This document shows positions 1 through 64,000 of a stretch of 64,000 bases of DNA, piece after piece (positions within the stretch are counted from its first letter, which is position 1; every line of letters starts with the position of its first letter). The stretch is from Nodularia sp. (in: cyanobacteria) (GTDB lineage Bacteria; Cyanobacteriota; Cyanobacteriia; Cyanobacteriales; Nostocaceae): NCBI GenBank assembly GCA_007692755.1, contig REBL01000159.1, positions 1 through 64,000 of the forward strand. The letters are read 5' to 3'. Position numbers and translations under genes: made by a program. The notes below the pieces were generated by a model. That model made no database searches. It was not told the origin of the DNA and saw only the letters and a program-made list of their open reading frames with translations.

Positions 1-97
1 TGTGTCCTTTTCCCAAGCCCCTGTATTTAGGCATGGGGTTCTCCCCCCTGCACCCCGCCCCCTGCCCCTTGTCCTCTTGCCTGACTCAATTTGGGTT

Positions 98-127
98 TTA
101 AATTGGCAGATTCAAGCCAAAATTTAA
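98..127 (-). terminator. possible hairpin downstream of scyF
   Basis: An inverted repeat built around TTGGC and GCCAA, extended by TTAAA/TTTAA arms with a two-base bulge, lies about 45 bases beyond the scyF stop. No T-run follows on the minus strand, so it is at best a weak terminator. Nothing else is recognisable between base 1 and the scyF stop. Confidence 0.3.
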
Positions 128-170
128 GAATCTCAAATTAAATCAGGGAAAGATTATGGTTACGGAGTCA

Positions 171-1367
171 TTACACAGAAGTCATTTCCGGTTTCTTATC
201 TAAACTGATGAGACTTTTTTTCTGCCTATTTTTCCGCAACTTGACAACACTAGCCCCAATACCGAATATTCCCAGACCTAATATCGAAGCAGGCTCAGGT
301 ACTTTAGCTGCCCGTTCTACTGATAAGACTTGAATCCGACCTTGGAAGAAATCGCCTACATAAACTTTGTCATCGTGATAGTGCAAGCCAGCAGTCCAGT
401 TAAATTTGCCAGGTTCCAGGTCTATGGGGTCGCCATAGGGAGTTGTGCCGCCTAAGGCTTGAGGTAGAGGTGGTGGTACAACTTCACCAGATGCATTCAG
501 AGTTGGTCCGCCAAAGCTAGTTAAGAAATTACCATCTTTATCGAATACTTGAACGCGGCTGTTTTGAGAATCTGCGACATAAATATTTTCGTATTCGTCT
601 ACATCAATGCCGATTGGTTCTATAAATTGACCGGGTTCAGAGCCAGTAGAGCCAAAAGCAAAGAGAAAATTATCATCCGAGTCAAGAACCTGAATGCGAC
701 CGTTGTACTGGTCGTTAATATAAATTCTGCCAGTTGTGTCGGAGATAATTAAACCTCCTGGCCCCAAAAATTGACCGGGTTCACTGCCAGAACTGCCAAT
801 ACTTCTAATGTGTTCACCTTCTGGATTATATACTTTGATAATATCGGCACTAAAATCACTTACATATAAGTTACCAGCTGCATCGAAATCCATTCCTCCA
901 GGGCCAAAGAAGAATCTATCTTCTACTGGGCCGCTAAAGGAAGCATAGGATGTTTTATAGTTACCTTCGGCATCGAATACATTAATCCGGCTGTTGAAAA
1001 CATCACCTACGTGCATATCCCCTGTAATGGGGTTGAATCGAAGGTCGGCTGGTTCGTCGAATTCTCCAGGCCCGGAGCCAGTGCTGCCGATGCCTTTAAT
1101 ATAGTTGCCTTCGCTATCGAAGACATCAACACGGTCAATACCCCGACCATTACTGACAAAAATGTTCTGAGTAGATTCTTGTACCCCTATACCTTGGGGA
1201 ACAGTGATTACTCCTGGAACACCTGGAAAATCGCCATCGCTAAAGGTGGCAGGTCTACCAATACTACTGTCGTAATTTAAAGTTAAGGCTGCGGCTGTAT
1301 TTATTGCTGCCAGTGTCATCAATCCAGCACCTGCAAGTGCAATTGACAATTTTTTTACTAATGCCAT
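171..1367 (-). CDS. scyF: ScyF-like NHL-repeat protein with PEP-CTERM tail
   Basis: Last gene of the scytonemin operon in the window. Residues 1-27 form a signal peptide ending near NTAAA. The body is a run of NHL/beta-propeller repeats, visible as the recurring GSTGSGPGEF, GSSGSEPGQF and GSTGSEPGQF segments, each followed by a proline-bearing strand and an IYVADS- or IYINDQ-type strand. The C-terminus VPEPASILGLGIFGIGAS plus basic residues is a PEP-CTERM sorting signal. The protein should be exported and envelope-associated. The family role in scytonemin assembly is not defined biochemically; placement as scyF rests on order after scyE and on the NHL fold. The start at ATG 1367 has an AGGAG upstream. 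It lies 106 bases after scyE, across a spacer of GGGGAAT-type heptads. Confidence 0.9.
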   Translation of the reverse strand: MALVKKLSIALAGAGLMTLAAINTAAALTLNYDSSIGRPATFSDGDFPGVPGVITVPQGIGVQESTQNIFVSNGRGIDRVDVFDSEGNYIKGIGSTGSGPGEFDEPADLRFNPITGDMHVGDVFNSRINVFDAEGNYKTSYASFSGPVEDRFFFGPGGMDFDAAGNLYVSDFSADIIKVYNPEGEHIRSIGSSGSEPGQFLGPGGLIISDTTGRIYINDQYNGRIQVLDSDDNFLFAFGSTGSEPGQFIEPIGIDVDEYENIYVADSQNSRVQVFDKDGNFLTSFGGPTLNASGEVVPPPLPQALGGTTPYGDPIDLEPGKFNWTAGLHYHDDKVYVGDFFQGRIQVLSVERAAKVPEPASILGLGIFGIGASVVKLRKNRQKKSLISLDKKPEMTSV

Positions 1368-1380
1368 CTGAAATAAGCTC

Positions 1381-1426
1381 CTGGGGAATGGGAAATAGGG
1401 TTGAGGGAATGGGGAATGGGGAAATT
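1381..1426. repeat. degenerate GGGGAAT heptanucleotide repeats
   Basis: The scyE-scyF spacer contains imperfect 7-base units of the GGGAATG/GGGAAAT kind. These are the short tandem heptamers common in Nostocales intergenic DNA. The same unit occurs inside menD near 53.9 kb. Confidence 0.7.
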
Positions 1427-1473
1427 TCTTTAAGTCTGCTATCCCTGCACCCCATTCCTTTTAAACAATTTGT

Positions 1474-2757
1474 TTAGGCGGTTTTTGTCAGGTTGGCTAA
1501 TTTGCGTTTGCGCTTCGCTAGAAAAGTTGTGCCAAATGCTGCTGCTATGAGAGCTAGGGCTGTTGTGGGTTCGGGAACTTTTTGAGGATCGTAGCTGGTA
1601 TCTTTGTGGGGATTGAAGCTGAGGACTTGTCCGACACCGGGGCGATCGCCTTTGTTGGTAATATAGATAGTGCCATCAGGGCCAACTTCTAAAGAGGTCG
1701 CAGATTCGAGTCCTTCACCAGCACTAATCAAAGTTGTGCGAGTTCCATCAGGAGCTACTTGGAATAATGAAGAGGCGAAATCATTTTCCCATGCTGGTCT
1801 ATCGGCATATTGTAAAACTAACAAGTTGCCATCTTGGTCAAATTCCAAGTCACCAATTTGTGTAAAACCATCAGCGAATACTGTTGGTACACCATCATCC
1901 CCGACTCGATAAACACGCGAGCCACCTTCTGGATAGGGAAAGCCAGAAAAGTCACTGACGTATCTCGCACCATCAGGCCCAATTGCTACACCTGTGGGTA
2001 CTGGTTGTAAGTCGATTTCGTTGGTGTTAAAGTCTATTCCTGGTGGTAGGGGTTGATCTGGGTCAAGTGGTGGGAATTCGGGATTTTCAAAGGGGGTGCT
2101 AAAAAATGGCACTACTCCTGTAATTCCGCTACCATCAAGGGCTACACTCAGTAAGGTGTTGGCTCCGGCATCAGCTATATAGGCGGTATCACCTTGAATG
2201 GCTAGAGCATAAGGGTTGCTCACAATATCTGTGCCATCAGGATTATAAAGGAGTTCATATTCTGCTAAATCGGCAAGACTGGTGAGCGCTCCTGTGTTTA
2301 AGTCGATGTTGTAAAGTTGTCCGAAGGTGGAATCATTGAAAACTGTATCCCGGTTGGCGGGGTTCCCAGCAAAGCCATAAACAAGGTAAGCGTTTCCTTG
2401 AGAATCAAACTTGATGTCTTGTGGTCCAGCACCCTCAATACCGGAAGGTTGGATAGCTAGAGATGGCAGTCCTGTGAATATTTGCTCTTGCTGACCATCT
2501 TGAATTCTAGTGATGGCAGCAGTATTACCAGAACATAAAGAAGCAAATTGTACACTGGGCGATTCTATACATCCGCCGTCTCCGCCTATACCTGTTTCTG
2601 TGACATAGATACTGCCGTCAGGGGCAACACTCACACCTCTAGCATTATCGAGTCCGTCAGCAATGACTGAGAATGAGGCAGCTTCGGCTGCTTTGGGGGC
2701 AGAAATCACAGTAATACAACAGCCGAGCAGTGTGATAGCAAATGACTTAAGTTTCAT
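1474..2757 (-). CDS. scyE: ScyE-like exported beta-propeller protein
   Basis: Scytonemin-cluster protein of the ScyD/ScyE family. The ORF track begins at 2931, but MKLKSFAITLLGCC at 2757 starts a clean signal peptide ending near AEAAS, so that ATG is preferred (427 residues). The sequence is a propeller with repeated GPDGTIYIT, APDGSIYVT and GPDGARYVSDF motifs. It ends in VPEPTTALALIAAAFGTTF followed by KRKRK, a PEP-CTERM signal. It is clearly paralogous to ScyD next door: both share GGDGGC/GGNGAC, RVGDDG.PT and APDGTRTTLIS blocks. It should act outside the cytoplasmic membrane, where late pigment steps are thought to occur. The exact reaction is unknown. Confidence 0.92.
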   Translation of the reverse strand: MKLKSFAITLLGCCITVISAPKAAEAASFSVIADGLDNARGVSVAPDGSIYVTETGIGGDGGCIESPSVQFASLCSGNTAAITRIQDGQQEQIFTGLPSLAIQPSGIEGAGPQDIKFDSQGNAYLVYGFAGNPANRDTVFNDSTFGQLYNIDLNTGALTSLADLAEYELLYNPDGTDIVSNPYALAIQGDTAYIADAGANTLLSVALDGSGITGVVPFFSTPFENPEFPPLDPDQPLPPGIDFNTNEIDLQPVPTGVAIGPDGARYVSDFSGFPYPEGGSRVYRVGDDGVPTVFADGFTQIGDLEFDQDGNLLVLQYADRPAWENDFASSLFQVAPDGTRTTLISAGEGLESATSLEVGPDGTIYITNKGDRPGVGQVLSFNPHKDTSYDPQKVPEPTTALALIAAAFGTTFLAKRKRKLANLTKTA

Positions 2758-2881
2758 ACTTTTGAAAACTATATAATTGGTAATTTGGGTAAATTTTGAC
2801 GATTTGCAGGATAAGGAATTCCCGCCCCAGGGATATGTGGGATAAACACTGGTATTAATTTGAAAGTTTTTATCTGAGCGC

Positions 2882-4144
2882 TCAGACTTTATGAAGGGGT
2901 TTGAGGCGGCTACTCTTTCGCAACCAAACAACGCCGAAAGCGCCGATAGTTAATACACCTAATGCAGAATTAGCTTCAGGAACAGACTGGATATTGTCAA
3001 TGCGGATAATTTGTCCTTCTCCTGGGCGATCGCCTCGGTTGGCGATGTATACAGTACCATCAAGATCAATGGTTAAGGCAGTAGGCGATTCCAATCCGTT
3101 GCCACTGATAAGAGTTGTGCGAGTGCCATCGGGAGCTATTTTGATCAAAGAACCATCGAGGTTATTTTTCCAGCCTGACTCATTGGCATACTGCAAAACA
3201 TACAAATTGCCTGCATAATCAAATTCCAAGTCCATCAGGTGGGTAAAACCTTCTGCATAGATTGTGGGTATACCGTCATCACCCACGCGATAGATGTTTG
3301 CTCCTCCTTCTGGAAAGGGAAAGCCTGTATATTCACTGATGTAATAGGCTCCGTCTAGTCCTTTAGCTACACCTGTGGGAACTGATTGAATAGTCGTTAC
3401 TAACGGTGGTGGTTCAGTTTGAGTTGGGACTTGTTCAGGTTCATTCGATGGGGTAAAGGAAGGTGGGAAGATGGGATCAACTAATGTTTGTGTGGGAAGT
3501 ACGGCCAAAGCTTGCAATTCTGAGCCATCTGTATTCACTCGTAATAAGCCGTTGCCAGCCGAATCAACTGTCAGAAGTTGATCACCATCGATTAAGATTT
3601 TTAAGGGATTGCTATTGAGATCATCGCCATCCGGATTATTAACGAGTTCATAGTTGGCTATATCTGCAATACTCGTCCAGGAATTGGTGGCAAAATCAGG
3701 AGAGATAATTGTTCCTAGTCCAGTTTCACCCAAACTCTCTCGATAAGTGGGATTAGTCCCATACCCCAGCAGCACATAAGCCTGACCTGTAGCATCAAAT
3801 TGAATATCACGGGGGCCAGCTGCTCTTTTGCCATCTGGTAATGCTAAGGAAGGTAACTCTGTGAGTACAGGCTTGATTTCACCGTTATCTATGACGCTGA
3901 CTACACCATTAGTTCCATAGCATAAGGAATCGCCCTCGCCGCTTGGTGGTGGAACGCAAGCACCATTTCCTCCTGTTCCACTTTCTGTTATATATAGTTT
4001 ACCGTCGTTGCTAAAACTAAGACCACCTGGATTATTCAGATTATCGGCAATTACTGTAAAGGATGCTGCTTCTGCTGCTTTTGTTCCCGATAAGGCAGTA
4101 ATACAAAGACTAACAAGGGTAATAGTAATCTGCTTGATTTTCAT
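2882..4144 (-). CDS. scyD: ScyD-like exported beta-propeller protein
   Basis: Paralogue of ScyE, 420 residues, starting at ATG 4144 with a signal peptide (MKIKQITITLVSLCITALSG, cleavage near AEAAS). Propeller strands carry SNDGKLYIT, GLDGAYYISEY and DLDGTVYIANRGDRPG motifs. The C-terminus has VPEANSALGVLTIGAFGVVW and a basic end. This is PEP-CTERM-like with PEA in place of the usual PEP, so sorting may be less efficient or the motif may be diverging. A proline-rich linker (about residues 220-250: PPSFTPSNEPEQVPTQTEPP) separates the two halves. Known only as a scytonemin-cluster protein of uncertain catalytic role. It sits 64 bases after scyC. Confidence 0.92.
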   Translation of the reverse strand: MKIKQITITLVSLCITALSGTKAAEAASFTVIADNLNNPGGLSFSNDGKLYITESGTGGNGACVPPPSGEGDSLCYGTNGVVSVIDNGEIKPVLTELPSLALPDGKRAAGPRDIQFDATGQAYVLLGYGTNPTYRESLGETGLGTIISPDFATNSWTSIADIANYELVNNPDGDDLNSNPLKILIDGDQLLTVDSAGNGLLRVNTDGSELQALAVLPTQTLVDPIFPPSFTPSNEPEQVPTQTEPPPLVTTIQSVPTGVAKGLDGAYYISEYTGFPFPEGGANIYRVGDDGIPTIYAEGFTHLMDLEFDYAGNLYVLQYANESGWKNNLDGSLIKIAPDGTRTTLISGNGLESPTALTIDLDGTVYIANRGDRPGEGQIIRIDNIQSVPEANSALGVLTIGAFGVVWLRKSSRLKPLHKV

Positions 4145-4164
4145 CGGTTTTGTGATGTTTTTAA

Positions 4165-4206
4165 ACGCAAAGGGGCGCTGAGGTAACGCAAAGGGGCGCT
4201 GAGTTT
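4165..4206. repeat. two tandem copies of a 20-base repeat
   Basis: The scyC-scyD spacer consists largely of two copies of AACGCAAAGGGGCGCTGAG. A diverged pair of the same repeat is found at about 32,997-33,035, next to another short spacer, and single copies occur elsewhere (near 20,300). It is an interspersed cyanobacterial repeat rather than an operon-specific element. Confidence 0.75.
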
Positions 4207-4208
4207 TT

Positions 4209-5180
4209 TTAGTGATTGGTTACTAGGGAGTTTTGTGTTTTTGGTACGTAACTCATTCCTAAGTCGAAGGATTTAAGATTTCCAGCTTGGGCTTCTAACA
4301 TCCGTTTGATGTTCATACTTTCAGCCCCGAAGTCTTCAATTTGCAGTTTTCCGTGGGCGAGGACTTGATCGGTTTTCCAAAATGTGATGCGATGCAATAT
4401 GAATCCAGAAGCTTCAGGATCAGCGAATGCGTAAGCTGTGGGAATAAGTAGGGCGACGGAACGCTGATAAAATCCGTAGTCTGGATAAAAGTTTTCTTGT
4501 TCAAGCAAGTGATATTTGCTTAAGTTATGTACTCTCAGAGAAATTTTAATCTTTTGGTCGTATTCATCTCTGAATTCACCTGATTGGGAACTAATTTCGC
4601 CAAATGGTCTGACTAAGTGCGCCCACTCATCCATATTTTTTAAGTCTGACAAATACTTGATTCCGATATCCATTGGCGCGTCAACATAAATGGTATCGGT
4701 ATCGATGAAGTGGCGACCTTTAGCTGCTGTACTCCGTCCCGCTTGGCGTTCTAAAATTGCTTTGAGAGAACGAGTTTCGGAAGTATGTACAGTGTGAATC
4801 CCCTGCATTATCATGGGAGTTTGTCGTTTGGGATCGACAAAGCTTAACCAATGGAAGTACACACCTTTTTCGTCTGTTTCTGGATCAATGTAGCTGGGAG
4901 GAAACAGTAAAACTGGATATACTTGGAAGTATTTATTATACTCAAATCCGCAGTGCCATTCTATTCCATAAAAAAGCGGATTTTCTAGCTTTTTAACATG
5001 ATAGTAGAGATTTTTATGATAACCTGATGCTGTTCCCAGCCAAGTATCTTCATCAATTTGCTCAATCATCCGGCTAAAAAGCGTCCAATCGTCTAAGTTT
5101 TTTAAACCGCAAAGATACTCAAAGGCAGTTTCGGGTGAGGTGGCGATATAAGTTGAGGTCGCAAATGAATTTTTTTCCAT
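4209..5180 (-). CDS. scyC: ScyC, scytonemin cyclase
   Basis: Homologue of the scytonemin enzyme that cyclises and decarboxylates the ScyA product to the tricyclic ketone monomer. The 323-residue protein has two tandem START/SRPBCC-like halves. Each begins with a similar strand-helix segment: TYIATSPETAFEYLCGLKNLDDW near residue 10 and TIYVDAPMDIGIKYLSDLKNMDEW near 165. The track starts at a TTG (5192), but ATG 5180 lies 6 bases after GGAG and is preferred. No signal peptide is present, so it is cytoplasmic, unlike ScyD-F. It is 30 bases downstream of scyB and clearly co-transcribed. Confidence 0.95.
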   Translation of the reverse strand: MEKNSFATSTYIATSPETAFEYLCGLKNLDDWTLFSRMIEQIDEDTWLGTASGYHKNLYYHVKKLENPLFYGIEWHCGFEYNKYFQVYPVLLFPPSYIDPETDEKGVYFHWLSFVDPKRQTPMIMQGIHTVHTSETRSLKAILERQAGRSTAAKGRHFIDTDTIYVDAPMDIGIKYLSDLKNMDEWAHLVRPFGEISSQSGEFRDEYDQKIKISLRVHNLSKYHLLEQENFYPDYGFYQRSVALLIPTAYAFADPEASGFILHRITFWKTDQVLAHGKLQIEDFGAESMNIKRMLEAQAGNLKSFDLGMSYVPKTQNSLVTNH

Positions 5181-5210
5181 TTTACACTCCAAAAAATTAA
5201 TATTCAGTGA

Positions 5211-6272
5211 TTAAGCAGCAAGTTCTGTAATTTTGCTATTTTTGGCTTTTATAATCCGGTCTTCAGCTAACCGTTTAGAAGCATTATTTGTACTGATATT
5301 TTGCTGTTTAGCAATATCAAAAATTGCGAGAAGTGTGTCATAAATGTTATGCACTTGTTGAAAGGCTTTTTCTTCGTTATAGCCAATCATTTCGTTATAA
5401 ACATTAATCAGACCTCCGGCATTAATCACATAATCAGGACAATAAGTGATGCCTTTTTGGGTCAGCATTTGACTATGTATTTGCTCATCACCTAACTGAT
5501 TATTAGCCGCGCCAGCAATAATTCCCGCTTTGATCTGAGGAATTGTTTCACTATTGAGCATTCCCCCTAAAGCACAAGGTGAAAAAATGTCAACATCAAG
5601 AGAATAAATTTCTTCTGGGCTAACAACAGTCGCACCAAAAAGTTTTCTTACTTCCTCTGTTTTGGCTGGGTCTACATCGCTGACATAGAGTTTGATTCCA
5701 TGCTCATGTAAGTGACGACAGAGATTTTTGCCAACATTTCCCAAACCTTGGATTGCAACTTTCAATCCCTGAATTTCTTGGCTGTGTAAATGAGATTGTA
5801 CAGCAGCTTTGATGCCTAAAAATACTCCCAGGGCTGTGACAGGAGCCGGACCACCAGACTTTTCCGAGACTCCAACAACATATTTGGTTTCTTTACGAAT
5901 TGAACGGACATCTTCAGGGGTAAGATTCACATCTTGTCCTGTAATAAAACGTCCATTCAGACTTTCGATAAAACGTCCATAAGCTCTGAGGAGTTCTTCG
6001 GTTTTTTGCTCAGGATTAGCAATAATAACTGCTTTTCCGCCACCAGCAGGAATATTAGCACAAGCGGCTTTATAAGTCATACCACGACTGAGACGCAGCG
6101 CATCTTTTAAAGCAGCTTCTTCATTAACATAAGGGAAGAGTCTGGTCGCCCCCATTGCTGGTCCTAGAGTTCGGTCATGGATAGCAATAATCGCCTTGAT
6201 ATCGGGATTTCTGCCATGACAGAATAAAACCTGTTCATGACCCATTTCTCTCACAGTTTCAAATAGCAGCAT
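5211..6272 (-). CDS. scyB: ScyB, tryptophan dehydrogenase (Glu/Leu/Phe/Val dehydrogenase family)
   Basis: NAD-dependent amino-acid dehydrogenase. In scytonemin synthesis this family member oxidatively deaminates L-tryptophan to indole-3-pyruvate. Visible motifs are the N-terminal substrate domain with GPAMGATRLFPY, the catalytic-lysine region PAGGGKAVI near residue 80, and the Rossmann glycine motif VAIQGLGNVGKNL near 178. The C-terminal block GAANNQLGDEQ is also typical. Full length at 353 residues. It is the second gene of the scy operon, separated from scyA by 315 bases but only 30 bases from scyC. Confidence 0.95.
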   Translation of the reverse strand: MLLFETVREMGHEQVLFCHGRNPDIKAIIAIHDRTLGPAMGATRLFPYVNEEAALKDALRLSRGMTYKAACANIPAGGGKAVIIANPEQKTEELLRAYGRFIESLNGRFITGQDVNLTPEDVRSIRKETKYVVGVSEKSGGPAPVTALGVFLGIKAAVQSHLHSQEIQGLKVAIQGLGNVGKNLCRHLHEHGIKLYVSDVDPAKTEEVRKLFGATVVSPEEIYSLDVDIFSPCALGGMLNSETIPQIKAGIIAGAANNQLGDEQIHSQMLTQKGITYCPDYVINAGGLINVYNEMIGYNEEKAFQQVHNIYDTLLAIFDIAKQQNISTNNASKRLAEDRIIKAKNSKITELAA

Positions 6273-6587
6273 TTGCTTTTTCCAAGATTGATTTGGGATA
6301 ATTTCCAGTAATTAAACACCACCTAAACTGCTACACAAAGTGATTATTCCTCACACCATTTCTTTGTAAGAAATTGCCCTGTGTAGCCATAGGTGCGCCG
6401 AATTCCTGCCTTTCCTCTCTTCTTCCTTCTCCCAAGGGGAGACGCTACGCGGTAAGCGAAGCTATGCCGAAGGCTTTACGTGTCCTTTGCGGTATGCGCT
6501 ACGCGCACGCTACGCGTTAGCGGAGCTTTCGCTTTAGCGATACGTTCCTCTTACATAGCAGACAGGATCAAAACGAAGAATTCACGA
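6273..6587. other. scyB-scyA spacer rich in interspersed palindromic repeats
   Basis: This 315-base gap has no ORF. Bases about 6430-6550 are a mosaic of short palindromic units containing GACGCTACGCG, AGCGAAGC and ATGCCGAAGGC. These are a dispersed Nostocales repeat type also seen near 23,765, 55,315 and 63,590. The remainder shows no clear promoter that could be called by eye. Confidence 0.7.
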
Positions 6588-8474
6588 TCAAACTGATGGG
6601 AATGAAGCTGGTTTAGCGGAACCGTTCACCTGATTAGATTTAACTCCTTGTGCGGCTAAACTCTTATTCCGTCCACCAGAAGGCGCAGGTTGATCGGCAT
6701 CAATCACTACATCAACGAGAAAAGGAACATTTGAGGCGATCGCTTGCTCTAATGCAGCTTCTAGGTCTGACTCTCGCACAACTCCCACAGCTTCTGCACC
6801 CATACCGCGAGCAATCATGGCAAAGTTGGTCTCTGGCATATCTGCATCTGCACCTTTCAACCCCAACATTTTCATGCCTTGATGGCACATATTGTAACGG
6901 GCATCATTAAGCACAATCCAAACAGCAGGAATATTATATTTTACGGCTGTGCTGATTTCATTATTCATCAGCATCGCCCCATCCCCGACAATCGCCACAG
7001 CTTTACCATTTCGGGCTTGGGCTGCACCTAAAACTCCTGTAGCTGTGTGACCCATAGCCCCTACTCCGGTGCTGACTCGATAACGATTGGTGTGAGCAAA
7101 TCGCAAGAAATGAGTTGACCAAGTAAAGGAATTACCACACTCCGCCATAACTACCGCATCGCTACCCTCAACAATGATTTTTTGAATTGCAGCCATTAAT
7201 ACTTCTGGTCGCACTGGATAATCTACATCTGCAAGCGGTGCAATGGCTGTCTGTTCTGGATGAGGTAAGCAAATATCCCTAGAACAAGGGGGAATATCTG
7301 GCCATTGCTGCAAGAGTTCCTGCATATAAGCCTTGATATCAGACTGAATCGGGAATGTTTCCGCGTCTGAATAAGCTACCCCTGGAACTTCTGGGTCAAT
7401 ATCTACATGGACAAAGCCGAATGAGGGAACCATTGCTTTACTCCAAAAGGAAGTGGGTTCGCCTAAGCGGGTTCCTAATACAAGTGTGCGTAAAGGCGGT
7501 TGCTCTTCCATATAAGTCAAAACTGAAGCATGACCGCCCAAACCTGTGACACCGACAAACTGGGGATGATCTTCGGGAAAGATACCTTTACCACGGGGAG
7601 AACACATGACTGCGGCTCCAGTTTTTTCGGCGAATTGCCGAATCTCCTCGGCGGCGTGACGAGCGCCAAAACCTACCCAGATGGCAAAGTTTCCCGCAGA
7701 TAGTAACTCTACAGATTTCGCGATCGCTTCCCCTTGAGAGGTCATAGGAAAACTCGGTATATCTAATTGTGGCAGACAAACACCATCAACTAAGCTGGTC
7801 TGGATCGCAGTGGGAATACTTAAATGGACGACAAATCCTCCTGGTTGCGCTAAACCCAAAGCAATTTTGCGAAAAACCTGGGGAAGTTGCGCCGCCGATT
7901 CAATGGTGATCGCATAGTTAAACAGCGCCCCTGGGGTGAAAATTCCGCCACTGGGTAGGGTATAGGTGCTGGTTTCCTGAATTGCCCAGCGTCCCCTTTG
8001 CGGCGCAGAAGTGCAAGCAGAGAGCAAAATTACCTTTGCACCTTCACCACGGGCGGCAAACAACCCGGTGAGCGCGTTAGTAATCCCTGGCCCGGCTGTG
8101 GTAAAAACTACCGTAGGGCGATCGCTGGCAAAATACGCCTCGGAAGCAGCAAAAGCAGCCCCAGCTTCATGGCGGAAATTCAACACCTCTATATTGCTAT
8201 TGGATAACGCATTCCACAGGCTAGCCATTGCACCACCAGCTACCCCAAAAGCATAGCCTATGCCCAAATTTTCCAACATCTGCGCGATCGCATCAGCAAC
8301 CGAAAGCTTAGGGGTTTCATTCAGTAAAAAAGGTTCAATTTCCGTTTTTTGCTCTAATTTGTCCAACTGGTGAGAACCGTTAGACGAAGATTCTACATAG
8401 TTCTTTGGTGGCAATTCCTTGTATAGCTCAGTGGTGATTTGAGGGGAGTTTGAATCAGTATAGTTTTGACTCAT
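6588..8474 (-). CDS. scyA: ScyA, ThDP-dependent acyloin-type synthase
   Basis: Thiamin-diphosphate enzyme of the acetolactate-synthase family. In the scytonemin pathway it couples indole-3-pyruvate to p-hydroxyphenylpyruvate. It has three domains: a PYR domain from about residue 55 (GIGYAFGVAGGAMASLWNAL, then the EAGAAFAASEAYF glutamate region), a central domain at about 245-385, and the PP domain from about 415. The ThDP/Mg motif is GDGAMLMNN followed by VLNDARYN near residues 505-540. An N-terminal extension of about 55 residues is low in recognisable structure. It is 628 residues long and first in the operon, reading away from the divergent regulatory genes. The paralogous ThDP enzyme menD is elsewhere in the window. 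Confidence 0.95.
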   Translation of the reverse strand: MSQNYTDSNSPQITTELYKELPPKNYVESSSNGSHQLDKLEQKTEIEPFLLNETPKLSVADAIAQMLENLGIGYAFGVAGGAMASLWNALSNSNIEVLNFRHEAGAAFAASEAYFASDRPTVVFTTAGPGITNALTGLFAARGEGAKVILLSACTSAPQRGRWAIQETSTYTLPSGGIFTPGALFNYAITIESAAQLPQVFRKIALGLAQPGGFVVHLSIPTAIQTSLVDGVCLPQLDIPSFPMTSQGEAIAKSVELLSAGNFAIWVGFGARHAAEEIRQFAEKTGAAVMCSPRGKGIFPEDHPQFVGVTGLGGHASVLTYMEEQPPLRTLVLGTRLGEPTSFWSKAMVPSFGFVHVDIDPEVPGVAYSDAETFPIQSDIKAYMQELLQQWPDIPPCSRDICLPHPEQTAIAPLADVDYPVRPEVLMAAIQKIIVEGSDAVVMAECGNSFTWSTHFLRFAHTNRYRVSTGVGAMGHTATGVLGAAQARNGKAVAIVGDGAMLMNNEISTAVKYNIPAVWIVLNDARYNMCHQGMKMLGLKGADADMPETNFAMIARGMGAEAVGVVRESDLEAALEQAIASNVPFLVDVVIDADQPAPSGGRNKSLAAQGVKSNQVNGSAKPASFPSV

Positions 8475-9853
8475 AATTTAACGTAATTTCAGAAACTTGT
8501 ATAAAGGTTGCCTTTTCTGCACATTCACATTGCTGGGAATATCTAATACAAACGTCTCTGTTTTTTACAGTTATGACCGGATTTGATCAATAGTAAAGAC
8601 GGTTGAATACTGCTGACTGATGCTTCTGAACGCAGACGCATTTTTTTTCTAAAGCGTACACAGTCAAGGAGGTGCTTATGGAAATCATAATAGAGTCCAT
8701 GAAAACATATTTACAATCAATATTCTTTTGATAGGATTGTCATTTTTTTCGCTTTAATACTTATGCTTAGGTTATATTATCTGTTCCACCAGGAGATTCA
8801 TGCTTTGTGATTTTTAAGATAGTTCCGTCATATTTGCAATCAAAAATATTTTGATTGTTTGTCTTTTTTTTGTTATTCTATTAGTAACCCAGAAAAAATA
8901 CTTTTTATGAGACTTAATTCAAGCCAATAAAATTCATCAATTTAAATTGCTAATACAAGCATCTAAATACAAAAGAATTTTCTATTCAACAAAAATATTT
9001 TTGCAAGTCAATTTGGTGACGCTGCTTAAAACATAAAGTTTGATATTGTTCTGTTTCCTTAGATAGATGAATAAGTAAAAATTAAGTATTTTTTACTAAA
9101 AACTGTCTTGATGACAACAAAAAATCAAGTGTTAAAATATTTTACTTTGACGAGAAATATTTCTTGAGACAGATGACTAAGCAACCTACAATATAGTTAA
9201 ATCTTTAACAATCGATAAAAAATTAATAAAATTTATAATTTCTATTTTGTGAGAGAAGACTTATTAATGATTTCAGCGAAATTAAGCCTTTATGTACTGT
9301 ACAAATCAGATATTTTATGAATTAATATAGTTGTGTCGTTTCAGATTTATTGTGACATTCTTCAATGGAGGTTATAAAAGCTGTATGGCTAATTTTACGT
9401 ATCACTCCTCCTGGAAAAATTAAACCTTAATGTTTAAGAATTTACCAAAAAAAGAAATCGCCTATTTTATTTGGGGAGGTAGGCGCTCTCGCATAATTCT
9501 TAAAATCAGGTAAAATTGCAATTTTATGTTAGATGGTTTTACGTAAAAATGAGATTTACTTTTATTAATGCGTCAGGATATATTAATAGTAAAAATGCAT
9601 CACTATCATTGAAATTGCTTTTTTAAAAATTTAAATTGTGTATACTAAACCAGTACAAATTTCTGAGTTTACCAAAAAATCTAAATGTTCATTTAAATTT
9701 TGTTGGTAATAATTTAAAAATAAAAACTATATGCCTTTTTAATTAATTTATGTTAATTTGTTAGCAGGGAATTCACAAATAATTGTAGGTATTTCTGATG
9801 TTTAGTTTATTTATGGCTCTAGTGCTGACTTATGATAAGGAGAAAGTAAAGTC
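8475..9853. other. 1.4-kb AT-rich divergent intergenic region
   Basis: No ORF, tRNA or recognisable RNA gene was found between scyA and the divergent sensor kinase. It must hold the promoters of both operons. It is visibly A+T-rich compared with the flanking genes. The one clear structure is the nested inverted repeat listed separately at 9433-9504. Confidence 0.6.
9433..9504. other. nested inverted repeat in the scy regulatory region
   Basis: An outer 10-base perfect inverted repeat (TTTAAGAATT ... AATTCTTAAA) encloses an inner 6-base one (CGCCTA ... TAGGCG). It lies about 350 bases upstream of the sensor kinase start and about 930 bases upstream of scyA. It could be an RNA stem-loop, an operator or the end of a small mobile element. 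Confidence 0.5.
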
Positions 9854-11827
9854 ATGAACTCTAGTGAACGTACATTAGTTTTCTCCAATCCTCAATGGAA
9901 GCTACAGCCAGAAATAGATTTTAAATTTGCTTATTTCTTGATAAATCAAGCTGTAGATGCGGCTTTCTGTTTAAACGAAAATGAGCAATTTATTCACGTC
10001 AATGATGCCACTTGCCAAATGACGGAGTATTCCCGTGAGGAATTACTTTCCATGAGACTGCATGATCTCGATATAGACTTATCTCTACATAATTGGTCAG
10101 ATATCAAATCACAAAAGTCCTCTACCTTTAAATCTCGCTATCGTGCCAAGGGAGGGCGTGTATTTTTAGTAGAAACATCTATTATCTATGTAGAAAATCT
10201 CGGTAAAAAGTTTGGCTGTGCCGTTGTGCGAGATAAAAGTGATGAACTCATAGAGTTGAGTGTACAAACATGGATGGATGAATTAAGAAACGCCAAAAAC
10301 TATTTTCAACAAAAAGTTTCACAACTAACTACAAAAGAAGTAGAACTGGGAATATCCCTATCCATATTTAATTCTACCCTCGAATCTACTGCTGTCGGCA
10401 TTGTGGCAATTAATTTTGAGGGAGATATTCTGAGTTTGAATCAGAAGTTTATCGATATGTGGCAAATTCCAGAATCCCTGATTTTATCTCAGAAATGTCC
10501 TCAATCTAAAGCTTTATTTGAGAACAAAGTAAAAAATCCAGAAGCATTCTCTAAACTGATTTGGGAAGTTTCTAGCCAAGCTGAAATTGAGAGCTACTAT
10601 ATTCTGGAATTGAAGGATGGAAGAACATTTGCACACTACTCTAAGCCTCACTATATGGCTGATAAAATTGTCGGTAGGGTATGGAGTGTATGGGATATTA
10701 CTGAATCCAAACAGACAGATGAAGCACTGATTCTGAACGAAGCTAGATTCCGAACTTTAGCAGAAACAACAGAAGCGAACATCTTCCTGATTCAAGGCAA
10801 ACAACTTTGCTATGTAAATCCGGCGGTGGAAAAACTCACTGGCTACAAAAAAGAGGAACTGCTAAACAACTTTGACCTTCATCGACTAATTAAGAGTAAA
10901 GAATATAGGCAGGTACGCCATCAAAATGCAGCATCTAACCTGGAATATCAGGAAATGAAACTGCTGACAAAAGGCGGCACAGAACGTTGGCTAGCTTGCG
11001 CGGTTGCCAAGCTTGATGGAATGCTGGATTTCGGAGGAAAACCAGTCGAACTGATTACAGGCATTGATATTACAGATTACAAAAATGTAGAATCAGACCT
11101 TAACCAAGCGTTAGAACAAGCAAAACAACTCAGCGAACTCAGAGCGCGGTTTCTAGCTATGGTCTGTCATGAATTTCGGACTCCACTGAATATTGTTTCA
11201 TTCTCGAATAGTTTACTAAAACAACAAGTAGACAAACACACAAAGCAGAAAATACAACCATTAATCGAACATATTGAAAAAGCCATCGAACAAATCAGCC
11301 AGATGTTGGATGATACTTTGTTATTTGCTAAAGCAGAAACAGCCAAAATAAGTTTTGAGCCTCAACCGCTTGATTTAGTTCAGTTCTGCAACAATTTAGT
11401 GGCACAAATGCACATGAGCATGAGCCAAGAATTAATCAATTTTGGCAGTCAATTTGATTGCCTGATAGCCTGTGTTGATCCAAAATTACTTGCGCCAATT
11501 TTCAAGAATTTGCTCGAAAATGCCATTAAATATTCTCCCTCTGACATGATGGTTGATTTCATCCTGGGTTGTGAAAATGGAAAGTTAATTTTCCAGGTCA
11601 AAGACCAGGGAATTGGTATTCCACTAGGAGATCAAGAAAATTTATTTGAACCATTTTATCGGGGGAGTAATATCAAAAATCTACCCGGTACTGGATTAGG
11701 GTTATCGATTATCAAATCCCTTGTAGACTTACATGGCGGTCAAATTGCTCTAGAAAGTCAGGTAGGTGTAGGCACTACCTTTACTGTGATGCTGCCATTA
11801 ATTGAAGAAGAATTTCTCTGTTCCTAG
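9854..11827 (+). CDS. PAS-containing sensor histidine kinase next to scy operon
   Basis: Soluble sensor kinase of 657 residues. No transmembrane segment is evident. PAS domains lie at about 25-130 (DAAFCLNENEQFIHVNDA), 165-285 and 295-415 (NIFLIQGKQLCYVNPAVEKLTGY). They are followed by a HisKA domain with VCHEFRTPLN (phosphorylated His near 438) and an HATPase domain with NLLENAIKYS, DQGIGIP and GTGLGLSI. ATG 9854 follows AAGGAG. It reads with the response regulator downstream and is divergent from scyA. In Nostoc punctiforme a kinase/regulator pair occupies the same position beside scyA, and its regulator is needed for scytonemin production. By position this is probably the orthologue; the signal sensed is unknown. 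Confidence 0.92.
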   Translation: MNSSERTLVFSNPQWKLQPEIDFKFAYFLINQAVDAAFCLNENEQFIHVNDATCQMTEYSREELLSMRLHDLDIDLSLHNWSDIKSQKSSTFKSRYRAKGGRVFLVETSIIYVENLGKKFGCAVVRDKSDELIELSVQTWMDELRNAKNYFQQKVSQLTTKEVELGISLSIFNSTLESTAVGIVAINFEGDILSLNQKFIDMWQIPESLILSQKCPQSKALFENKVKNPEAFSKLIWEVSSQAEIESYYILELKDGRTFAHYSKPHYMADKIVGRVWSVWDITESKQTDEALILNEARFRTLAETTEANIFLIQGKQLCYVNPAVEKLTGYKKEELLNNFDLHRLIKSKEYRQVRHQNAASNLEYQEMKLLTKGGTERWLACAVAKLDGMLDFGGKPVELITGIDITDYKNVESDLNQALEQAKQLSELRARFLAMVCHEFRTPLNIVSFSNSLLKQQVDKHTKQKIQPLIEHIEKAIEQISQMLDDTLLFAKAETAKISFEPQPLDLVQFCNNLVAQMHMSMSQELINFGSQFDCLIACVDPKLLAPIFKNLLENAIKYSPSDMMVDFILGCENGKLIFQVKDQGIGIPLGDQENLFEPFYRGSNIKNLPGTGLGLSIIKSLVDLHGGQIALESQVGVGTTFTVMLPLIEEEFLCS

Positions 11828-11942
11828 TCATAAATCTTGAATAAGCATAGTTGTGAATTAAACACTTAATATTTATAACTCTGGAACTGGGAAATCAAAA
11901 AATAATCTCGTTTGTTTCTGCCACAATTTAGGGTGCTAGAAG

Positions 11943-12776
11943 ATGAAGTACGAATCACCGAAAAAAATTTTAGTAATTGAAGATGATACTTTGACGCGGA
12001 ATCTTTATGTAAAGGGTCTTCAGGCTAAAGGTTTTGATATTATCAGTGCTGAAAATGGTTTTGCTGGTCTGCAACAAGCACAAGAGCATCTCCCTGATTT
12101 AGTAGTTTGCGATATTACAATGCCTGATATAGATGGTTATAGTCTTCTCACTATGCTGCGTCAAGATCCTGTGACAGCCATTATTCCCTTTATTTTTATT
12201 ACTGGTAGCTGTACTAGAGGTTCTGTTCGCAAAGGGATGGAGTTAGGTGCAGATGACTATGTTACTAAACCCTCTACACTAGATGAATTGCTCAGAGCAA
12301 TTACTACCCAATTGCAAAGACAAGCTATGCTCCAAAGCTGGTGCGCTACTAAATTTCAGGAAGCTCAAAAATCAGCATCCGCAGATAAGAGTTCAGTGTT
12401 GGAACAGCCTCATTCAATATTTCCCTGTATTCCCCAATTAAAACAAGTTTTTGACTTTATCGAAGCCCATTATCACGAAGGAATTACGCTGTGTGATGTG
12501 GCTGAAGCCGTTGGCTATTCACCAGCTTACTTAACAAACCAAGTAGGAAAGCAGACAGGGGAGACTATCAACAGTTGGATTGTGAAACGCCGGATGCAAG
12601 GAGCGCGTTTTTTACTGCAAAATGACCACCAAACAGTCGAGCAAATTGCCAGACAATTGGGTTATCAAGATGTTTCCCATTTTTCTCGCCAGTTTCGGCA
12701 ACATCATGGTTTACCTCCCCATGCTTGGCGCAAAGAACATCAGGTTGGGTATTGCAAATTCAAAGTCAGTAATTAG
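11943..12776 (+). CDS. response regulator with AraC-type DNA-binding domain, probable scytonemin regulator
   Basis: 277 residues. The receiver domain (about 8-125) has the acidic pair VIEDD, the phosphorylation aspartate in VVCDITMPDIDG near residue 57, FITGS and the lysine in DDYVTKPS. A linker leads to an AraC/XylS double helix-turn-helix (about 172-270: DVAEAVGYSPAYLTNQVG, then EQIARQLGYQDVSHFSRQFRQHHG). It is presumably phosphorylated by the preceding PAS kinase (115-base gap) and activates scy transcription, matching the known requirement for this regulator in N. punctiforme. The binding site cannot be read from the sequence. A strong terminator follows at 12,931. Confidence 0.93.
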   Translation: MKYESPKKILVIEDDTLTRNLYVKGLQAKGFDIISAENGFAGLQQAQEHLPDLVVCDITMPDIDGYSLLTMLRQDPVTAIIPFIFITGSCTRGSVRKGMELGADDYVTKPSTLDELLRAITTQLQRQAMLQSWCATKFQEAQKSASADKSSVLEQPHSIFPCIPQLKQVFDFIEAHYHEGITLCDVAEAVGYSPAYLTNQVGKQTGETINSWIVKRRMQGARFLLQNDHQTVEQIARQLGYQDVSHFSRQFRQHHGLPPHAWRKEHQVGYCKFKVSN

Positions 12777-12930
12777 AAAATTCAGTAAGTTGGCGAGAAT
12801 AAACCTAACTATGTGAATTAGTGTAAATATATGTAATTTAGCTCGTAGTAATTGCTCTCTACCCTTAATTTAGGACTAAAGTCCTGACTACAAACCTTTA
12901 ATTATTTTGAGATGAGGGAGAGAATTTGAG

Positions 12931-12969
12931 AATTTCCCGCCACAGCTTACAACTTGGCGGGAAATTTTT
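12931..12969 (+). terminator. intrinsic terminator after the response regulator
   Basis: A 12-base perfect stem (AATTTCCCGCCA / TGGCGGGAAATT) with a 12-base loop runs into TTTTT. It sits about 155 bases after the regulator stop. Confidence 0.85.
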
Positions 12970-13152
12970 GTTGGTCATATGACCTGCTTGTTGGTGATTT
13001 TAAGCTAAAACACATCTACTTTGCATAATTTAGGTCAGAAAGACACTCGGTCAGGGTATAACGAGCGTGGCTGGGCTTATTGAAAGGATTAATCAAAAAA
13101 TAAAATTTCAATGTAGCAAATTGGGCAAAAAAAATATACTTTTTTTGCCTTT

Positions 13153-13171
13153 GTTAACCTTTTGTTTACCT
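13153..13171 (+). promoter_or_regulatory. Pho box upstream of the pst operon
   Basis: Two direct 8-base repeats, GTTAACCT and GTTTACCT, are separated by three bases. A weaker third unit (GATGTATC) follows at the same spacing. This matches the cyanobacterial Pho-box pattern bound by the SphR/PhoB regulator under phosphate limitation. It lies about 215 bases upstream of intact pstS, with a pstS remnant in between. Confidence 0.75.
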
Positions 13172-13291
13172 TGAGATGTATCTAGTAGGAGTATTCTTAT
13201 TGACTGTACATACATAAATGCACAAAAAATTGACAACAATGCTTGTTTCACAGAGCAAGCCTCAAACATTCCCTGCGGTACTGCTACAAAT

Positions 13292-13345
13292 GTAGACTTT
13301 GGTGCCAGTGATGTTGCCATGACCGATAAAGCAAGGTCTTTTTGA
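13292..13345 (+). pseudogene. remnant of a pstS gene
   Basis: In one frame the DNA reads VDFGASDVAMTDKARSF and then stops. This matches the conserved PstS segment that appears in the intact gene as VDFGASEAPITDSADRLKSF. The open frame extends upstream (from about 13,180) without PstS similarity or a start codon. It is the scar of a second pstS copy, mostly deleted, immediately upstream of the functional one. The ORF listed on the opposite strand here is its shadow. Confidence 0.7.
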
Positions 13346-13385
13346 TCTGAATCCGTAGTCGTTTCGCAAAGTGAACATATTTTTC

Positions 13386-14468
13386 ATGGTTCTCAATCGC
13401 AAAGTCCTTTTAGCAATCGCCACTCTACCCATGATGTTGGTAGCAACAGCCTGTGCGCCTAGCCCGCAAGCTGGTGGTGAAGGTAGTGGTGGGCAGAGGG
13501 TAACTATTAGTGGAGCTGGGGCGACCTTCCCAGCACCTATTTTTCAACGGTGGTTTGATGCCTATAATCGCCAAGTCGATTCCAATGTCCAAGTGAGTTA
13601 TCAGTCCATAGGAAGTGGGGCTGGTTTGGAGCAGTACATCAATGGTACGGTAGACTTTGGAGCCAGTGAAGCACCCATTACTGACTCCGCAGACCGACTA
13701 AAGTCTTTCAAAGATAATTACAATTACGATCCGATCCAAGTTCCCATGACTGGGGGCTTTTTATCGTTCTCCTACAATTTGCCAGGAATTAACGATCTAG
13801 AACTGAGATTATCCCGCACCACCTATTGTGGCATCGTCACGGGTAAAATTACTCGCTGGAGTGATCCAGCGATCGCAGCTGATAACCCCAATTTAACCAT
13901 TCCCGACTTACCTGTTACCTTCGCTCACCGTTCTGATGGTAGTGGTACCACCTTTGTATTCACCAACCATATTCAAACTGTTTGTCCAGACTGGACAGCT
14001 GGCGCAGGAACTTCAGTAGACTGGCCTGTAGGAGTTGGTGGTCAAGGTAACGAAGGAGTAGCTGCTAGCATTCAGCAGAATCCAGGAGCCATTGGTTATT
14101 TATCCTACGCCTACGCTGCTCTTAACGACATTGATTCAGCTTTAATTGAAAATAGAGCCGGAACTTTTATCGCTCCATCTCCTGAAGCAGCAGGCAGAGC
14201 TTTATTAGACGAACCAGTACCCGAAGACTTCGCTCTTTTAGTCCCCGACCCAACTGGTGCTGATTCCTACCCGATCGTCGGTCTAGCTTGGGTGATGATC
14301 TATCGCAATTATGAAGACCCAGCTAAATGGCAAGCTCTGCGTAATGTCTTGGAATGGTCTTTAGGCCCAGATGGCAAAGCGCTGGCAGAGGAACTTCTTT
14401 ATGTTCCCATTCCTGACCCTCTAGTTGAGCGGATTAAAGCTGTGTTTGACACTGTGAACACCAATTAA
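13386..14468 (+). CDS. pstS: phosphate ABC transporter substrate-binding lipoprotein PstS
   Basis: Binds inorganic phosphate outside the inner membrane for the PstCAB importer. The track begins at GTG 13371; ATG 13386 gives a better signal peptide (MVLNRKVLLAIATLPMMLVATAC) with a lipoprotein-type cysteine, so it is chosen (360 residues). Family motifs include ISGAGATFPAPIFQRWF, YQSIGSGAGLEQYINGTVDFGAS, the phosphate-binding HRSDGSGTTFVFT and NPGAIGYLSYAYA. First gene of pstSCABB and probably controlled by the Pho box upstream. Confidence 0.95.
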   Translation: MVLNRKVLLAIATLPMMLVATACAPSPQAGGEGSGGQRVTISGAGATFPAPIFQRWFDAYNRQVDSNVQVSYQSIGSGAGLEQYINGTVDFGASEAPITDSADRLKSFKDNYNYDPIQVPMTGGFLSFSYNLPGINDLELRLSRTTYCGIVTGKITRWSDPAIAADNPNLTIPDLPVTFAHRSDGSGTTFVFTNHIQTVCPDWTAGAGTSVDWPVGVGGQGNEGVAASIQQNPGAIGYLSYAYAALNDIDSALIENRAGTFIAPSPEAAGRALLDEPVPEDFALLVPDPTGADSYPIVGLAWVMIYRNYEDPAKWQALRNVLEWSLGPDGKALAEELLYVPIPDPLVERIKAVFDTVNTN

Positions 14469-14576
14469 GCATCTGAGATTATTGGGAGTGTCCTAGATCA
14501 TCAAACACTCCCAAAATTGACTCAGGGACTCTGACTTGAGGCATGATCAAACAATATTATGGAGTGAAAAAACGTC

Positions 14577-15542
14577 ATGACATCGGCTGATCCATCAACT
14601 CGGTTAACCAATCATAGCCTGGAAAAGCAAACCAGTCCGGCGAGGGTTCTCGATGTCGGTTTTTGGGGACTAACCTTGCTACTAGCCATCAGTGCTGGAG
14701 CAGTTTTACTCTGGGTAATCGTCCAGACAGCCATAGCAGCTACACCAGCCATTCAAGAATTTGGTCTTGGTTTTTTATGGGGTACAACCTGGAACCCTGT
14801 TACCAATGTCTATGGGGTATTGCCTCAGATATATGGAACCTTAGTCACAGCCTTTATTGCCCTGTTAATTGCCATTCCCTTGGGCATTGGAGTGGCCATC
14901 TTTTTAACTGAAGGATTTGCGCCTAAGTGGGTGACAACTCCCATCGCCTTTGCCATTGAGCTAATCGTTGCTGTTCCCAGTGTCGTTTTAGGGATTTGGG
15001 GTATTTTCGTCCTCGTTCCTACAATCAGACCGATTTTCAACTTTATTAACAGCTCCTTCGGCTGGATTCCCTTCTTTAGTGGCGATTCCGCCTCCGGCAA
15101 TAATCTGCTAACTGTGGGCTTGGTACTGGCAATTATGATTGTGCCGATTATTATCTCTATTACTCGTAGTACCTTTGAAGTCCTACCCGTATATCTCCGC
15201 AATGGTTCCTTAGCTTTGGGCGCAACTCGTTGGGAAACAATTCTCAGAGTGCTGATTCCGGCTGGCTTGTCGGGCATTATCAGTTCTGTCATGTTGGCTC
15301 TGGGTAGGGCGATGGGGGAAACAATGGTGGCCGCCATGCTAGTTGGTAACGCCAACCGGATTAACATCTCATGGCTTCAGCCCGGATCGACGATTACAGG
15401 TTTGATTGCCTCCCAGTTTGGTGAAGCCGGACGTACCCAAGTAGCAGCTCTCATGTACGCTGGCGTAGTGCTAATGGTCTTGTCACTGGTGGTAAACATT
15501 TTAGCTGAGATGATTATTCGCCGATTCCAGAATATTGAGTAA
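14577..15542 (+). CDS. pstC: phosphate ABC transporter permease PstC
   Basis: Inner-membrane permease subunit with six predicted hydrophobic segments after a short N-terminal tail. It has the MetI-type cytoplasmic loop LRNGSLALGATRWETILRVLIPAGLSGI (about 210-235), which contacts the ATPase, and the AMGETM motif after it. Full length (321 residues). It is 108 bases after pstS and 62 bases before pstA, so part of one transcription unit. Confidence 0.95.
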   Translation: MTSADPSTRLTNHSLEKQTSPARVLDVGFWGLTLLLAISAGAVLLWVIVQTAIAATPAIQEFGLGFLWGTTWNPVTNVYGVLPQIYGTLVTAFIALLIAIPLGIGVAIFLTEGFAPKWVTTPIAFAIELIVAVPSVVLGIWGIFVLVPTIRPIFNFINSSFGWIPFFSGDSASGNNLLTVGLVLAIMIVPIIISITRSTFEVLPVYLRNGSLALGATRWETILRVLIPAGLSGIISSVMLALGRAMGETMVAAMLVGNANRINISWLQPGSTITGLIASQFGEAGRTQVAALMYAGVVLMVLSLVVNILAEMIIRRFQNIE

Positions 15543-15604
15543 AGTTTCTGGCTGTTTCCTCAGCTTTAATGCGGATGCAAAATTAAGTTTACAAAAGATT
15601 AATT

Positions 15605-16510
15605 ATGGATAAATCAGGTTTTAAGCCTTCCTTTGCGTCTGAAGGCAATGATTTCGATATTAGTCAAAAGACTATGGCTCCCCATCGCCGCATGACTGGG
15701 CAGGTGTTGACGATTTTAACTATGGTCTTTGCCGCCACGGTAGTTATCCCTCTAATTTGGGTTCTGGTGAGCGTGTTTGAAAAGGGTGTGAGTTCTCTGG
15801 TATTTCCAGATATTTTTACTAAGCTTCCCCCACCTCCTGGTTTATCTGAGGGGGGCTTTGGTCATGCCATTATTGGGACTTTAATGACTCTGGGAGTGGG
15901 GACATTGATTTCAGTTCCCTTTGGTATCATTGCTGCCATTTACCTGGCTGAGTTTGGTCGGGGAACTAAATTGGCTTACTTTGTGAAATTTTCCTGCAAT
16001 GTCCTCACCGGGGTGCCGGCTATTCTGTGTGGCTTATTTGCCTATTCCATTGTGGTTACGCCTTTAAGGTCGTTTTCAGCTTTTTCTGGTGGGGTAGCCT
16101 TGGCTGTGTTAATGCTGCCTATTATTATTCGGTCTACGGAAGAAGCTTTATTGCTAGTGCCTAATGAGTTGCGTTTGGCAGCAACAGGTCTGGGAGCGAC
16201 CAGATTTGAAACCGTTGTGCAAATTGTATTACCAGCGGCACTGACTTCAATTGTGACAGGTGTCGTTTTATCTGTTGCCCGTGCATCCGGGGAAGCGGCT
16301 CCCTTGCTGTTTACTTCCTTTAACAATAATTTCTGGGCGACGAATGTTTGGGAACCTGTGTCAACTCTGCCAGTGTTGATTTACTTTTTCTCGATTATTC
16401 CCTATAAGGCTTCCCAGAGTTTGGCTTGGGCAGCAGCCTTGATATTGTTGTCAATGGTGTTATTGTTTAGTGTTCTGGCTCGGTTCTTCAGCCGGAAAAA
16501 GAAGTTCTAG
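15605..16510 (+). CDS. pstA: phosphate ABC transporter permease PstA
   Basis: Second permease of the Pst importer (301 residues). About six membrane spans are visible, with the EAA-like loop ELRLAATGLGATRFETVVQIVLPAALTSI near 190-215 and RASGEAAPLLFTS after it. It partners PstC to form the channel across the inner membrane and lies between pstC and pstB in the usual order. Confidence 0.95.
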   Translation: MDKSGFKPSFASEGNDFDISQKTMAPHRRMTGQVLTILTMVFAATVVIPLIWVLVSVFEKGVSSLVFPDIFTKLPPPPGLSEGGFGHAIIGTLMTLGVGTLISVPFGIIAAIYLAEFGRGTKLAYFVKFSCNVLTGVPAILCGLFAYSIVVTPLRSFSAFSGGVALAVLMLPIIIRSTEEALLLVPNELRLAATGLGATRFETVVQIVLPAALTSIVTGVVLSVARASGEAAPLLFTSFNNNFWATNVWEPVSTLPVLIYFFSIIPYKASQSLAWAAALILLSMVLLFSVLARFFSRKKKF

Positions 16511-16577
16511 AATCAGTGAATTTGTATCAATTTTTGTGCTAGAAACTCATCTAGGTTCTATTTAAATTGGAGATATC

Positions 16578-17390
16578 ATGATGGAACAGAAAATGAGTAG
16601 TGCAGCCGTGGAAACTCAGCACATTTTTCAAGTCAACAATCTATCGGTTTACTATGGCGGTGCGATCGCGCTTCGGGATGTGACAATGGATATCCTGAAG
16701 GATAAAATTACCGCTTTCATTGGCCCTTCTGGTTGTGGTAAAAGCACTCTTCTACGTTGCTTCAATCGCACTAATGACTTGATTCCCGGTGCTAAGGTCA
16801 AGGGACAACTAACTTACCGAGGTCAGAATTTTTATGCTGCTGGGGTTGACCCAGTGGTAGCACGTCGTCGAGTTGGTATGGTATTTCAGCAGCCTAACCC
16901 TTTCCCAAAGACGATTTATGACAATGTAGCCTATGGCTTGCGGGTGAATGGCATGAAGGACAACATGGATGAGGTTGTCGAAAATTCCCTCCGCCGTGCA
17001 GCCCTCTGGGATGAGGTGAAAGACAATCTCCAGAAGTTGGGAACTTCTCTTTCTGGGGGACAACAGCAGCGTCTGTGTATTGCCCGCGCTATTGCGGTTC
17101 AGCCGGATGTGATTCTCATGGATGAACCTTGTTCTGCCCTAGATCCTGTCTCGACGATGCGAATTGAGGAGTTGATGCTGGATCTAAAGCAGCAATACAC
17201 CATTGTGATTGTCACCCATAATATGCAGCAGGCTTCTAGAGTTGCTGATTATACGGCTTTCTTTAATGCTGAAGCTTTGGAGGGAGGTAAGCGAGTTGGT
17301 TATCTGGTAGAAGTAGATACCACCGACACGATTTTTTCAAATCCCCAAAATCAAAGCACTCGCGATTATGTGAGTGGTCGTTTTGGCTAA
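16578..17390 (+). CDS. pstB: phosphate ABC transporter ATPase PstB (copy 1)
   Basis: ATP-binding subunit (270 residues). It shows Walker [10 protein letters not shown], the Q-loop VFQQPNPFP, signature LSGGQQQR, Walker [14 protein letters not shown] and the switch histidine in VTHNMQQ. The ending DYVSGRFG is typical of PstB. Two starts are adjacent (ATG ATG at 16578). It powers PstCA, and it is followed, after a repeat-filled gap, by a second complete pstB. Confidence 0.95.
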
Positions 17391-17400
17391 GTCCAGACAG

Positions 17401-17556
17401 TGGAGTCTGGAGTCTGGAGTCTGGAAGGAAGATTTTCAAAAAGTTCAAATTTCCCAAATTACAGCTTTTTGACTTATAGCAACCGCCAAGGCAGTTAGGA
17501 CATAAAAAAGTTACTAAACCCAGTCACAGCAAGCTTTTGACTTTTGACTTTTGACT
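17401..17556. repeat. heptanucleotide repeats between the two pstB genes
   Basis: Two separate short tandem arrays occupy the 275-base gap: about three units of AGTCTGG at 17,403-17,424 and about three units of TTTTGAC at 17,535-17,556. Both are the 7-base type common in Nostocales spacers. Confidence 0.75.
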
Positions 17557-17665
17557 TCCGCGCCGCGGTTATCTTGGCTGGCTGGGCAACTTACCAAAAA
17601 GCTGAGTGGAACTATACCCAAAGCAAGTTATCTATCGCGAAATTTAACACTACACTACATTAACT

Positions 17666-18469
17666 ATGGCTACTAACACTAGTACATTGAATGAAACAGA
17701 AACCGCTTTACGGACAGAAAACCTCAATGTTTACTACGGCAATTTCTTAGCTTTGCAAAATATTTGGCTGGATATCCCGAAGAATCAGGTGACATCCTTT
17801 ATTGGACCTTCTGGTTGTGGTAAAAGTACATTGCTGCGATGCTATAACCGTCTTAATGACGTAATTAATTCGTTTCGAGCCGAAGGTAAAGTTTATTTTT
17901 ACAATAGCAATTTGTATGCACCAAATATTGATCCTGTAGAGGTGCGCCGGAGAATTGGGATGGTATTCCAAAAACCAAACCCGTTTCCAAAATCAATTTA
18001 TGACAATATTACTTTTGGTGCCAAAATTAACGGTTATAAAGGTAATTTAGATGAATTGGTAGAAACAAGTCTGCGGCAAGCTGCTTTGTGGGATGAAGTT
18101 AAAGATAAATTGCGCCAAAGTGGGGCATCTTTATCTGGGGGACAACAGCAACGCTTGTGTATTGCCAGAGCGATCGCAATACAACCAGAAATTATACTTA
18201 TGGATGAACCTTGTTCAGCTCTAGACCCTCTTTCGACTTTGCGGGTGGAAGAACTAATTCACGAACTCAAAGATAAATATACCATCGTGATTGTTACCCA
18301 CAATATGCAACAAGCGGCACGAGTGTCTGATAAGACAGCATTCTTCAACGTGAAGCTTTCTGAAGGTGGTCGCAGTGGTTATCTCGTTGAATACAATGCC
18401 ACAGAACTGATTTTCAATGATCCTCAGCAAGAAGATACTCGTGATTATGTTAGTGGCAGGTTTGGTTAA
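17666..18469 (+). CDS. pstB: phosphate ABC transporter ATPase PstB (copy 2)
   Basis: Second complete PstB (267 residues) with intact [29 protein letters not shown] and VTHNMQQ motifs and the same DYVSGRFG end. It differs from copy 1 over most variable stretches, so the duplication is old. Tandem pstB copies are common in cyanobacterial pst operons. It may be co-transcribed with copy 1 or have its own promoter in the 275-base gap. Confidence 0.94.
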
Positions 18470-18496
18470 GCGAACAGATTAATCAAAGTTTTCACT

Positions 18497-18533
18497 GCCC
18501 ACCCTACAAAAGTTTGAAGGTGGGAGTTTTTTT
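18497..18533 (+). terminator. intrinsic terminator of the pst operon
   Basis: CCCACC pairs with GGTGGG across a 15-base loop and is followed by AGTTTTTTT. It is 28 bases after the second pstB stop. Confidence 0.8.
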
Positions 18534-18579
18534 GATATTTTACCGAAAGGCGAGAGGAAAGCCCGTGGTATTTATACAG

Positions 18580-20037
18580 TCACAAGCCTGCCCAAATTGT
18601 TAGGGGTTTTCCGACTTGTTTGTACAGTAGGCTGGAAAGTATGACACCGTTGTTATTGGCGGTGAGGCTTTTGTTGGGCTGGCGGAGAAATTCGTAGTAG
18701 CCGTTGTACAAGCCGTTATCGGATTGCAGATTTGTTTGGACAAATTTAGCTAATTTACTGGTATATTCGGTGTTATATAGTACGTGCCAGCCAAGGGCTG
18801 CTTTGGTACTGACAAATCGTAAATTTTGATGTTTTTCGCGGGTGTCTGTAATTGCTACCCAAGGTTGGCCATTGACAAATAAGCTGTTGTAAACGAAGTA
18901 GGGTGGACGGTCTAGGTTATCTTCGGTGACTGCTGTTAGTTGTCCGGTGGCACGATAACGGGCTTCTTGGGCGGCTAATATCCGATCTGCAAAAACTTTC
19001 GGTAAGGATTGAAATCCGGTTTCAATACCATCTAATATATAGGGTTGGCTGAGGACGTAGTTGTTCGCACCTGATTTTTCATAGTCTCGTTTGTCGTAAG
19101 GTATGCCTTCGCCGTAAAGATTGGCGTATGCGGTATTGGCTTGATATTCTAAAGCTTCATTGACATTTAAGCCCCACAGTTTCAGACCATAGGCGGCATA
19201 GTTTCCATAACCTAAGCGTCCTTCTTGGTTATATTGTTCTCTACCTTTGACGACGCTAGTACCATACATTTCACCTCTTCTGGTGAGGCGTTTAACTTGC
19301 CAATGATTCCAAACTTCTTCTGTTTGCGATCGCCACTGGGGATATTTGGAACCGACTATTTTTAACCACAGTGCCATTCTCCCTAAATCGATGGCTGACC
19401 AGCCAATTTCTTCGCGTTTGTCTAGTTGACCATAGTTAATGGGTAACAGAGTTTTGGAGTTATAAACTTTATTGGGGAGTTCTTCTTTATATAAGGGCAT
19501 AGTTGCTAAAGTCTGCAACATCACACCCATTTTTTGGTCAAATTCCGACTCAGAGACAATATCTAGTTCTTTAGCGCTGACCAAAGCGGCGATCGCAGCT
19601 GCTTGATCCCACATGGTGACCGAGGTAAATCCATCCACGGAATTGACTAAACCTGTTTCATCGTTCCAGTTACGTTGGAAGTATGACCAAGCTTGACGGG
19701 CGATCGCCATTTCCTCTGGGGTTAGTTGTCCGACGTTGGGCGCAACATAAGGAATAAAGGAGATAATAACTTGGTTAGGGCTAATGGGGTCGCCTGGTAA
19801 AACTAAAGATTCTGCGTCAAGTCTCGCCACTTCTTCTGGGTCAACTTCTGGTTCTTTCACGAGAGAAATCGGTTGAGTGATGGATGTTTCTGGTGTGTTT
19901 ACAGAAGCTGTCCGAGTCCGATTTAGATACTCAGACCACGAATTAAAAGCAGTGATTGCGATCGCGGCTGTGACTATTCCTCCTACGGAAGCCAGTATGG
20001 ATAACTTTTTTGATGGGGGTTCAAAATCAGAGGTCAT
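18580..20037 (-). CDS. DUF3131 family protein, membrane-anchored
   Basis: 485 residues. An N-terminal hydrophobic anchor (LSILASVGGIVTAAIAITAF, about 12-31) is followed by a proline-rich linker. From about residue 108 a DUF3131 domain begins, related to glucoamylase-like all-helical folds: ARQAWSYFQRNWNDETGLVNSVDGF, TMWDQAAAIAAL, EEIGWSAIDLGRMALWLKI and GYGNYAAYGLKLWGL. The C-terminal domain lies in the periplasm or outside. Its substrate is unknown; a polysaccharide is plausible because a cellulose-synthase-like glycosyltransferase and a decayed DUF3131 paralogue lie nearby. It converges with the pst operon. Confidence 0.88.
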   Translation of the reverse strand: MTSDFEPPSKKLSILASVGGIVTAAIAITAFNSWSEYLNRTRTASVNTPETSITQPISLVKEPEVDPEEVARLDAESLVLPGDPISPNQVIISFIPYVAPNVGQLTPEEMAIARQAWSYFQRNWNDETGLVNSVDGFTSVTMWDQAAAIAALVSAKELDIVSESEFDQKMGVMLQTLATMPLYKEELPNKVYNSKTLLPINYGQLDKREEIGWSAIDLGRMALWLKIVGSKYPQWRSQTEEVWNHWQVKRLTRRGEMYGTSVVKGREQYNQEGRLGYGNYAAYGLKLWGLNVNEALEYQANTAYANLYGEGIPYDKRDYEKSGANNYVLSQPYILDGIETGFQSLPKVFADRILAAQEARYRATGQLTAVTEDNLDRPPYFVYNSLFVNGQPWVAITDTREKHQNLRFVSTKAALGWHVLYNTEYTSKLAKFVQTNLQSDNGLYNGYYEFLRQPNKSLTANNNGVILSSLLYKQVGKPLTIWAGL

Positions 20038-20631
20038 TTTTGTTTAGGGTTTTGTGGTGTTAGTTAATATACGATTTTACTGACCATATTGACCTTTCCC
20101 CGCCATGAATAGACGGTGTACACACAAGTCTTATAAAGTTGCCTAACAGCGTTTCGATCCCCCCTAGCCCCCCTTGAAAAGGGGGGAACTAGAATCAAAG
20201 TCCCCCTTTTTAAGGGGGATTTAGGGGGATCAGATTATTTGTGTGTACACGGTAGCCGCCATGAATAGACGGGGATTCTAAGGGGTAAGGAAATTTAAGC
20301 GCAAAGGTACGCTGAGTTAAAATTTGAGTCGTAATTATCCTGAGAGGGTGTTGTTATTGTAGGCGCTTGCGCCGGTGTCTCGATTGCGAACATTAGTAAA
20401 CAAGTTAGCCGCAACGGATAATTGACCTAATTGCCTTAAAAAACGTAAGTTAAGTATTTATAATTATTACTATAATTATTATTATAAATATTATACAGCA
20501 TTATTTAATATTCCTTTGAGCAATAGATAAAAAATTGATAACAAAATATTGCAAATTTGGAGTATTGAACTATACTTAGCAACGGGTAATAATTTCATTG
20601 CCTAACTTGCAGTACAACAGGTGTATCTCAG
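20038..20631. other. intergenic region with MITE-like insertion
   Basis: This 594-base gap separates the two divergent DUF3131 sequences. Apart from the element at 20,116-20,250 it shows single copies of dispersed repeats (a GCAAAGGTACGCTGAG unit near 20,300 and TAGGCGCTTGCGCC near 20,361) and then AT-rich DNA leading to the pseudogene start. No further gene is seen. Confidence 0.6.
20116..20250. mobile_element. MITE-like element, copy 1
   Basis: Terminal inverted repeats GTGTACACACAA and TTGTGTGTACAC bound a 135-base non-coding segment. A 16-base direct repeat, CGCCATGAATAGACGG, lies at its left edge (20,101-20,116) and just beyond its right edge (20,257-20,272), like a target duplication. 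Inside is a near-palindrome of C-runs and G-runs (CCCCCCTTGAAAAGGGGGG), a common Nostocales repeat. No transposase is encoded. A relative is found at 25,694-25,869. Confidence 0.65.
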
Positions 20632-21149
20632 GTGATTATAGAATCTGTATTGTATGAAATAACTAGTCAGGAACCATTGGTCTGTTCTTCAGAGGTAAGG
20701 CTTTGTAATCCTTGTGTGATTATTGCCGCCCCCGATAACTTTTATCCCCAGCCACTAGTTCCAGAAATATATAACACACCTGAGTCTACTATGCCCATAG
20801 TAGAAATACTATACCCAGATATTCCCCAGGATACTCCTAAAAAACCTACTACACTTACTAATATTCCAGCACGATTAATTCAAGAGGCTGATCAAATTGC
20901 TGCCCAACGTGCTTGGAAATACTTTGGACGCAATTGGAACCCGCAAACAGGTTTAGTAAATTCAGTGGATCATCTACCGTGGACAACTTGGTGGGATTAA
21001 GGCAGTGCTTTATTCGGAATTCATGCTGCTAGACAGTTAGATTTATTACCAAATTATGTTTTTCAAACGCGTCTCAATACTTTACTAATGCTGTTATTTT
21101 AGAAAGTTTACTTTACCAAGCTAGAAATAGACAACCATTTATTTTTTAA
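20632..21149 (+). pseudogene. decayed DUF3131 gene
   Basis: The first 122 codons (GTG start at 20632) end in AAQRAWKYFGRNWNPQTGLVNSVD and TTWWD, matching the start of the DUF3131 domain in the intact neighbour. The next codon is TAA (20,998), where the intact gene has a glutamine after MWD. Reading on in the same frame gives GIHAARQLDLLPNYVFQTRLNTLLM, matching the next part of the family. A shifted frame then gives NAVILESLLYQARNRQPF, matching the family C-terminus. So one nonsense change and one large internal deletion with a frame shift have removed most of the domain. It sits 18 bases before the glycosyltransferase and was probably in its operon. Confidence 0.85.
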
Positions 21150-21167
21150 TTTTCTTTCAGGTGCAAT

Positions 21168-23168
21168 ATGGCTTCAGTCTCTATTCTTAATGATGCAATA
21201 AAATTTCCCGGTAATAGCCGTTCCAGCCTCAAAAAAAGAACGCTGCTGTTTCGCTATTTGGCAGAAATAAATTTAATTTTTGGTGCTTGGTATTTGCATT
21301 GGCGGATTAGTAACTCTATCAACTTTGATGCCCTGTGGCTTTCGGTTCCCTTATTATTAGCCGAAATTTACAGCTACTTCGGCGGAGTCATGTTTGTCAT
21401 TGGACTTTGGCGACCCTTAGTCAGACAAATTAAATCTCTCGACAAGCTAATACCAGCCATACCCATCTCTGATTGGCCGACTGTAGATGTCTTTGTTACT
21501 TGCTATAACGAGCCGCCAGAAATTGTAGAAGCAACGGCTAGAGAAGCTTTAGGAATGGATTACCCCACCATCAAGTTACGAGTTTATATCTTGGATGATG
21601 GTAATTCACCAGAAATGCGAACCATGTCAGAAAGATTATGTATTGAAGATTTACAATCACCATTATTGCAATACGAAGCTAATCGCATTGATGCAGAACG
21701 TTCTACCCTGCTAGAACGTCTAGAAGAATTAAATAATTTGCAACCGGATTTACAAGCGGCTGAACAATGGTTACAAACTTCTTCTTCCGCAGCAGATAAT
21801 CCGATGAAATTTTTAAATAGTCTGCGGCAATTTATTTTATGGTTAAATCTTCCTGAAAAAAGTAGTATTAGTAATAAAATAAATACTATCCAAGAACGTC
21901 TAACTACAGAGCGACACTTATTAGAATCTGCCATTTACCAAAAAGAATTAGAACTAGTTGAACTAGCTCGTTTACGCTATATTGCTCGACCCAAAGAACC
22001 AGGAATACAACATCACGCCAAAGCTGATAATCTCAACTATGCGATTTTCTCCGGCGAAACGGTAGGGGATTTCATCCTGACTTTAGATGCAGATCATATT
22101 CCCAAGCCCCACTTTCTCAAGCGAGTTTTACCGTATTTCTCTACTTACAATTTTTCCACAGGAAAGTACGAAACAAACAAAATTGCTTTTGTCCAGACAC
22201 CCGAAGATTTTTACAATATTCCCTCTGGCGATCCTTTTGATCATCGCGCCAGTTTATTTTATGGGCTGTTGCAACAGGGTAAAGATGGCATGAATGCCGC
22301 TTTCTATACAGGTACAAATGCCGTATTAAGAAGAGAAGCATTAATTAGTGTAGGACTACAATATTTTGCCGATGAATACGCCAAAGATGTACAGCGTTTA
22401 GATGAATTTGAATTAATTGGTGGTGTATCCAGCAACAGTATTACCGAAGATATGAATACAGCTATGCGCTTACATTGTGCTGGCTGGAAATCTGTTTATC
22501 ATAATGAACTTTTAGCCGAAGGATTAGCGCCTGATGATTTGAGTTCTACGTTGAAACAGAAACTACGTTGGGCGCAAGGAACTATACAAGTCTTAGTCAG
22601 AGAAAATCCCCTGACTAAAGCCGGATTAAGCTTTTGGCAAAAGTTGCAATATTTCCAAACCATGTATAGTTATTTTTCAGGTTTTGCGACTTTTGTATTT
22701 ATCTTGTGTCCAATTATCTATTTTTTCACAGGAATTGTCCCCGTGAAAATATATGATCTCGATTTTGCTATACACTTCTTCCCAGCTTTTATCATTAATC
22801 GCCTCACCTTTCTCGCTGCTACTTGGGGGATTTCCGCTAGAGAAATATGGCGTTCAGAACAATATGCCATCGCCTTATTTCCTTTATTAATGCAAGCCGT
22901 GTGGAGTGTATTTTCTGGTCAACCCATTAAATTCCAAGTTACACCCAAGCAGCGACAATCAGGAATATATCTCCGGCTGATTTGGCCACAGCTAGTTGTC
23001 TTTGTCCTGACTATCTTAGGCATAGTCTGGAGCCTTTATCGTTTTGCAACAGGAACTTTAAATACTCCCTGGGTTTATTTACTCAATGGTGCTTGGTCTA
23101 TCTACAACCTGTCATTAATTTGGGCAATTATTCATGCCTCTATTTGGCAACCGAAGTCTAATTCATAA
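21168..23168 (+). CDS. cellulose-synthase-like family 2 glycosyltransferase
   Basis: Membrane glycosyltransferase (666 residues) of the BcsA type. Two hydrophobic spans lie near residues 30-85 and several more after about 500. The GT2 signature is complete: the YILDDG aspartates near 140, LDADH near 305, the catalytic TEDM near 425 and the acceptor motif LKQKLRWAQG (Q/RxxRW). It should polymerise a beta-linked sugar from a UDP-sugar and move it across the membrane. About 110 extra helical residues lie between the DDG motif and HHAKADNLNYA. No PilZ domain is visible. Partner bcs genes are absent; only the broken DUF3131 gene precedes it. Confidence 0.9.
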   Translation: MASVSILNDAIKFPGNSRSSLKKRTLLFRYLAEINLIFGAWYLHWRISNSINFDALWLSVPLLLAEIYSYFGGVMFVIGLWRPLVRQIKSLDKLIPAIPISDWPTVDVFVTCYNEPPEIVEATAREALGMDYPTIKLRVYILDDGNSPEMRTMSERLCIEDLQSPLLQYEANRIDAERSTLLERLEELNNLQPDLQAAEQWLQTSSSAADNPMKFLNSLRQFILWLNLPEKSSISNKINTIQERLTTERHLLESAIYQKELELVELARLRYIARPKEPGIQHHAKADNLNYAIFSGETVGDFILTLDADHIPKPHFLKRVLPYFSTYNFSTGKYETNKIAFVQTPEDFYNIPSGDPFDHRASLFYGLLQQGKDGMNAAFYTGTNAVLRREALISVGLQYFADEYAKDVQRLDEFELIGGVSSNSITEDMNTAMRLHCAGWKSVYHNELLAEGLAPDDLSSTLKQKLRWAQGTIQVLVRENPLTKAGLSFWQKLQYFQTMYSYFSGFATFVFILCPIIYFFTGIVPVKIYDLDFAIHFFPAFIINRLTFLAATWGISAREIWRSEQYAIALFPLLMQAVWSVFSGQPIKFQVTPKQRQSGIYLRLIWPQLVVFVLTILGIVWSLYRFATGTLNTPWVYLLNGAWSIYNLSLIWAIIHASIWQPKSNS

Positions 23169-23358
23169 TCAAGAATTAGCATTACTGAATATGAGGATAA
23201 AATTCAATCTCTTAAACTTTTACTCTTTGCGCCTCTGCGTCTCTGCGTGAAACAAATTTCTGATTCAGCTATTAGTAAAGCTTCATAAAGCTTGCTTTTT
23301 TCTCCATCAAATGTAAAAATCAAGACATATCTAATAAAACAAATTAAAGGTAAACTCT

Positions 23359-23685
23359 ATGAATCCCACAGTCAAAATACTTGAGCCTTCAGGCATTTTA
23401 AATGCAGTTAAGGGTAATGAACTCCGCCGTGAAATTACTAATCTTACATCTACAGGGGCTGATATTGTCTTAATTGACTTGAAAAATGTCAATTTTATTG
23501 ATAGTTCAGGTTTAGGTGCTTTAGTTTCGTCAATGCAAGCAGTAAAACAAGCTAATGGGAAACTCTTTGTTTGCTCTGTTAGTTCTCAAGTGAAGATGAT
23601 TTTTGAATTGACGAAAATGGATAGAATTTTACACATTTTTGAGACTAGAGATGAATTTAATAGTCAAGTGTTAGCCACACAATAG
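23359..23685 (+). CDS. STAS-domain anti-sigma factor antagonist
   Basis: Compact 108-residue STAS protein of the SpoIIAA/RsbV type. The phosphorylatable serine lies in NFIDSSGLGALVSSM (about residues 48-62). In partner switching, the unphosphorylated form captures the HATPase kinase partner and frees its target. Candidate partners are the PP2C phosphatase at 23,817 (which would reactivate it) and the HATPase protein at 25,159 (which would phosphorylate it). The trio resembles the HmpU/V/W partner-switch that controls hormogonium development in N. punctiforme; orthology is a guess. Confidence 0.9.
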   Translation: MNPTVKILEPSGILNAVKGNELRREITNLTSTGADIVLIDLKNVNFIDSSGLGALVSSMQAVKQANGKLFVCSVSSQVKMIFELTKMDRILHIFETRDEFNSQVLATQ

Positions 23686-23816
23686 TTTATTTCTCTCACG
23701 CAGGGGCGCAGAGAAGAAAGTAGTAAATCTAAATTCCTCAAATTCTCTGTTTCCTCTGCGTTTGGTATGGGCTACGCGAATTGAAAAAATAACTTTCTCT
23801 GCTTAGAGAAAATTAT

Positions 23817-24977
23817 CTAAGCAAAAGTAATTTTAAGTAGAGATAAATCATCATCAAAATTATTACAGCCGCTAAGACTTTGAATCTGTGCTAATACTTC
23901 TTCAAGGTTAGAGATATTTGCCTGACTCCAGTGAATTAATAAATCAAAAAAAGCATTGAAACCCCAAATTTTACCATCTGGTTGTAGAACTTCATAAGCA
24001 CCATCACTAAAGAGGTATAAAGTGCTGTTTTCCGGAATTTCTAAACTATCCACTTGAAAATCAATATCAGGGATAAAACCAATTGGCAAATCCAAAGAAC
24101 CTAGCTGTTTAATATCTGTAGCATCTTGATTCAGCAGCACACCTGATGGATGTCCAGCATTAGCATAAATTAATCGCTGTTTTAGACGATTGTAAACTCC
24201 ATACCAAATTGTGAAATACTTATTGCCATGACTACTCATTTGAAAACTATGATTAAGCGCTTTTAAAACTTCGCCGGGATGAGAAAAATTAGTATTGGGT
24301 AGAGACTGCGATCGCAAGACATTCAACACAGACACAGACAGTAGTGCTGAACCTACCCCATGTCCTGAAACATCTAAGAGATAAATAGCCAAATTATCAT
24401 CATCAATCCAGTAATAGTCGAAGCAATCTCCCCCCAATTGTGTTGACGGAACAAACAAAGCCTCTGTAGTTACAGCACCTACAAGGGGTGATGGTAAGAG
24501 CGATCGCACATAATCAGCAGCTTCAGCTAACTCAGCTTCTAAATTTTGGTTTAACTTCTCCAAAGCTAACTGTTTATTTTTCAAATCATGATTGAGCTGA
24601 TATAACCTCAAACCTGCTCTTACCCGCGCCTTCAACTCATTCATTTCAATTGGCTTAGAAATAAACTCATCCGCGCCAGCATCTAATCCCTGAATTCGCT
24701 CCCCCTCTTCTCCTGGTGCTGCTCCCTTAGCAGTCAGCAAAATAAAAAAACTTGTTGCCAAATTGGGATCTTCCTTAACTTGACGACACACCTCCAATCC
24801 ATCTATTCCTGACATGACCCAATCACAGATAATCAAAGCCGGATGTAATAATTTCGCCTGGATAATTCCTTCTTCCCCACCACTGGTCACAGTGGTATCA
24901 TAACCCTGATTTTGCAGTGTTCTTTTCAATGCTGCCCGCACTATAGGATCATCATCAATAATCAGTATTTTAAACAT
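23817..24977 (-). CDS. response regulator with PP2C-type (SpoIIE/RsbU) phosphatase domain
   Basis: 386 residues. The receiver domain (1-120) has LIIDDDP, the aspartate in LIICDWVMSGIDG near 53 and the lysine in FISKPIEMNE. A helical linker (about 130-165) joins it to a PP2C/SpoIIE phosphatase domain with GGDCFDYYWID, LLDVSGHGVGSALLS, YANAGHPSG and LYLFSDGAYE, keeping the metal-binding aspartates. It would dephosphorylate a STAS antagonist in response to a histidine kinase signal. It lies on the strand opposite the STAS and HATPase genes. The downstream hybrid kinase is a possible phosphate donor. Confidence 0.92.
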   Translation of the reverse strand: MFKILIIDDDPIVRAALKRTLQNQGYDTTVTSGGEEGIIQAKLLHPALIICDWVMSGIDGLEVCRQVKEDPNLATSFFILLTAKGAAPGEEGERIQGLDAGADEFISKPIEMNELKARVRAGLRLYQLNHDLKNKQLALEKLNQNLEAELAEAADYVRSLLPSPLVGAVTTEALFVPSTQLGGDCFDYYWIDDDNLAIYLLDVSGHGVGSALLSVSVLNVLRSQSLPNTNFSHPGEVLKALNHSFQMSSHGNKYFTIWYGVYNRLKQRLIYANAGHPSGVLLNQDATDIKQLGSLDLPIGFIPDIDFQVDSLEIPENSTLYLFSDGAYEVLQPDGKIWGFNAFFDLLIHWSQANISNLEEVLAQIQSLSGCNNFDDDLSLLKITFA

Positions 24978-25158
24978 AAATTTTAACTAAAACTAAATTT
25001 ATAGCAACTCGCATTAAATAAACATTTGTCTTTTGTGAGCTTTACAGTTCGTTTCATAAAATTCATCTCATCTTCACGAAAAATTGTTATAACTAATCTA
25101 GCAATAAAAAAGTTTTATTATTTTCACGACAGAAATTAAAATATTACCAAGCTGAAGA

Positions 25159-25575
25159 ATGAATACAACAATTCATCTCAAAGTTAAAACAGACCTGGAT
25201 GATACAGCCAAAGTTTTATCATGGTTTGAGCAAATCAATCAACCTCCTCTTCTTAATCAAAAAGTTTGGTGGCAATGTCAAACCTTACTGATTGAAGGTT
25301 TTGCCAATATTGTAGAACACGCACACAAAAATTTACCTGAAGAAATTCCCATTGAGTTAGAAGTTGTGCGGTTAAGTGACTGTATAGAAATTCGTATCTG
25401 GTCTCTTGGTCAAGCATTTGACTTGGAACAGCAATTAAAAATAACACCTGAATTGACAGATAATTTTTTAGAAAGAGGTCGTGGTTTAAAAATTATCTCT
25501 TCAATAGCTGAAGAATTAAGTTATCTTCCCACAGATGATCATCGCCATTGTCTATTCTTAAAAATTAAATATTAA
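25159..25575 (+). CDS. HATPase anti-sigma-type serine kinase (RsbW/SpoIIAB family)
   Basis: 138 residues with the GHKL-kinase N box EGFANIVEHAHKN (about 44-56), a degenerate middle (RIWSLGQAFD) and GRGLKIISSIAEELSY near the end. It is the third member of the partner-switching set and would phosphorylate the STAS protein and bind its regulatory target when that is phosphorylated. No sigma factor is nearby, so the target is unknown. It is divergent from the phosphatase gene. Confidence 0.88.
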   Translation: MNTTIHLKVKTDLDDTAKVLSWFEQINQPPLLNQKVWWQCQTLLIEGFANIVEHAHKNLPEEIPIELEVVRLSDCIEIRIWSLGQAFDLEQQLKITPELTDNFLERGRGLKIISSIAEELSYLPTDDHRHCLFLKIKY

Positions 25576-25693
25576 GTTTTCAATATTTCCCCAATAGACT
25601 GAATTAGGATGTGGAGAAACAAACAACCTTCTCTGATGAGACGCTATTATGCCCCCATAGGCGCAGCGTCTCCCCTTCTCCCAAAGGACTACA

Positions 25694-25869
25694 GTGTACA
25701 GACAAGTAGAAAAACTTGGTCTAGGTAGGGTGTGTTATGGACGTTAGTCCTAACGCACCGATAATCGAGGATGGTGGGTTGCACTACGTGAAAAAACAAC
25801 ACCTGTTGCTACAACTGTGGAAACCCCGAAAAAAAAGATTTGGTGTAATTCAATCATTTGTGTGTACAC
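25694..25869. mobile_element. MITE-like element, copy 2
   Basis: The ends, GTGTACAGACAAGT and ATTTGTGTGTACAC, match those of the element at 20,116. The region just beyond the right end (AGTAGCTGCC) also resembles the flank of copy 1 (GGTAGCCGCC), so the element may extend a few bases further. The 176-base interior differs from copy 1 and holds another dispersed repeat (TAGGGTGTGTTATGG ... CTAACGCACCG). No coding capacity. Confidence 0.6.
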
Positions 25870-25907
25870 AGTAGCTGCCAAAGGCAGAAAGACGCAAATC
25901 AAGAGAG

Positions 25908-28900
25908 TTAATTTGCTGCTAAAAAAACTTTAATTTCTTGGATAAAGCCTTCTAATTCTGCTATTAATTCAGTTGTACCGACACACTTATGTTCATGACT
26001 CATTTGTTCTAATTTTTCTGCGGCTTGCTGTATAAATATAGCTCCTATATTGGCACTTGCACCCTTAAGATGATGTGCTTCTCGCGCTAGTTGTGGAAAA
26101 TCATTAGTAGCGATCGCAGCTTTGGTAGCTTCTAAATGTAACTGGCTATCTTCAACGAATATTTGTAATAATTCTAATTCAAATTCGGTGTTATTTTCAG
26201 AAAGCTGGTGTAAATGTTCCCAATCAATTGCCAGTTCAATATTAACATTTGCAGTCAATATTACTTGGCTCCAATGCTCCAGAACTGCTGCTAACTTTTC
26301 TTTTTTTACTGGTTTACTCAAATAATCATTCATCCCAGCATTTAAACAGTTTTGTTGGTCTTGTTTCATCGCATTAGCTGTCATAGCAATGATTACGGGT
26401 TGGCGCTCAAGAAGACGACGAATTTCTCTGGTAGTTTCTAAACCATCTAAAATTGGCATTTGACAATCCATGAGAATTAAGTCATAGGGAATTGTTTCTA
26501 ATAGCTGTAAAACTTCTTGACCATTACCTGCAACATCAGCTTCATAACCTAAATTTTGCAGTTGTTTCAAGGCAACTTTTTGATTTACTAAATTATCTTC
26601 TGCTACCAAAACTCTCAACTTGGATTTAGTTAAGCTGGTTTTGTGAATAATTGGTTGCTCAACTTTGGAATAATTTGGTCGGCTTTCCAAGATATTCATG
26701 ATTATATCAAGTAGCCGAGATGGTTTGACAGGTTTGACCAAATAACTGGCAAATCCTATATTTAACGCTTTTTGAACTTCATCTCTTTGATTAGTAGAGG
26801 TCAATATAATCATGGGAATATCCGCAATCAGAGAATTTGCTTTAATTTGTATTCCCAAAGTTAAACCATCTACTTCTGGCATTTGCATATCAATCAAAGC
26901 CACATCATAAGGCATTCCTTTTTCAGCAGCAGTTTGTAAAGCATTGAAGGCTTGGGCAGCACTCGCCACCTCATCTACCTGCATTCCCCAACGGGTAGCT
27001 TGATGATAGATAATTTTACGGTTGGTAGCATTATCATCCACCACTAACAAACGCCGATGGGTGAGAATTTCCCCATCCTGGACAGGGGAAACAGGCTGAG
27101 ACTGCTTCGTAAAAGTTAGCTCAAACCAAAATTGAGATCCTTTTCCTAGTTGACTATTAACTCCAATTTTTCCCCCCATCAAGCCTACTAAGTGCTGACA
27201 AATAGCTAGTCCCAAACCTGTGCCACCGTACCTGCGAGTAATGGAAGCATCTACTTGGGTAAATGGCTGGAATAGTTTGCTTTGGTCTTCAGCGGAAATC
27301 CCGATACCTGTATCTGTGACCGAAAAATTGACGGTGACTGTGTTGGGAGTTTGCGAACGCAGTTCGACTCGAACGATAATTTCTCCCGTAGTGGTAAACT
27401 TGATGGCGTTACCAATCAGATTCATCAAAATTTGTCGCAACCGACTAGCATCACCTTGGAGATAAACCGGAACGTTGCGATGAATCAATCCGGCAATTTC
27501 CAATTCTTGCTGATGAGCTTGGGGTGCTAATAATTCTAAAACTTCTTCCACACAATTAGATAAGTCAAAATCTAAAGTTTCCAGCATCATTTCGCCGACT
27601 TCTAGTTTTGATAGATCCAAAATTTCATTGATTAAGGATAAAAGCGCATCGCCGCTAATCCGAATTATCTCCGCAAAATCGCGCTGCTCTCTATTCAAAT
27701 CAGTTTCTAATAATAAGCCAGTCATCCCCAACACAGCATTCATGGGGGTGCGAATTTCATGACTCATATTTGCTAAAAAAGCACTTTTGGATTGAGAAGC
27801 TAATTCGGCTTGTTCGCGGGCAATTTCTAGTTCTTGTCGTTGGAGTGTTTCTACTTTTAGTAAATTGGCTTGAGCTAAAGCAATACCGACTTGATCAGCA
27901 AGCGATCGCAACAGTTCTATTTCCCAATTTTTCCATTTTCGGGGATGATTACATTGATGGGAAATTAGTAATCCCCACAGTTTATTTTGCATAAAAATGG
28001 GAATTACAAGATTAGCTTTGACCTGAAATTCTTCTAATAATTGTTTATGACAAGGCTCAATATCAGATTTTTCTATATTATTAATAATTCCTATTCTACC
28101 TTCATAGAATTTCTGAAGATAACTCTCTGTCAAACAAGAGTCAGCGACATTTCTACCCATAACCACGGGTAAATCCGGAATTATGGCTTCTTTGAGAATT
28201 GTGACAGAACAATCGGATTGCAGTTGCGAGATCAGTACCCGATCTGCTCGCAATAGTTTCTGCACTTCTGTAACGCTAGTTTGCAGAATTTCATCAATTT
28301 GTAACGACTCGCGAATTTTTAAAGTAACATCGGCTAATAATTGCGATGCGGAAGCCGCCGCAAGGCTTCGCAAGTTTTGCTGCTGTACTTCTTCCTCGGC
28401 TTGTTTGCGCTCGGTGATATCAATACCAGTAGCAATAATATATTCAATGTTACCTTGTTCGTCCTTCAAGTTAGCATTAGTCCAAGCAATTAAGCGCCGA
28501 TTACCATCTTTTGTTAACCAGTAATTTTCGTAGTTTTGGAATTTATGACCAGAAGCTGCTTGCTTTATAATAGCTTTGACTGGTTCTATCTCTTGAGGAA
28601 TTAAAAATATGTTCCAAATATATCTATCTTGTACTTCACTAAATGAATAACCAGTTACCTGCTCACAAGCTTGATTAAAGCGCACAATTTGCCCTTGTAA
28701 ATCCATTACTACTACTAAAGCACTAGCTGTATCTAGGACAGCTGAAATAAAGTTACGTTCGGTTTTTATGACTTCTTCTGTACGTGTTCTCTCAGTCACC
28801 TCTCGATAAATCAGGTAGTAAACACAAGATAGAATTATCAAACACAGACAAATAGCGATCGCCACTGTTACAATAGTGTTACGTCTGCTGACTCTTACTG

Positions 28901-29954
28901 CTAAAGATTGTTGCTGAAGCCGTTCTTTTTCTTCTTGCTCCATTTCCCCGATGATCTCGCGGATATCATCCATGAGATTTTTACCCTGATGAGTTTTGAT
29001 GACCTGTAAACTAGCCTCAAAGCCCTGATTTTGCCTTAAATCGATAGTATGTTTAATTCCTGCCAACCTAGTTGATATCAGACTTTCTAGGGTGGTAAAC
29101 TGTCTTTGTTGATTCAGTTGATTTAATGTTAATTGTTTAAGTAAATCAATTTGTTGAGCAATCTTGGTAATTGCCAATTGATAAGGTTCTAAATAGGACT
29201 GATCACCAGTGAGAATATAGCCACGCTGTCCAGTTTCAGCATCTGTGATCAGAGAAAGTAATTCCTCTTGAATATTGATTTTTTCTAAAGTTTTTTGTTG
29301 TTGATTACTAATTTCCAGATAAGTTTTTGTATTCTGATAGGAAACCAAACCAATAGTCACGAGAATTGCTGATGCTAACCCAAACCCTCCAGCAATCTTT
29401 TTGAAAAATTTGAACCGGGCTTTCTTTGATTGGTGACGCTCCTGATGGACGAGGACTAAACTGGCTAAATTGCGTCGCAGTTCCAGTTGTTTAATAACTT
29501 GATTACCTAAAGTACGTAAAGCATCTACTTGTTCCGCCGTCAGATTTCGCGGTACTTGGTCAATGACACAAATAGTTCCCAAACTGTGACCTTCAACATT
29601 AGTCAGAGGGACACCCGCATAAAACCGGACATTAGGAGCAGATGTTACTAGAGGGTTAGTAGCAAATCGCTCATCAGTTGTGGCATCAGGAACAATAAAA
29701 ACATCATTTTGCAAAATAGCATGAGCGCAAAATGCCACATCACGCGGTGTTTCCAGCGCGTCTAAACCAACTTTAGATTTGAACCATTGACGATTGGTAT
29801 CAATCAAACTGACTAAGGCAATGGGTGTACCGCAAATATACGAAGCTAACCGAGTCAGTTCATCAAAAGACTCTTCCGGTTTAGTATCAAGAACTTTATA
29901 CTCTAAAAGTGCCTCAACTCTTGCTGCTTCGTCATCGGGTAATGATGCTTTCAT
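25908..29954 (-). CDS. hybrid sensor histidine kinase GAF-CHASE3-PAS-GAF-HK-REC-REC-Hpt
   Basis: 1348 residues. Order: a GAF domain (about 20-165: YICGTPIALVSLIDTNRQWFKS), a transmembrane span near 190, a CHASE3-type helical sensor (about 205-345: DAETGQRGYILTG), and a second span near 360. Then come PAS (about 395-515), GAF (about 535-690), and HisKA with MSHEIRTPMN (His near 732). The HATPase has NLIGNAIKF and GTGLGLAI. Two receivers follow (aspartates in ALIDMQMPEVDG near 1020 and LILMDCQMPILDG near 1163), then an Hpt domain with REAHHLKGAS near 1293. It is a complete multistep phosphorelay in one chain. Its output is unknown; the REC-PP2C protein next door is a candidate. Confidence 0.93.
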   Translation of the reverse strand: MKASLPDDEAARVEALLEYKVLDTKPEESFDELTRLASYICGTPIALVSLIDTNRQWFKSKVGLDALETPRDVAFCAHAILQNDVFIVPDATTDERFATNPLVTSAPNVRFYAGVPLTNVEGHSLGTICVIDQVPRNLTAEQVDALRTLGNQVIKQLELRRNLASLVLVHQERHQSKKARFKFFKKIAGGFGLASAILVTIGLVSYQNTKTYLEISNQQQKTLEKINIQEELLSLITDAETGQRGYILTGDQSYLEPYQLAITKIAQQIDLLKQLTLNQLNQQRQFTTLESLISTRLAGIKHTIDLRQNQGFEASLQVIKTHQGKNLMDDIREIIGEMEQEEKERLQQQSLAVRVSRRNTIVTVAIAICLCLIILSCVYYLIYREVTERTRTEEVIKTERNFISAVLDTASALVVVMDLQGQIVRFNQACEQVTGYSFSEVQDRYIWNIFLIPQEIEPVKAIIKQAASGHKFQNYENYWLTKDGNRRLIAWTNANLKDEQGNIEYIIATGIDITERKQAEEEVQQQNLRSLAAASASQLLADVTLKIRESLQIDEILQTSVTEVQKLLRADRVLISQLQSDCSVTILKEAIIPDLPVVMGRNVADSCLTESYLQKFYEGRIGIINNIEKSDIEPCHKQLLEEFQVKANLVIPIFMQNKLWGLLISHQCNHPRKWKNWEIELLRSLADQVGIALAQANLLKVETLQRQELEIAREQAELASQSKSAFLANMSHEIRTPMNAVLGMTGLLLETDLNREQRDFAEIIRISGDALLSLINEILDLSKLEVGEMMLETLDFDLSNCVEEVLELLAPQAHQQELEIAGLIHRNVPVYLQGDASRLRQILMNLIGNAIKFTTTGEIIVRVELRSQTPNTVTVNFSVTDTGIGISAEDQSKLFQPFTQVDASITRRYGGTGLGLAICQHLVGLMGGKIGVNSQLGKGSQFWFELTFTKQSQPVSPVQDGEILTHRRLLVVDDNATNRKIIYHQATRWGMQVDEVASAAQAFNALQTAAEKGMPYDVALIDMQMPEVDGLTLGIQIKANSLIADIPMIILTSTNQRDEVQKALNIGFASYLVKPVKPSRLLDIIMNILESRPNYSKVEQPIIHKTSLTKSKLRVLVAEDNLVNQKVALKQLQNLGYEADVAGNGQEVLQLLETIPYDLILMDCQMPILDGLETTREIRRLLERQPVIIAMTANAMKQDQQNCLNAGMNDYLSKPVKKEKLAAVLEHWSQVILTANVNIELAIDWEHLHQLSENNTEFELELLQIFVEDSQLHLEATKAAIATNDFPQLAREAHHLKGASANIGAIFIQQAAEKLEQMSHEHKCVGTTELIAELEGFIQEIKVFLAAN

Positions 29955-30368
29955 GGGTGTTTATCCCTGCCTATGTCGTTATGAGAGGTGACTCAGATCA
30001 TTTTGAGTAATATTAATAATGACATAGTAAATTCAGTATGTACGAAAAATGAATTAATTTTAATAAATCTGCGCCAAAATTAGCTGTCTCTAATGGCTTC
30101 ACCTCTGCAACAACACATATAAACCCAGAAAACTTTTCATGTAGGGTGTGTTGTCGTGTAGCGCAACGCACCGTCAAAACTACGGGTTCAGTGTTCACAA
30201 TTAATTCCAGGCGTTCAATTTTCTTTCGTAATTTTTCAAGTTGACGCGTAACCTCAATAGCTTCCTCGATTGCGTAGGCGTTGGCGTAGGTCTTGGCTTG
30301 AGCGAGAAAAGCGATAGCGTAGGTGTTGGCGATGCCTCTCACTGGCTTTCATCCCTTGCCTAAAGGAC

Positions 30369-30403
30369 GGTTAAGTTTTTACGCCACGCTCCAAAACTTA
30401 ACC
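30369..30403. other. inverted repeat upstream of rseP
   Basis: An 11-base perfect inverted repeat, GGTTAAGTTTT and AAAACTTAACC, spans a 13-base loop and ends about 63 bases before the rseP start. It may be a leader stem-loop or a repeat element. Confidence 0.5.
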
Positions 30404-30466
30404 TCAAGGGTTTTCAGCCTGTTTTATGATAAGAATAATATCCGAATTTTTTGACTAATTTACTCT

Positions 30467-31564
30467 ATGTCAGTTTTAGCAGCGATCGCAGTCTTGGCTG
30501 TTCTGATCTTGGTACACGAGTTGGGACACTTTACCGCAGCTCGTTCTCAAGGTATTCTCGTTAACCGCTTTTCTTTAGGGTTTGGCCCAGTTCTGTGGAA
30601 GTACCAAGGGCCACAAACCGAATATGCTATCCGTCTCTTTCCCTTGGGCGGTTTTGTCGGCTTTCCCGATGATGACCCAGATAGCGATATTCCCCCCAAT
30701 GACCCGAATTTGCTGCGTAACCGGCCAATTTTCGACCGAGCGATCGTCATCAGCGCCGGAGTGATCGCCAATTTAATCTTTGCCTATTTCCTCTTGGTAA
30801 CTCAAGTCAGCCTCATCGGTGTCGGACAAGCTAGCGCCCCAGGAGTTTTAATTCAACAACTAGCCCCAGAAGTCAGTTCTGTCGCTACCGAAGCCGGAAT
30901 TCAACCAGGAGATGTCATCTTAGCCGCTGATCAAAGAGAATTTGGTACAGAGCTAAAAGACATTGAAGCTTTCAGAGACATCATTAAAAATAGTCCTGGT
31001 CAGTCTGTGCAACTAGAAATTGCCCGTGGCGACCAAAAACTGTCAGTGAATGTAGTTCCTGAAGATAAGCCAGCCGGAGGTAGTATAGGCATCGGACTAG
31101 CTCCCAATGGTGAAGTTGTTCGCCGTCCCGTCAACAATATAGGACAAGCTTTAAACATTGGTGCTAGCGAATTTCAGCGCCTTGTCACCCTGACAGTGCA
31201 AGGATTTGGACAACTAATCACTAACTTCGGCGAAACGGCGAGTCAAGTAGCCGGGCCGATTAAAATTGTACAAATTGGTTCCAATATCGCCCAAAATGAC
31301 ACAGGTGGTCTGTTTTTCTTTGCGGCCTTAATCAGCATTAACTTGGCAATTATCAATATCTTGCCTTTACCAGCTTTAGACGGTGGACAACTGGCATTTT
31401 TGCTGATTGAAGGTGTACGTGGTAAACCATTACCTAACCGGATTCAAGAAGGTGTGATGCAAACTGGTTTAGTGCTACTTTTAGGGCTAGGTATTTTTCT
31501 GATTGTTAAAGAAACTAGCCAGTTAACTTCTCAATTAGATTGGGTGCAAAAGTTATTCCAGTGA
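30467..31564 (+). CDS. rseP: RseP-type site-2 zinc metalloprotease
   Basis: Membrane protease of family M50 (365 residues) that cleaves membrane-spanning substrates such as anti-sigma factors. The zinc motif HELGHF is at residues 17-22 in the first membrane helix. A single PDZ domain spans about 120-205 (GIQPGDVILAADQREF), and the third zinc ligand lies in NILPLPALDGGQ near 300-312. Four hydrophobic spans are visible. The stop overlaps the nth start by four bases, implying translational coupling. Confidence 0.93.
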   Translation: MSVLAAIAVLAVLILVHELGHFTAARSQGILVNRFSLGFGPVLWKYQGPQTEYAIRLFPLGGFVGFPDDDPDSDIPPNDPNLLRNRPIFDRAIVISAGVIANLIFAYFLLVTQVSLIGVGQASAPGVLIQQLAPEVSSVATEAGIQPGDVILAADQREFGTELKDIEAFRDIIKNSPGQSVQLEIARGDQKLSVNVVPEDKPAGGSIGIGLAPNGEVVRRPVNNIGQALNIGASEFQRLVTLTVQGFGQLITNFGETASQVAGPIKIVQIGSNIAQNDTGGLFFFAALISINLAIINILPLPALDGGQLAFLLIEGVRGKPLPNRIQEGVMQTGLVLLLGLGIFLIVKETSQLTSQLDWVQKLFQ

Positions 31565-32229
31565 GTGTGACCCGGAAATCCCCATCTTTGAAGCAACGGG
31601 CGTTAGAAATTCTCGCCCGCTTGCAGCGTCTTTATCCAGATGCAACTTGCTCTTTGAATTACTCAACGCCAGTCCAACTGCTAGTAGCAACTATTCTTTC
31701 CGCCCAGTGTACAGACGAGCGAGTTAATAAAGTCACACCAGCTTTATTTGCGCGGTTTCCTGACGCGGCTAGTTTGGCTAATGCTGACTTAGAAGAATTA
31801 GAAAATTTGGTGCGTTCTACGGGTTTTTATCGCAATAAAGCGAAGAATATTCAAGGGGCTTGTCGGCTAATTGTCAGCGAGTTTGACTCTGTAGTTCCTA
31901 ACCAAATGGAGCAATTATTGCAGCTTCCCGGTGTGGCGCGAAAAACAGGCAATGTCGTCCTAGCTCATGCTTATGGTATTAATGCTGGGGTGACCGTAGA
32001 TACTCACGTTAAGCGTTTGAGCCAACGTTTGGGTTTAACTAAATTTCCTGATCCAATCCGGATTGAGAAAGATTTAATCAAGTTGTTACCCCAAGCAGAT
32101 TGGGAAAATTGGTCAATTCGGTTGATTTATCACGGTCGTGCAGTTTGTAAAGCCCGTTCTCCTGTCTGTGAGGCTTGTGATCTGAGTGATTTATGCCCCA
32201 CTGGTAAGAAAACGTTGGTAGGAGGATAG
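31561..32229 (+). CDS. nth: endonuclease III
   Basis: DNA glycosylase/AP lyase for oxidised pyrimidines. The track opens at TTG 31540, inside rseP; GTG 31561 overlaps the rseP stop as GTGA and gives the usual length (about 222 residues). The helix-hairpin-helix LPGVARKTGNVVLAHA holds the catalytic lysine, TVDTHVKRLS the catalytic aspartate, and C-x6-C-x2-C-x5-C (CKARSPVCEACDLSDLC) the 4Fe-4S cluster. Confidence 0.95.
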   Translation: MSVTRKSPSLKQRALEILARLQRLYPDATCSLNYSTPVQLLVATILSAQCTDERVNKVTPALFARFPDAASLANADLEELENLVRSTGFYRNKAKNIQGACRLIVSEFDSVVPNQMEQLLQLPGVARKTGNVVLAHAYGINAGVTVDTHVKRLSQRLGLTKFPDPIRIEKDLIKLLPQADWENWSIRLIYHGRAVCKARSPVCEACDLSDLCPTGKKTLVGG

Positions 32230-32306
32230 ACGACATAAAATATCCCTAGAATTGACGGGGACAATGTAGAATAGAAAATGCTGTCTTTAAATCTGTTAGA
32301 GAGTTT

Positions 32307-32609
32307 ATGGCAAAAAAGAGTATGATTGAGCGCGAAAAAAAACGCGCCAAGTTGGTAGAAAAGTATGCTGACAAGCGAGAAGCGTTATTGGACGAATTCA
32401 AAAATGCGGAATCTCCTTTGGATAAGTTGGCAGTTCACCGGAAAATTCAACAGCTACCCCGGAATAGCGCTCCCACTCGTCACCGCAATCGTTGCTGGGT
32501 AACTGGTCGTCCTAGAGGTGTCTACAGCGACTTTGGGCTATCTCGGAACGTGCTACGGGAATGGGCGCATCAAGGTCTTTTACCTGGTGTGGTTAAGTCT
32601 AGCTGGTAG
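32307..32609 (+). CDS. rpsN: 30S ribosomal protein S14
   Basis: 100 residues, the long zinc-free form of S14 with the C-terminal signature [27 protein letters not shown] and ending in VKSSW. It stands alone, outside any ribosomal operon, as is usual in cyanobacteria. Confidence 0.97.
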
Positions 32610-32613
32610 TCTT

Positions 32614-32646
32614 TGGTCATTAGTTTGAACCAAGAACTAATGACCA
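32614..32646. terminator. bidirectional hairpin between rpsN and a convergent gene
   Basis: A perfect 12-base stem, TGGTCATTAGTT / AACTAATGACCA, with a 9-base loop fills the 46-base gap between convergent stop codons. No long T-run is present, but the position fits a shared terminator. Confidence 0.65.
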
Positions 32647-32655
32647 TTGATAAAT

Positions 32656-32985
32656 TTATTCTCCACAGCAACGGTCTATGCCTAGACTGTCTAAGAGTAG
32701 ATCGCTGACGGCGTTGGCGATCGCAAACTCTCCATAAAAACTTTTGGAAAAATCAAATGCCTGCATCTCTGTGACAATGGCTATAACTAGAGATCCCAGG
32801 TCGTTTTCTCCTTCCATGCGTTGACGGACAAATATTTGCGCCGCACGTTGGGCAATTTTTTGATTGACGATTTCAGGTAAGAATTCTGTGTCTAGCCACC
32901 GTAATAAGGAATTTTGCAACCATTCTCCTTCTAGATCGGGGTTGTTAGAGGGTGGTAAGGTGATGGGTGGAATTGCTTCTGTCAT
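32656..32985 (-). CDS. conserved hypothetical protein
   Basis: 109 residues when started at the ATG of MTEAIPPITLPPSNNPD (32985); the upstream track residues come from repeat DNA. The protein is soluble and mostly helical (SLLRWLDTEFLPEIVNQKIAQRAAQIFVRQR), acidic, ending in DRCCGE with two adjacent cysteines. No family could be named. It converges on rpsN and is divergent from aat. Confidence 0.65.
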   Translation of the reverse strand: MTEAIPPITLPPSNNPDLEGEWLQNSLLRWLDTEFLPEIVNQKIAQRAAQIFVRQRMEGENDLGSLVIAIVTEMQAFDFSKSFYGEFAIANAVSDLLLDSLGIDRCCGE

Positions 32986-33072
32986 CTTTTTTTTTAACGC
33001 AAAGGAACGCTGAGGGAAACGCAAAGGTACGCTAAGGGTTTTTTTTGGGGTTTTTTGCTTGTTTGCTTAATT

Positions 33073-33648
33073 ATGCAATATGATGTCGCTGCTATTATTC
33101 GGGGTTATGCTCAAGGTTATTTTCTCATGGCTGATGACAATACAGGCCTGGGATGGTATGGAAGTCGCGATCGCACTTTAATTCCTTTGGATGAGCGATT
33201 TCGCTACCCGAAGTCGTTACAGCGTGTTCTCAATCAAGAGCGTTTTACTGTGGCGATTAACCGTGACTTTCAGGGTGTGGTGGCTGGATGTGCTAATCGC
33301 GAAACTACTTGGATTTCACGAGAATTACAAGAGATTTACTGGTTACTTTACCAGAATGGTTACGCCTATAGTTTTGAAACTTGGCAAGGTGATGAACTAG
33401 CTGGGGGTATTTTAGGGCTGGTAATTGGCGGTGCTTTTATTGGTGAGTCGATGTTTTTCCGCATTACTGAAGGCTCGAAGGTGGCTATGGTTAAGTTGGT
33501 GGAACGGTTACGTCAAAAGCAATTTGTACTATTTGATGCCCAAATGATGAATCCCCATTTGGAAAGATTTGGTGCTTATGGTATTAGGGATGAAGAGTAT
33601 CAGGCTTTACTTAAGGAAGCGTTGCAACGTAGTTGTTATTTAATGTGA
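33073..33648 (+). CDS. aat: leucyl/phenylalanyl-tRNA--protein transferase
   Basis: Adds Leu or Phe from aminoacyl-tRNA to N-terminal Lys/Arg of proteins, marking them for ClpS/ClpAP degradation (N-end rule). It starts at ATG 33073 (MQYDVAAIIRGYAQGYF). Family motifs are WYGSRDRTLIPLD, the WISRELQEIYWLLYQNGYAYSFETW block, GGAFIGESMFFR and FDAQMMNPHLERFGAYGI. 191 residues, slightly shorter than the enterobacterial enzyme. Confidence 0.93.
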   Translation: MQYDVAAIIRGYAQGYFLMADDNTGLGWYGSRDRTLIPLDERFRYPKSLQRVLNQERFTVAINRDFQGVVAGCANRETTWISRELQEIYWLLYQNGYAYSFETWQGDELAGGILGLVIGGAFIGESMFFRITEGSKVAMVKLVERLRQKQFVLFDAQMMNPHLERFGAYGIRDEEYQALLKEALQRSCYLM

Positions 33649-33753
33649 ACTGTGAGATTTTCTGTGACATACTCAGTATTAAATAGTATTTCACTGAGAG
33701 ATAACAAAATTGATCAGTTTATTTAAACTAGCAAATTTCTAGGTTAGCTTCAG

Positions 33754-34755
33754 ATGCACATCCCTCAAATTCCAGTTCTTAGTCCTTACGAAGCACAATG
33801 TTTTTCAAAGTATTTTAAATGTGTAGATATGCTTTTGGCAAAGAGATTCTCTCTTGGCTTTTTACCAAATGAAGAGCATATAACCTCAATTCTATGTGAG
33901 CTACTTGATGAGCATGGATCGCAGTTACATCCTCTTACCTACAGTCTTTCAGATTTGAATAATGACTTAAAGCAAAGCTGTGGACTTTTACAAGCTGATG
34001 TTTCAATTTCAACAAGTGATTATAATAAATATGAAGAGAGGCACTTTACACAATCGGATCTTGGAATTGTACTTGAGTATCAAGACTACATAGAACCTGA
34101 CTATAGTTTTAGTAGAGGTGTCTTGATTCAGGCTAAAAAATTATTTCCCTATCAAAATAGTGACTACAACTTTAGTTCAAAGTACGAGTCTTTTAAGTCA
34201 GACCAACACAACCGTCTTGACCAGTTGAATCAAATTTATGTAAAAAAAGGGTGTGGTAGTGAGTGCGTAAAATACTTGATGTACAATCCACCCTTAGAAA
34301 TAATCCCGAAATATGAACAGCAGAAAATTCTGCACAAAGAAATGGTGAGAGATGCAATAACATCGGAATTCTACTTCACTTTCGGTCTACATAGATACAA
34401 AGAACTTATTGAGAGTGATAAAGCTTCTATTCTTAGTTTGGGGTGTCTCTTTGCTTCTATTGAGGATGTACACGAACTTGCTATACAAGCAGCAGCAAGG
34501 GCTAGTAGAACTCAAAAAAGTCTGCATGAGTTTAATTTAGGTGCGCTTGTTGATGCTATCAACGTCTATGAAAGTTCGTTGTCATGGTTTTTTGTATTCG
34601 ATTTAATGATGAAAGGTGTAGGTTGTTCTTGCAAAGAGTTTCTTGATTTAGTTAGTTCTGGTAGACAGTCAAGAATAGTAGGTAATTTAGAGGTGATTCC
34701 ACCTAAATATTCTATAAAACTGAAAATCACTGCTGGAGTTGGAGAACAGAGGTAA
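33754..34755 (+). CDS. hypothetical protein, possible PD-(D/E)xK nuclease fold
   Basis: 333 residues, not recognised as a named family. A region around residues 107-130 reads DLGIVLEYQDYIEP then RGVLIQAKK. An aspartate strand followed by a strand ending in Q-x-K is compatible with the core of PD-(D/E)xK nucleases, as in restriction-like enzymes. The rest is helical with several cysteines (ECVKYL, GVGCSCKEF). There is no signal peptide and no methyltransferase neighbour. The next gene begins 12 bases later and is antitoxin-like. Acquired-gene status is inferred from the surrounding toxin-antitoxin genes. Confidence 0.6.
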   Translation: MHIPQIPVLSPYEAQCFSKYFKCVDMLLAKRFSLGFLPNEEHITSILCELLDEHGSQLHPLTYSLSDLNNDLKQSCGLLQADVSISTSDYNKYEERHFTQSDLGIVLEYQDYIEPDYSFSRGVLIQAKKLFPYQNSDYNFSSKYESFKSDQHNRLDQLNQIYVKKGCGSECVKYLMYNPPLEIIPKYEQQKILHKEMVRDAITSEFYFTFGLHRYKELIESDKASILSLGCLFASIEDVHELAIQAAARASRTQKSLHEFNLGALVDAINVYESSLSWFFVFDLMMKGVGCSCKEFLDLVSSGRQSRIVGNLEVIPPKYSIKLKITAGVGEQR

Positions 34756-34767
34756 TAGTTGCATCTC

Positions 34768-35121
34768 ATGAGTACACTCGACCAAGTGCTAAAAACTGCT
34801 CTACAATTACCCTACGAACAGCAGGAAATGCTGATCAAAATTCTGCAAAACCGCCACAATGAAAGTCGTCGGGCAGAAATTGCTGCTGATGCTCAAAAAA
34901 GCTTGGCTGATTTCCAAGCAGACAAATTTCAACCCCAGTCAGCAGAGGATGTAGTTACCGCATTGCGCCATTCTTTGCAAGATATCCCCAGTCAACAACC
35001 TGAACGGAACCGCATTATCAAGCAAATGAAAGGTTTGTTGAAGACAAATCAGCCAGCACCAACTGATGAACAAGTAAAAGCTATGCTAGAAGAACATCGG
35101 GTGGAGAAGTATCTTGAGTGA
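34768..35121 (+). CDS. antitoxin-like protein, probable fusion of two antitoxins
   Basis: 117 residues from ATG 34768. The first half (STLDQVLKTALQLPYEQQEMLIKIL ... DVVTALRHSL) looks like a complete small antitoxin of the kind paired with RelE-type toxins. The second half (ERNRIIKQMKGLLKTNQPAPTDEQVKAMLEEHRVEKYLE) looks like the end of antitoxins that precede PIN-domain toxins. A deletion joining two antitoxin genes would explain this. Its stop overlaps (GTGA) a truncated frame that begins like a PIN toxin. Confidence 0.6.
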   Translation: MSTLDQVLKTALQLPYEQQEMLIKILQNRHNESRRAEIAADAQKSLADFQADKFQPQSAEDVVTALRHSLQDIPSQQPERNRIIKQMKGLLKTNQPAPTDEQVKAMLEEHRVEKYLE

Positions 35122-35168
35122 GAGTTTTAATAGCATTGTGCCAGTCTTTGCAAGAGACAGACGCATGA
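35118..35168 (+). pseudogene. truncated PIN-toxin-like remnant
   Basis: A GTG overlapping the preceding stop opens a 16-codon frame beginning VRVLIA, like the MRVLID start of VapC/PIN toxins, but it ends within 16 residues. The rest of the domain is missing. The assignment depends on six residues and the position, so it is tentative. Confidence 0.35.
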
Positions 35169-35235
35169 GGTTTTTGGTTTTAGGCAGACGAGAAAACCAC
35201 TAGAATGGAGAGAATTAGCAACCCCATTACAACTC

Positions 35236-35499
35236 ATGCTAAAAACCATCGAAGGCATTTATCAAAATGGGCAAATTCAACTTACTGAGTTACCCCAAGA
35301 CTTGAGCGATCGCACTCAAGTTCTCGTTACCTTTCTTGATCCTAGTAAAATTGATTCTAGCAAACTACGCCAATTGATTGATCAGTTGGAGACAATTGCC
35401 GGTATTCAGCAAGGTTTTGAGGAACTCAACGCTGGTCAAACTCGCTCCATTGGAGATTTTGTTCAAGAAATGCAGCAAAAGTATGACATTTCAGGTTGA
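35236..35499 (+). CDS. type II antitoxin
   Basis: 87 residues. The N-terminal half (MLKTIEGIYQNGQIQLTELPQDL ... VLVTFL) matches the small beta-rich antitoxin type related to DUF104. The C-terminal helix (IQQGFEELNAGQTRSIGDFVQEMQQKYDIS) is of the kind that wraps RelE/ParE toxins. It overlaps the downstream toxin by 17 bases, so the pair is translationally coupled and probably autoregulated. Confidence 0.75.
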   Translation: MLKTIEGIYQNGQIQLTELPQDLSDRTQVLVTFLDPSKIDSSKLRQLIDQLETIAGIQQGFEELNAGQTRSIGDFVQEMQQKYDISG

Positions 35500-35809
35500 G
35501 ATTACTCCCATAGCAGAAGCTCAAATTGAGCAAGCCTATGGCTGGTATCGAGAACGTAATCCAGAATTTGCTGATCGTTGGTTTCGAGCATTGATGAATG
35601 CTATTGCTACTCTACAAGAGAAGCCCCGACGCTGTAACTTAGCAGTTGAACACGAGATTTTTCCAGAGGAAGTCCGCCAACTTCTGTATGGAAAATCCAA
35701 AAACATCTACCGACTGCTGTTTACGATTCGAGATACGACAGTTTATATTTTGTACGTGCGCCATAGCGCCCAAGCACCACTGAGTTTAGACGACTTAGAG
35801 AACCTATAA
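35483..35809 (+). CDS. RelE/ParE-family toxin
   Basis: 108 residues starting at ATG 35483 (MTFQVEITPIAEAQIEQAYGWY); the longer track start at 35378 runs through the antitoxin and is rejected. The fold markers are the helical pair ERNPEFADRWFRALMNAIATL, the P-R-R turn, VRQLLYGKSKNIYRLLFTI and VYILYVRHSAQAPL. Whether it cleaves mRNA or inhibits gyrase cannot be told. It is the partner of the overlapping antitoxin. Confidence 0.8.
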   Translation: MTFQVEITPIAEAQIEQAYGWYRERNPEFADRWFRALMNAIATLQEKPRRCNLAVEHEIFPEEVRQLLYGKSKNIYRLLFTIRDTTVYILYVRHSAQAPLSLDDLENL

Positions 35810-35810
35810 G

Positions 35811-36620
35811 TTAAACTTTTTCTTCTGTAACTAATGTTAAACTCACCCATTCGCCTTTATCGTTGTAGCTGCGAACCATGCGCTGGCGCAGATTAGGCTG
35901 AATTAACCAACCAACTTCTAAAAATAAAGGTTGACGCAACTGTACCTGTAACGGAGATGTGACAGACGCACCATCAGGGAGGAGTAATACTTGAACCTGC
36001 TTTTGCGGATTTTGATCAAAGTTAATAATTGAACCTTGGATAGTACCAGTGGAAGTAATTGTCCGCTCACCAAAAGTTAAACTTTGAATTAATCGCCCAG
36101 TATCATCTAATTGTAAATTGAGTTTGGTAGAGTAATGATCCGGGGAAGACCAATCTGGATATATGGTGACAGCTTCACCTTGCCATTCTCCCAATAAATC
36201 ATCTATTTGTAACGATGGGCGTTCTACTGCTTCAGTCCCAGCTAAATGTTCCCGAATTAGAGTGATTTTATCTAATTGACCAGTTTTATTAAATATTTGC
36301 ACCAAGCGTAAGCGGCGATTTTCATGAATCAAACCGAGTTCCGCCCCAAATTCTGTAAATGGTGCTAGCTGAATTGAACCTTGGGAAAAAGCACCATTGG
36401 CAAAAAATAGCGTACTCTTAGCCAGAGAACTGTATTCTAAAACTAAATCTTCTTGCCCTTGGCGGCTGACAATCTGGCGGATAGTTTGGTTATTATTCAA
36501 ACCTTCCAAGGACACCACACTTTTGATATCTTCTAAAAGTGCGCCTTGGGGTGAGAATCGGGTAAATGAACCTTGCCATTCACCGAGATTTTGCAGTAAA
36601 TATTCCCACTGAGTTGCCAT
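35811..36620 (-). CDS. DUF3598 family protein
   Basis: 269 residues, two similar beta-rich halves (WEYLLQNLGEWQGSFTRFSP at the start, LLGEWQGEAVTIYPDWS from about 142), consistent with the lipocalin-like DUF3598 family found in cyanobacteria and plastids. No signal peptide. Role unknown. The stop is two bases from the end of the convergent toxin gene; 25 bases separate its start from the stop of the ftsX-like gene, so they are probably co-transcribed. Confidence 0.85.
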   Translation of the reverse strand: MATQWEYLLQNLGEWQGSFTRFSPQGALLEDIKSVVSLEGLNNNQTIRQIVSRQGQEDLVLEYSSLAKSTLFFANGAFSQGSIQLAPFTEFGAELGLIHENRRLRLVQIFNKTGQLDKITLIREHLAGTEAVERPSLQIDDLLGEWQGEAVTIYPDWSSPDHYSTKLNLQLDDTGRLIQSLTFGERTITSTGTIQGSIINFDQNPQKQVQVLLLPDGASVTSPLQVQLRQPLFLEVGWLIQPNLRQRMVRSYNDKGEWVSLTLVTEEKV

Positions 36621-36645
36621 AAATTACGTCCTGATTGCTGTAATT

Positions 36646-37560
36646 TTAATTCTTCGCAAACCGCCGCACAGCAAACAAGCTGCCCATTAATCCTACCACT
36701 GCACCGAAACTTAATAGAATTAACGGTAATAGTAAAACCTGTGCGGAACTAAGTTGCAAACCGTTGGTAATAAATTGGATAAAATCTGGTTGATTCGCTA
36801 AAGTCCGGCTGATAAACTGTTGGATTAAAGAAATGAAACTCCAAGCGATCGCACCACCAACCAAACCGAAAGTAATTCCTTGGAAAATAAACGGCAGATA
36901 AATCCAAGCAGATGTCGCCCCTACTAATTGCATAATTTCAATTTCTCGCCGTCGCGCCATGACAATCAGGCGAATGGTGGTAGTAGTGACTGCGATCGCA
37001 GTTAAAGTCAGAATAATTGTAATCGTCAAAGTAATCCAATTTAAACCCCGGTGCAACTGGGCAATGCGTTTAACGGCTTCATCTATATACTGCACAGTTT
37101 CCACACCCCGGATTTTCACCAGTTCCGTGGCTAAATTTGGCACAACCTCAGAATTTCGAGCTTTGACCTTAATCTCATCAACCAGAGGATTATCCCCTAA
37201 CTGTTGGGTCGCACCATCAATATTGGAAACGCCTAATTCCTGGACTAACTTCGTCCAAGCCTGTTCTTTCGTAATAGTTTGCATCGCCACTACATCCGAC
37301 ATTTGGGCGATCAATGGCTCAATGTTACGGGCTGGTGTATCTGGATCGAGATAAACTGAAACTTCTAACTGGCTACCAAACTGATTCAGGAGTTTTTCTA
37401 CTTGCCAAGAAGTTTGCAGACTCAAGCCAAACAAAAATAGTAACACTGTCACGGTACTGATAGCCGCCCAATTCATCCAACCGCCCCGCAGCAAACCGAG
37501 GAAAGTTTCTTTGAGTAGATAGTCAAGTTTTGTCAGAAATTTAAACACACACCACCCCAA
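36646..37560 (-). CDS. ftsX: FtsX-like permease
   Basis: Four-span membrane protein (304 residues) of the FtsX family. An N-terminal span (about 30-50) is followed by an extracytoplasmic domain (LEVSVYLDPDTPARNIEPLIAQMS to about 165) and three C-terminal spans with MARRREIEIMQLVGATSAWIYLPFIFQG between them. With FtsE it controls peptidoglycan hydrolases at division. No ftsE is adjacent, which is common in cyanobacteria. Confidence 0.88.
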   Translation of the reverse strand: MGWCVFKFLTKLDYLLKETFLGLLRGGWMNWAAISTVTVLLFLFGLSLQTSWQVEKLLNQFGSQLEVSVYLDPDTPARNIEPLIAQMSDVVAMQTITKEQAWTKLVQELGVSNIDGATQQLGDNPLVDEIKVKARNSEVVPNLATELVKIRGVETVQYIDEAVKRIAQLHRGLNWITLTITIILTLTAIAVTTTTIRLIVMARRREIEIMQLVGATSAWIYLPFIFQGITFGLVGGAIAWSFISLIQQFISRTLANQPDFIQFITNGLQLSSAQVLLLPLILLSFGAVVGLMGSLFAVRRFAKN

Positions 37561-37698
37561 AATCTAAATTGCGTTGATCATCGTTATATCTCGAAGAAAA
37601 AATATATCTCAGGTGAATTTTGGCATCTTAACAGGGGGCTATGGGAGATTGATAGAATTGAAATAGTCGGAATTTTCACAAATTAGTCATAGATCATC

Positions 37699-38262
37699 AT
37701 GCCTTCTGAAATTGCTGTCGAGAAAAAAAAGTTAAAAAATCCGCCATTGACACTTCACTATCTAGGCGATCGCGTGCTGCGTCAAGATGCCAAGCGGATT
37801 GCGAAAGTAGACGATGAAATTCGTCAATTGGTGCGCGAAATGCTGCAAACTATGTACAGTAGCGATGGCATTGGTTTGGCTGCGCCTCAAGTGGGAATTC
37901 ATAAACAACTGATTGTCATCGATTGTGAACCAGATAACCCAGATCATCCGCCACTGGTATTGATTAACCCCACAATCAAACAGATGAGCAAAGAAGTCTG
38001 CGTGGCCCAAGAAGGGTGTTTAAGCATTCCCAACGTATATTTAGACGTAAAGCGTCCCGAAGGCGTGGAAATTGCCTATAAAGATGAATACGGCCGTCCC
38101 AAAACCCTCAAAGCTAACGACTTACTCGCGCGCTGCATTCAACACGAAATGGATCACCTCAAAGGCGTGGTATTTGTAGATCGTGTGGATAATTCCTTGA
38201 ATTTAGCTCAGGAGTTATCTAAAAATGGCTTCTCTTATCAAGCCGTGAAACCAGTAGCATAG
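37699..38262 (+). CDS. def: peptide deformylase
   Basis: Removes the formyl group from nascent N-terminal methionine. All three motifs are intact: GIGLAAPQVG (near 55), EGCLSIP with the metal-binding cysteine (near 111), and QHEMDHLKG with the two histidines and catalytic glutamate (near 155). 187 residues, usual for cyanobacterial type 1B enzymes. Confidence 0.96.
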   Translation: MPSEIAVEKKKLKNPPLTLHYLGDRVLRQDAKRIAKVDDEIRQLVREMLQTMYSSDGIGLAAPQVGIHKQLIVIDCEPDNPDHPPLVLINPTIKQMSKEVCVAQEGCLSIPNVYLDVKRPEGVEIAYKDEYGRPKTLKANDLLARCIQHEMDHLKGVVFVDRVDNSLNLAQELSKNGFSYQAVKPVA

Positions 38263-38272
38263 GGGACATATA

Positions 38273-38476
38273 GTGTATTTAACTCCAAAAAGCGGTTTAT
38301 TTCTGGGTGGTTCTTGCATAACAGCGATCGCCGCCGTCGGTTCAGTATTTGAACTTACTTCTGGACAACCAAACTTTGGTGTTCAAGCAACTGCAATTAT
38401 CCTGGGATTGAGCATTCCCCTCACCGGATTATTTTTCTTTGCCGCAGTCAGGGATGCACGGGCTAACATTAAGTAA
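38273..38476 (+). CDS. small membrane protein, conserved type
   Basis: 67 residues with two hydrophobic helices (LFLGGSCITAIAAVGSVF and AIILGLSIPLTGLFFFAAV). It starts at GTG 38273, 10 bases after the def stop and preceded by AGGGGA, so it is likely co-transcribed with def. Function unknown. A terminator-like hairpin follows. Confidence 0.75.
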   Translation: MYLTPKSGLFLGGSCITAIAAVGSVFELTSGQPNFGVQATAIILGLSIPLTGLFFFAAVRDARANIK

Positions 38477-38510
38477 GCATCAGGTACATAAAAAGGTCGA
38501 GGGATGAAGG

Positions 38511-38547
38511 AAAAGGCAAAATTCATCCTTCCGCCTTTTATTTTTTA
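38511..38547 (+). terminator. intrinsic terminator after def and small membrane protein
   Basis: AAAAGGC pairs with GCCTTTT across a 15-base loop and runs into ATTTTTTAT. An alternative stem, GGATGAA/TTCATCC, overlaps it. Confidence 0.7.
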
Positions 38548-38670
38548 TCTTCAGGTAGCCCAACGAACAGCAGATGCTTGATTTGCACCATGAAGACACC
38601 AAGTAGCTTTTAGTCAGGGCGTTACTGATTTGAAGTATGAACACGATTGTTGATCATGTCAAAACCCCTA

Positions 38671-38696
38671 TAGAGATGTTTCCTGGAACGTCTCTA
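38671..38696. repeat. imperfect GTAGAGACG-type REP palindrome
   Basis: TAGAGATGTTTCC and GGAACGTCTCTA form an imperfect palindrome upstream of the nuclease gene. It is a diverged copy of the perfect palindrome at 62,156. Confidence 0.7.
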
Positions 38697-38712
38697 CATC
38701 TAAAATAAAACA

Positions 38713-39510
38713 ATGCTGTCAGAAACAACTCAACTAATACCCCTATCTCAGGGACATCTCAACTTACTAGAAGCTTGTCCGCGTAAATTTCAACACACTT
38801 ACTTAGAAAAACTCAACACGCCCTTAGATCCCAAACACGAAGAACACCAGACTTTGGGTAGTCAGTTTCACCTGCTGATGCAACAGCGAGAAATGGGTTT
38901 ACCAATTGGTAGTTTCCTGGAAGCGGATACTCAACTCCAAAGCTGGATGTCAGGTTTTACCAATGCAGCATCAGAAATTTTAACGCCAAGCGACTCTCAA
39001 ACTTTCCGTGAAAGCGAACATTACCGCATCCTGCAAGTTCAAGACTATTTGCTGACGGTTGTTTATGATTTATTCATAGCAGACAGTCAGCAAGCCCAAA
39101 TTATTGACTGGAAAACTTATCCTAAACCCCAAAATAAACGCAAATTAGAACGAAATTGGCAAACACGTCTTTATTTGTATGTATTAGCTGAGACGAGCGA
39201 CTATTTACCCAAAGATATTTCTATGACTTACTGGTTTGTCCAGTCTGAAAGTCAACCGCAAAACATTACCTTTAATTATAATTCTACCCAGCATCAGCAA
39301 ACAGCTAAGAAACTTAATCAACTTTTGCATAAATTAACGGATTGGTTAGAAGATTACCAAAGAAATCAACTATTTCCCCAAGTACCGGAAAATAGTAAAG
39401 ACTGTGATTATTGTCATTTTGCTGCACGTTGCAATCGCACACAAGCCAGCGCAGAAAATCAGAAAAATTATTTACCCCATCTTGCCAATATTCAAGAAGT
39501 AGCTCTCTGA
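38713..39510 (+). CDS. PD-(D/E)xK nuclease family protein (Cas4/RecB-like)
   Basis: 265 residues. It begins with the typical SQGHLNLLEACPRKFQHTYLEKL and has the catalytic core IIDWKTYPKP (D-x-K, about 137-143). A C-terminal CDYCHFAARC plus the N-terminal cysteine (ACPRKF) could hold an iron-sulfur cluster as in Cas4/AddB nucleases. There are no CRISPR genes nearby, so a general DNA repair role is more likely. It lies 16 bases before the acetyltransferase gene. Confidence 0.85.
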   Translation: MLSETTQLIPLSQGHLNLLEACPRKFQHTYLEKLNTPLDPKHEEHQTLGSQFHLLMQQREMGLPIGSFLEADTQLQSWMSGFTNAASEILTPSDSQTFRESEHYRILQVQDYLLTVVYDLFIADSQQAQIIDWKTYPKPQNKRKLERNWQTRLYLYVLAETSDYLPKDISMTYWFVQSESQPQNITFNYNSTQHQQTAKKLNQLLHKLTDWLEDYQRNQLFPQVPENSKDCDYCHFAARCNRTQASAENQKNYLPHLANIQEVAL

Positions 39511-39526
39511 ATTGTAGGTAAATTAT

Positions 39527-40156
39527 ATGAAAAGCTTTGATGAATCTGATTTGATCTATGTTCGTGAATTAGGGATAGATGATATTTCACCCGTTTATCA
39601 CTTGGGAGAACAGCTATTTACTAGCGATTTATATCCTTATTTATATCGCACCTGGGACGAATGGGAGGTAATTGGACTTTACAATACAGACCCAGAATAT
39701 TGTCTGGTTGCGGAAACCGATGGAGAATTAGCAGGGTTTGTTTTAGGAACTATCATCACCAAAGCATCCTGGACTTATGGTTATATATTGTGGCTAGCGG
39801 TGAATCCAAAATTTCAGCGTCGGGGAGTAGCAGATAAATTAGTTGATAAAGCGATCGCGCGGATGATTGAAGACGGGGCGCGGTTTATGCTAGTGGATAC
39901 AGATCCTACCAACAATCCAGCAGTTAAGTTCTTTAACCGCAAAGGATTTGGAAACATCCGCCAGCATATTTTCTTATCAATGAATTTAAGCAAGCATGAA
40001 CATTATGGCAGACTAATTGATTACGAACATCAAAAAGCCGAAAGAGCCGGTTACAGGCGAACCCGTCCAGCAATTCGCACCCGTAAACCTGAAGGAGTTG
40101 CTAATGAAATAATTCTCAATCCCCTAGTAAATGAAACTCAAATAAATGATGAATAA
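39527..40156 (+). CDS. GNAT-family N-acetyltransferase
   Basis: 209 residues with a complete GNAT domain: YVRELGIDDISPVYHLGEQLF, the acetyl-CoA loop VNPKFQRRGVADKLVDKAI (Q/RxxGxG/A, about 93-111) and NNPAVKFFNRKGFGNIRQHIFLSMNL. A C-terminal basic tail (RRTRPAIRTRKPEG) is unusual and could bind nucleic acid or ribosomes. Substrate unknown; RimI-like protein acetylation is possible. Confidence 0.85.
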   Translation: MKSFDESDLIYVRELGIDDISPVYHLGEQLFTSDLYPYLYRTWDEWEVIGLYNTDPEYCLVAETDGELAGFVLGTIITKASWTYGYILWLAVNPKFQRRGVADKLVDKAIARMIEDGARFMLVDTDPTNNPAVKFFNRKGFGNIRQHIFLSMNLSKHEHYGRLIDYEHQKAERAGYRRTRPAIRTRKPEGVANEIILNPLVNETQINDE

Positions 40157-40186
40157 ACACTAATGTCATCTTGAAAAAGGCGAATT

Positions 40187-40221
40187 TTCTACCTTCTACC
40201 TTCTACCTTCTACCTTCTACC
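40187..40221. repeat. five tandem TTCTACC heptamers
   Basis: Five perfect 7-base units lie in the spacer before recJ, typical of Nostocales short tandem repeats. Confidence 0.9.
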
Positions 40222-40407
40222 TTTGTGTACTTTGCGCCCTTTGTGGTTCGTTTATCATATCCATTTCAATAATCTCACATAATTTCACAGATAGGACTAC
40301 TATTTGATTTTTGAACACACCCTACAAGACTTATTGTTTTATAAATCAAACCGAATTCCTAGAGTTGAATTTATTTTCACCAACTAATTTAATTTTTAAT
40401 AAACTCC

Positions 40408-42729
40408 ATGCAGTGGATTATAGCAACACCCGAACAACCACCAGACTGGTTCATCCAAATAGTCAAACAGCATACACCAGCATCAAGCGGATTGTATGCA
40501 GCGCAATTATTATGGCAAAGAGGAATTAAAGACGAACAACAATTAGCAGCCTTTACCGACTATAAAACTTATCAACCAGCCAGCCCCTTTGAATTTGGCA
40601 ATGAAATGCAGTTAGCTATGGAAAGACTGCAACAGGCACGAAATAACGGTGATAAAATTGCCATTTGGGGAGACTTTGACGCTGATGGTATTACCGCCAC
40701 TGCTGTTTTATGGGATGGTTTAGGACAATTTTTCAACCAAGATTCCCAGTTAACTTACTACATCCCCAATCGCCTCACAGAATCCCACGGACTCAATTAT
40801 GCAGGAATTGATAATTTACAAAAACAAGGTTGTAAGTTAATCGTGACTTGCGATACAGGTAGTACAAATATTAATGAAATTACCTATGCTCAAAAGTTAG
40901 GTATAGATGTCATAGTTACAGACCACCATACCTTACCTGAACAACGCCCACCAGTTGCAGCAATTATCAACCCCCGCTATTTACCCAGCGAACATCAATT
41001 ATTTCATCTTTCTGGTGTGGCGGTAGCTTTTAAATTAATTGAAGCTCTTTATTTAACCTTACCTAATATTCCTCAAAATCCCTTAGCAGATTTATTCGAT
41101 TTAGTCGCAGTGGGATTAATTGCCGACTTGGTACAGTTAAGTGGAGATTGTCGATACTTAGCGCAATTGGGTATTCAACGGCTGCAAGCCGACTTTCAAC
41201 AGCCAGCGACAGCACGACGCAGGCCAGGGGTAGGGCGATTATTAGAATTATGCCAGAAAAATGGCGATCGCCCCACAGATATTTCTTTCGGTTTAGGGCC
41301 ACGCATTAACGCTGTGAGTCGCATTCAAGGCGATGCTCGTTTCTGCGTCGAGTTATTAACTAGCCGAGATACCAAACATTGTTATCAACTAGCCGAAGTT
41401 ACAGAACTTGCTAACACCCGCCGCAAGTCTTTACAAAAAGATGTCCAAGCACAAGTAACACAAAAACTCTCCGGGCTAGACTTATCAACCACCAGCGTTA
41501 TCGTCTTAGAAGATAGTCAATGGCCAGCTGGAGTATTGGGTTTAGTCGCTGGACAAATAGCCCAAGAAACAGGCCGCCCCACTATTCTATTGAGTACAGA
41601 AGGAATAGGGGAAAATTCCGCATCTACTCCCTCCTTAGCCCGTGGTTCTGCCCGTTCAGTCAATTTTGTTGATTTATACCAATTGGTAAAACAGCAAGCA
41701 CATCTGTTACATGGTTTTGGCGGACATCCCTTTGCAGCAGGTTTGAGTTTATTAGTAGAAAATATTCCTTTATTTACAGAAGCGATTAATCAGCAGTTGC
41801 GGCAATCTTTAGGTGGAACAACTCTCACGCCAACTGTGCAAGCAGATTTAACAGTAACCGTCGCCGATTTAGGTAAAGAGTTATTTTTAGAACTCAAACT
41901 GCTAGAACCTTGTGGAATGGGAAACCCTGTACCAAAACTGTTGATTCAAAACTGTTGGTTTGAAAATTCCTGGCATCGTAATCAGCAGGATTGGAAAGGA
42001 AAAAAGGTGCAGTACATTAAAACCGATTTTAATATTCGGGATGAGTCTACGAAAAGTGCCTTTCCTGGTATTTGGTGGGGACATTATAAAGATGAATTAC
42101 CTCTAGGTAGGTGTGATTGCATCGCTGAACTAGATTACAATACTTTTAAAAAACGCTACGAAATTAGATTAATTGCTGTTCGTTCTGTGGGTAATTCCGA
42201 GGCAATGAATGGTGTTTCTAGTCAAATAATATTAGATTGGAGAAATCAAGAATACTTAGAACTGAAAAATCAGCATTCGGCAGTTTTGGTTGAAGATTGT
42301 CCGACGAACTGGGATGATTTACGTGCATGGTTGAAGCGATGTCTTTATAATAATCGAAAATTAGCGATCGCCTGGTCTAAACCCGACCATCAACCACCCC
42401 AGGAAATTTGGCTGACTTTGGTTGGTATTGCCAAATATCTTAGTCGGACAAATCAATCAGTTACCCGTTTCCAACTTGTAGAAAAGCTTGGCATCCGTGA
42501 CCAAACTTTATTTTGGGGAATCGAAGCTTTAAAAACGTTGGGGTTCACAGTCACAAGACAAGACCGTGATTTGCAAATTAGTTGGAATTCCAGCCCCAAC
42601 TCAGACAGCATTACCGATGCAGCTGTAGAGAAATTTTTAGCCGCCATCAGGGAAGAACAATTTCAGCAAAATTATTTTGCCGAAGTTCCTTTAGCGACAA
42701 TTATGGCGATCGCTAATGGAATTAATTAG
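40408..42729 (+). CDS. recJ: single-stranded-DNA-specific exonuclease RecJ
   Basis: 773 residues, a DHH-family 5'-3' exonuclease. The phosphoesterase motifs are IWGDFDADGITATAV (near 90), TCDTGS, TDHHTLPE (near 172) and LFDLVAVGLIADLV. The DHHA1 region has LLHGFGGHPFAAGLSL. A C-terminal extension of about 200 residues goes beyond bacterial RecJ and is seen in cyanobacterial forms. The stop codon lies within a partial REP repeat. Confidence 0.93.
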   Translation: MQWIIATPEQPPDWFIQIVKQHTPASSGLYAAQLLWQRGIKDEQQLAAFTDYKTYQPASPFEFGNEMQLAMERLQQARNNGDKIAIWGDFDADGITATAVLWDGLGQFFNQDSQLTYYIPNRLTESHGLNYAGIDNLQKQGCKLIVTCDTGSTNINEITYAQKLGIDVIVTDHHTLPEQRPPVAAIINPRYLPSEHQLFHLSGVAVAFKLIEALYLTLPNIPQNPLADLFDLVAVGLIADLVQLSGDCRYLAQLGIQRLQADFQQPATARRRPGVGRLLELCQKNGDRPTDISFGLGPRINAVSRIQGDARFCVELLTSRDTKHCYQLAEVTELANTRRKSLQKDVQAQVTQKLSGLDLSTTSVIVLEDSQWPAGVLGLVAGQIAQETGRPTILLSTEGIGENSASTPSLARGSARSVNFVDLYQLVKQQAHLLHGFGGHPFAAGLSLLVENIPLFTEAINQQLRQSLGGTTLTPTVQADLTVTVADLGKELFLELKLLEPCGMGNPVPKLLIQNCWFENSWHRNQQDWKGKKVQYIKTDFNIRDESTKSAFPGIWWGHYKDELPLGRCDCIAELDYNTFKKRYEIRLIAVRSVGNSEAMNGVSSQIILDWRNQEYLELKNQHSAVLVEDCPTNWDDLRAWLKRCLYNNRKLAIAWSKPDHQPPQEIWLTLVGIAKYLSRTNQSVTRFQLVEKLGIRDQTLFWGIEALKTLGFTVTRQDRDLQISWNSSPNSDSITDAAVEKFLAAIREEQFQQNYFAEVPLATIMAIANGIN

Positions 42730-42780
42730 ACGCGATGAATCAATAGACAATTTAGACGCGATGAATCGCGTCTCTACAAG
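42726..42780. repeat. REP palindrome, one partial and one complete copy
   Basis: A partial copy (TTAGACGCGATGAATCAA) overlapping the recJ stop is followed by the complete palindrome AGACGCGATGAATCGCGTCT (42,754-42,773) and the tail CTACAAG. It is just downstream of the REP-associated transposase gene. Confidence 0.9.
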
Positions 42781-42791
42781 GGTGAACGGTA

Positions 42792-43400
42792 TTATTGTTG
42801 GCGATCGCCTTCCCAATTTATAGGATTATTAATAATATATTGTTGAATTTTGTCAAGAGCAAATTCATTACGGATTATTTCGTCGTAAAACCTTTCTTGC
42901 CATCCAAAACCTTGATATATTTGATTAATTTCAAATTTACACCGTCCTTTATACCACCGCACAATTTTAGAAATAGAATTTTTAGATAACATCGGGTTAA
43001 ATACCCCAGTAACCCCACCCCGTCGCCTTGTAGAGACGCGATTCATCGCGTCTTCTTCTGGGTAATCAATCGCGTCTTCTTCTTCTAAATCTTGTATTTG
43101 CTTAATTAATAGAATACCGTGAACATGATTAGGCATGATACAAAATACATCTACATGACAATTAGGAAAATTTTGAGGAATCTCACACCATAATTTTTGG
43201 GCAACTTCTCCAATTTGTGACAACTGCATTTCACCCCCCACCACCTCACCGAAAAAGCATTTTTTACCTTCCGTACAAATTGTAATGAAATATCCACCAT
43301 TTGTGGCATAATTCCATGCTGGAAAACGTGTTGAATCAACTCGGTATTTACCTTTGTATTTAGGTTTGTTATTTATTGGCTGAGGATCATAATTATTCAT
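42792..43400 (-). CDS. REP-associated tyrosine transposase (RAYT, Y1/HUH family)
   Basis: 202 residues. Y1-transposase features: YFITICTEGKKCFFG, the HUH motif in IMPNHVHGILLI (about 85-96), and the later W..RFYDEIIRNEFALDKIQQYIINNP block with the candidate tyrosines. Such single-copy transposases cut and mobilise REP palindromes. A REP copy lies on each side and another is within its own coding region, read as EEDAMNRVSTRRRG (near 118-130), which inserts extra residues between the HUH motif and the C-terminal block. The frame stays open, so it may still be active. Confidence 0.9.
   Translation of the reverse strand: MNNYDPQPINNKPKYKGKYRVDSTRFPAWNYATNGGYFITICTEGKKCFFGEVVGGEMQLSQIGEVAQKLWCEIPQNFPNCHVDVFCIMPNHVHGILLIKQIQDLEEEDAIDYPEEDAMNRVSTRRRGGVTGVFNPMLSKNSISKIVRWYKGRCKFEINQIYQGFGWQERFYDEIIRNEFALDKIQQYIINNPINWEGDRQQ
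43028..43080. repeat. REP palindrome inside the RAYT gene
   Basis: AGACGCGATTCATCGCGTCT (43,034-43,053) is the reverse-oriented copy, followed by a partial duplicate ending in AATCGCGTCTTC. Both are translated in frame. Confidence 0.88.
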
Positions 43401-43623
43401 GATTAGATTTTTGATTTATACACCAAAAACTTGATAATCATGTAATTATTTCCTGACGTTGATATCGTTGCCAACCCAAAATATTCGGATTTTTTTCCAT
43501 ATCAGATATATATTATCTTGAAAAAAATGTCCCATTTGTGATTGCTGCTTATGTATATTTACTGTTACAGAAATAATCAGGTCATTAGATCAATCACCCG
43601 AATTTAGCGAGTTTAGCGAATTT

Positions 43624-43651
43624 AGACGCGATGAATCGCGTCTCTACAAGG
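43624..43651. repeat. REP palindrome upstream of RAYT
   Basis: A third complete AGACGCGATGAATCGCGTCT with the CTACAAG tail sits 11 bases beyond the stop of the YdcF-like gene. The 43,401-43,661 gap holds nothing else recognisable. Confidence 0.9.
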
Positions 43652-43661
43652 ATATGTGTGG

Positions 43662-44372
43662 TTATTGCCGAATCAAATTCCCTACACCTCCCTGGTGTTC
43701 ACACTGAAAACCACGACTCTGCCAAGCTTGCATATCGACCTCAGCCAGTCTTGTGACATTTGAGCATTCTGGCCGCACAATGTGACTAAATACTGCCCAG
43801 AATAAGCTTCGGGTAACATCTAGCCCAGTTTTCAATCTAGACTCATAATTACCTGGAATGCCCTGCTCTTCAACGATATCTGGCTCAACCCAAATGCCGT
43901 GAGCGCCTAAGAGAATCTGTGCCATCCATTTAGCTCTGGGTAGGTGAGTGGGTGAAGTCACCAGTTTGACCTTATGTACTCCCCATTGCCGCAAAATGGG
44001 AATTCCATAATAAAAATTCTCAAAAGTTGAATCTGCACAATTTTCTAACCAAACGTTTTGTAAGTCGGCTGCTTCCCTCTGAAAAATTAGCCATATACAG
44101 GGTGCTTGGGAACCACTGGAAATTAAAACTGGAACTTGGGGATATTTTTTTGTAACTTGGGTAACATAGATTTCTCGGCGAATACTACCACCCAAGACAA
44201 AAAAAGCATCTACTGGCACAGATGATGCCCAAACTAGAGTTATAGTAGTAAAAATTAGCCACACACTAAATATCAAGCATAAACCACAAGCTATTTTTTG
44301 TAGCCGTCGCCACTGTTTACGAAGTTTTCTCAAGGAAGAAGTTGACAAAGTTTTTGTAAATTTATGTCTCAT
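43662..44372 (-). CDS. YdcF/DUF218-family membrane protein
   Basis: 236 residues. An N-terminal basic segment and one transmembrane helix (CGLCLIFSVWLIFTTITLVWA, about 29-49) precede a DUF218 domain: DAFFVLGGSIRREIYVTQV, VLISSGSQ, ENCADSTFENFYYGIPIL and KLVTSPTHLPRAKWMAQI. The family includes SanA/YdcF-type envelope proteins of poorly known function. The domain probably faces the periplasm. Confidence 0.82.
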   Translation of the reverse strand: MRHKFTKTLSTSSLRKLRKQWRRLQKIACGLCLIFSVWLIFTTITLVWASSVPVDAFFVLGGSIRREIYVTQVTKKYPQVPVLISSGSQAPCIWLIFQREAADLQNVWLENCADSTFENFYYGIPILRQWGVHKVKLVTSPTHLPRAKWMAQILLGAHGIWVEPDIVEEQGIPGNYESRLKTGLDVTRSLFWAVFSHIVRPECSNVTRLAEVDMQAWQSRGFQCEHQGGVGNLIRQ

Positions 44373-44706
44373 GACATAGGTAATAAAGGCTTGGTTAAAT
44401 AATATCGAGAAGACCTACAATTAAGTCAGCAAAGTGCTATCTTATAAAGATAATATAGGGTGTACATCTGATATCTATAAAAATGTCACAATAAAGTCAC
44501 AGTAACGTTACTGGAAGTTCATAGTGACATATTAGACTACTAAAAAAGCTAACCATCACAGAAATCATCGTTAATAAAGTATTAAAGAATGAACAGGAGA
44601 AAATGATGAAGGAAACATAAAAAAAGATTAAGTATAAAAACTGAAAACTTTCCCAAAAGCCTGATTGCTAAACTGTCAATAATACAACTATATTCCACTG
44701 ATATAC
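44373..44706. other. intergenic region upstream of ctp gene
   Basis: AT-rich spacer between divergent genes. It contains a perfect 14-base palindrome, CAGTAACGTTACTG (44,500-44,513), a possible operator, about 195 bases before the protease start. No gene seen. Confidence 0.55.
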
Positions 44707-46044
44707 ATGAACCAATCTGCGAAACGTTACTCGCCGCTCCAAGTAGTCTTGATTGGTGGAGCGATTGCCACGACCGCCACTGTCTCTGTATTTAGCTCTG
44801 CTTGGACTCGCTGCGTTCTTGCTGCCTTACAAGATAGCCCAAAAATGTTAGTTGACCAAGTATGGCAATTGGTAAATCGTGAGTATGTTGATGGCAGTTT
44901 TAATCAACAAGATTGGCTAGCCACAAGGCAGAGCTTGTTAAGCAAAGAATATTCTTCTAATGAACAAGCTTATGTGGCAATTCGTGAAGCTTTGCAAAAA
45001 CTGGGTGATCCTTACACGCGATTTATGGACCCCCAACAATATCAGAATCTTACTAGCCAAACATCCGGGGAAGTCTCCGGGATTGGGATTCGCATGGAAT
45101 TGAATGACCAAACCAAGCGCCTCACAGTATTGGAAGCTATCGAAAATTCTCCCGCGCTGAAGGCTGGGATCAAAGCAGGCGATGAGATTTTGGCAATTGA
45201 TGGCAAACCTACTCAAAAGATGGCTGTGGAAGATGCCTCTGGGTTAATTCGCGGCAAAGCTGGTACTCCCATAACGCTGCAATTAGGAAGAAAGGGACAG
45301 AGTGCTTTTGATGTGAAGCTGACACGGGCGACAATTGAAGTCCCAACAGTGCGTTATACCCTCAAGCAAGAAGGAAATCGTCGCGTTGGTTATATCCGGT
45401 TGCGAGAGTTTAGCGGCCATGCATCGGATCAAATGCGCCGAGCTATTCGAGATTTAAACAATCAAAAAGCGGATGCGTTTGTTTTAGATTTGCGCGGAAA
45501 TCCTGGTGGTCTGTTAAATTCCAGTATTGAAATTGCGCGGATGTGGTTGGATAATGGCGGGATTGTCCGCACAGTTAATCGTGCCGGAGGTAGTGAGATC
45601 ACTAACGCCAATCGCACCGCCTTGACTCAACGACCTTTAGCAATACTAGTAGATGGTAATTCAGCTAGTGCTAGCGAAATCCTGACTGGGGCGCTTAAGG
45701 ATAATAACCGCGCCGTAGTTATTGGCAGTCAAACCTTTGGCAAAGCAATGGTGCAATCTGTTCATGAACTTGGAGATGGTTCAGGCTTGGCAGTTACCAT
45801 TGCCCACTACTACACCCCTAAAGGCACAGACATTAATAAAAAAGGCATTGTACCAGATATCAAGCTAGACTTGACAGCAGCACAAGAGCGTCAGCTGGCA
45901 ACTAATCCGAATTTAATTGGCACTAAAAATGATCCACAATATGCCAGAGCGATCGCTGCACTATCAACGAAAAACTTTGCTCAACCTCCAGCTAGCCAAA
46001 CTAACCAACCTGTGAGTTCTGGTGCTAGAGATTTAAAATTTTAG
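44707..46044 (+). CDS. ctpA: carboxyl-terminal processing protease (S41)
   Basis: 445 residues. A signal peptide or anchor spans about 15-40 (VVLIGGAIATTATVSVFSSA). A PDZ domain (GIGIRMELNDQTKRL ... AGIKAGDEILAIDG, about 120-200) and an S41 domain follow, with VLDLRGNPGG, the serine region VDGNSASASEIL (near 319-323) and the lysine in QTFGKAMVQSV (near 345). Cyanobacteria have several Ctp paralogues, one of which matures the photosystem II D1 protein. The paralogue cannot be settled by eye, so the symbol is a family label. Confidence 0.88.
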   Translation: MNQSAKRYSPLQVVLIGGAIATTATVSVFSSAWTRCVLAALQDSPKMLVDQVWQLVNREYVDGSFNQQDWLATRQSLLSKEYSSNEQAYVAIREALQKLGDPYTRFMDPQQYQNLTSQTSGEVSGIGIRMELNDQTKRLTVLEAIENSPALKAGIKAGDEILAIDGKPTQKMAVEDASGLIRGKAGTPITLQLGRKGQSAFDVKLTRATIEVPTVRYTLKQEGNRRVGYIRLREFSGHASDQMRRAIRDLNNQKADAFVLDLRGNPGGLLNSSIEIARMWLDNGGIVRTVNRAGGSEITNANRTALTQRPLAILVDGNSASASEILTGALKDNNRAVVIGSQTFGKAMVQSVHELGDGSGLAVTIAHYYTPKGTDINKKGIVPDIKLDLTAAQERQLATNPNLIGTKNDPQYARAIAALSTKNFAQPPASQTNQPVSSGARDLKF

Positions 46045-46050
46045 CTCAGG

Positions 46051-46129
46051 AGTATTCCCATATCCAGATTTTTGGAGTAATTCAAACTGTCTGAATATTA
46101 CCGCCAGAGAATTTGGGACTGGGAATACT
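46051..46129. other. long inverted repeat after ctp gene
   Basis: AGTATTCCCA at 46,051 and its exact complement TGGGAATACT at 46,120 bracket 59 bases between the protease and the glycosyltransferase. It may be a terminator with a large loop or a small repeat element. Confidence 0.4.
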
Positions 46130-46163
46130 AATTGGTATCCCATTCCTATAAATCTCGTTTTTT

Positions 46164-47126
46164 ATGATTCAGCCAGTTGATGCAACCACTACCAACAGCT
46201 TCTTGCCAATGGTATCAGTGGTTGTTCCTATTTATAACGGTGAGGCAGATTTACCAGAGTTAATCAATTGTCTGCGATCGCAAACTTACCCTCAAGACCG
46301 GGTAGAGTATTTGCTGGTGGATAATAATAGCAGCGATCGCACTCTGAGCTTATTGAAAGCAGCTGCGGAAAATTTTCCTGTAATTAAGGTTTTGAGCGAA
46401 AACCAAATTCAAAGCTCCTACGCTGCCAGAAATACTGGAATCCGCGCTGCTTTAGGCGAAATTATCGCTTTTACGGATGCTGATTGTCATCCCCAACCAC
46501 AATGGCTACACTCCTTAATCCAGCCTTTTAGTGAGCCAAATGTCGTAATTGTGGCTGGTGAAATTGCCGCCCTAGCGGGCGACAGCATCCTCGAAAAACA
46601 CGCAGAGCATCAAGAAACTTTATCCCAGAAGCATACTCTGGCTAATTCCTTTTGTGCTTATGGCCAAACTGCTAATTTAGCAATTCGCCGCCTAGTTTTC
46701 ACAAAAGCAGGTCTGTTTCGACCATATCTGACCACTGGGGGGGATGCTGATATTTGTTGGCGGATTCTGCGGTCAAATCTAGGGCAGTTAGAATTTGCTC
46801 CAGATGCAATTATCCAGCACCGTCACCGCGCCACATTCCAGGAACTAGAAAGTCAATGGCGACGCTACGGACGCTCTAATCGCTATCTACATGAACTGCA
46901 CGGTGTAGAATTAATGCCAAAGATCACAGGCAAAGATTACAGTTATCGTTTGGCACGTTGGTTATTGAAGGAACTACCAAAGAATATTTTGCAGGCGATC
47001 GCGGGTAAAGCCACTCTTGTAGACTTATTAAATACTCCCATTGGTTTATTCACTGCTAGAGCGCGGTTTGCTGGGCAAAGAGAGGCTAAATTGCCAGAGA
47101 ATGCCAAAAACATCGACTGGCTTTAA
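46164..47126 (+). CDS. family 2 glycosyltransferase
   Basis: 320 residues. A GT-A fold is visible: VSVVVPIYNGEADLPELINCL, YLLVDNNSSDRTL, AARNTGIRAALGEIIAFTDADCHP (DxD near 107) and GGDADICWRI further on. No membrane span, so it acts at the cytoplasmic face on a nucleotide sugar. The product is unknown. The downstream response regulator (67 bases away) may share the transcript. Confidence 0.88.
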   Translation: MIQPVDATTTNSFLPMVSVVVPIYNGEADLPELINCLRSQTYPQDRVEYLLVDNNSSDRTLSLLKAAAENFPVIKVLSENQIQSSYAARNTGIRAALGEIIAFTDADCHPQPQWLHSLIQPFSEPNVVIVAGEIAALAGDSILEKHAEHQETLSQKHTLANSFCAYGQTANLAIRRLVFTKAGLFRPYLTTGGDADICWRILRSNLGQLEFAPDAIIQHRHRATFQELESQWRRYGRSNRYLHELHGVELMPKITGKDYSYRLARWLLKELPKNILQAIAGKATLVDLLNTPIGLFTARARFAGQREAKLPENAKNIDWL

Positions 47127-47193
47127 AACTAAATTTAACCAATACCTACCAACTTTCGCTAAATTGGAAAAAGGTAAATACAAGGAAACTTAA

Positions 47194-47889
47194 ATGTCAG
47201 CACAATTGTTACTGGTAGATGATGAACCGGGATTGCGGGAAGCCGTCAAAGACTACTTACAAGAAAGCGGTTTCAGCGTTCAAGTTGCCAGTAACGCCCG
47301 TGAAGGCTGGGATTTAATGCAACAGAATACACCGGATTTAGTGATTTCCGATGTCATGATGCCTCAGGTGGATGGCTATCAATTCCTCAAACAACTACGA
47401 GACGACCCGCGTTTTCAAGCACTCCCGGTTGTCTTTTTAACTGCTAAAGGGATGACAGGCGATCGCATTCAGGGCTACCAAGCTGGTGTTGATGCGTACC
47501 TACCTAAGCCATTCGATCCAGATGAGTTAGTGGCAATAGTGGAAAATTTATTATCTCGCAAGCTGACTAAGACTACAACCACTGGTGAAGAGAGTGAAAC
47601 CATTGACATTGCTGAACTAGCTAACCAGATTGCTCAAATTAAGGCTTTGTTAACTCAAAGAAGTGCAATCTCTCAATCCCCAGCCCCATTTAAAATTGAT
47701 TTGACCCCCAGAGAGCAAAGTGTTTTAAATCTGGTAGCTGAAGGGTTGATGAACAAAGAAATTGCCCGACGCTTAGAAACCAGTGTCCGTAATGTCGAAA
47801 AATATGTCAGCCGTTTGTTTAGTAAAACTGGCACGAATAGCCGCACTGAGTTAGTTCGTTTTGCATTAGAACACGGTCTTGCTCAGTGA
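47194..47889 (+). CDS. REC-LuxR response regulator
   Basis: 231 residues. The receiver domain has LLVDDEPG, the aspartate in LVISDVMMPQVDG (near 51), FLTAKG and the lysine in YLPKPFDPDEL. A helical linker leads to a LuxR/NarL helix-turn-helix (LTPREQSVLNLVAEGLMNKEIARRLETSVRNVEKYVSRLFSKTG, about 168-212). It resembles the Ycf29-type regulators of cyanobacteria and red-algal plastids. No cognate kinase lies next to it. Confidence 0.9.
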   Translation: MSAQLLLVDDEPGLREAVKDYLQESGFSVQVASNAREGWDLMQQNTPDLVISDVMMPQVDGYQFLKQLRDDPRFQALPVVFLTAKGMTGDRIQGYQAGVDAYLPKPFDPDELVAIVENLLSRKLTKTTTTGEESETIDIAELANQIAQIKALLTQRSAISQSPAPFKIDLTPREQSVLNLVAEGLMNKEIARRLETSVRNVEKYVSRLFSKTGTNSRTELVRFALEHGLAQ

Positions 47890-48662
47890 CAATCCTCGGC
47901 GTGAACGCACAGGGATTCTTCTGTCTCTGAGGCGACTTGCTCTGACCGGATTGCTGTATCCATATCTCTTAGGGGTCTGGCAAGCCCCAACCTCAAAACC
48001 TCATTCCTGTAGGGTCAAGCAAGATTTCGGGTCTGGTAGTTGACGATGCCAAACAATTAACAACTCCAGCCGAAATAGGTACTTCGACTGAGCGCGTTTC
48101 CCGCCTTATAAAAACAAGAGGAGCCGGAGCATTGATTTACTGAGCGTGTCCCTGTTCAAATCATATTAATTTATCAGAAAAAACTAGGTTATAACCTCGC
48201 AAAATACTACATAAGACTATTAAAATTACTCAAGATATCAGCCAAACTTTATTTCCTAGACATTGAGAAGAACCAAATATTTTTTCTTTGAACTTCTGAC
48301 ATTGGACTTCAAAGATAGCGATACTAGCTAATATTTTTGCAAATCGAAGCAAAACCCTGGTTAAAGCACTTAATACTGAAATTTCAAACCTCAAAAACTG
48401 TTACCCGCGTTGAAAGCTAAGTATTAGTATATGAGTTGACAATTCATGATTCCCGTAGTGCAAACGGTGAGACCTGCTATGTATAGATGCTATCTTTGGC
48501 TTCTCAAAGAGTCGGGTAAAATTAAGCTTGTCCTTTTGGAGTAAAGTTATACAAGCGAACTTTTTATGAAAGCACATAGGCAAATGGACTAACTTTAAAA
48601 AAGTTCACCCTTAGCCCAGGTGATGATTTTCTGATTACTCAATTACATCTGGAAATTTTGCG
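47890..48662. other. gene-poor region
   Basis: About 770 bases with no convincing ORF on either strand. The first 250 bases are less AT-rich than the rest and look like decayed sequence of unknown origin. The remainder is AT-rich. No tRNA or terminator was identified with confidence. Confidence 0.5.
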
Positions 48663-48944
48663 CTATTGACTATTGTCAACCGCATTACGTAAGCGCATCA
48701 ACTGGCGGCGCATTTGGGGTGAGGCTTTGAACTCAGATACTTCCTGCGCCTTCACAGATGCTTGCAGCGTCTCCAGAAACTCATCAGAGCCTTCTGTCAA
48801 TGCGTCCAACAACACCTGTAACAATTGCTCGCGATCTGCTAATAGACTTTTTTCCTCAATTAAGCGGAATTTCAGATGTATTTCGCACTCATAAACACCG
48901 ACTTCGATATTATTGATTTGGCGTGGTAATGCTTTCGAGTTCAT
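48663..48944 (-). CDS. hypothetical small soluble protein
   Basis: 93 residues: a short beta segment (NIEVGVYECEIHLKFRLIEE) followed by acidic helices (DREQLLQVLLDALTEGSDEFLETLQASVKAQ) and a basic helix. Codon use and composition look like a true gene. No family could be named. It stands alone between gene-poor stretches. Confidence 0.6.
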   Translation of the reverse strand: MNSKALPRQINNIEVGVYECEIHLKFRLIEEKSLLADREQLLQVLLDALTEGSDEFLETLQASVKAQEVSEFKASPQMRRQLMRLRNAVDNSQ

Positions 48945-49598
48945 AGTTTTGAGGATTAGGTTACTTGGTGGTCGTCAGGGTGAGGAACTATATCCCCAGC
49001 CCAAATCCTTTATATTTTTTTTGTATCCACAGGGCTGGAATTAAAAGTCTTTCTTCAATCCATAACAGTTGTATTCTATATTCACTCTCCTGTGTTTTTT
49101 TCTAGCTAGACTTCAAAAGCTAATTCGTGATCTTCCTGAGCCAGATGTGCTTTTAGGTAAACCATAACTATTATTCAGTTTTTGATATCTTATACAATAA
49201 AGTTTCTGTAAGAACTTGTTCAAGCTTTTTAAAAGTTTTTACATTAACTTTATCTTTAAGTTCATAATAGTTTGAGTTTTTACTGAATTTTTAGTGTTTA
49301 TACGCAAGCTGAATCGCTATTATTTTGGCTGTTATGATAGCCAGAGGTAGTTGTACCGTAATTAAGTGAAATTACTTGATGTACGTTTTGTTCAAACTGA
49401 AAATTTTAAAGATGCTGATGAACAAATTAAGCACAAGTGAAATTATAGTGTCAAGAAGATTATTAAAACTTTAAGCTAAAATTGTGTGCCGGCAGAAAAG
49501 TGCGTTTGCGCTCCCAGCTTGTAATTAGCGGGCATTTAAGCCCTGGCATAACGTTTACAATTGTTTCAGTGTAATTCAAGCAAACCTTACGCCCTTTT
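48945..49598. other. AT-rich intergenic region upstream of ndhM
   Basis: About 650 bases with no ORF and no recognisable RNA gene. It separates the divergent small hypothetical gene and ndhM, and must include the ndhM promoter. The last 130 bases are less AT-rich and may be a leader. Confidence 0.5.
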
Positions 49599-49955
49599 AT
49601 GGACAACACGATACTGCTCAAGTCCACAACCCGGCATATCCGAATTTTCGCGGCAGAAATTGACCGGGATGGCGAACTGGTTCCTAGCAATCAGGTCTTA
49701 ACGTTGGATATTGACCCAGACAACGAATTCAATTGGAATGAAGATGCTCTACAAAAGGTTTATCGCCAGTTTGATGAACTAGTAGAAGCATCTAGTGGCG
49801 TTGATTTAACAGATTATAACTTACGCCGCATTGGATCAGACTTGGAGCATTATCTGCGATCGCTCCTGCAAAAAGGTGAAATTAGCTACAATCTCTCAGC
49901 TCGTGTCACTAACTACAGCATGGGACTCCCCCAAGTTGTCGCTCACGAAAATTAG
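49599..49955 (+). CDS. ndhM: NAD(P)H-quinone oxidoreductase subunit M
   Basis: 118 residues with the NdhM signature [54 protein letters not shown] and [19 protein letters not shown]. It is a peripheral hydrophilic-arm subunit of the thylakoid NDH-1 complex (cyclic electron flow, respiration and CO2 uptake), specific to cyanobacteria and chloroplasts. Confidence 0.95.
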
Positions 49956-50069
49956 TAGAGATTTTTAACTTCTCATCGCCTGGGGCATGGTACTGCCACG
50001 CCCCCAAAACTTAATTTAAGGAAAAAGCAGAAAATTTTTGCCTCTCCACACATTTCCCAGACGGCGTAT

Positions 50070-50075
50070 TATAAT
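50070..50075 (+). promoter_or_regulatory. -10 element of ssrA
   Basis: A perfect TATAAT lies 18 bases before the mature tmRNA 5' end. No good -35 hexamer is seen at 17-base spacing. Confidence 0.6.
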
Positions 50076-50092
50076 GGATATATGAACCTCAT

Positions 50093-50483
50093 GGGTCCGT
50101 CACGGTTTCGACAGGTTGGCGAACGCTACTCTGTGATTCAGGTCGAGAGTGAGTCTCCTCTCGCAAATCAAAGGCTCAAAACAAAAAGTAAATGCGAATA
50201 ACATCGTTAGCTTTGCTCGTAAGCCTGCTCTAGTAGCAGCTGCCTAAAAACCTCTTACAGGTTCGAGCGTCTCTGGTTTGACTCCGTTAAGGACTAGAGA
50301 CCAACCCCCAACGGACGCTCTAACAAGTGTTCTCTGGTTGGCTTGTTAGCTAAGACTTAATCAGAGCATCCTACGTTCGGGATAATGAACGATTCCCGCC
50401 TTGAGGGTTAGAAAGGCTAAACCTGTGAATGAGCGGGGGGTAAATACCCAGTCTGGACAGCAGTTCGACTCTGCTCGGATCCA
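50093..50483 (+). ncRNA. ssrA: transfer-messenger RNA
   Basis: tmRNA rescues stalled ribosomes and tags the incomplete protein for proteolysis. The 5' end GGGTCCGTCACGG pairs with the 3' CGGATCC to form the acceptor stem, and the T-arm AGTTCGACTCTGCT is intact. CCA is not encoded. The tag frame reads ANNIVSFARKPALVAAA and then TAA; it keeps the Nostocales ANNIV start and alanine-rich protease-recognition end. It is a one-piece (not permuted) gene. Confidence 0.95.
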
Positions 50484-50544
50484 CTAAAAATCAAAAACAA
50501 GTCCACCAGACAGTCAGATGTTTAGGTGGATTTTGTTTTGCTGC

Positions 50545-50877
50545 TTATACCAGATTTGAAGTCATTTGACCCTGCAAGCGAATTCGCTCAAACTGTTCAA
50601 CTTCTAAACAATTGTTCTGGCAATTAACTTTTCGAGTGTCTACCCAGGCTTGTTGAACCTCCACACCGTGAAAGTGGAGTTTAACTGTGTTGTCAGGAAA
50701 AGCATAATTCCCCTGCTGTTGCCATGTAATTTCGAGACTATCGCGATCGCGTTTCAGATAAAATTCATCTAAGCGCCATTGACCATATCCATCTCCAGCA
50801 TCGCTATAAACCCGACCTTCACTAGTTAGAGTTATAGGTGCGTAGATGTGAAGTATCAGTTTTTCTCCTGCCGACAT
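50545..50877 (-). CDS. orphan C-terminal domain of a GH31 alpha-glucosidase (possible relic)
   Basis: 110 residues resembling the last beta-domain (DUF5110-like) of family 31 glycosidases: LILHIYAPIT, the GRVYSDAGDGYGQWRLDEF block (usually YEDDGDS-like) and FHGVEVQQAWVD. No catalytic barrel is encoded upstream; the gap to the kinase gene is only 41 bases. Either the enzyme was truncated by deletion or the domain now stands alone. The ATG frame is intact, so it could still be translated. Confidence 0.6.
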   Translation of the reverse strand: MSAGEKLILHIYAPITLTSEGRVYSDAGDGYGQWRLDEFYLKRDRDSLEITWQQQGNYAFPDNTVKLHFHGVEVQQAWVDTRKVNCQNNCLEVEQFERIRLQGQMTSNLV

Positions 50878-50918
50878 GGGCAGAATACTCCCCGCCTTTA
50901 CTTAGTTGCTAGTACTAT

Positions 50919-52463
50919 TTAATTTGGCTGTTCCAAGGTTGGGACTACTACAGAGGGAGGGTCTGAGGGTTTTGCTTCCGTAGGTGGTGGCGCTGTGGGT
51001 ATAATTGTCTGATTTGATGGCTTCACAGGTGGGGGTAAGGTGGAATCTTGGCGAGTAGTGGGTAAATTATTTTCCAGCGATCGCGGCGGGGGTAAAGCCT
51101 CACGAGTTGAACGGACTTCTCGCAGCCTTTCTACTAATGACGGCGTAGGATCATCAACCTTAGAAGTGTCTGACGGCTCGGCAGAACTGGTTTGTGGTTT
51201 ACTTTCCGTCGAACTGCTGCTGGTATTTGGAGTTTGCTCTTGAGCAACCGGAATATTACGCTGGCGTTGTCTGGGAGTTGTTGTAACTGGGTTACGTGGC
51301 GAAGAAGTGCGCGAATTTTGTCTGCTGTTATTTTCTTCTTCCTCAGATGAAGATGGCGAATCAGCCAATGGTTTTTCCGGCTCAATTGTGGGCTTTTCAA
51401 AAAGAACTGGTGAAGATGACTGTGGCAGAGAATTAGAAAATAAGGTAGTCAGTCCAAAACCTGCTGCGCCAGCAAAAACGGCTACACCCATACCTATGAA
51501 TAATATTTTTTTAGAAGTACCCGGCTTCTGAGGCATTGTCGGCTTTTGCTGCCGACGAACGAGGTTTTTTTGCGGAATTTTTTTTCGCTGCGGCTGGGGA
51601 GGTAAAACTATAGTTGGTACTGCCTGAGTTGGAAGTGATGGCGGTGTCTTAATTCTACTTCCAGGCAATAATTGCAACCATTCGACAACTGTTGGCGGAC
51701 GAAATTGAGATTCTATCGCCATACCACGCATGACCGCTTCATTCACTGCTGCACTCAGGTGGGGTTGCAGTTCGCGAGGAGAAGGCATTTTTTCGCGATC
51801 GCGCAATAATACTGGTAAGGGAACTTGTGCTGTTAATAAAGCATACAAAGTTGCTGCCAAACCATAAACATCTGTAGCGGGTGTGCGCTGTGCTTGGGTC
51901 AAATACTGTTCCAGGGGAGAATAGCCTTCAGAAACCATTCCAGTATGAGTTTGCCTCACACCATTATTAAATTCGCGGGCAATGCCAAAATCAATCAGTA
52001 TCACTTCCTGAGTGCCTTGACGCAGAATAATATTATCTGGCTTGACATCCCTGTGCAGCAAACCATTGTTATGTACTACCTGTAATGCTGCCCCAATTTG
52101 ACGAATGTAATGAATTGCTGTGGCTTCTGGTAAAGGGATCGCTGGCAATACAAATGCTTCTCCCAAAGTCTCCCCACGAATGTATTCCATCACCATGTAA
52201 GGCAGTGCCTCTTCCACAAAAAAGTCACTGACCCGGACAATATGAGGATGGATACAAGTAGCCAATCTTCTGGCTTCATTCTGGAATTGGCGCTCGAATT
52301 TGGCAAAATTAGAATTTTGGCGCAGTTTTTCATTAATAGTTTTCATAACTACCTCCTGACCCAAGTAATTATGAGTAGCTTTAAACGTAATGCCAAAGCC
52401 ACCGCGCCCTATTTCCTGGATCAGGGTGTATTTGCCACCTTGCAAAGTTGTGCCTGCTAACAT
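50919..52463 (-). CDS. Hanks-type Ser/Thr protein kinase with single membrane span
   Basis: 514 residues. The kinase domain (about 10-265) is complete: glycine loop [18 protein letters not shown] lysine, catalytic [14 protein letters not shown] in LIDFGIARE and the APE-like SPLEQYL region typical of cyanobacterial kinases. A basic linker, one transmembrane helix ([23 protein letters not shown], about 320-342) and a long Ser/Pro/Thr-rich tail follow, probably outside the membrane. Targets unknown. Confidence 0.92.
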
Positions 52464-52827
52464 AGGAAGTTTTGAATTCTGAGTGCTGAGTAAGCAAATT
52501 TATTAATTCTTGACAGTTCAGGCAATTTTAAATCGCCAATCTTTCCCATATCTTCATACAAGGATTTTGGATACAGGGATATTTTATGTTTTGAACTCCC
52601 GAAATGGAAAACCTCTCGCTTATAGTAACAGCTTTGTCTTTTTCAGAATACAGTAGTTGCTAAATGATGACCATTCGTATTGGCATCAAGCACGCCCAAG
52701 TTTTTTGCCCACTGGTAAACAAAGGCCAATCCCCGATTTGCTACTTTTATCAAAGAAATGCTGAAAATCCCGGATAAATAGCAAGACATTTGTACTGTTC
52801 GGACTTGAGTCCAGGGATGACAAATAG
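52464..52827. other. intergenic region between kinase and menD
   Basis: About 360 bases. The only track ORF (52643-52831, minus strand) has no recognisable similarity and overlaps the menD stop. Nothing else is supportable here. Confidence 0.45.
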
Positions 52828-54591
52828 TCAAACTCCAATATCTGCCCCAAACTTCTTTAAATTATCTTTCCTCCAGTTAGCATCTAATTTCCTATTTGTC
52901 CTGACTTCTAACACCCTAATTCCTTGCTTGGGTAACAGCTTCAACTTTTCTTTTAACTGTGACCAAGAACTAATTAACTCATGCTGCACATTATATGTAG
53001 CACACAACTGAGCAAAATCAATATCCTGGGGAGTGGCAAAAAACTCTTCAAAAGGTGGGTCAAATTTTGCTATGGGTAACATTTCAAAAATACCTCCCCC
53101 ATTGTTATTAATTAAAACAATTGTTAAATGTCCAATAAACTTATTTCTAATTAAAAATCCGTTGGTATCATGTAACAGAGCTAAATCTCCCGTTAGCATC
53201 ACGCTACTTTGCTGCTCATGTGCTATTCCTAAAGCGGTGGAAAGTGTGCCATCAATACCATTTGCACCTCGGTTAAAATAAGGTTTTATGCCTAAATTGT
53301 TCGGTTTCCAGAAAAATTCCACATCCCTTACTGGCATACTGTTGGAAATAAATAATGGTGTTCCCGGTGAGAGAATTTGCGAAATTAACCAAGCAGCTTT
53401 ACTTTCAATTAATTCGTCTATCTTTTCCCAGGTCTGATCAATGTTTTTTCTAACTTTCGCTTCAATTTCACACCATGTTCGTAAATAAACCCCCCGTTCT
53501 CTAGTCCCAATTTCTCTGTGATCTATTTCTTCTATAGATATCCTTAAATGTGTAGTTTTTCCATGCAAAGGGTCGAGGTTTTCATGGCTACTATCTAATA
53601 TCCAGCGTTGGGGTTGTGTAGTAGATAACCAGTGACGCAGTTCTTTACTGGTAGGCATTTCCCCTACCTGAATGACAATTTCTGGCGTTAATTTTTGGGC
53701 AAGTTGCTGATTACGTAAAATGATGTCGTAGGTAGAGATTAAATAGGGATTGAGGTCAGCATAATTTCTGACTGGGGAAAGTCCCTCAGCTAAAACAGGC
53801 CAGTTGAGTGTTTGGGAAAGACGCGCGATCGCTTGACAATATTTCTCTGCTGCTTGAGGTTGGGCTACACCAGCAATGATGATCCCGCGCTCAGATTTTA
53901 ACCACTCTTGGGGAATAGGGAATGGGGAATGGGGAAGAGGTTTAGTAGTTGCTATACCTGCAAAAAAGTCTTCTGGGTGGAATTGTGACTGTAAATCACT
54001 CAGGTCAATTCTATCGGGAATGGGTGCAAGGGGGTCCCGAAAAGGAATATTTAAATGCACTGGCCCCTGTGTCGGCATCTGACAGCGTTCCCAAGCATGA
54101 ATAATTGTTTGCCGTAGATAACCTAGCATTCTCATGTCTGGAGAGGGTTCAGCTAACTCTGCTTGCCAGTTTGGGTAACTACCATATAATTTAACTTGGT
54201 CTATGGTTTGCCCTGAATGGCAATTTCTCAATTCTTGTGGTCTATCGCTGGTTAACACCAACAATGGTACGCGACTTTCTTGAGCTTCAATGATGGCTGG
54301 GTAAAAATTCGCTCCTGCTGTTCCAGAGGTACAAACCAGGGCGACGGGAAGCCCGGTAGCTTTGGCTCTCCCCAAGGCAAAAAAGGCGGCTGAACGCTCA
54401 TCGAGAATAGAAACAGCCTCAATCTCAGGCATTTGCTGGACAAAGGCGACTACTAAAGGTGTTGAACGTGAACCAGGACAAATTACCACACAATTCAATC
54501 CCAGGCGCTTCAGTGTCTCGGTTAAGATATAAGCCCAAAGTTGATTAATATTTTTATAGGCAAATGGTATTAAATTAAACATAGCCATCAA
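52828..54591 (-). CDS. menD: MenD, SEPHCHC synthase
   Basis: ThDP-dependent enzyme joining 2-oxoglutarate to isochorismate in phylloquinone (photosystem I quinone) synthesis. 587 residues: the PYR domain with VVICPGSRSTPLVVAF, LDERSAAFFALG and CTSGTAGANFYPAI; a central domain; and the PP domain with SVMLTGDLALLHDTNGF and VLINNNGGGIFEMLPI. Residues about 216-228 (PLPHSPFPIPQE) are encoded by GGGAATG heptamers, an in-frame expansion of a repeat normally found between genes. The alternative start at codon 4 (MFNLIP) is equally possible. Confidence 0.95.
   Translation of the reverse strand: MMAMFNLIPFAYKNINQLWAYILTETLKRLGLNCVVICPGSRSTPLVVAFVQQMPEIEAVSILDERSAAFFALGRAKATGLPVALVCTSGTAGANFYPAIIEAQESRVPLLVLTSDRPQELRNCHSGQTIDQVKLYGSYPNWQAELAEPSPDMRMLGYLRQTIIHAWERCQMPTQGPVHLNIPFRDPLAPIPDRIDLSDLQSQFHPEDFFAGIATTKPLPHSPFPIPQEWLKSERGIIIAGVAQPQAAEKYCQAIARLSQTLNWPVLAEGLSPVRNYADLNPYLISTYDIILRNQQLAQKLTPEIVIQVGEMPTSKELRHWLSTTQPQRWILDSSHENLDPLHGKTTHLRISIEEIDHREIGTRERGVYLRTWCEIEAKVRKNIDQTWEKIDELIESKAAWLISQILSPGTPLFISNSMPVRDVEFFWKPNNLGIKPYFNRGANGIDGTLSTALGIAHEQQSSVMLTGDLALLHDTNGFLIRNKFIGHLTIVLINNNGGGIFEMLPIAKFDPPFEEFFATPQDIDFAQLCATYNVQHELISSWSQLKEKLKLLPKQGIRVLEVRTNRKLDANWRKDNLKKFGADIGV
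53911..53938. repeat. heptanucleotide repeat inside menD
   Basis: Four GGGAATA/GGGAATG/GGGAAGA units lie in the coding region. Twenty-one bases encode seven residues, so the array keeps the frame. Confidence 0.85.
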
Positions 54592-54699
54592 ATAATTTTA
54601 CGTTTTAAATTTTGTATAGTTAGATTCGATTTAAAATCCCTCTGGGAAAGTTGGGCTTTTCCACTTTCCGCTAAATGTCAAATTCACTCTCAAAGTCTT

Positions 54700-55068
54700 A
54701 TGGATTGCATTCATTTAACTGATATTCGCTGCTATGGCTACACTGGGTATCTACCAGAAGAACAGGTCTTAGGGCAATGGTTTGAGGTGGATGTGAAGTT
54801 ATGGTTAGATATCTCCACAGCTGCCAAGACTGACGCAATTGAAGATACTCTCGATTATCGCAGCGTCATTAGCTCGATACAACATCTGGTGAAAACAGCT
54901 AAGTTTGCTTTGCTGGAAAGGTTAGTGGGTGCGATCGCTGATTCTATCCTGCAACAGTGCGATCGCGTCACACAAGTTCAAGTCATTGTCAGTAAACCCG
55001 CCGCACCTATTCCAGATTTTGGCGGCAGAATTAGCATTGAACTTACTAAACTTAGGTCTAACCTCTGA
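54700..55068 (+). CDS. folB: dihydroneopterin aldolase
   Basis: Folate pathway enzyme converting dihydroneopterin to 6-hydroxymethyl-dihydropterin. 122 residues with MDCIHLTDIRCYGYTGYLPEEQVLGQWFEVDV at the start, DTLDYRSVISSIQHLV, LLERLVGAIADSIL (catalytic Glu) and the ending VSKPAAPIPDFGGRISIEL. Divergent from menD with a 108-base gap. Confidence 0.94.
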   Translation: MDCIHLTDIRCYGYTGYLPEEQVLGQWFEVDVKLWLDISTAAKTDAIEDTLDYRSVISSIQHLVKTAKFALLERLVGAIADSILQQCDRVTQVQVIVSKPAAPIPDFGGRISIELTKLRSNL

Positions 55069-55496
55069 AGTTCTGGTGTGTTTTTCCCTACTCAGAAATT
55101 ATCTAAGTAGAGAAATAAGGCATAAGTATATTATACCAAGCTGTTGATCAGCTTTACGCCATCAAACAGCTTGGGTTATGCTTCAAGAGTTCTCAAAGCA
55201 TTAAAATTATAATTTCCTGATATTTTTGGATAAAATAATTTCATAAAAAAGATTTTATCTCGTTTCTATCAGGTTCGGTTGACCACTTCTAATTAAAGTA
55301 GTTTGGGTAGAGGCTTTGCGTTGGCGTAGCCTTTTCGTAGAGTAACCCAACATCCTGGACAGCATAGGGTTTCATGTTACTCAACCCAATCTACACAAAT
55401 ACATTTTATTATCAGTATTCATGGGAATTTGATATCAAATAATTGCTTCGTTGTATAACAGAAATTATTCCTCAAACTGACCAACTAACTATTTGT
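55069..55496. other. intergenic region with dispersed repeats
   Basis: About 430 bases between folB and a convergent patatin gene. Bases near 55,310-55,345 (GGCTTTGCGTTGGCGTAGCC) belong to the dispersed palindromic repeat type seen at 6.4 kb, and GTAACCCAAC with its near-complement GTTACTCAACCC flanks a short segment there. No gene. Confidence 0.5.
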
Positions 55497-56678
55497 TTAT
55501 TTGTTAGACTGTAAAAATTTCTGCAAAGCCGCTTGCATTTTTGGTTGTTGAATATAAACTTCTGCCGCCTCAATTAAATTATTGATATTCTCTTCACTCA
55601 CATCATCAATATCATCACTTAAGGGTTTACCCGTTAACTCCCTATCAAGCCTAAATTGCAACCGTAAAACCCGCTCATCAATAATTTTATTAGTGATGTA
55701 CTCATGAACAATTGAAGAAGCATCCAACAACACACCGATGATCGGCTGGGCCCATTGTAACAGCCCCCAGCCTTGCGCTTTTTCAAATGGGATGATTCGT
55801 GTGAGGTCTCCAGTACCTATGGAGAGAACGCTAATATCTTCAATTTTATGCCCTAATCTTAGAGCTTCCGCAATTGCACAGCTAGAGGGGTTATTAGCCG
55901 CAATACCACCATCAATTGCAGAGTAGATACTTTTAATTGAATAGCTAGAGGTGTTATCGGGGATATGTTCCCAAGGAGAATCTATTAAAGCTTGTCGTTT
56001 TCTTCCTTCATAGTTTTTGATAGTACGAGTTTGACCTTTCCCTGTGCCACTGGTTATCCTAATCTGGATATTGTTATATATATTACTAGTTGAACATGAC
56101 TGTTCACATAATGTTATGGAATCCGCAGTTGCACCTTGCGCTGTTCCATTGATTCTTTTTTCTAGTTTATGTGCCGGGAAAAAAGTTGGAGCAGAAGCCG
56201 AACAAAGACAGGCTTCCCATAAAGGCACATTGCCATAACTAGCATCTTCATGCCAGCTTTTAAATACTATTGGCTCTCTGCCAATGGTATCGTAAGCAAA
56301 TATTAATAGTAACAGATCGGTAATATCTAATAGTTTGGTATTTCCTAGAATGTCTCTGAGGACTGTAGTCAAACCCTCATCTGAAAATTTGGGAGCAGAT
56401 AAACCATACTTTAGTAGTAAAGGAATTCGCTTCAATGAAAAACGACTTCTGTAAGGGAAAATAACAGCGCCTTTTTCTTTATATATTTCAATAATTTCTT
56501 CGCTAGTTAGTCCTGCCGCAATCCCAGCTGCTAAAATTGACCCTGTAGAAGTTCCAGCAATTAAGTCAAAGTACTTGTTTAAAGGTTGACCAATTTCCTT
56601 CTGAATTTCCGCCAGCATCTTTGCGGCAATTACTCCGCGAATACCCCCACCGTCTAAACTTAAAATCCGAAAGGGCAT
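55497..56678 (-). CDS. patatin-like phospholipase with inserted domain
   Basis: 393 residues. Patatin features: LSLDGGGIRGVIAAKML (oxyanion loop), the nucleophile in LIAGTSTGSILA (near 41-51), SASAPTFFP (near 162) and the catalytic aspartate in AIDGGIAANNPS (near 260). Between SAPTFFPAHK and the DGG motif there are about 75 extra residues with SGTGKGQTRTI and PDNTSSYSI. Ordinary patatins need only 10-15 residues there. The insert looks like a small beta-domain known from phage and surface proteins. It is predicted to hydrolyse lipid acyl esters. Cytoplasmic, no signal peptide. No cyclase or other CBASS gene is adjacent. Confidence 0.9.
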   Translation of the reverse strand: MPFRILSLDGGGIRGVIAAKMLAEIQKEIGQPLNKYFDLIAGTSTGSILAAGIAAGLTSEEIIEIYKEKGAVIFPYRSRFSLKRIPLLLKYGLSAPKFSDEGLTTVLRDILGNTKLLDITDLLLLIFAYDTIGREPIVFKSWHEDASYGNVPLWEACLCSASAPTFFPAHKLEKRINGTAQGATADSITLCEQSCSTSNIYNNIQIRITSGTGKGQTRTIKNYEGRKRQALIDSPWEHIPDNTSSYSIKSIYSAIDGGIAANNPSSCAIAEALRLGHKIEDISVLSIGTGDLTRIIPFEKAQGWGLLQWAQPIIGVLLDASSIVHEYITNKIIDERVLRLQFRLDRELTGKPLSDDIDDVSEENINNLIEAAEVYIQQPKMQAALQKFLQSNK

Positions 56679-56765
56679 ATCTAACTAAACTCCGTGTAAT
56701 ATTATTATTAAGTAATAGCTTTTAATATTTACCATTGTCAAGTTAGAAAATTAACTTTCGGTTGA

Positions 56766-56876
56766 TTGGCAATTGGCGATAACACTACTATTGGTGCTGG
56801 TAGCGTAGTTGTTAAACATATTCCGGCAAATGTTGTTGCTGCTGGCAATCCTTGCCGAATTATTCGGCATTTATAA
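56766..56876 (+). pseudogene. remnant of a hexapeptide-repeat acetyltransferase
   Basis: One frame reads LAIGDNTTIGAGSVVVKHIP and then ANVVAAGNPCRIIRHL before TAA. That is the conserved C-terminal end of maltose/galactoside O-acetyltransferases (Maa/LacA/NodL type). A stop precedes it and no start or catalytic region is present, so only the last 36 codons survive. Confidence 0.75.
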
Positions 56877-56887
56877 ATTGCTAATTT

Positions 56888-57268
56888 TCAGATTTTATAA
56901 CCTCTAGCAAGCCAATAATGCCAATCTGCGATCGCTTCTTTAGTGTCAGTATCAGTATGAATTGCTACTAAATCTGATAGCTTGGCAGTAAACACGTCTT
57001 CATCCTGACCATGAGGATAAACCACTTCCACATACATATCTGTTAAACATTCATCGTCTGGTGCCATTCCCAGCACCTCAACTTTTTGCTCCTCAACTGC
57101 GGATGTTTTGCCTGATTTCTTCGTCAACTTAGCCATAAACGGCACATTCAGGTTGTCATCAAGGTAGTTGTACCAACCCATCACCCTGTCTTTTTGATCC
57201 TCAGCATCGACAATTATCTCTGTTTTAATGCGATGCTCTCTATTCTCGTCGCGTTCAACACTAGGCAT
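56888..57268 (-). CDS. calcium-binding protein family (CcbP-like)
   Basis: 126 residues from ATG 57268 (MPSVERDENREHRIKTEIIVDA); the track start at 57355 reaches into the neighbouring Uma2 gene. The acidic small protein has DRVMGWYNYLDDNLNVPFMAKL, EVLGMAPDDECLTDMYVEVVY and a C-terminal EAIADWHYWLARGYKI. This is the pattern of cyanobacterial proteins annotated as calcium-binding, related to CcbP of Anabaena, which sequesters calcium before heterocyst differentiation. Family assignment is from memory of motifs, so moderately sure. It lies 59 bases after the Uma2 gene on the same strand. Confidence 0.72.
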   Translation of the reverse strand: MPSVERDENREHRIKTEIIVDAEDQKDRVMGWYNYLDDNLNVPFMAKLTKKSGKTSAVEEQKVEVLGMAPDDECLTDMYVEVVYPHGQDEDVFTAKLSDLVAIHTDTDTKEAIADWHYWLARGYKI

Positions 57269-57311
57269 AAGATAAAAGCTTATGTATGATGCACCTTGAT
57301 ATGGTATAGCG

Positions 57312-58021
57312 CTTTGGCGATTTCCTGTCAATTTCCTATTTGCTGTTTTACCCAATCACGGAAAGAGCGAATCATTGGTATTTCCCCAATATTTAGACTT
57401 TCTTGCAGAAATCGGGGAATTTCAGTTGTTAAAGGCAGATTGGCAAAAGTCGGCGAAACATCACAAGGAAGATATACACCTTCTCCCAATTGGTAAATCT
57501 GCATTACAGGTTCCTCATAACGCCAAACCTCTGGTACACCCAAAGCCTGATATATAGGAAGTCGGTCAACAGAAGTGCTGGTGTAGTCTACCTCAATTAC
57601 TAAATCAGGTGGTGGATCTTGGCTTAAATCGAGATTTTGCTGATGACGCATCACAGGTTCATTCTGGATGTAAAAACTCGAATCTGGTTCCACACCCCGC
57701 TGTAAGTCCTGGCGCTTACAAGTCACGGAACCAGTGCTTTTTAGGTTGAGGTTGAGTTCCTCCGCCAAAGCAAAAACTAAGTGTTCCAGCAGTCTATTAT
57801 TATGCTCATGGGGCATTAAAGGAGTGATAATTTCCAGGGTTCCGTGGTCATAAGCCAGACGCGTCGCCCGATTATCCCCCATTTGCGCGAGGATAGTTTC
57901 AAAGGTATGCCAACTGATGTTGGACAGTATGGCGCTTTGGGAATGAGTGGGTGCAGTCATCACCATAGGACTTATCCTCCGGTTTTCTACCAAGATATCA
58001 AAGAAATGAGCAGGCGATCTC
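57312..58021. repeat. direct repeat unit 1 (Uma2 gene plus flanks)
   Basis: The similarity with 59,788-60,490 covers the whole gene and continues on both sides: CTGTCAATTTCCT before the stop, and AAGATATCAAAG ... GCAGGCGATCT beyond the start. The duplicated unit is therefore about 0.7 kb, not just the coding region. Confidence 0.85.
57328..57966 (-). CDS. Uma2-family (DUF820) predicted endonuclease, copy 1
   Basis: Restriction-like nuclease fold. ATG 57966 is preferred because GGAGG lies 9 bases upstream (212 residues). Core motifs: LEIITPLMPHEHNNRLLEHLV, the GVEPDSSFYIQNE aspartate, and PPPDLVIEVDYTS (D-x-E) followed by LPIYQALGVPEVWRY. The family is greatly expanded in cyanobacteria, function unknown. 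A near-identical copy lies 2.5 kb away, on the other side of the amine oxidase gene. Confidence 0.88.
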   Translation of the reverse strand: MVMTAPTHSQSAILSNISWHTFETILAQMGDNRATRLAYDHGTLEIITPLMPHEHNNRLLEHLVFALAEELNLNLKSTGSVTCKRQDLQRGVEPDSSFYIQNEPVMRHQQNLDLSQDPPPDLVIEVDYTSTSVDRLPIYQALGVPEVWRYEEPVMQIYQLGEGVYLPCDVSPTFANLPLTTEIPRFLQESLNIGEIPMIRSFRDWVKQQIGN

Positions 58022-58029
58022 GCCTAACT

Positions 58030-59655
58030 TTATTTACGCCTAAAATTCCGGATAATTTGTTTGGCTGCATCAATCCCCGAATTAGCAGCACCTTCCATAA
58101 AACCTTGCCACTCATAAAATGAATTAGTGTGTTCACCGGCAAAATACAAATTATCTACTGGTGTGCCTTCATTTCCAGCAATAGTTGTAAAATAGCCTGG
58201 TTGATTGCAGGTATAACTTCCTTTAGATAATGGGTTAATTAACCAATTTTCCAAATGTGCTAAATACTGATTATCCTTAATGCGGACTGCTGAATTTTCT
58301 GCCCCAGGAAAGATCAGATTTAGGTCTTTGATAAAATTAGCCGTTTCTTTGCGGATGTTTTTAGGTTTCAGTCCTGCACCTAAATTTCCACCAGTGTAAT
58401 TTGTCAACACAGCCCGAATAGCAGAGGCTTTGCTAGGGTTCGTTTCCCAAGTATCTTGAATAAAAGGTAAATCAGCGTAAGCATTACCATTACTTCCCAA
58501 AGTAGACCAAGGGCGACCATTAAAGCCCACCATTAGTTTTGAATGGGTTCCGTAAACTAAATTGTTAATAGCCGTAAGTTTCCATTCAGGCAATTGTAGC
58601 CCTTGTAAATCCACTTCTCTTAAAGTTGAAAAAGGAATAGCAAACACCACAGCATCAAATTTTTCAATGGTACTATCATTAAAAAATAATTCAACTTTTC
58701 CTGAGCTATCCTTCCTAACTGCTATCAGCTTTTTACCATATTTAATTTGTCCTGAAAGCCGATTTTTTAAGCCTTCAGCAATCTGCTGATTACCGCCAAT
58801 CACATGATAACGCTCATCACTAAACACACCAAACGGTCGAAAGTTGGAACGCTTATCTGCATTAATAAATAGCAAAAAATTAATACAACTTTGTTCGTCT
58901 AATTCTCGACCATATTCAGCAGTATAGGCAGATTTCAGCACATTCTTAATCAAATTTCCCGCGCCACGACTATCTAGATAATCTTGAAGATTGGTAAAGT
59001 CTAAAATTCTTTCAGATTCAGTAAAATTGTTAGCAGTTGGTTGTTTAATTTGCCTTAAGTCATTTCTCATGACATTCACAAAACTGCGAAATTCATCAAC
59101 TACTGCTGACTCGGTATAACGTTGATTATTAAAGTAGTAAAATACGTCCCCTGGTTCTTTCGATAAATCCTCTAACTGTAGCTTAAACTCCTTGACATAT
59201 CCCAGCATTGTCTTGTGTAGATTGTCAATAAACTCGCCACCTCGTTCCGCAACTTGGCCAGGAAACACACCACCCAGCGAGTAACAACGTCCTCCTGTGC
59301 GATCGCTAGCTTCATAGAGAGTCGCCTGAATTCCTCTTCCTTTCTGCTGGAGTTCGTAACCACAAGCCAGTCCCGCTAAACCAGCCCCAACAATTGCTAT
59401 TTTCGCATCTATAGATGGACGTGCAGCCAAAGCGCGGTGAACATAGCCAGAACCTAAACCAATGCTTCCACCCACTAAAGTCAGTTTCCCCAAATCGGCC
59501 AGAAAATCCCGCCGTTTAGTTTTGCGAACCGAAATCATGTCCTCAATAGCAGAAATTCGTTCCCACCCTTCGCTAGTCGAGATATTGTGCTGTTGACAAT
59601 AACGAACAACCCGAATTGTATGTGCTAATTTTCTAAAAAGTTGTGAATGACTCAT
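58030..59655 (-). CDS. FAD-dependent amine oxidase with twin-arginine-like signal
   Basis: 541 residues. After an unusual N-terminal extension of about 45 residues comes TKRRDFLADLGKLTLVGGSIGLGSG (about 45-70), a twin-arginine-type signal. The flavin domain begins at AKIAIVGAGLAGLACGYEL with the dinucleotide motif, the YEASDRTGGRC block and a C-terminal NLYFAGEHTNSFYEWQGFMEGAANSG. It belongs to the monoamine/L-amino-acid oxidase family; the substrate is unknown. It would be exported folded if the signal works despite its internal position. Flanked on both sides by Uma2 copies. Confidence 0.88.
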   Translation of the reverse strand: MSHSQLFRKLAHTIRVVRYCQQHNISTSEGWERISAIEDMISVRKTKRRDFLADLGKLTLVGGSIGLGSGYVHRALAARPSIDAKIAIVGAGLAGLACGYELQQKGRGIQATLYEASDRTGGRCYSLGGVFPGQVAERGGEFIDNLHKTMLGYVKEFKLQLEDLSKEPGDVFYYFNNQRYTESAVVDEFRSFVNVMRNDLRQIKQPTANNFTESERILDFTNLQDYLDSRGAGNLIKNVLKSAYTAEYGRELDEQSCINFLLFINADKRSNFRPFGVFSDERYHVIGGNQQIAEGLKNRLSGQIKYGKKLIAVRKDSSGKVELFFNDSTIEKFDAVVFAIPFSTLREVDLQGLQLPEWKLTAINNLVYGTHSKLMVGFNGRPWSTLGSNGNAYADLPFIQDTWETNPSKASAIRAVLTNYTGGNLGAGLKPKNIRKETANFIKDLNLIFPGAENSAVRIKDNQYLAHLENWLINPLSKGSYTCNQPGYFTTIAGNEGTPVDNLYFAGEHTNSFYEWQGFMEGAANSGIDAAKQIIRNFRRK

Positions 59656-59787
59656 TAGGTAGTACAGCCTTTCTATTAGCGAATGATGTTATCGACTGTA
59701 CTCAGTATATTATAAGTGTAAGTAATTACGACAAAATCAAAGATATAAACGCAAGATATGAGTATATATAAATTTACTTTTACACAG

Positions 59788-60490
59788 GCGATCGCCTGTC
59801 AATTTCCTCTTTGCTGTTTTACCCAATCACGGAAAGAGCGAATCATCGGTATTTCCCCAATATTTAAACTTTCTTGCAGAAACCGGGGAACTTCAGTTGT
59901 TAAAGGCAGATTAGCAAAAGTCGGCGACACATCACAAGGAACATATACACCTTCTCGCAACTGGTAAATCTGCATTACAGGTTCGTCATAACGCCAAACC
60001 TCTGGTACACCCAAAGCCTGATATATAGGGAGTCGGTCAATCGAAGCGCTGGTGTAGTCTACCTCAATTATCAAGTCAGGTGGTGGGTCTTCGCTTAAAT
60101 CGAGATTCTGCTTACTTCGCATCACAGGTTCATTCTGAATGTAAAAACTCGAATCTGGTTCCACACCCCTTTGTAAATCTTGGCGCTTAAAAGTCACAGA
60201 ACCAGTGCTTTTCAGATTGAGATTCAATTGTTCTGCTAGATTATCAATCAACTTTTCTATCAGTCTTTTATTATGCTCATGGGGCATTAAAGGAGTGATA
60301 ATTTCCAGTGTTCCGTGGTCATAAGCCAGGCGCGTTGCCCGATTATCCCCCATTTCTGCGAGGATAGTTTCAAAAGTGTGCCAACTAATGTTTGACAGTA
60401 TGGCGCGTTGGGAATGAGTGGGTGCAGTCATCACCATAGGACTTATCCTCCGGTTCTCTAGCAAGATATCAAAGGAGTTAGCAGGCGATC
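59788..60490. repeat. direct repeat unit 2 (Uma2 gene plus flanks)
   Basis: Second member of the 0.7-kb direct repeat. Recombination between the two would delete the amine oxidase gene. Confidence 0.85.
59799..60437 (-). CDS. Uma2-family (DUF820) predicted endonuclease, copy 2
   Basis: Near-identical to copy 1, with the same GGAGG and ATG arrangement (start 60437) and the same D ... D-x-E core (PPPDLIIEVDYTS). Differences are clustered around residues 60-80 (KRLIEKLIDNLAEQLN here, NRLLEHLVFALAEELN in copy 1), so the two have begun to diverge or exchanged sequence with other paralogues. Same strand as copy 1 and the amine oxidase. Its flanks match those of copy 1. Confidence 0.88.
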   Translation of the reverse strand: MVMTAPTHSQRAILSNISWHTFETILAEMGDNRATRLAYDHGTLEIITPLMPHEHNKRLIEKLIDNLAEQLNLNLKSTGSVTFKRQDLQRGVEPDSSFYIQNEPVMRSKQNLDLSEDPPPDLIIEVDYTSASIDRLPIYQALGVPEVWRYDEPVMQIYQLREGVYVPCDVSPTFANLPLTTEVPRFLQESLNIGEIPMIRSFRDWVKQQRGN

Positions 60491-60767
60491 TGCTTTACAG
60501 CAGTGCGATCGCCTCTTGGTTAACCTACTCTTAGTGAATATCATTACATATACTACTTGACGACGTTAAGATGCAGGTGTATAGTAAAGAAAATAAATAA
60601 ATTCAGTATAATAACCCAGCAAAAACTATTGCTTAGGGAAAATTTTTAGTATATATTCATAAATAGTTAATGAGAAGCCCCTCCTTACATAGTAATAGGG
60701 GCATTGTTGCTTAAATTTGTTTAAATAATCAACTTCATGCAGTTGGACTAAACTGCTCTAATTAATT
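60465..60767. other. intergenic region with stem-loop
   Basis: AT-rich apart from the repeat edge. GCCCCT (60,677) and AGGGGC (60,697) form a 6-base stem with a 14-base loop about 65 bases before the small ORF. No other feature seen. Confidence 0.45.
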
Positions 60768-61016
60768 ATGGCAAACTTGCCTTCAAATAACAACCCGAAC
60801 CCCATGCCTGATCCAAGTCCTTCAGGCGTATCACTTAGCTTTCAGGTTTCAAAAAATGAGATAGTTGCTTTTTTTGTTCCATTTTTGATGCTTGGGGCTG
60901 GCTTTCCTTTTCCTAATAATCAAATCCAAAACGTCAATCAAAGCCAGCACTGTTCAGTGGAACAACCAATCAGCACATCAGTATCACCTAATATGCCATT
61001 AACTCGCAAAGACTAA
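60768..61016 (+). CDS. small hypothetical protein
   Basis: 82 residues, Asn/Pro/Ser-rich at both ends, with one hydrophobic stretch (IVAFFVPFLMLGAGFPF, about 32-48). No clear ribosome-binding site precedes the ATG. A hairpin 6 bases after the stop (TTACCCTCA / TGGGGGTAA, 61,023-61,052) mildly supports it as a transcribed gene. No family recognised. Confidence 0.45.
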   Translation: MANLPSNNNPNPMPDPSPSGVSLSFQVSKNEIVAFFVPFLMLGAGFPFPNNQIQNVNQSQHCSVEQPISTSVSPNMPLTRKD

Positions 61017-61022
61017 AACAAA

Positions 61023-61052
61023 TTACCCTCAAGCTAAAAAGCCTGGGGGTAA
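61023..61052 (+). terminator. hairpin after small hypothetical gene
   Basis: A 9-base stem with one G-T pair and a 12-base loop starts 6 bases after the stop. There is no T-run, so termination is uncertain. Confidence 0.45.
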
Positions 61053-61220
61053 ACAAAGCCTGCTTATCCAAGCTAAAACCCATATCTACTAATTTTGTAT
61101 TTAAATATAAAAGACTCCAAACACGTCTATAAAACTCAAAAAACTCAATCTTCCTCTCTGCGCCTCTACGTCTCTGCGTGAAACTCTTATCTTAAATTAT
61201 CTTTCCTCCTCCTTTCAAAC

Positions 61221-62159
61221 ATGACTATTATCGTCTTCGGCAGCATCAACATAGACCTAGTAGCCACAACATCCAGATTACCAATTGCAGGTGAAACGAT
61301 ATTGGGAGAAGATTTTCATAAAATACCAGGAGGCAAAGGAGCAAATCAAGCCGTAGCATTAGCACGATTAGAAATTCCTACTCATATAGTGGGACGTGTC
61401 GGCGCAGATAATTTTGGTGCAGAACTTGTCGATAATTTGCAAATTGCTGGCGTACAGACGGATAATATCTTCATTGATGAAACCGTGAGTTCTGGAGTTG
61501 CTATAATCACCGTAGATCATGCAGGTGAAAATCAAATTGTTGTAATTCCCGGCGCAAACGGACGCGTTAATCAAGCAGATATAGAACGATTATCCCACTT
61601 ATTACCAACAGCTACAGCACTGCTTTTACAACTAGAAATTCCCCTTAAAGCCGTAGTCGCAGCAGCAAAAGCCGCAAAAAATGCACATATTCAAGTAATT
61701 TTAGATCCCGCACCCGCACAAGCGAATTTACCCGATGAACTTTACCCATTAGTCGATATTATTACACCCAATGAAGTAGAAGCAGGGCAATGGGTGGGTT
61801 TTCCTGTAGATAATCAGGAATCAGCAATCAAAGCAGCTAAAGTTTTATTAGAAAGGGGTGTAAAATGTGTAATTGTCAAATTAGGTGCAAAAGGTGCTGT
61901 CTGCGCCACTGCTGAGGAAACATTTTTTGTCCCCGCTTTCCCAGTTCATGCTGTGGACACAGTTGCTGCTGGCGATGCTTTCAATGGTGGTTTAGCCGCC
62001 GCACTTTATAGAGGACTTTCCTTACATCAAGCAATTATTTGGGGTTCAGCCGCAGGTGCTTTAGCAACCACAAAAAGAGGCGCACAAACTTCATTACCTG
62101 ATAAATTAACCTTTGATTATTTCTTAGCAGAAAAGGGAGTAGGAAGTGAACCAGTGTAG
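61221..62159 (+). CDS. rbsK: ribokinase
   Basis: PfkB-family kinase phosphorylating ribose to ribose 5-phosphate. 312 residues: FGSINIDLVATTSRLPIAGETI, PGGKGANQAVALARL (substrate loop), VIPGANGRVN, ITPNEVEAG and the anion-hole/catalytic AVDTVAAGDAFNGGLAAAL. With the neighbouring nucleoside hydrolase it would recover the ribose released from nucleosides. The stop codon falls inside a perfect 28-base palindrome. Confidence 0.93.
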   Translation: MTIIVFGSINIDLVATTSRLPIAGETILGEDFHKIPGGKGANQAVALARLEIPTHIVGRVGADNFGAELVDNLQIAGVQTDNIFIDETVSSGVAIITVDHAGENQIVVIPGANGRVNQADIERLSHLLPTATALLLQLEIPLKAVVAAAKAAKNAHIQVILDPAPAQANLPDELYPLVDIITPNEVEAGQWVGFPVDNQESAIKAAKVLLERGVKCVIVKLGAKGAVCATAEETFFVPAFPVHAVDTVAAGDAFNGGLAAALYRGLSLHQAIIWGSAAGALATTKRGAQTSLPDKLTFDYFLAEKGVGSEPV

Positions 62160-62183
62160 AGACGTTCCATGGAACGTCTCTAC
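62156..62183. repeat. perfect 28-base REP-type palindrome
   Basis: GTAGAGACGTTCC-AT-GGAACGTCTCTAC is fully self-complementary, overlaps the rbsK stop and lies between two convergent genes. It shares its GTAGAGACG/CGTCTCTAC ends with the REP palindromes around the RAYT gene. Confidence 0.9.
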
Positions 62184-62193
62184 TTTGTTACCA

Positions 62194-62625
62194 CTATTTG
62201 CCAATATCTTCATTCCATAATTCAGGATTAGTTGCAATAAATTCGCTCATCATTTGTTCGCATTCATCAAGATTGAGATCAATTACTTCCACACCGCGGG
62301 ATACCATAAATTCTTTAGCACCTGGAAAAGTTCTCGATTCTCCGGCGATGACTTTTTTAATGCCAAATTGCACCACTGCACCAGCGCACAAATAGCATGG
62401 CATTAAGGTAGAGTAAAGTGTTGTACCTCTATAACTACCAACTCGCCCAGCATTGCGGAGACAATCTATTTCGGCGTGGGTGACAGGATCATCATCTTGC
62501 ACACGTTTATTGTGTCCTCTACCAATAATTTTGCCATCCTTAACGAGAATAGAACCGATGGGAATCCCACCTTCTTTTCTACCTTGTTTTGCTTGTGCGA
62601 TCGCAGCTTCCATAAATTCATCCAT
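62194..62625 (-). CDS. cytosine-deaminase-like nucleoside/base deaminase
   Basis: 143 residues of the zinc deaminase superfamily. HAEIDCLRNAG holds the zinc histidine and catalytic glutamate; TLMPCYLCAGAVV the two zinc cysteines. The C-terminus (SRGVEVIDLNLDECEQMM ... NPELWNEDIGK) is like that of yeast cytosine deaminase rather than guanine or tRNA adenosine deaminase. Likely reaction: cytosine to uracil. AGGAG lies 9 bases before its ATG. Its start is only 15 bases from the divergent nucleoside hydrolase start. Confidence 0.88.
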   Translation of the reverse strand: MDEFMEAAIAQAKQGRKEGGIPIGSILVKDGKIIGRGHNKRVQDDDPVTHAEIDCLRNAGRVGSYRGTTLYSTLMPCYLCAGAVVQFGIKKVIAGESRTFPGAKEFMVSRGVEVIDLNLDECEQMMSEFIATNPELWNEDIGK

Positions 62626-62640
62626 TTTTTATTCTCCTAT

Positions 62641-63564
62641 ATGTCTAAACAACTCGTATTAATGGATCATGATGGTGGTGTTGATGATTATTTAGCAACC
62701 ATGCTGCTGTTAACAATGGATCATATCGAACTTTTAGGTATCGTTGTAACTCCAGCCGACTGCTATATTCAACCTGCTGTGAGTGCGACACGTAAAATTT
62801 TAGATGTAATGGAATTTTCTCACATCCCGGTGGCAGAAAGTACTGTACGCGGAATTAATCCTTTTCCTCCTCTTTACCGCCGTGATTCCTTTATTGTTGA
62901 CCATCTCCCCATCCTCAATCAACGGGAATTTATCAACACGCCTTTGGTTGCAGAAACAGGTCAAGATTTTATGATTCGGGTTTTGCGTCAAGCACCAGCA
63001 CGAGTAACGTTGATGGTAACGGGGCCTTTAACCACAGTAGCAGCAGCCTTAGATAAAGCACCCGATATTGAAGGGAAGATAGCCAAAATAGTTTGGATGG
63101 GGGGTGCATTAAATGTCCCTGGAAATGTCGAGAAAAGTTTAGAACCAGGACAAGATGGTTCCGCAGAATGGAATGTTTATTGGGATGCAGTTTCCGCAGC
63201 GCGAGTATTGCAAACTGAAATTGAAATAATTATGTGTCCTTTGGATTTAACTAATAATGTGCCTGTCACATCGGATTTAGTATCCAAAATGGGACGACAA
63301 CGCCATTATCCTATATCTGATTTAGCTGGTCAATGTTATGCCTTAGTTATTCCCCAAGATTATTATTTTTGGGATGTCCTAGCTACGGCTTATTTAGGAC
63401 ACCCAGAATTTTATCAATTGCGTGAATGGGAAATAAAAGTTATCACTACTGGTTTGAGTCAGGGACGGACTAAAGTAGTAGCTGGGGAACGGAAAGTTTA
63501 TGCGATGGATAAGGTAGATAAGGATGCTTTTTATGTTTATATTTTGCAGCAATGGGCGCGGTAG
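62641..63564 (+). CDS. inosine/uridine-preferring nucleoside hydrolase
   Basis: 307 residues from ATG 62641; the longer track frame crosses the divergent deaminase gene and is rejected. The metal/ribose-binding N-terminus reads LVLMDHDGGVDDYLATMLLL (usual DxDxGxDD, here with HDGGVDD). Further family features are LLGIVVTPADCYI, VTGPLTTVAAAL, IVWMGGAL, EWNVYWDAVSAARVL and PLDLTNNVPVT. It releases base and ribose from nucleosides. It fits with ribokinase and the cytosine deaminase as a salvage set. Confidence 0.88.
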   Translation: MSKQLVLMDHDGGVDDYLATMLLLTMDHIELLGIVVTPADCYIQPAVSATRKILDVMEFSHIPVAESTVRGINPFPPLYRRDSFIVDHLPILNQREFINTPLVAETGQDFMIRVLRQAPARVTLMVTGPLTTVAAALDKAPDIEGKIAKIVWMGGALNVPGNVEKSLEPGQDGSAEWNVYWDAVSAARVLQTEIEIIMCPLDLTNNVPVTSDLVSKMGRQRHYPISDLAGQCYALVIPQDYYFWDVLATAYLGHPEFYQLREWEIKVITTGLSQGRTKVVAGERKVYAMDKVDKDAFYVYILQQWAR

Positions 63565-63569
63565 GATAT

Positions 63570-63640
63570 TTAAGAAATAAACGTTCGCGTAGCGTGCGCG
63601 TAGCGCATACCGCAGAGACACAAAGGACACAGAGAAAGAA
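63570..63640. repeat. dispersed palindromic repeat near window end
   Basis: The stretch after the nucleoside hydrolase contains GTTCGCGTAGCGTGCGCGTAGCGC, of the same repeat type as the scyA-scyB spacer, followed by a CACAAAGGACACAGAGAAAG tract common in Nostocales spacers. Confidence 0.6.
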
Positions 63641-63699
63641 GAAATAGCGAGATTTATTATTTTAATTTGTCAGATTTTTCCATCTCTTGTCCTTTGCGC

Positions 63700-63999
63700 C
63701 TATAAATGAGTAATAAATATGTTGTCTTCATTAAAAGATCCAACTCGGTAACTTTTTTTCCGTGCAAAAATAAAAGTCTGTTTAAATGTTGAATTATTAA
63801 ACATACTTGAGTATGATTTCCTATATATATTTTTTATAATGAAGTCAAAAAATAAAAACGGGGAAACAAGCCTATCTAAAGGAAGTCTAATATTATTAAT
63901 AGCACCAATTTGTATCTCACATACATGATGAGAAGTAACTGGGCTATAATCTATGCGAATATGAGAGCTATTAGTTATTTCATATTTGTGATTGAACTT
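63700..63999 (-). CDS. partial gene, C-terminal 99 codons, running off the right edge
   Basis: Not in the ORF track because no start codon lies in the window. The minus-strand frame from base 63,999 is open to a TAG at 63,700-63,702. It includes SSHIRIDYSPVTSHHVCEIQ, IRLPLDRLVSPFLFFDFIIKNIY and ends in NIFITHL. The H-[IF]-R-[IF]-D-Y ... R-[IL]-P-L ... P-x-x-F-x-D-F-I-[IL] pattern is like the C-terminal part of DUF2290 proteins, whose function is unknown. The assignment is tentative. Confidence 0.6.
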   Translation of the reverse strand, partial: KFNHKYEITNSSHIRIDYSPVTSHHVCEIQIGAINNIRLPLDRLVSPFLFFDFIIKNIYRKSYSSMFNNSTFKQTFIFARKKSYRVGSFNEDNIFITHL

Positions 64000-64000
64000 C

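Follow-up and report, generated by a model that had tools for sequence, protein, structure and literature searches.

Introduction

The closest described counterpart of the locus analyzed here is the scytonemin operon of Nostoc punctiforme ATCC 29133 (Npun_R1276 to R1271). In 2016, Ferreira and Garcia-Pichel described a PEP-CTERM for ScyE and for ScyF, that of ScyD being defective; in N. punctiforme, scyE alone was essential, with scyD being dispensable and scyF a mere adjuvant, and a dN/dS near 1 obtained from distant strains led to the proposal that scyD is a pseudogene (PMC4870267). In 2018, Klicki et al. placed ScyE and ScyF in the periplasm and assigned the ebo genes to monomer export, and deletion of scyE in N. 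punctiforme abolished scytonemin and left the monomer in the periplasm (PMC6282210). In 2025, Parrett et al. named ScyD, ScyE and ScyF putative PEP-CTERM proteins and deleted crtB in N. punctiforme, which abolished scytonemin but, unlike in scyE and ebo mutants, led to no accumulation of monomer. ScyF, a component of the wild-type exoproteome, was absent from that of the crtB mutant, while the destination of ScyE and ScyF, and the need for tail processing at the last step, were left open (PMC12188702).

PEP-CTERM/exosortase systems in general (TIGR02595, EpsH/XrtA; cyanoexosortase B TIGR04156) resemble the system studied here in combining a Sec signal with a C-terminal PEP motif, helix and basic cluster, and in having many substrates per genome and a dedicated exosortase. 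Most known substrates, however, relate to exopolysaccharide, whereas the tailed proteins considered here serve a small-molecule pathway, and ScyE, alone among them in being essential, is thought to be an enzyme.

The scytonemin operon and its regulators

We analyzed a window of 64,000 nucleotides from a Nodularia sp. genome (GCA_007692755.1, contig REBL01000159.1), in which positions 171–8474 of the minus strand hold scyABCDEF, all six genes lying within the coordinates given in the preliminary description. As judged by a profile search of the window proteins, all six far exceed the NCBIfam cut-offs. Three genes encode proteins without a signal peptide: scyA (6588–8474; ThDP enzyme; NF035923, 1162.7 bits), scyB (5211–6272; tryptophan dehydrogenase; NF035922, 678.8 bits) and scyC (4209–5192; cyclase/decarboxylase; NF035924, 605.4 bits). 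They are followed by scyD (2882–4144; a scyE paralogue with a signal peptide; NF033206, 382.1 bits), scyE (1474–2757; six-bladed-type propeller; NF033206, 388 bits) and scyF (171–1367; NHL/beta-propeller; NF035926, 589.3 bits against a cut-off of 350), the last two with both a signal peptide and a PEP-CTERM tail. Membership of the operon is thus given by ScyA, ScyB, ScyC and ScyF, which exceed equivalog cut-offs, with the ScyD/ScyE family members in between.

The scytonemin two-component regulators adjoin the operon. A scytonemin sensor histidine kinase gene (9854–11827, plus strand; NF045595, 1038.3 bits, cut-off 865) diverges from scyA and is adjoined by the gene of a response regulator with receiver-family and AraC-family matches, the latter to the helix-turn-helix (11943–12776, plus strand). 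EboC, the only ebo product sought, has a homologue on another contig of the genome (74% identity, E 3.8e-141); since the window starts from the end of contig C276, the remaining operon is not linked here. The likeness to N. punctiforme extends to the gene order, the signal peptides of ScyD and ScyE, the PEP-CTERM of ScyE and ScyF, the weak ScyD tail, the divergent two-component system and a crtB gene with the same neighbors. The two genomes differ in that N. punctiforme has one exosortase, CrtB, and in the ScyD motif, which here reads VPEA. These results confirm that the window contains an ordinary cyanobacterial scytonemin operon, and that the arrangement noticed in it is real and already known.

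The likely start of scyE is the ATG at 2757, giving a protein of 427 residues, because a longer open reading frame from a TTG at 2931 hides the signal peptide; from the ATG, the N-terminus reads MKLKSFAITLLGCCITVISAPKAAEAASFS, a normal Sec-type signal. An AF2 model of ScyE (pLDDT 83.9) matches SMP-30-like lactonases and strictosidine synthase in a fold search, at only 11–19% identity to these six-bladed propellers. The likeness of the model fits a small-molecule enzyme, and is no proof of chemistry.

Export signals and C-terminal tails

Signal peptides were assessed using a simple hydrophobicity rule (a positive n-region, a 12-residue hydrophobic core and an A-x-A-like site). In the window, ScyD, ScyE and ScyF have signal-peptide-like N-termini and ScyA, ScyB and ScyC have none; across the collected orthologues the rule is positive for 75% of ScyD, 97% of ScyE, 91% of ScyF and 0% of ScyA, ScyB and ScyC. 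The preliminary description, which had seen export signals on the last three proteins of the operon and none on the first three, was accurate in this respect.

It had also assigned PEP-CTERM-type tails of unequal quality to ScyD, ScyE and ScyF, and we compared these with TIGR02595 (cut-off 16 bits) and the stricter PF07589 (cut-off 20.7 bits). The ScyE tail (1504–1578, minus strand; VPEP, TM helix, KRKRK) scores 21.8 bits with TIGR02595 on the protein and 26.2 bits in a genome search, and the ScyF tail (231–302, minus strand; VPEP, TM helix, RKNRQKK) scores 17.8 bits and also exceeds the cut-off in the whole-genome search. The diverged PEP-CTERM-like tail of ScyD (2885–2983, minus strand) has no TIGR02595 match listed at E≤10, and with PF07589 all three tails stay below the cut-off (15.5, 14.8 and, for ScyD, 13.9 bits). 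The assignment therefore stands for ScyE and ScyF and fails for ScyD, in keeping with the unequal quality. The VPEA motif of ScyD differs by one base (GCT for CCT) from the VPEP kept in the relatives compared. A whole-genome six-frame search with TIGR02595 returned 18 PEP-CTERM matches, two of which are ScyE and ScyF.

The genome also encodes the corresponding machinery. Cyanoexosortase B (CrtB, 496.9 bits) has an aminotransferase upstream and the CrtB-associated TIGR04533 downstream, matching the published arrangement in N. punctiforme (PMC12188702), and a second exosortase, CrtC (365 bits), adjoins a PTPA-CTERM protein and an HpsJ-like protein. An exosortase, which the preliminary description had presupposed, is thus present in two forms.

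Conservation of the tails and loss of the ScyD tail

To place the tails in context, we collected the scy loci of 52 ScyC-positive genomes of the order (391 genomes searched) together with 80 named genome loci. With TIGR02595 counted at E≤0.015, which roughly equals the 16-bit cut-off, 84/88 ScyE, 80/90 ScyF and 29/80 ScyD orthologues pass (ScyD versus ScyE, Fisher p about 1e-17, not corrected for kinship). A motif rule (P-E/D-P/S/A, a hydrophobic stretch and at least two basic residues) is positive for all 88 ScyE, 86 of 90 ScyF and 61 of 80 ScyD. The P-E-P motif is near-invariant, and the ScyE tail as a whole is essentially invariant in the 88 orthologues.

These data bear on whether the C-terminal segments could be plain membrane anchors or relics rather than sorting signals read by an exosortase. 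Such a reading would accommodate the ScyD tail, which falls short of the model both in the window and in 51 of 80 orthologues, and the PF07589 scores of all three window proteins. It does not account for the TIGR02595 scores of ScyE and ScyF, the near-invariant P-E-P or the disappearance of ScyF from the crtB-mutant exoproteome (PMC12188702), nor for the finding, detailed below, that genomes without PEP-CTERM proteins are also without tailed Scy proteins, and we consider it very improbable.

The 18 ScyD sequences that lack the motif form one clade (support 100/98) comprising Calothrix, Rivularia, Scytonema, Brasilonema, Rhizonema and relatives. This clade underwent a single, clean loss of the ScyD tail; repeated independent losses were rejected, as the tree supports one event. 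A recent frameshift in tail-less ScyD or ScyF was also rejected, as none of the frames contains a PEP motif between 150 bases ahead of the stop and 260 bases past it. Tail-less ScyF is confined to four sequences, three from Rhizonema and one from a Scytonema MAG. One Rhizonema genome (G363) keeps CrtB, yet its ScyD, its ScyF and an unlinked ScyE-like protein are all without tails; tails therefore do not seem to be needed wherever an exosortase exists.

The ScyD propeller has a dN/dS of 0.12–0.29 in close pairs and is thus under purifying selection, on which basis we reject the pseudogene status proposed in 2016. In the genus of the window and its nearest relative, the ScyD tail has a dN of 0.09–0.12 and a dS of 0–0.09 over 32 codons, which is no more than suggestive of little constraint on the tail although the propeller is conserved.

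Exosortases and tailed Scy proteins across genomes

CrtB occurs at about the same frequency in ScyC-positive genomes (36/52) and across the whole sampled order (256/391). The notion that scytonemin loci always occur with CrtB was rejected, 16 of the 52 ScyC-positive genomes being without it. Of these 16, nine encode Scy proteins with tails at the locus, and in every one of the nine a different exosortase exceeds the Pfam cut-off; the five that were typed (G045, G063, G149, G175 and G187) all have CrtA at 256–309 bits. CrtA is also present in G265, which lacks CrtB and yielded no ScyE, extending the range to 253–309 bits over all six typed. Among the genomes checked, none has a tailed ScyE without a CrtA/CrtB-type exosortase.

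In five further CrtB-less genomes (G136, G146, G176, G240 and G251), no ScyF exceeds the cut-off and no tailed ScyD, ScyE or ScyF gene follows scyC. PF09721 detects no exosortase in G146 or G240, XrtO is present in G136, and the CrtA-like genes of G176 and G251 are divergent (154 and 165 bits). Genome-wide, the five have zero TIGR02595 matches at E≤0.02, against 1–22 in nine comparators. In the ScyC tree they form one clade mixing two families, with G175 separate, which suggests that the cassette was transferred. Since these exosortase-poor genomes are one ScyC clade, the association and its p-values rest on very few independent events.

A candidate permuted relative of ScyE

In the same five genomes, scyC is followed by an open reading frame of about 1,100 (1,077–1,261) residues, which in G251 appears to be divided between two contig ends. 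The NCBIfam ScyE profile matches this protein in two swapped pieces, with profile positions of about 201–331 first and about 1–189 second, while a doubled ScyE profile matches in all as one continuous domain across the join (for example, positions 194–505 of 674). This is what permutation would give, and the profile alignments thus point to a circularly permuted ScyE propeller. A single-sequence model of the propeller (pLDDT 57) matches propellers and is too weak for proof.

C-terminal to the propeller, the protein continues with a linker that is acidic and rich in proline, and then with a GDSL-lipase domain (PF00657, 50–56 bits in the three proteins scanned). Block I of this domain has GDR instead of GDS, so that the usual catalytic serine is missing and replaced by arginine. 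The protein has no signal peptide by the hydrophobicity rule and no PEP motif at its C-terminus. Downstream of the gene, locus L075 has TatD, UbiA and dehydroquinate-synthase-like genes, the ebo set; upstream open reading frames at the permuted-protein loci have no Pfam matches. In total, the permuted protein occurs in 6/391 genomes, always with ScyC and never with CrtB. The sixth genome, G175, also has tailed ScyE and ScyF. A literature search of open-licence papers returned no description of the permuted form, and the occurrence of a permuted relative of ScyE, devoid of a tail, in genomes lacking PEP-CTERM sorting appears to be new.

We considered whether the long protein of these Pleurocapsa-type loci could be an unrelated extracellular protein that does not substitute for ScyE, its hosts either making no scytonemin or using an unseen ScyE. 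The second domain and the lack of a recognizable export signal would agree with this, as would G136, which carries two other ScyE-family proteins elsewhere, both signal-less and tail-less. On the other hand, in several loci the permuted gene is flanked by scyC and ebo-like genes, all six genomes that have it are ScyC-positive, and in G146, G176, G240 and G251 it encodes the sole ScyE-family member over the cut-off. On balance, we regard an unrelated protein as a possible but rather doubtful explanation.

Discussion

Based on these observations, we propose, with a probability of nearly 80%, that the window holds a standard scytonemin operon with a cytoplasmic and an exported half, and that the tails of the exported half are read by an exosortase. 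In this mechanism, ScyB, ScyA and ScyC would make the monomer inside the cell, and Ebo proteins would move it to the periplasm. ScyE, together with ScyF and ScyD, would cross the inner membrane by Sec and be held there by the PEP-CTERM helix, which would be cut by an exosortase: CrtB here, and CrtA in several coccoid lineages. ScyE would then dimerize the monomer. Others have shown in N. punctiforme that crtB, scyE and ebo are required, and our analysis shows the gene content, signals, tails and exosortase of the present genome. For this organism, we infer both the cleavage of the tails and the order of steps after export; the tails of ScyE and ScyF would owe their retention to being in use. 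If tailed Scy proteins truly depend on an exosortase, one would also expect what is seen in lineages without a detectable PEP-CTERM system, namely a permuted ScyE relative with neither tail nor signal replacing scyDEF.

A different possibility is that CrtB does cut genuine tails but that scytonemin formation does not require the cutting, the pigment loss of the crtB mutant reflecting a damaged envelope or failed Ebo assembly. The effect of the deletion may indeed be indirect, since monomer does not build up as it does upon deletion of scyE or in ebo mutants (PMC12188702); ScyE and ScyF are, moreover, already in the periplasm (PMC6282210), and tail-less ScyD persists through a whole clade under purifying selection. 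The essentially invariant ScyE tails, and the consistent pairing of tailed ScyE with a CrtA/CrtB-type exosortase among the genomes checked, argue against it, and we judge dispensable cutting to be unlikely.

The division into a monomer made inside the cell and later steps outside it, as put forward in the preliminary description, is the published model. ScyA, ScyB and ScyC inside and ScyD, ScyE and ScyF exported agree with it, although the attribution of later steps to the exported proteins is true for ScyE alone (PMC4870267). Final sorting to the envelope or sheath is hypothetical; ScyE and ScyF were found in the periplasm (PMC6282210), and their destination was left open (PMC12188702). The tails common to these proteins and the weakness of that of ScyD are not new, having been on record since 2016, and a deletion published in 2025 tested the link to an exosortase.

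We lean, by a modest degree, towards two export versions of scytonemin finishing: (i) an exosortase-dependent version with tailed ScyD, ScyE and ScyF, and (ii) where no PEP-CTERM system is detectable, in Pleurocapsa sp. CCALA 161 and relatives and in one genome of another family, a version in which a single signal-less fusion of a permuted ScyE to a GDSL-like domain (catalytic serine to arginine), encoded between scyC and ebo, is exported by another route. We infer that the permuted protein would do the job of ScyE by that other route.

The window itself adds little that is new, being a further example of the published link between exosortase and scytonemin. The comparative result matters more, as the PEP-CTERM system is gone in some lineages while the scytonemin locus persists with a rebuilt, tail-less relative of ScyE. 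Such natural cases make the question left open in PMC12188702, whether tail processing is needed and where the proteins are destined, directly testable, and the permuted form of the enzyme may not need crtB in foreign hosts.

Divergence and possible exchange of scy genes

The scyD propeller (window 2882–4144, minus strand) displays dN/dS values of 0.12–0.29 in close pairs, which contradicts the 2016 proposal, drawn from comparisons of distant strains (PMC4870267), that scyD is a pseudogene. Across window positions 1501–2700, scyE is just 66–72% identical to its counterparts in two same-genus genomes, to which most of the scy genes flanking it are 80–94% identical. Its identity to Nostocales cyanobacterium LEGE 11386 (L204) holds at 82–84%. 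By this pattern, scyE by itself looks to have been exchanged inside the operon.

At the scy loci of Rhizonema and one Scytonema MAG (L086, L182, L191, L200 and L219), scyE is absent and both ScyD and ScyF are tail-less. An unlinked ScyE-like protein in G363, the Rhizonema genome searched, is likewise tail-less, and cyanoexosortase B (CrtB) is nonetheless present. The window's genome has a second exosortase, cyanoexosortase C (L002:107–2334), which lies beside one PTPA-CTERM and one HpsJ-like protein.

Proteins without signal peptides

A gene for a permuted ScyE-GDSL protein of ~1,100 residues is found 3′ of scyC (L075:9534–12722; L090/L135; L092:9121–12828; L057:9583–12963; L067+L224; L053:9463–12699), and in five genomes it takes the place of scyDEF. 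The protein combines a circularly permuted ScyE propeller with a GDSL-like domain (Ser→Arg), and has neither signal peptide nor PEP-CTERM tail. Both features are also lacking in the extra ScyE-family proteins encoded outside the scy locus in genomes G136 and G175 (L217, L218, L221 and L222), which begin with MSETVKTPQ or MSQTV.

In the permuted-protein loci, other signal-less ORFs lie 5′ of scyA (L057:974–4633; L090:1001–4219; L092:656–2302; L075:2350–3453) and carry the same MxETLN N-terminus. A Pfam scan of three of the ORFs 5′ of scyA gave no match; the MxETLN N-terminus is possibly a common export leader.
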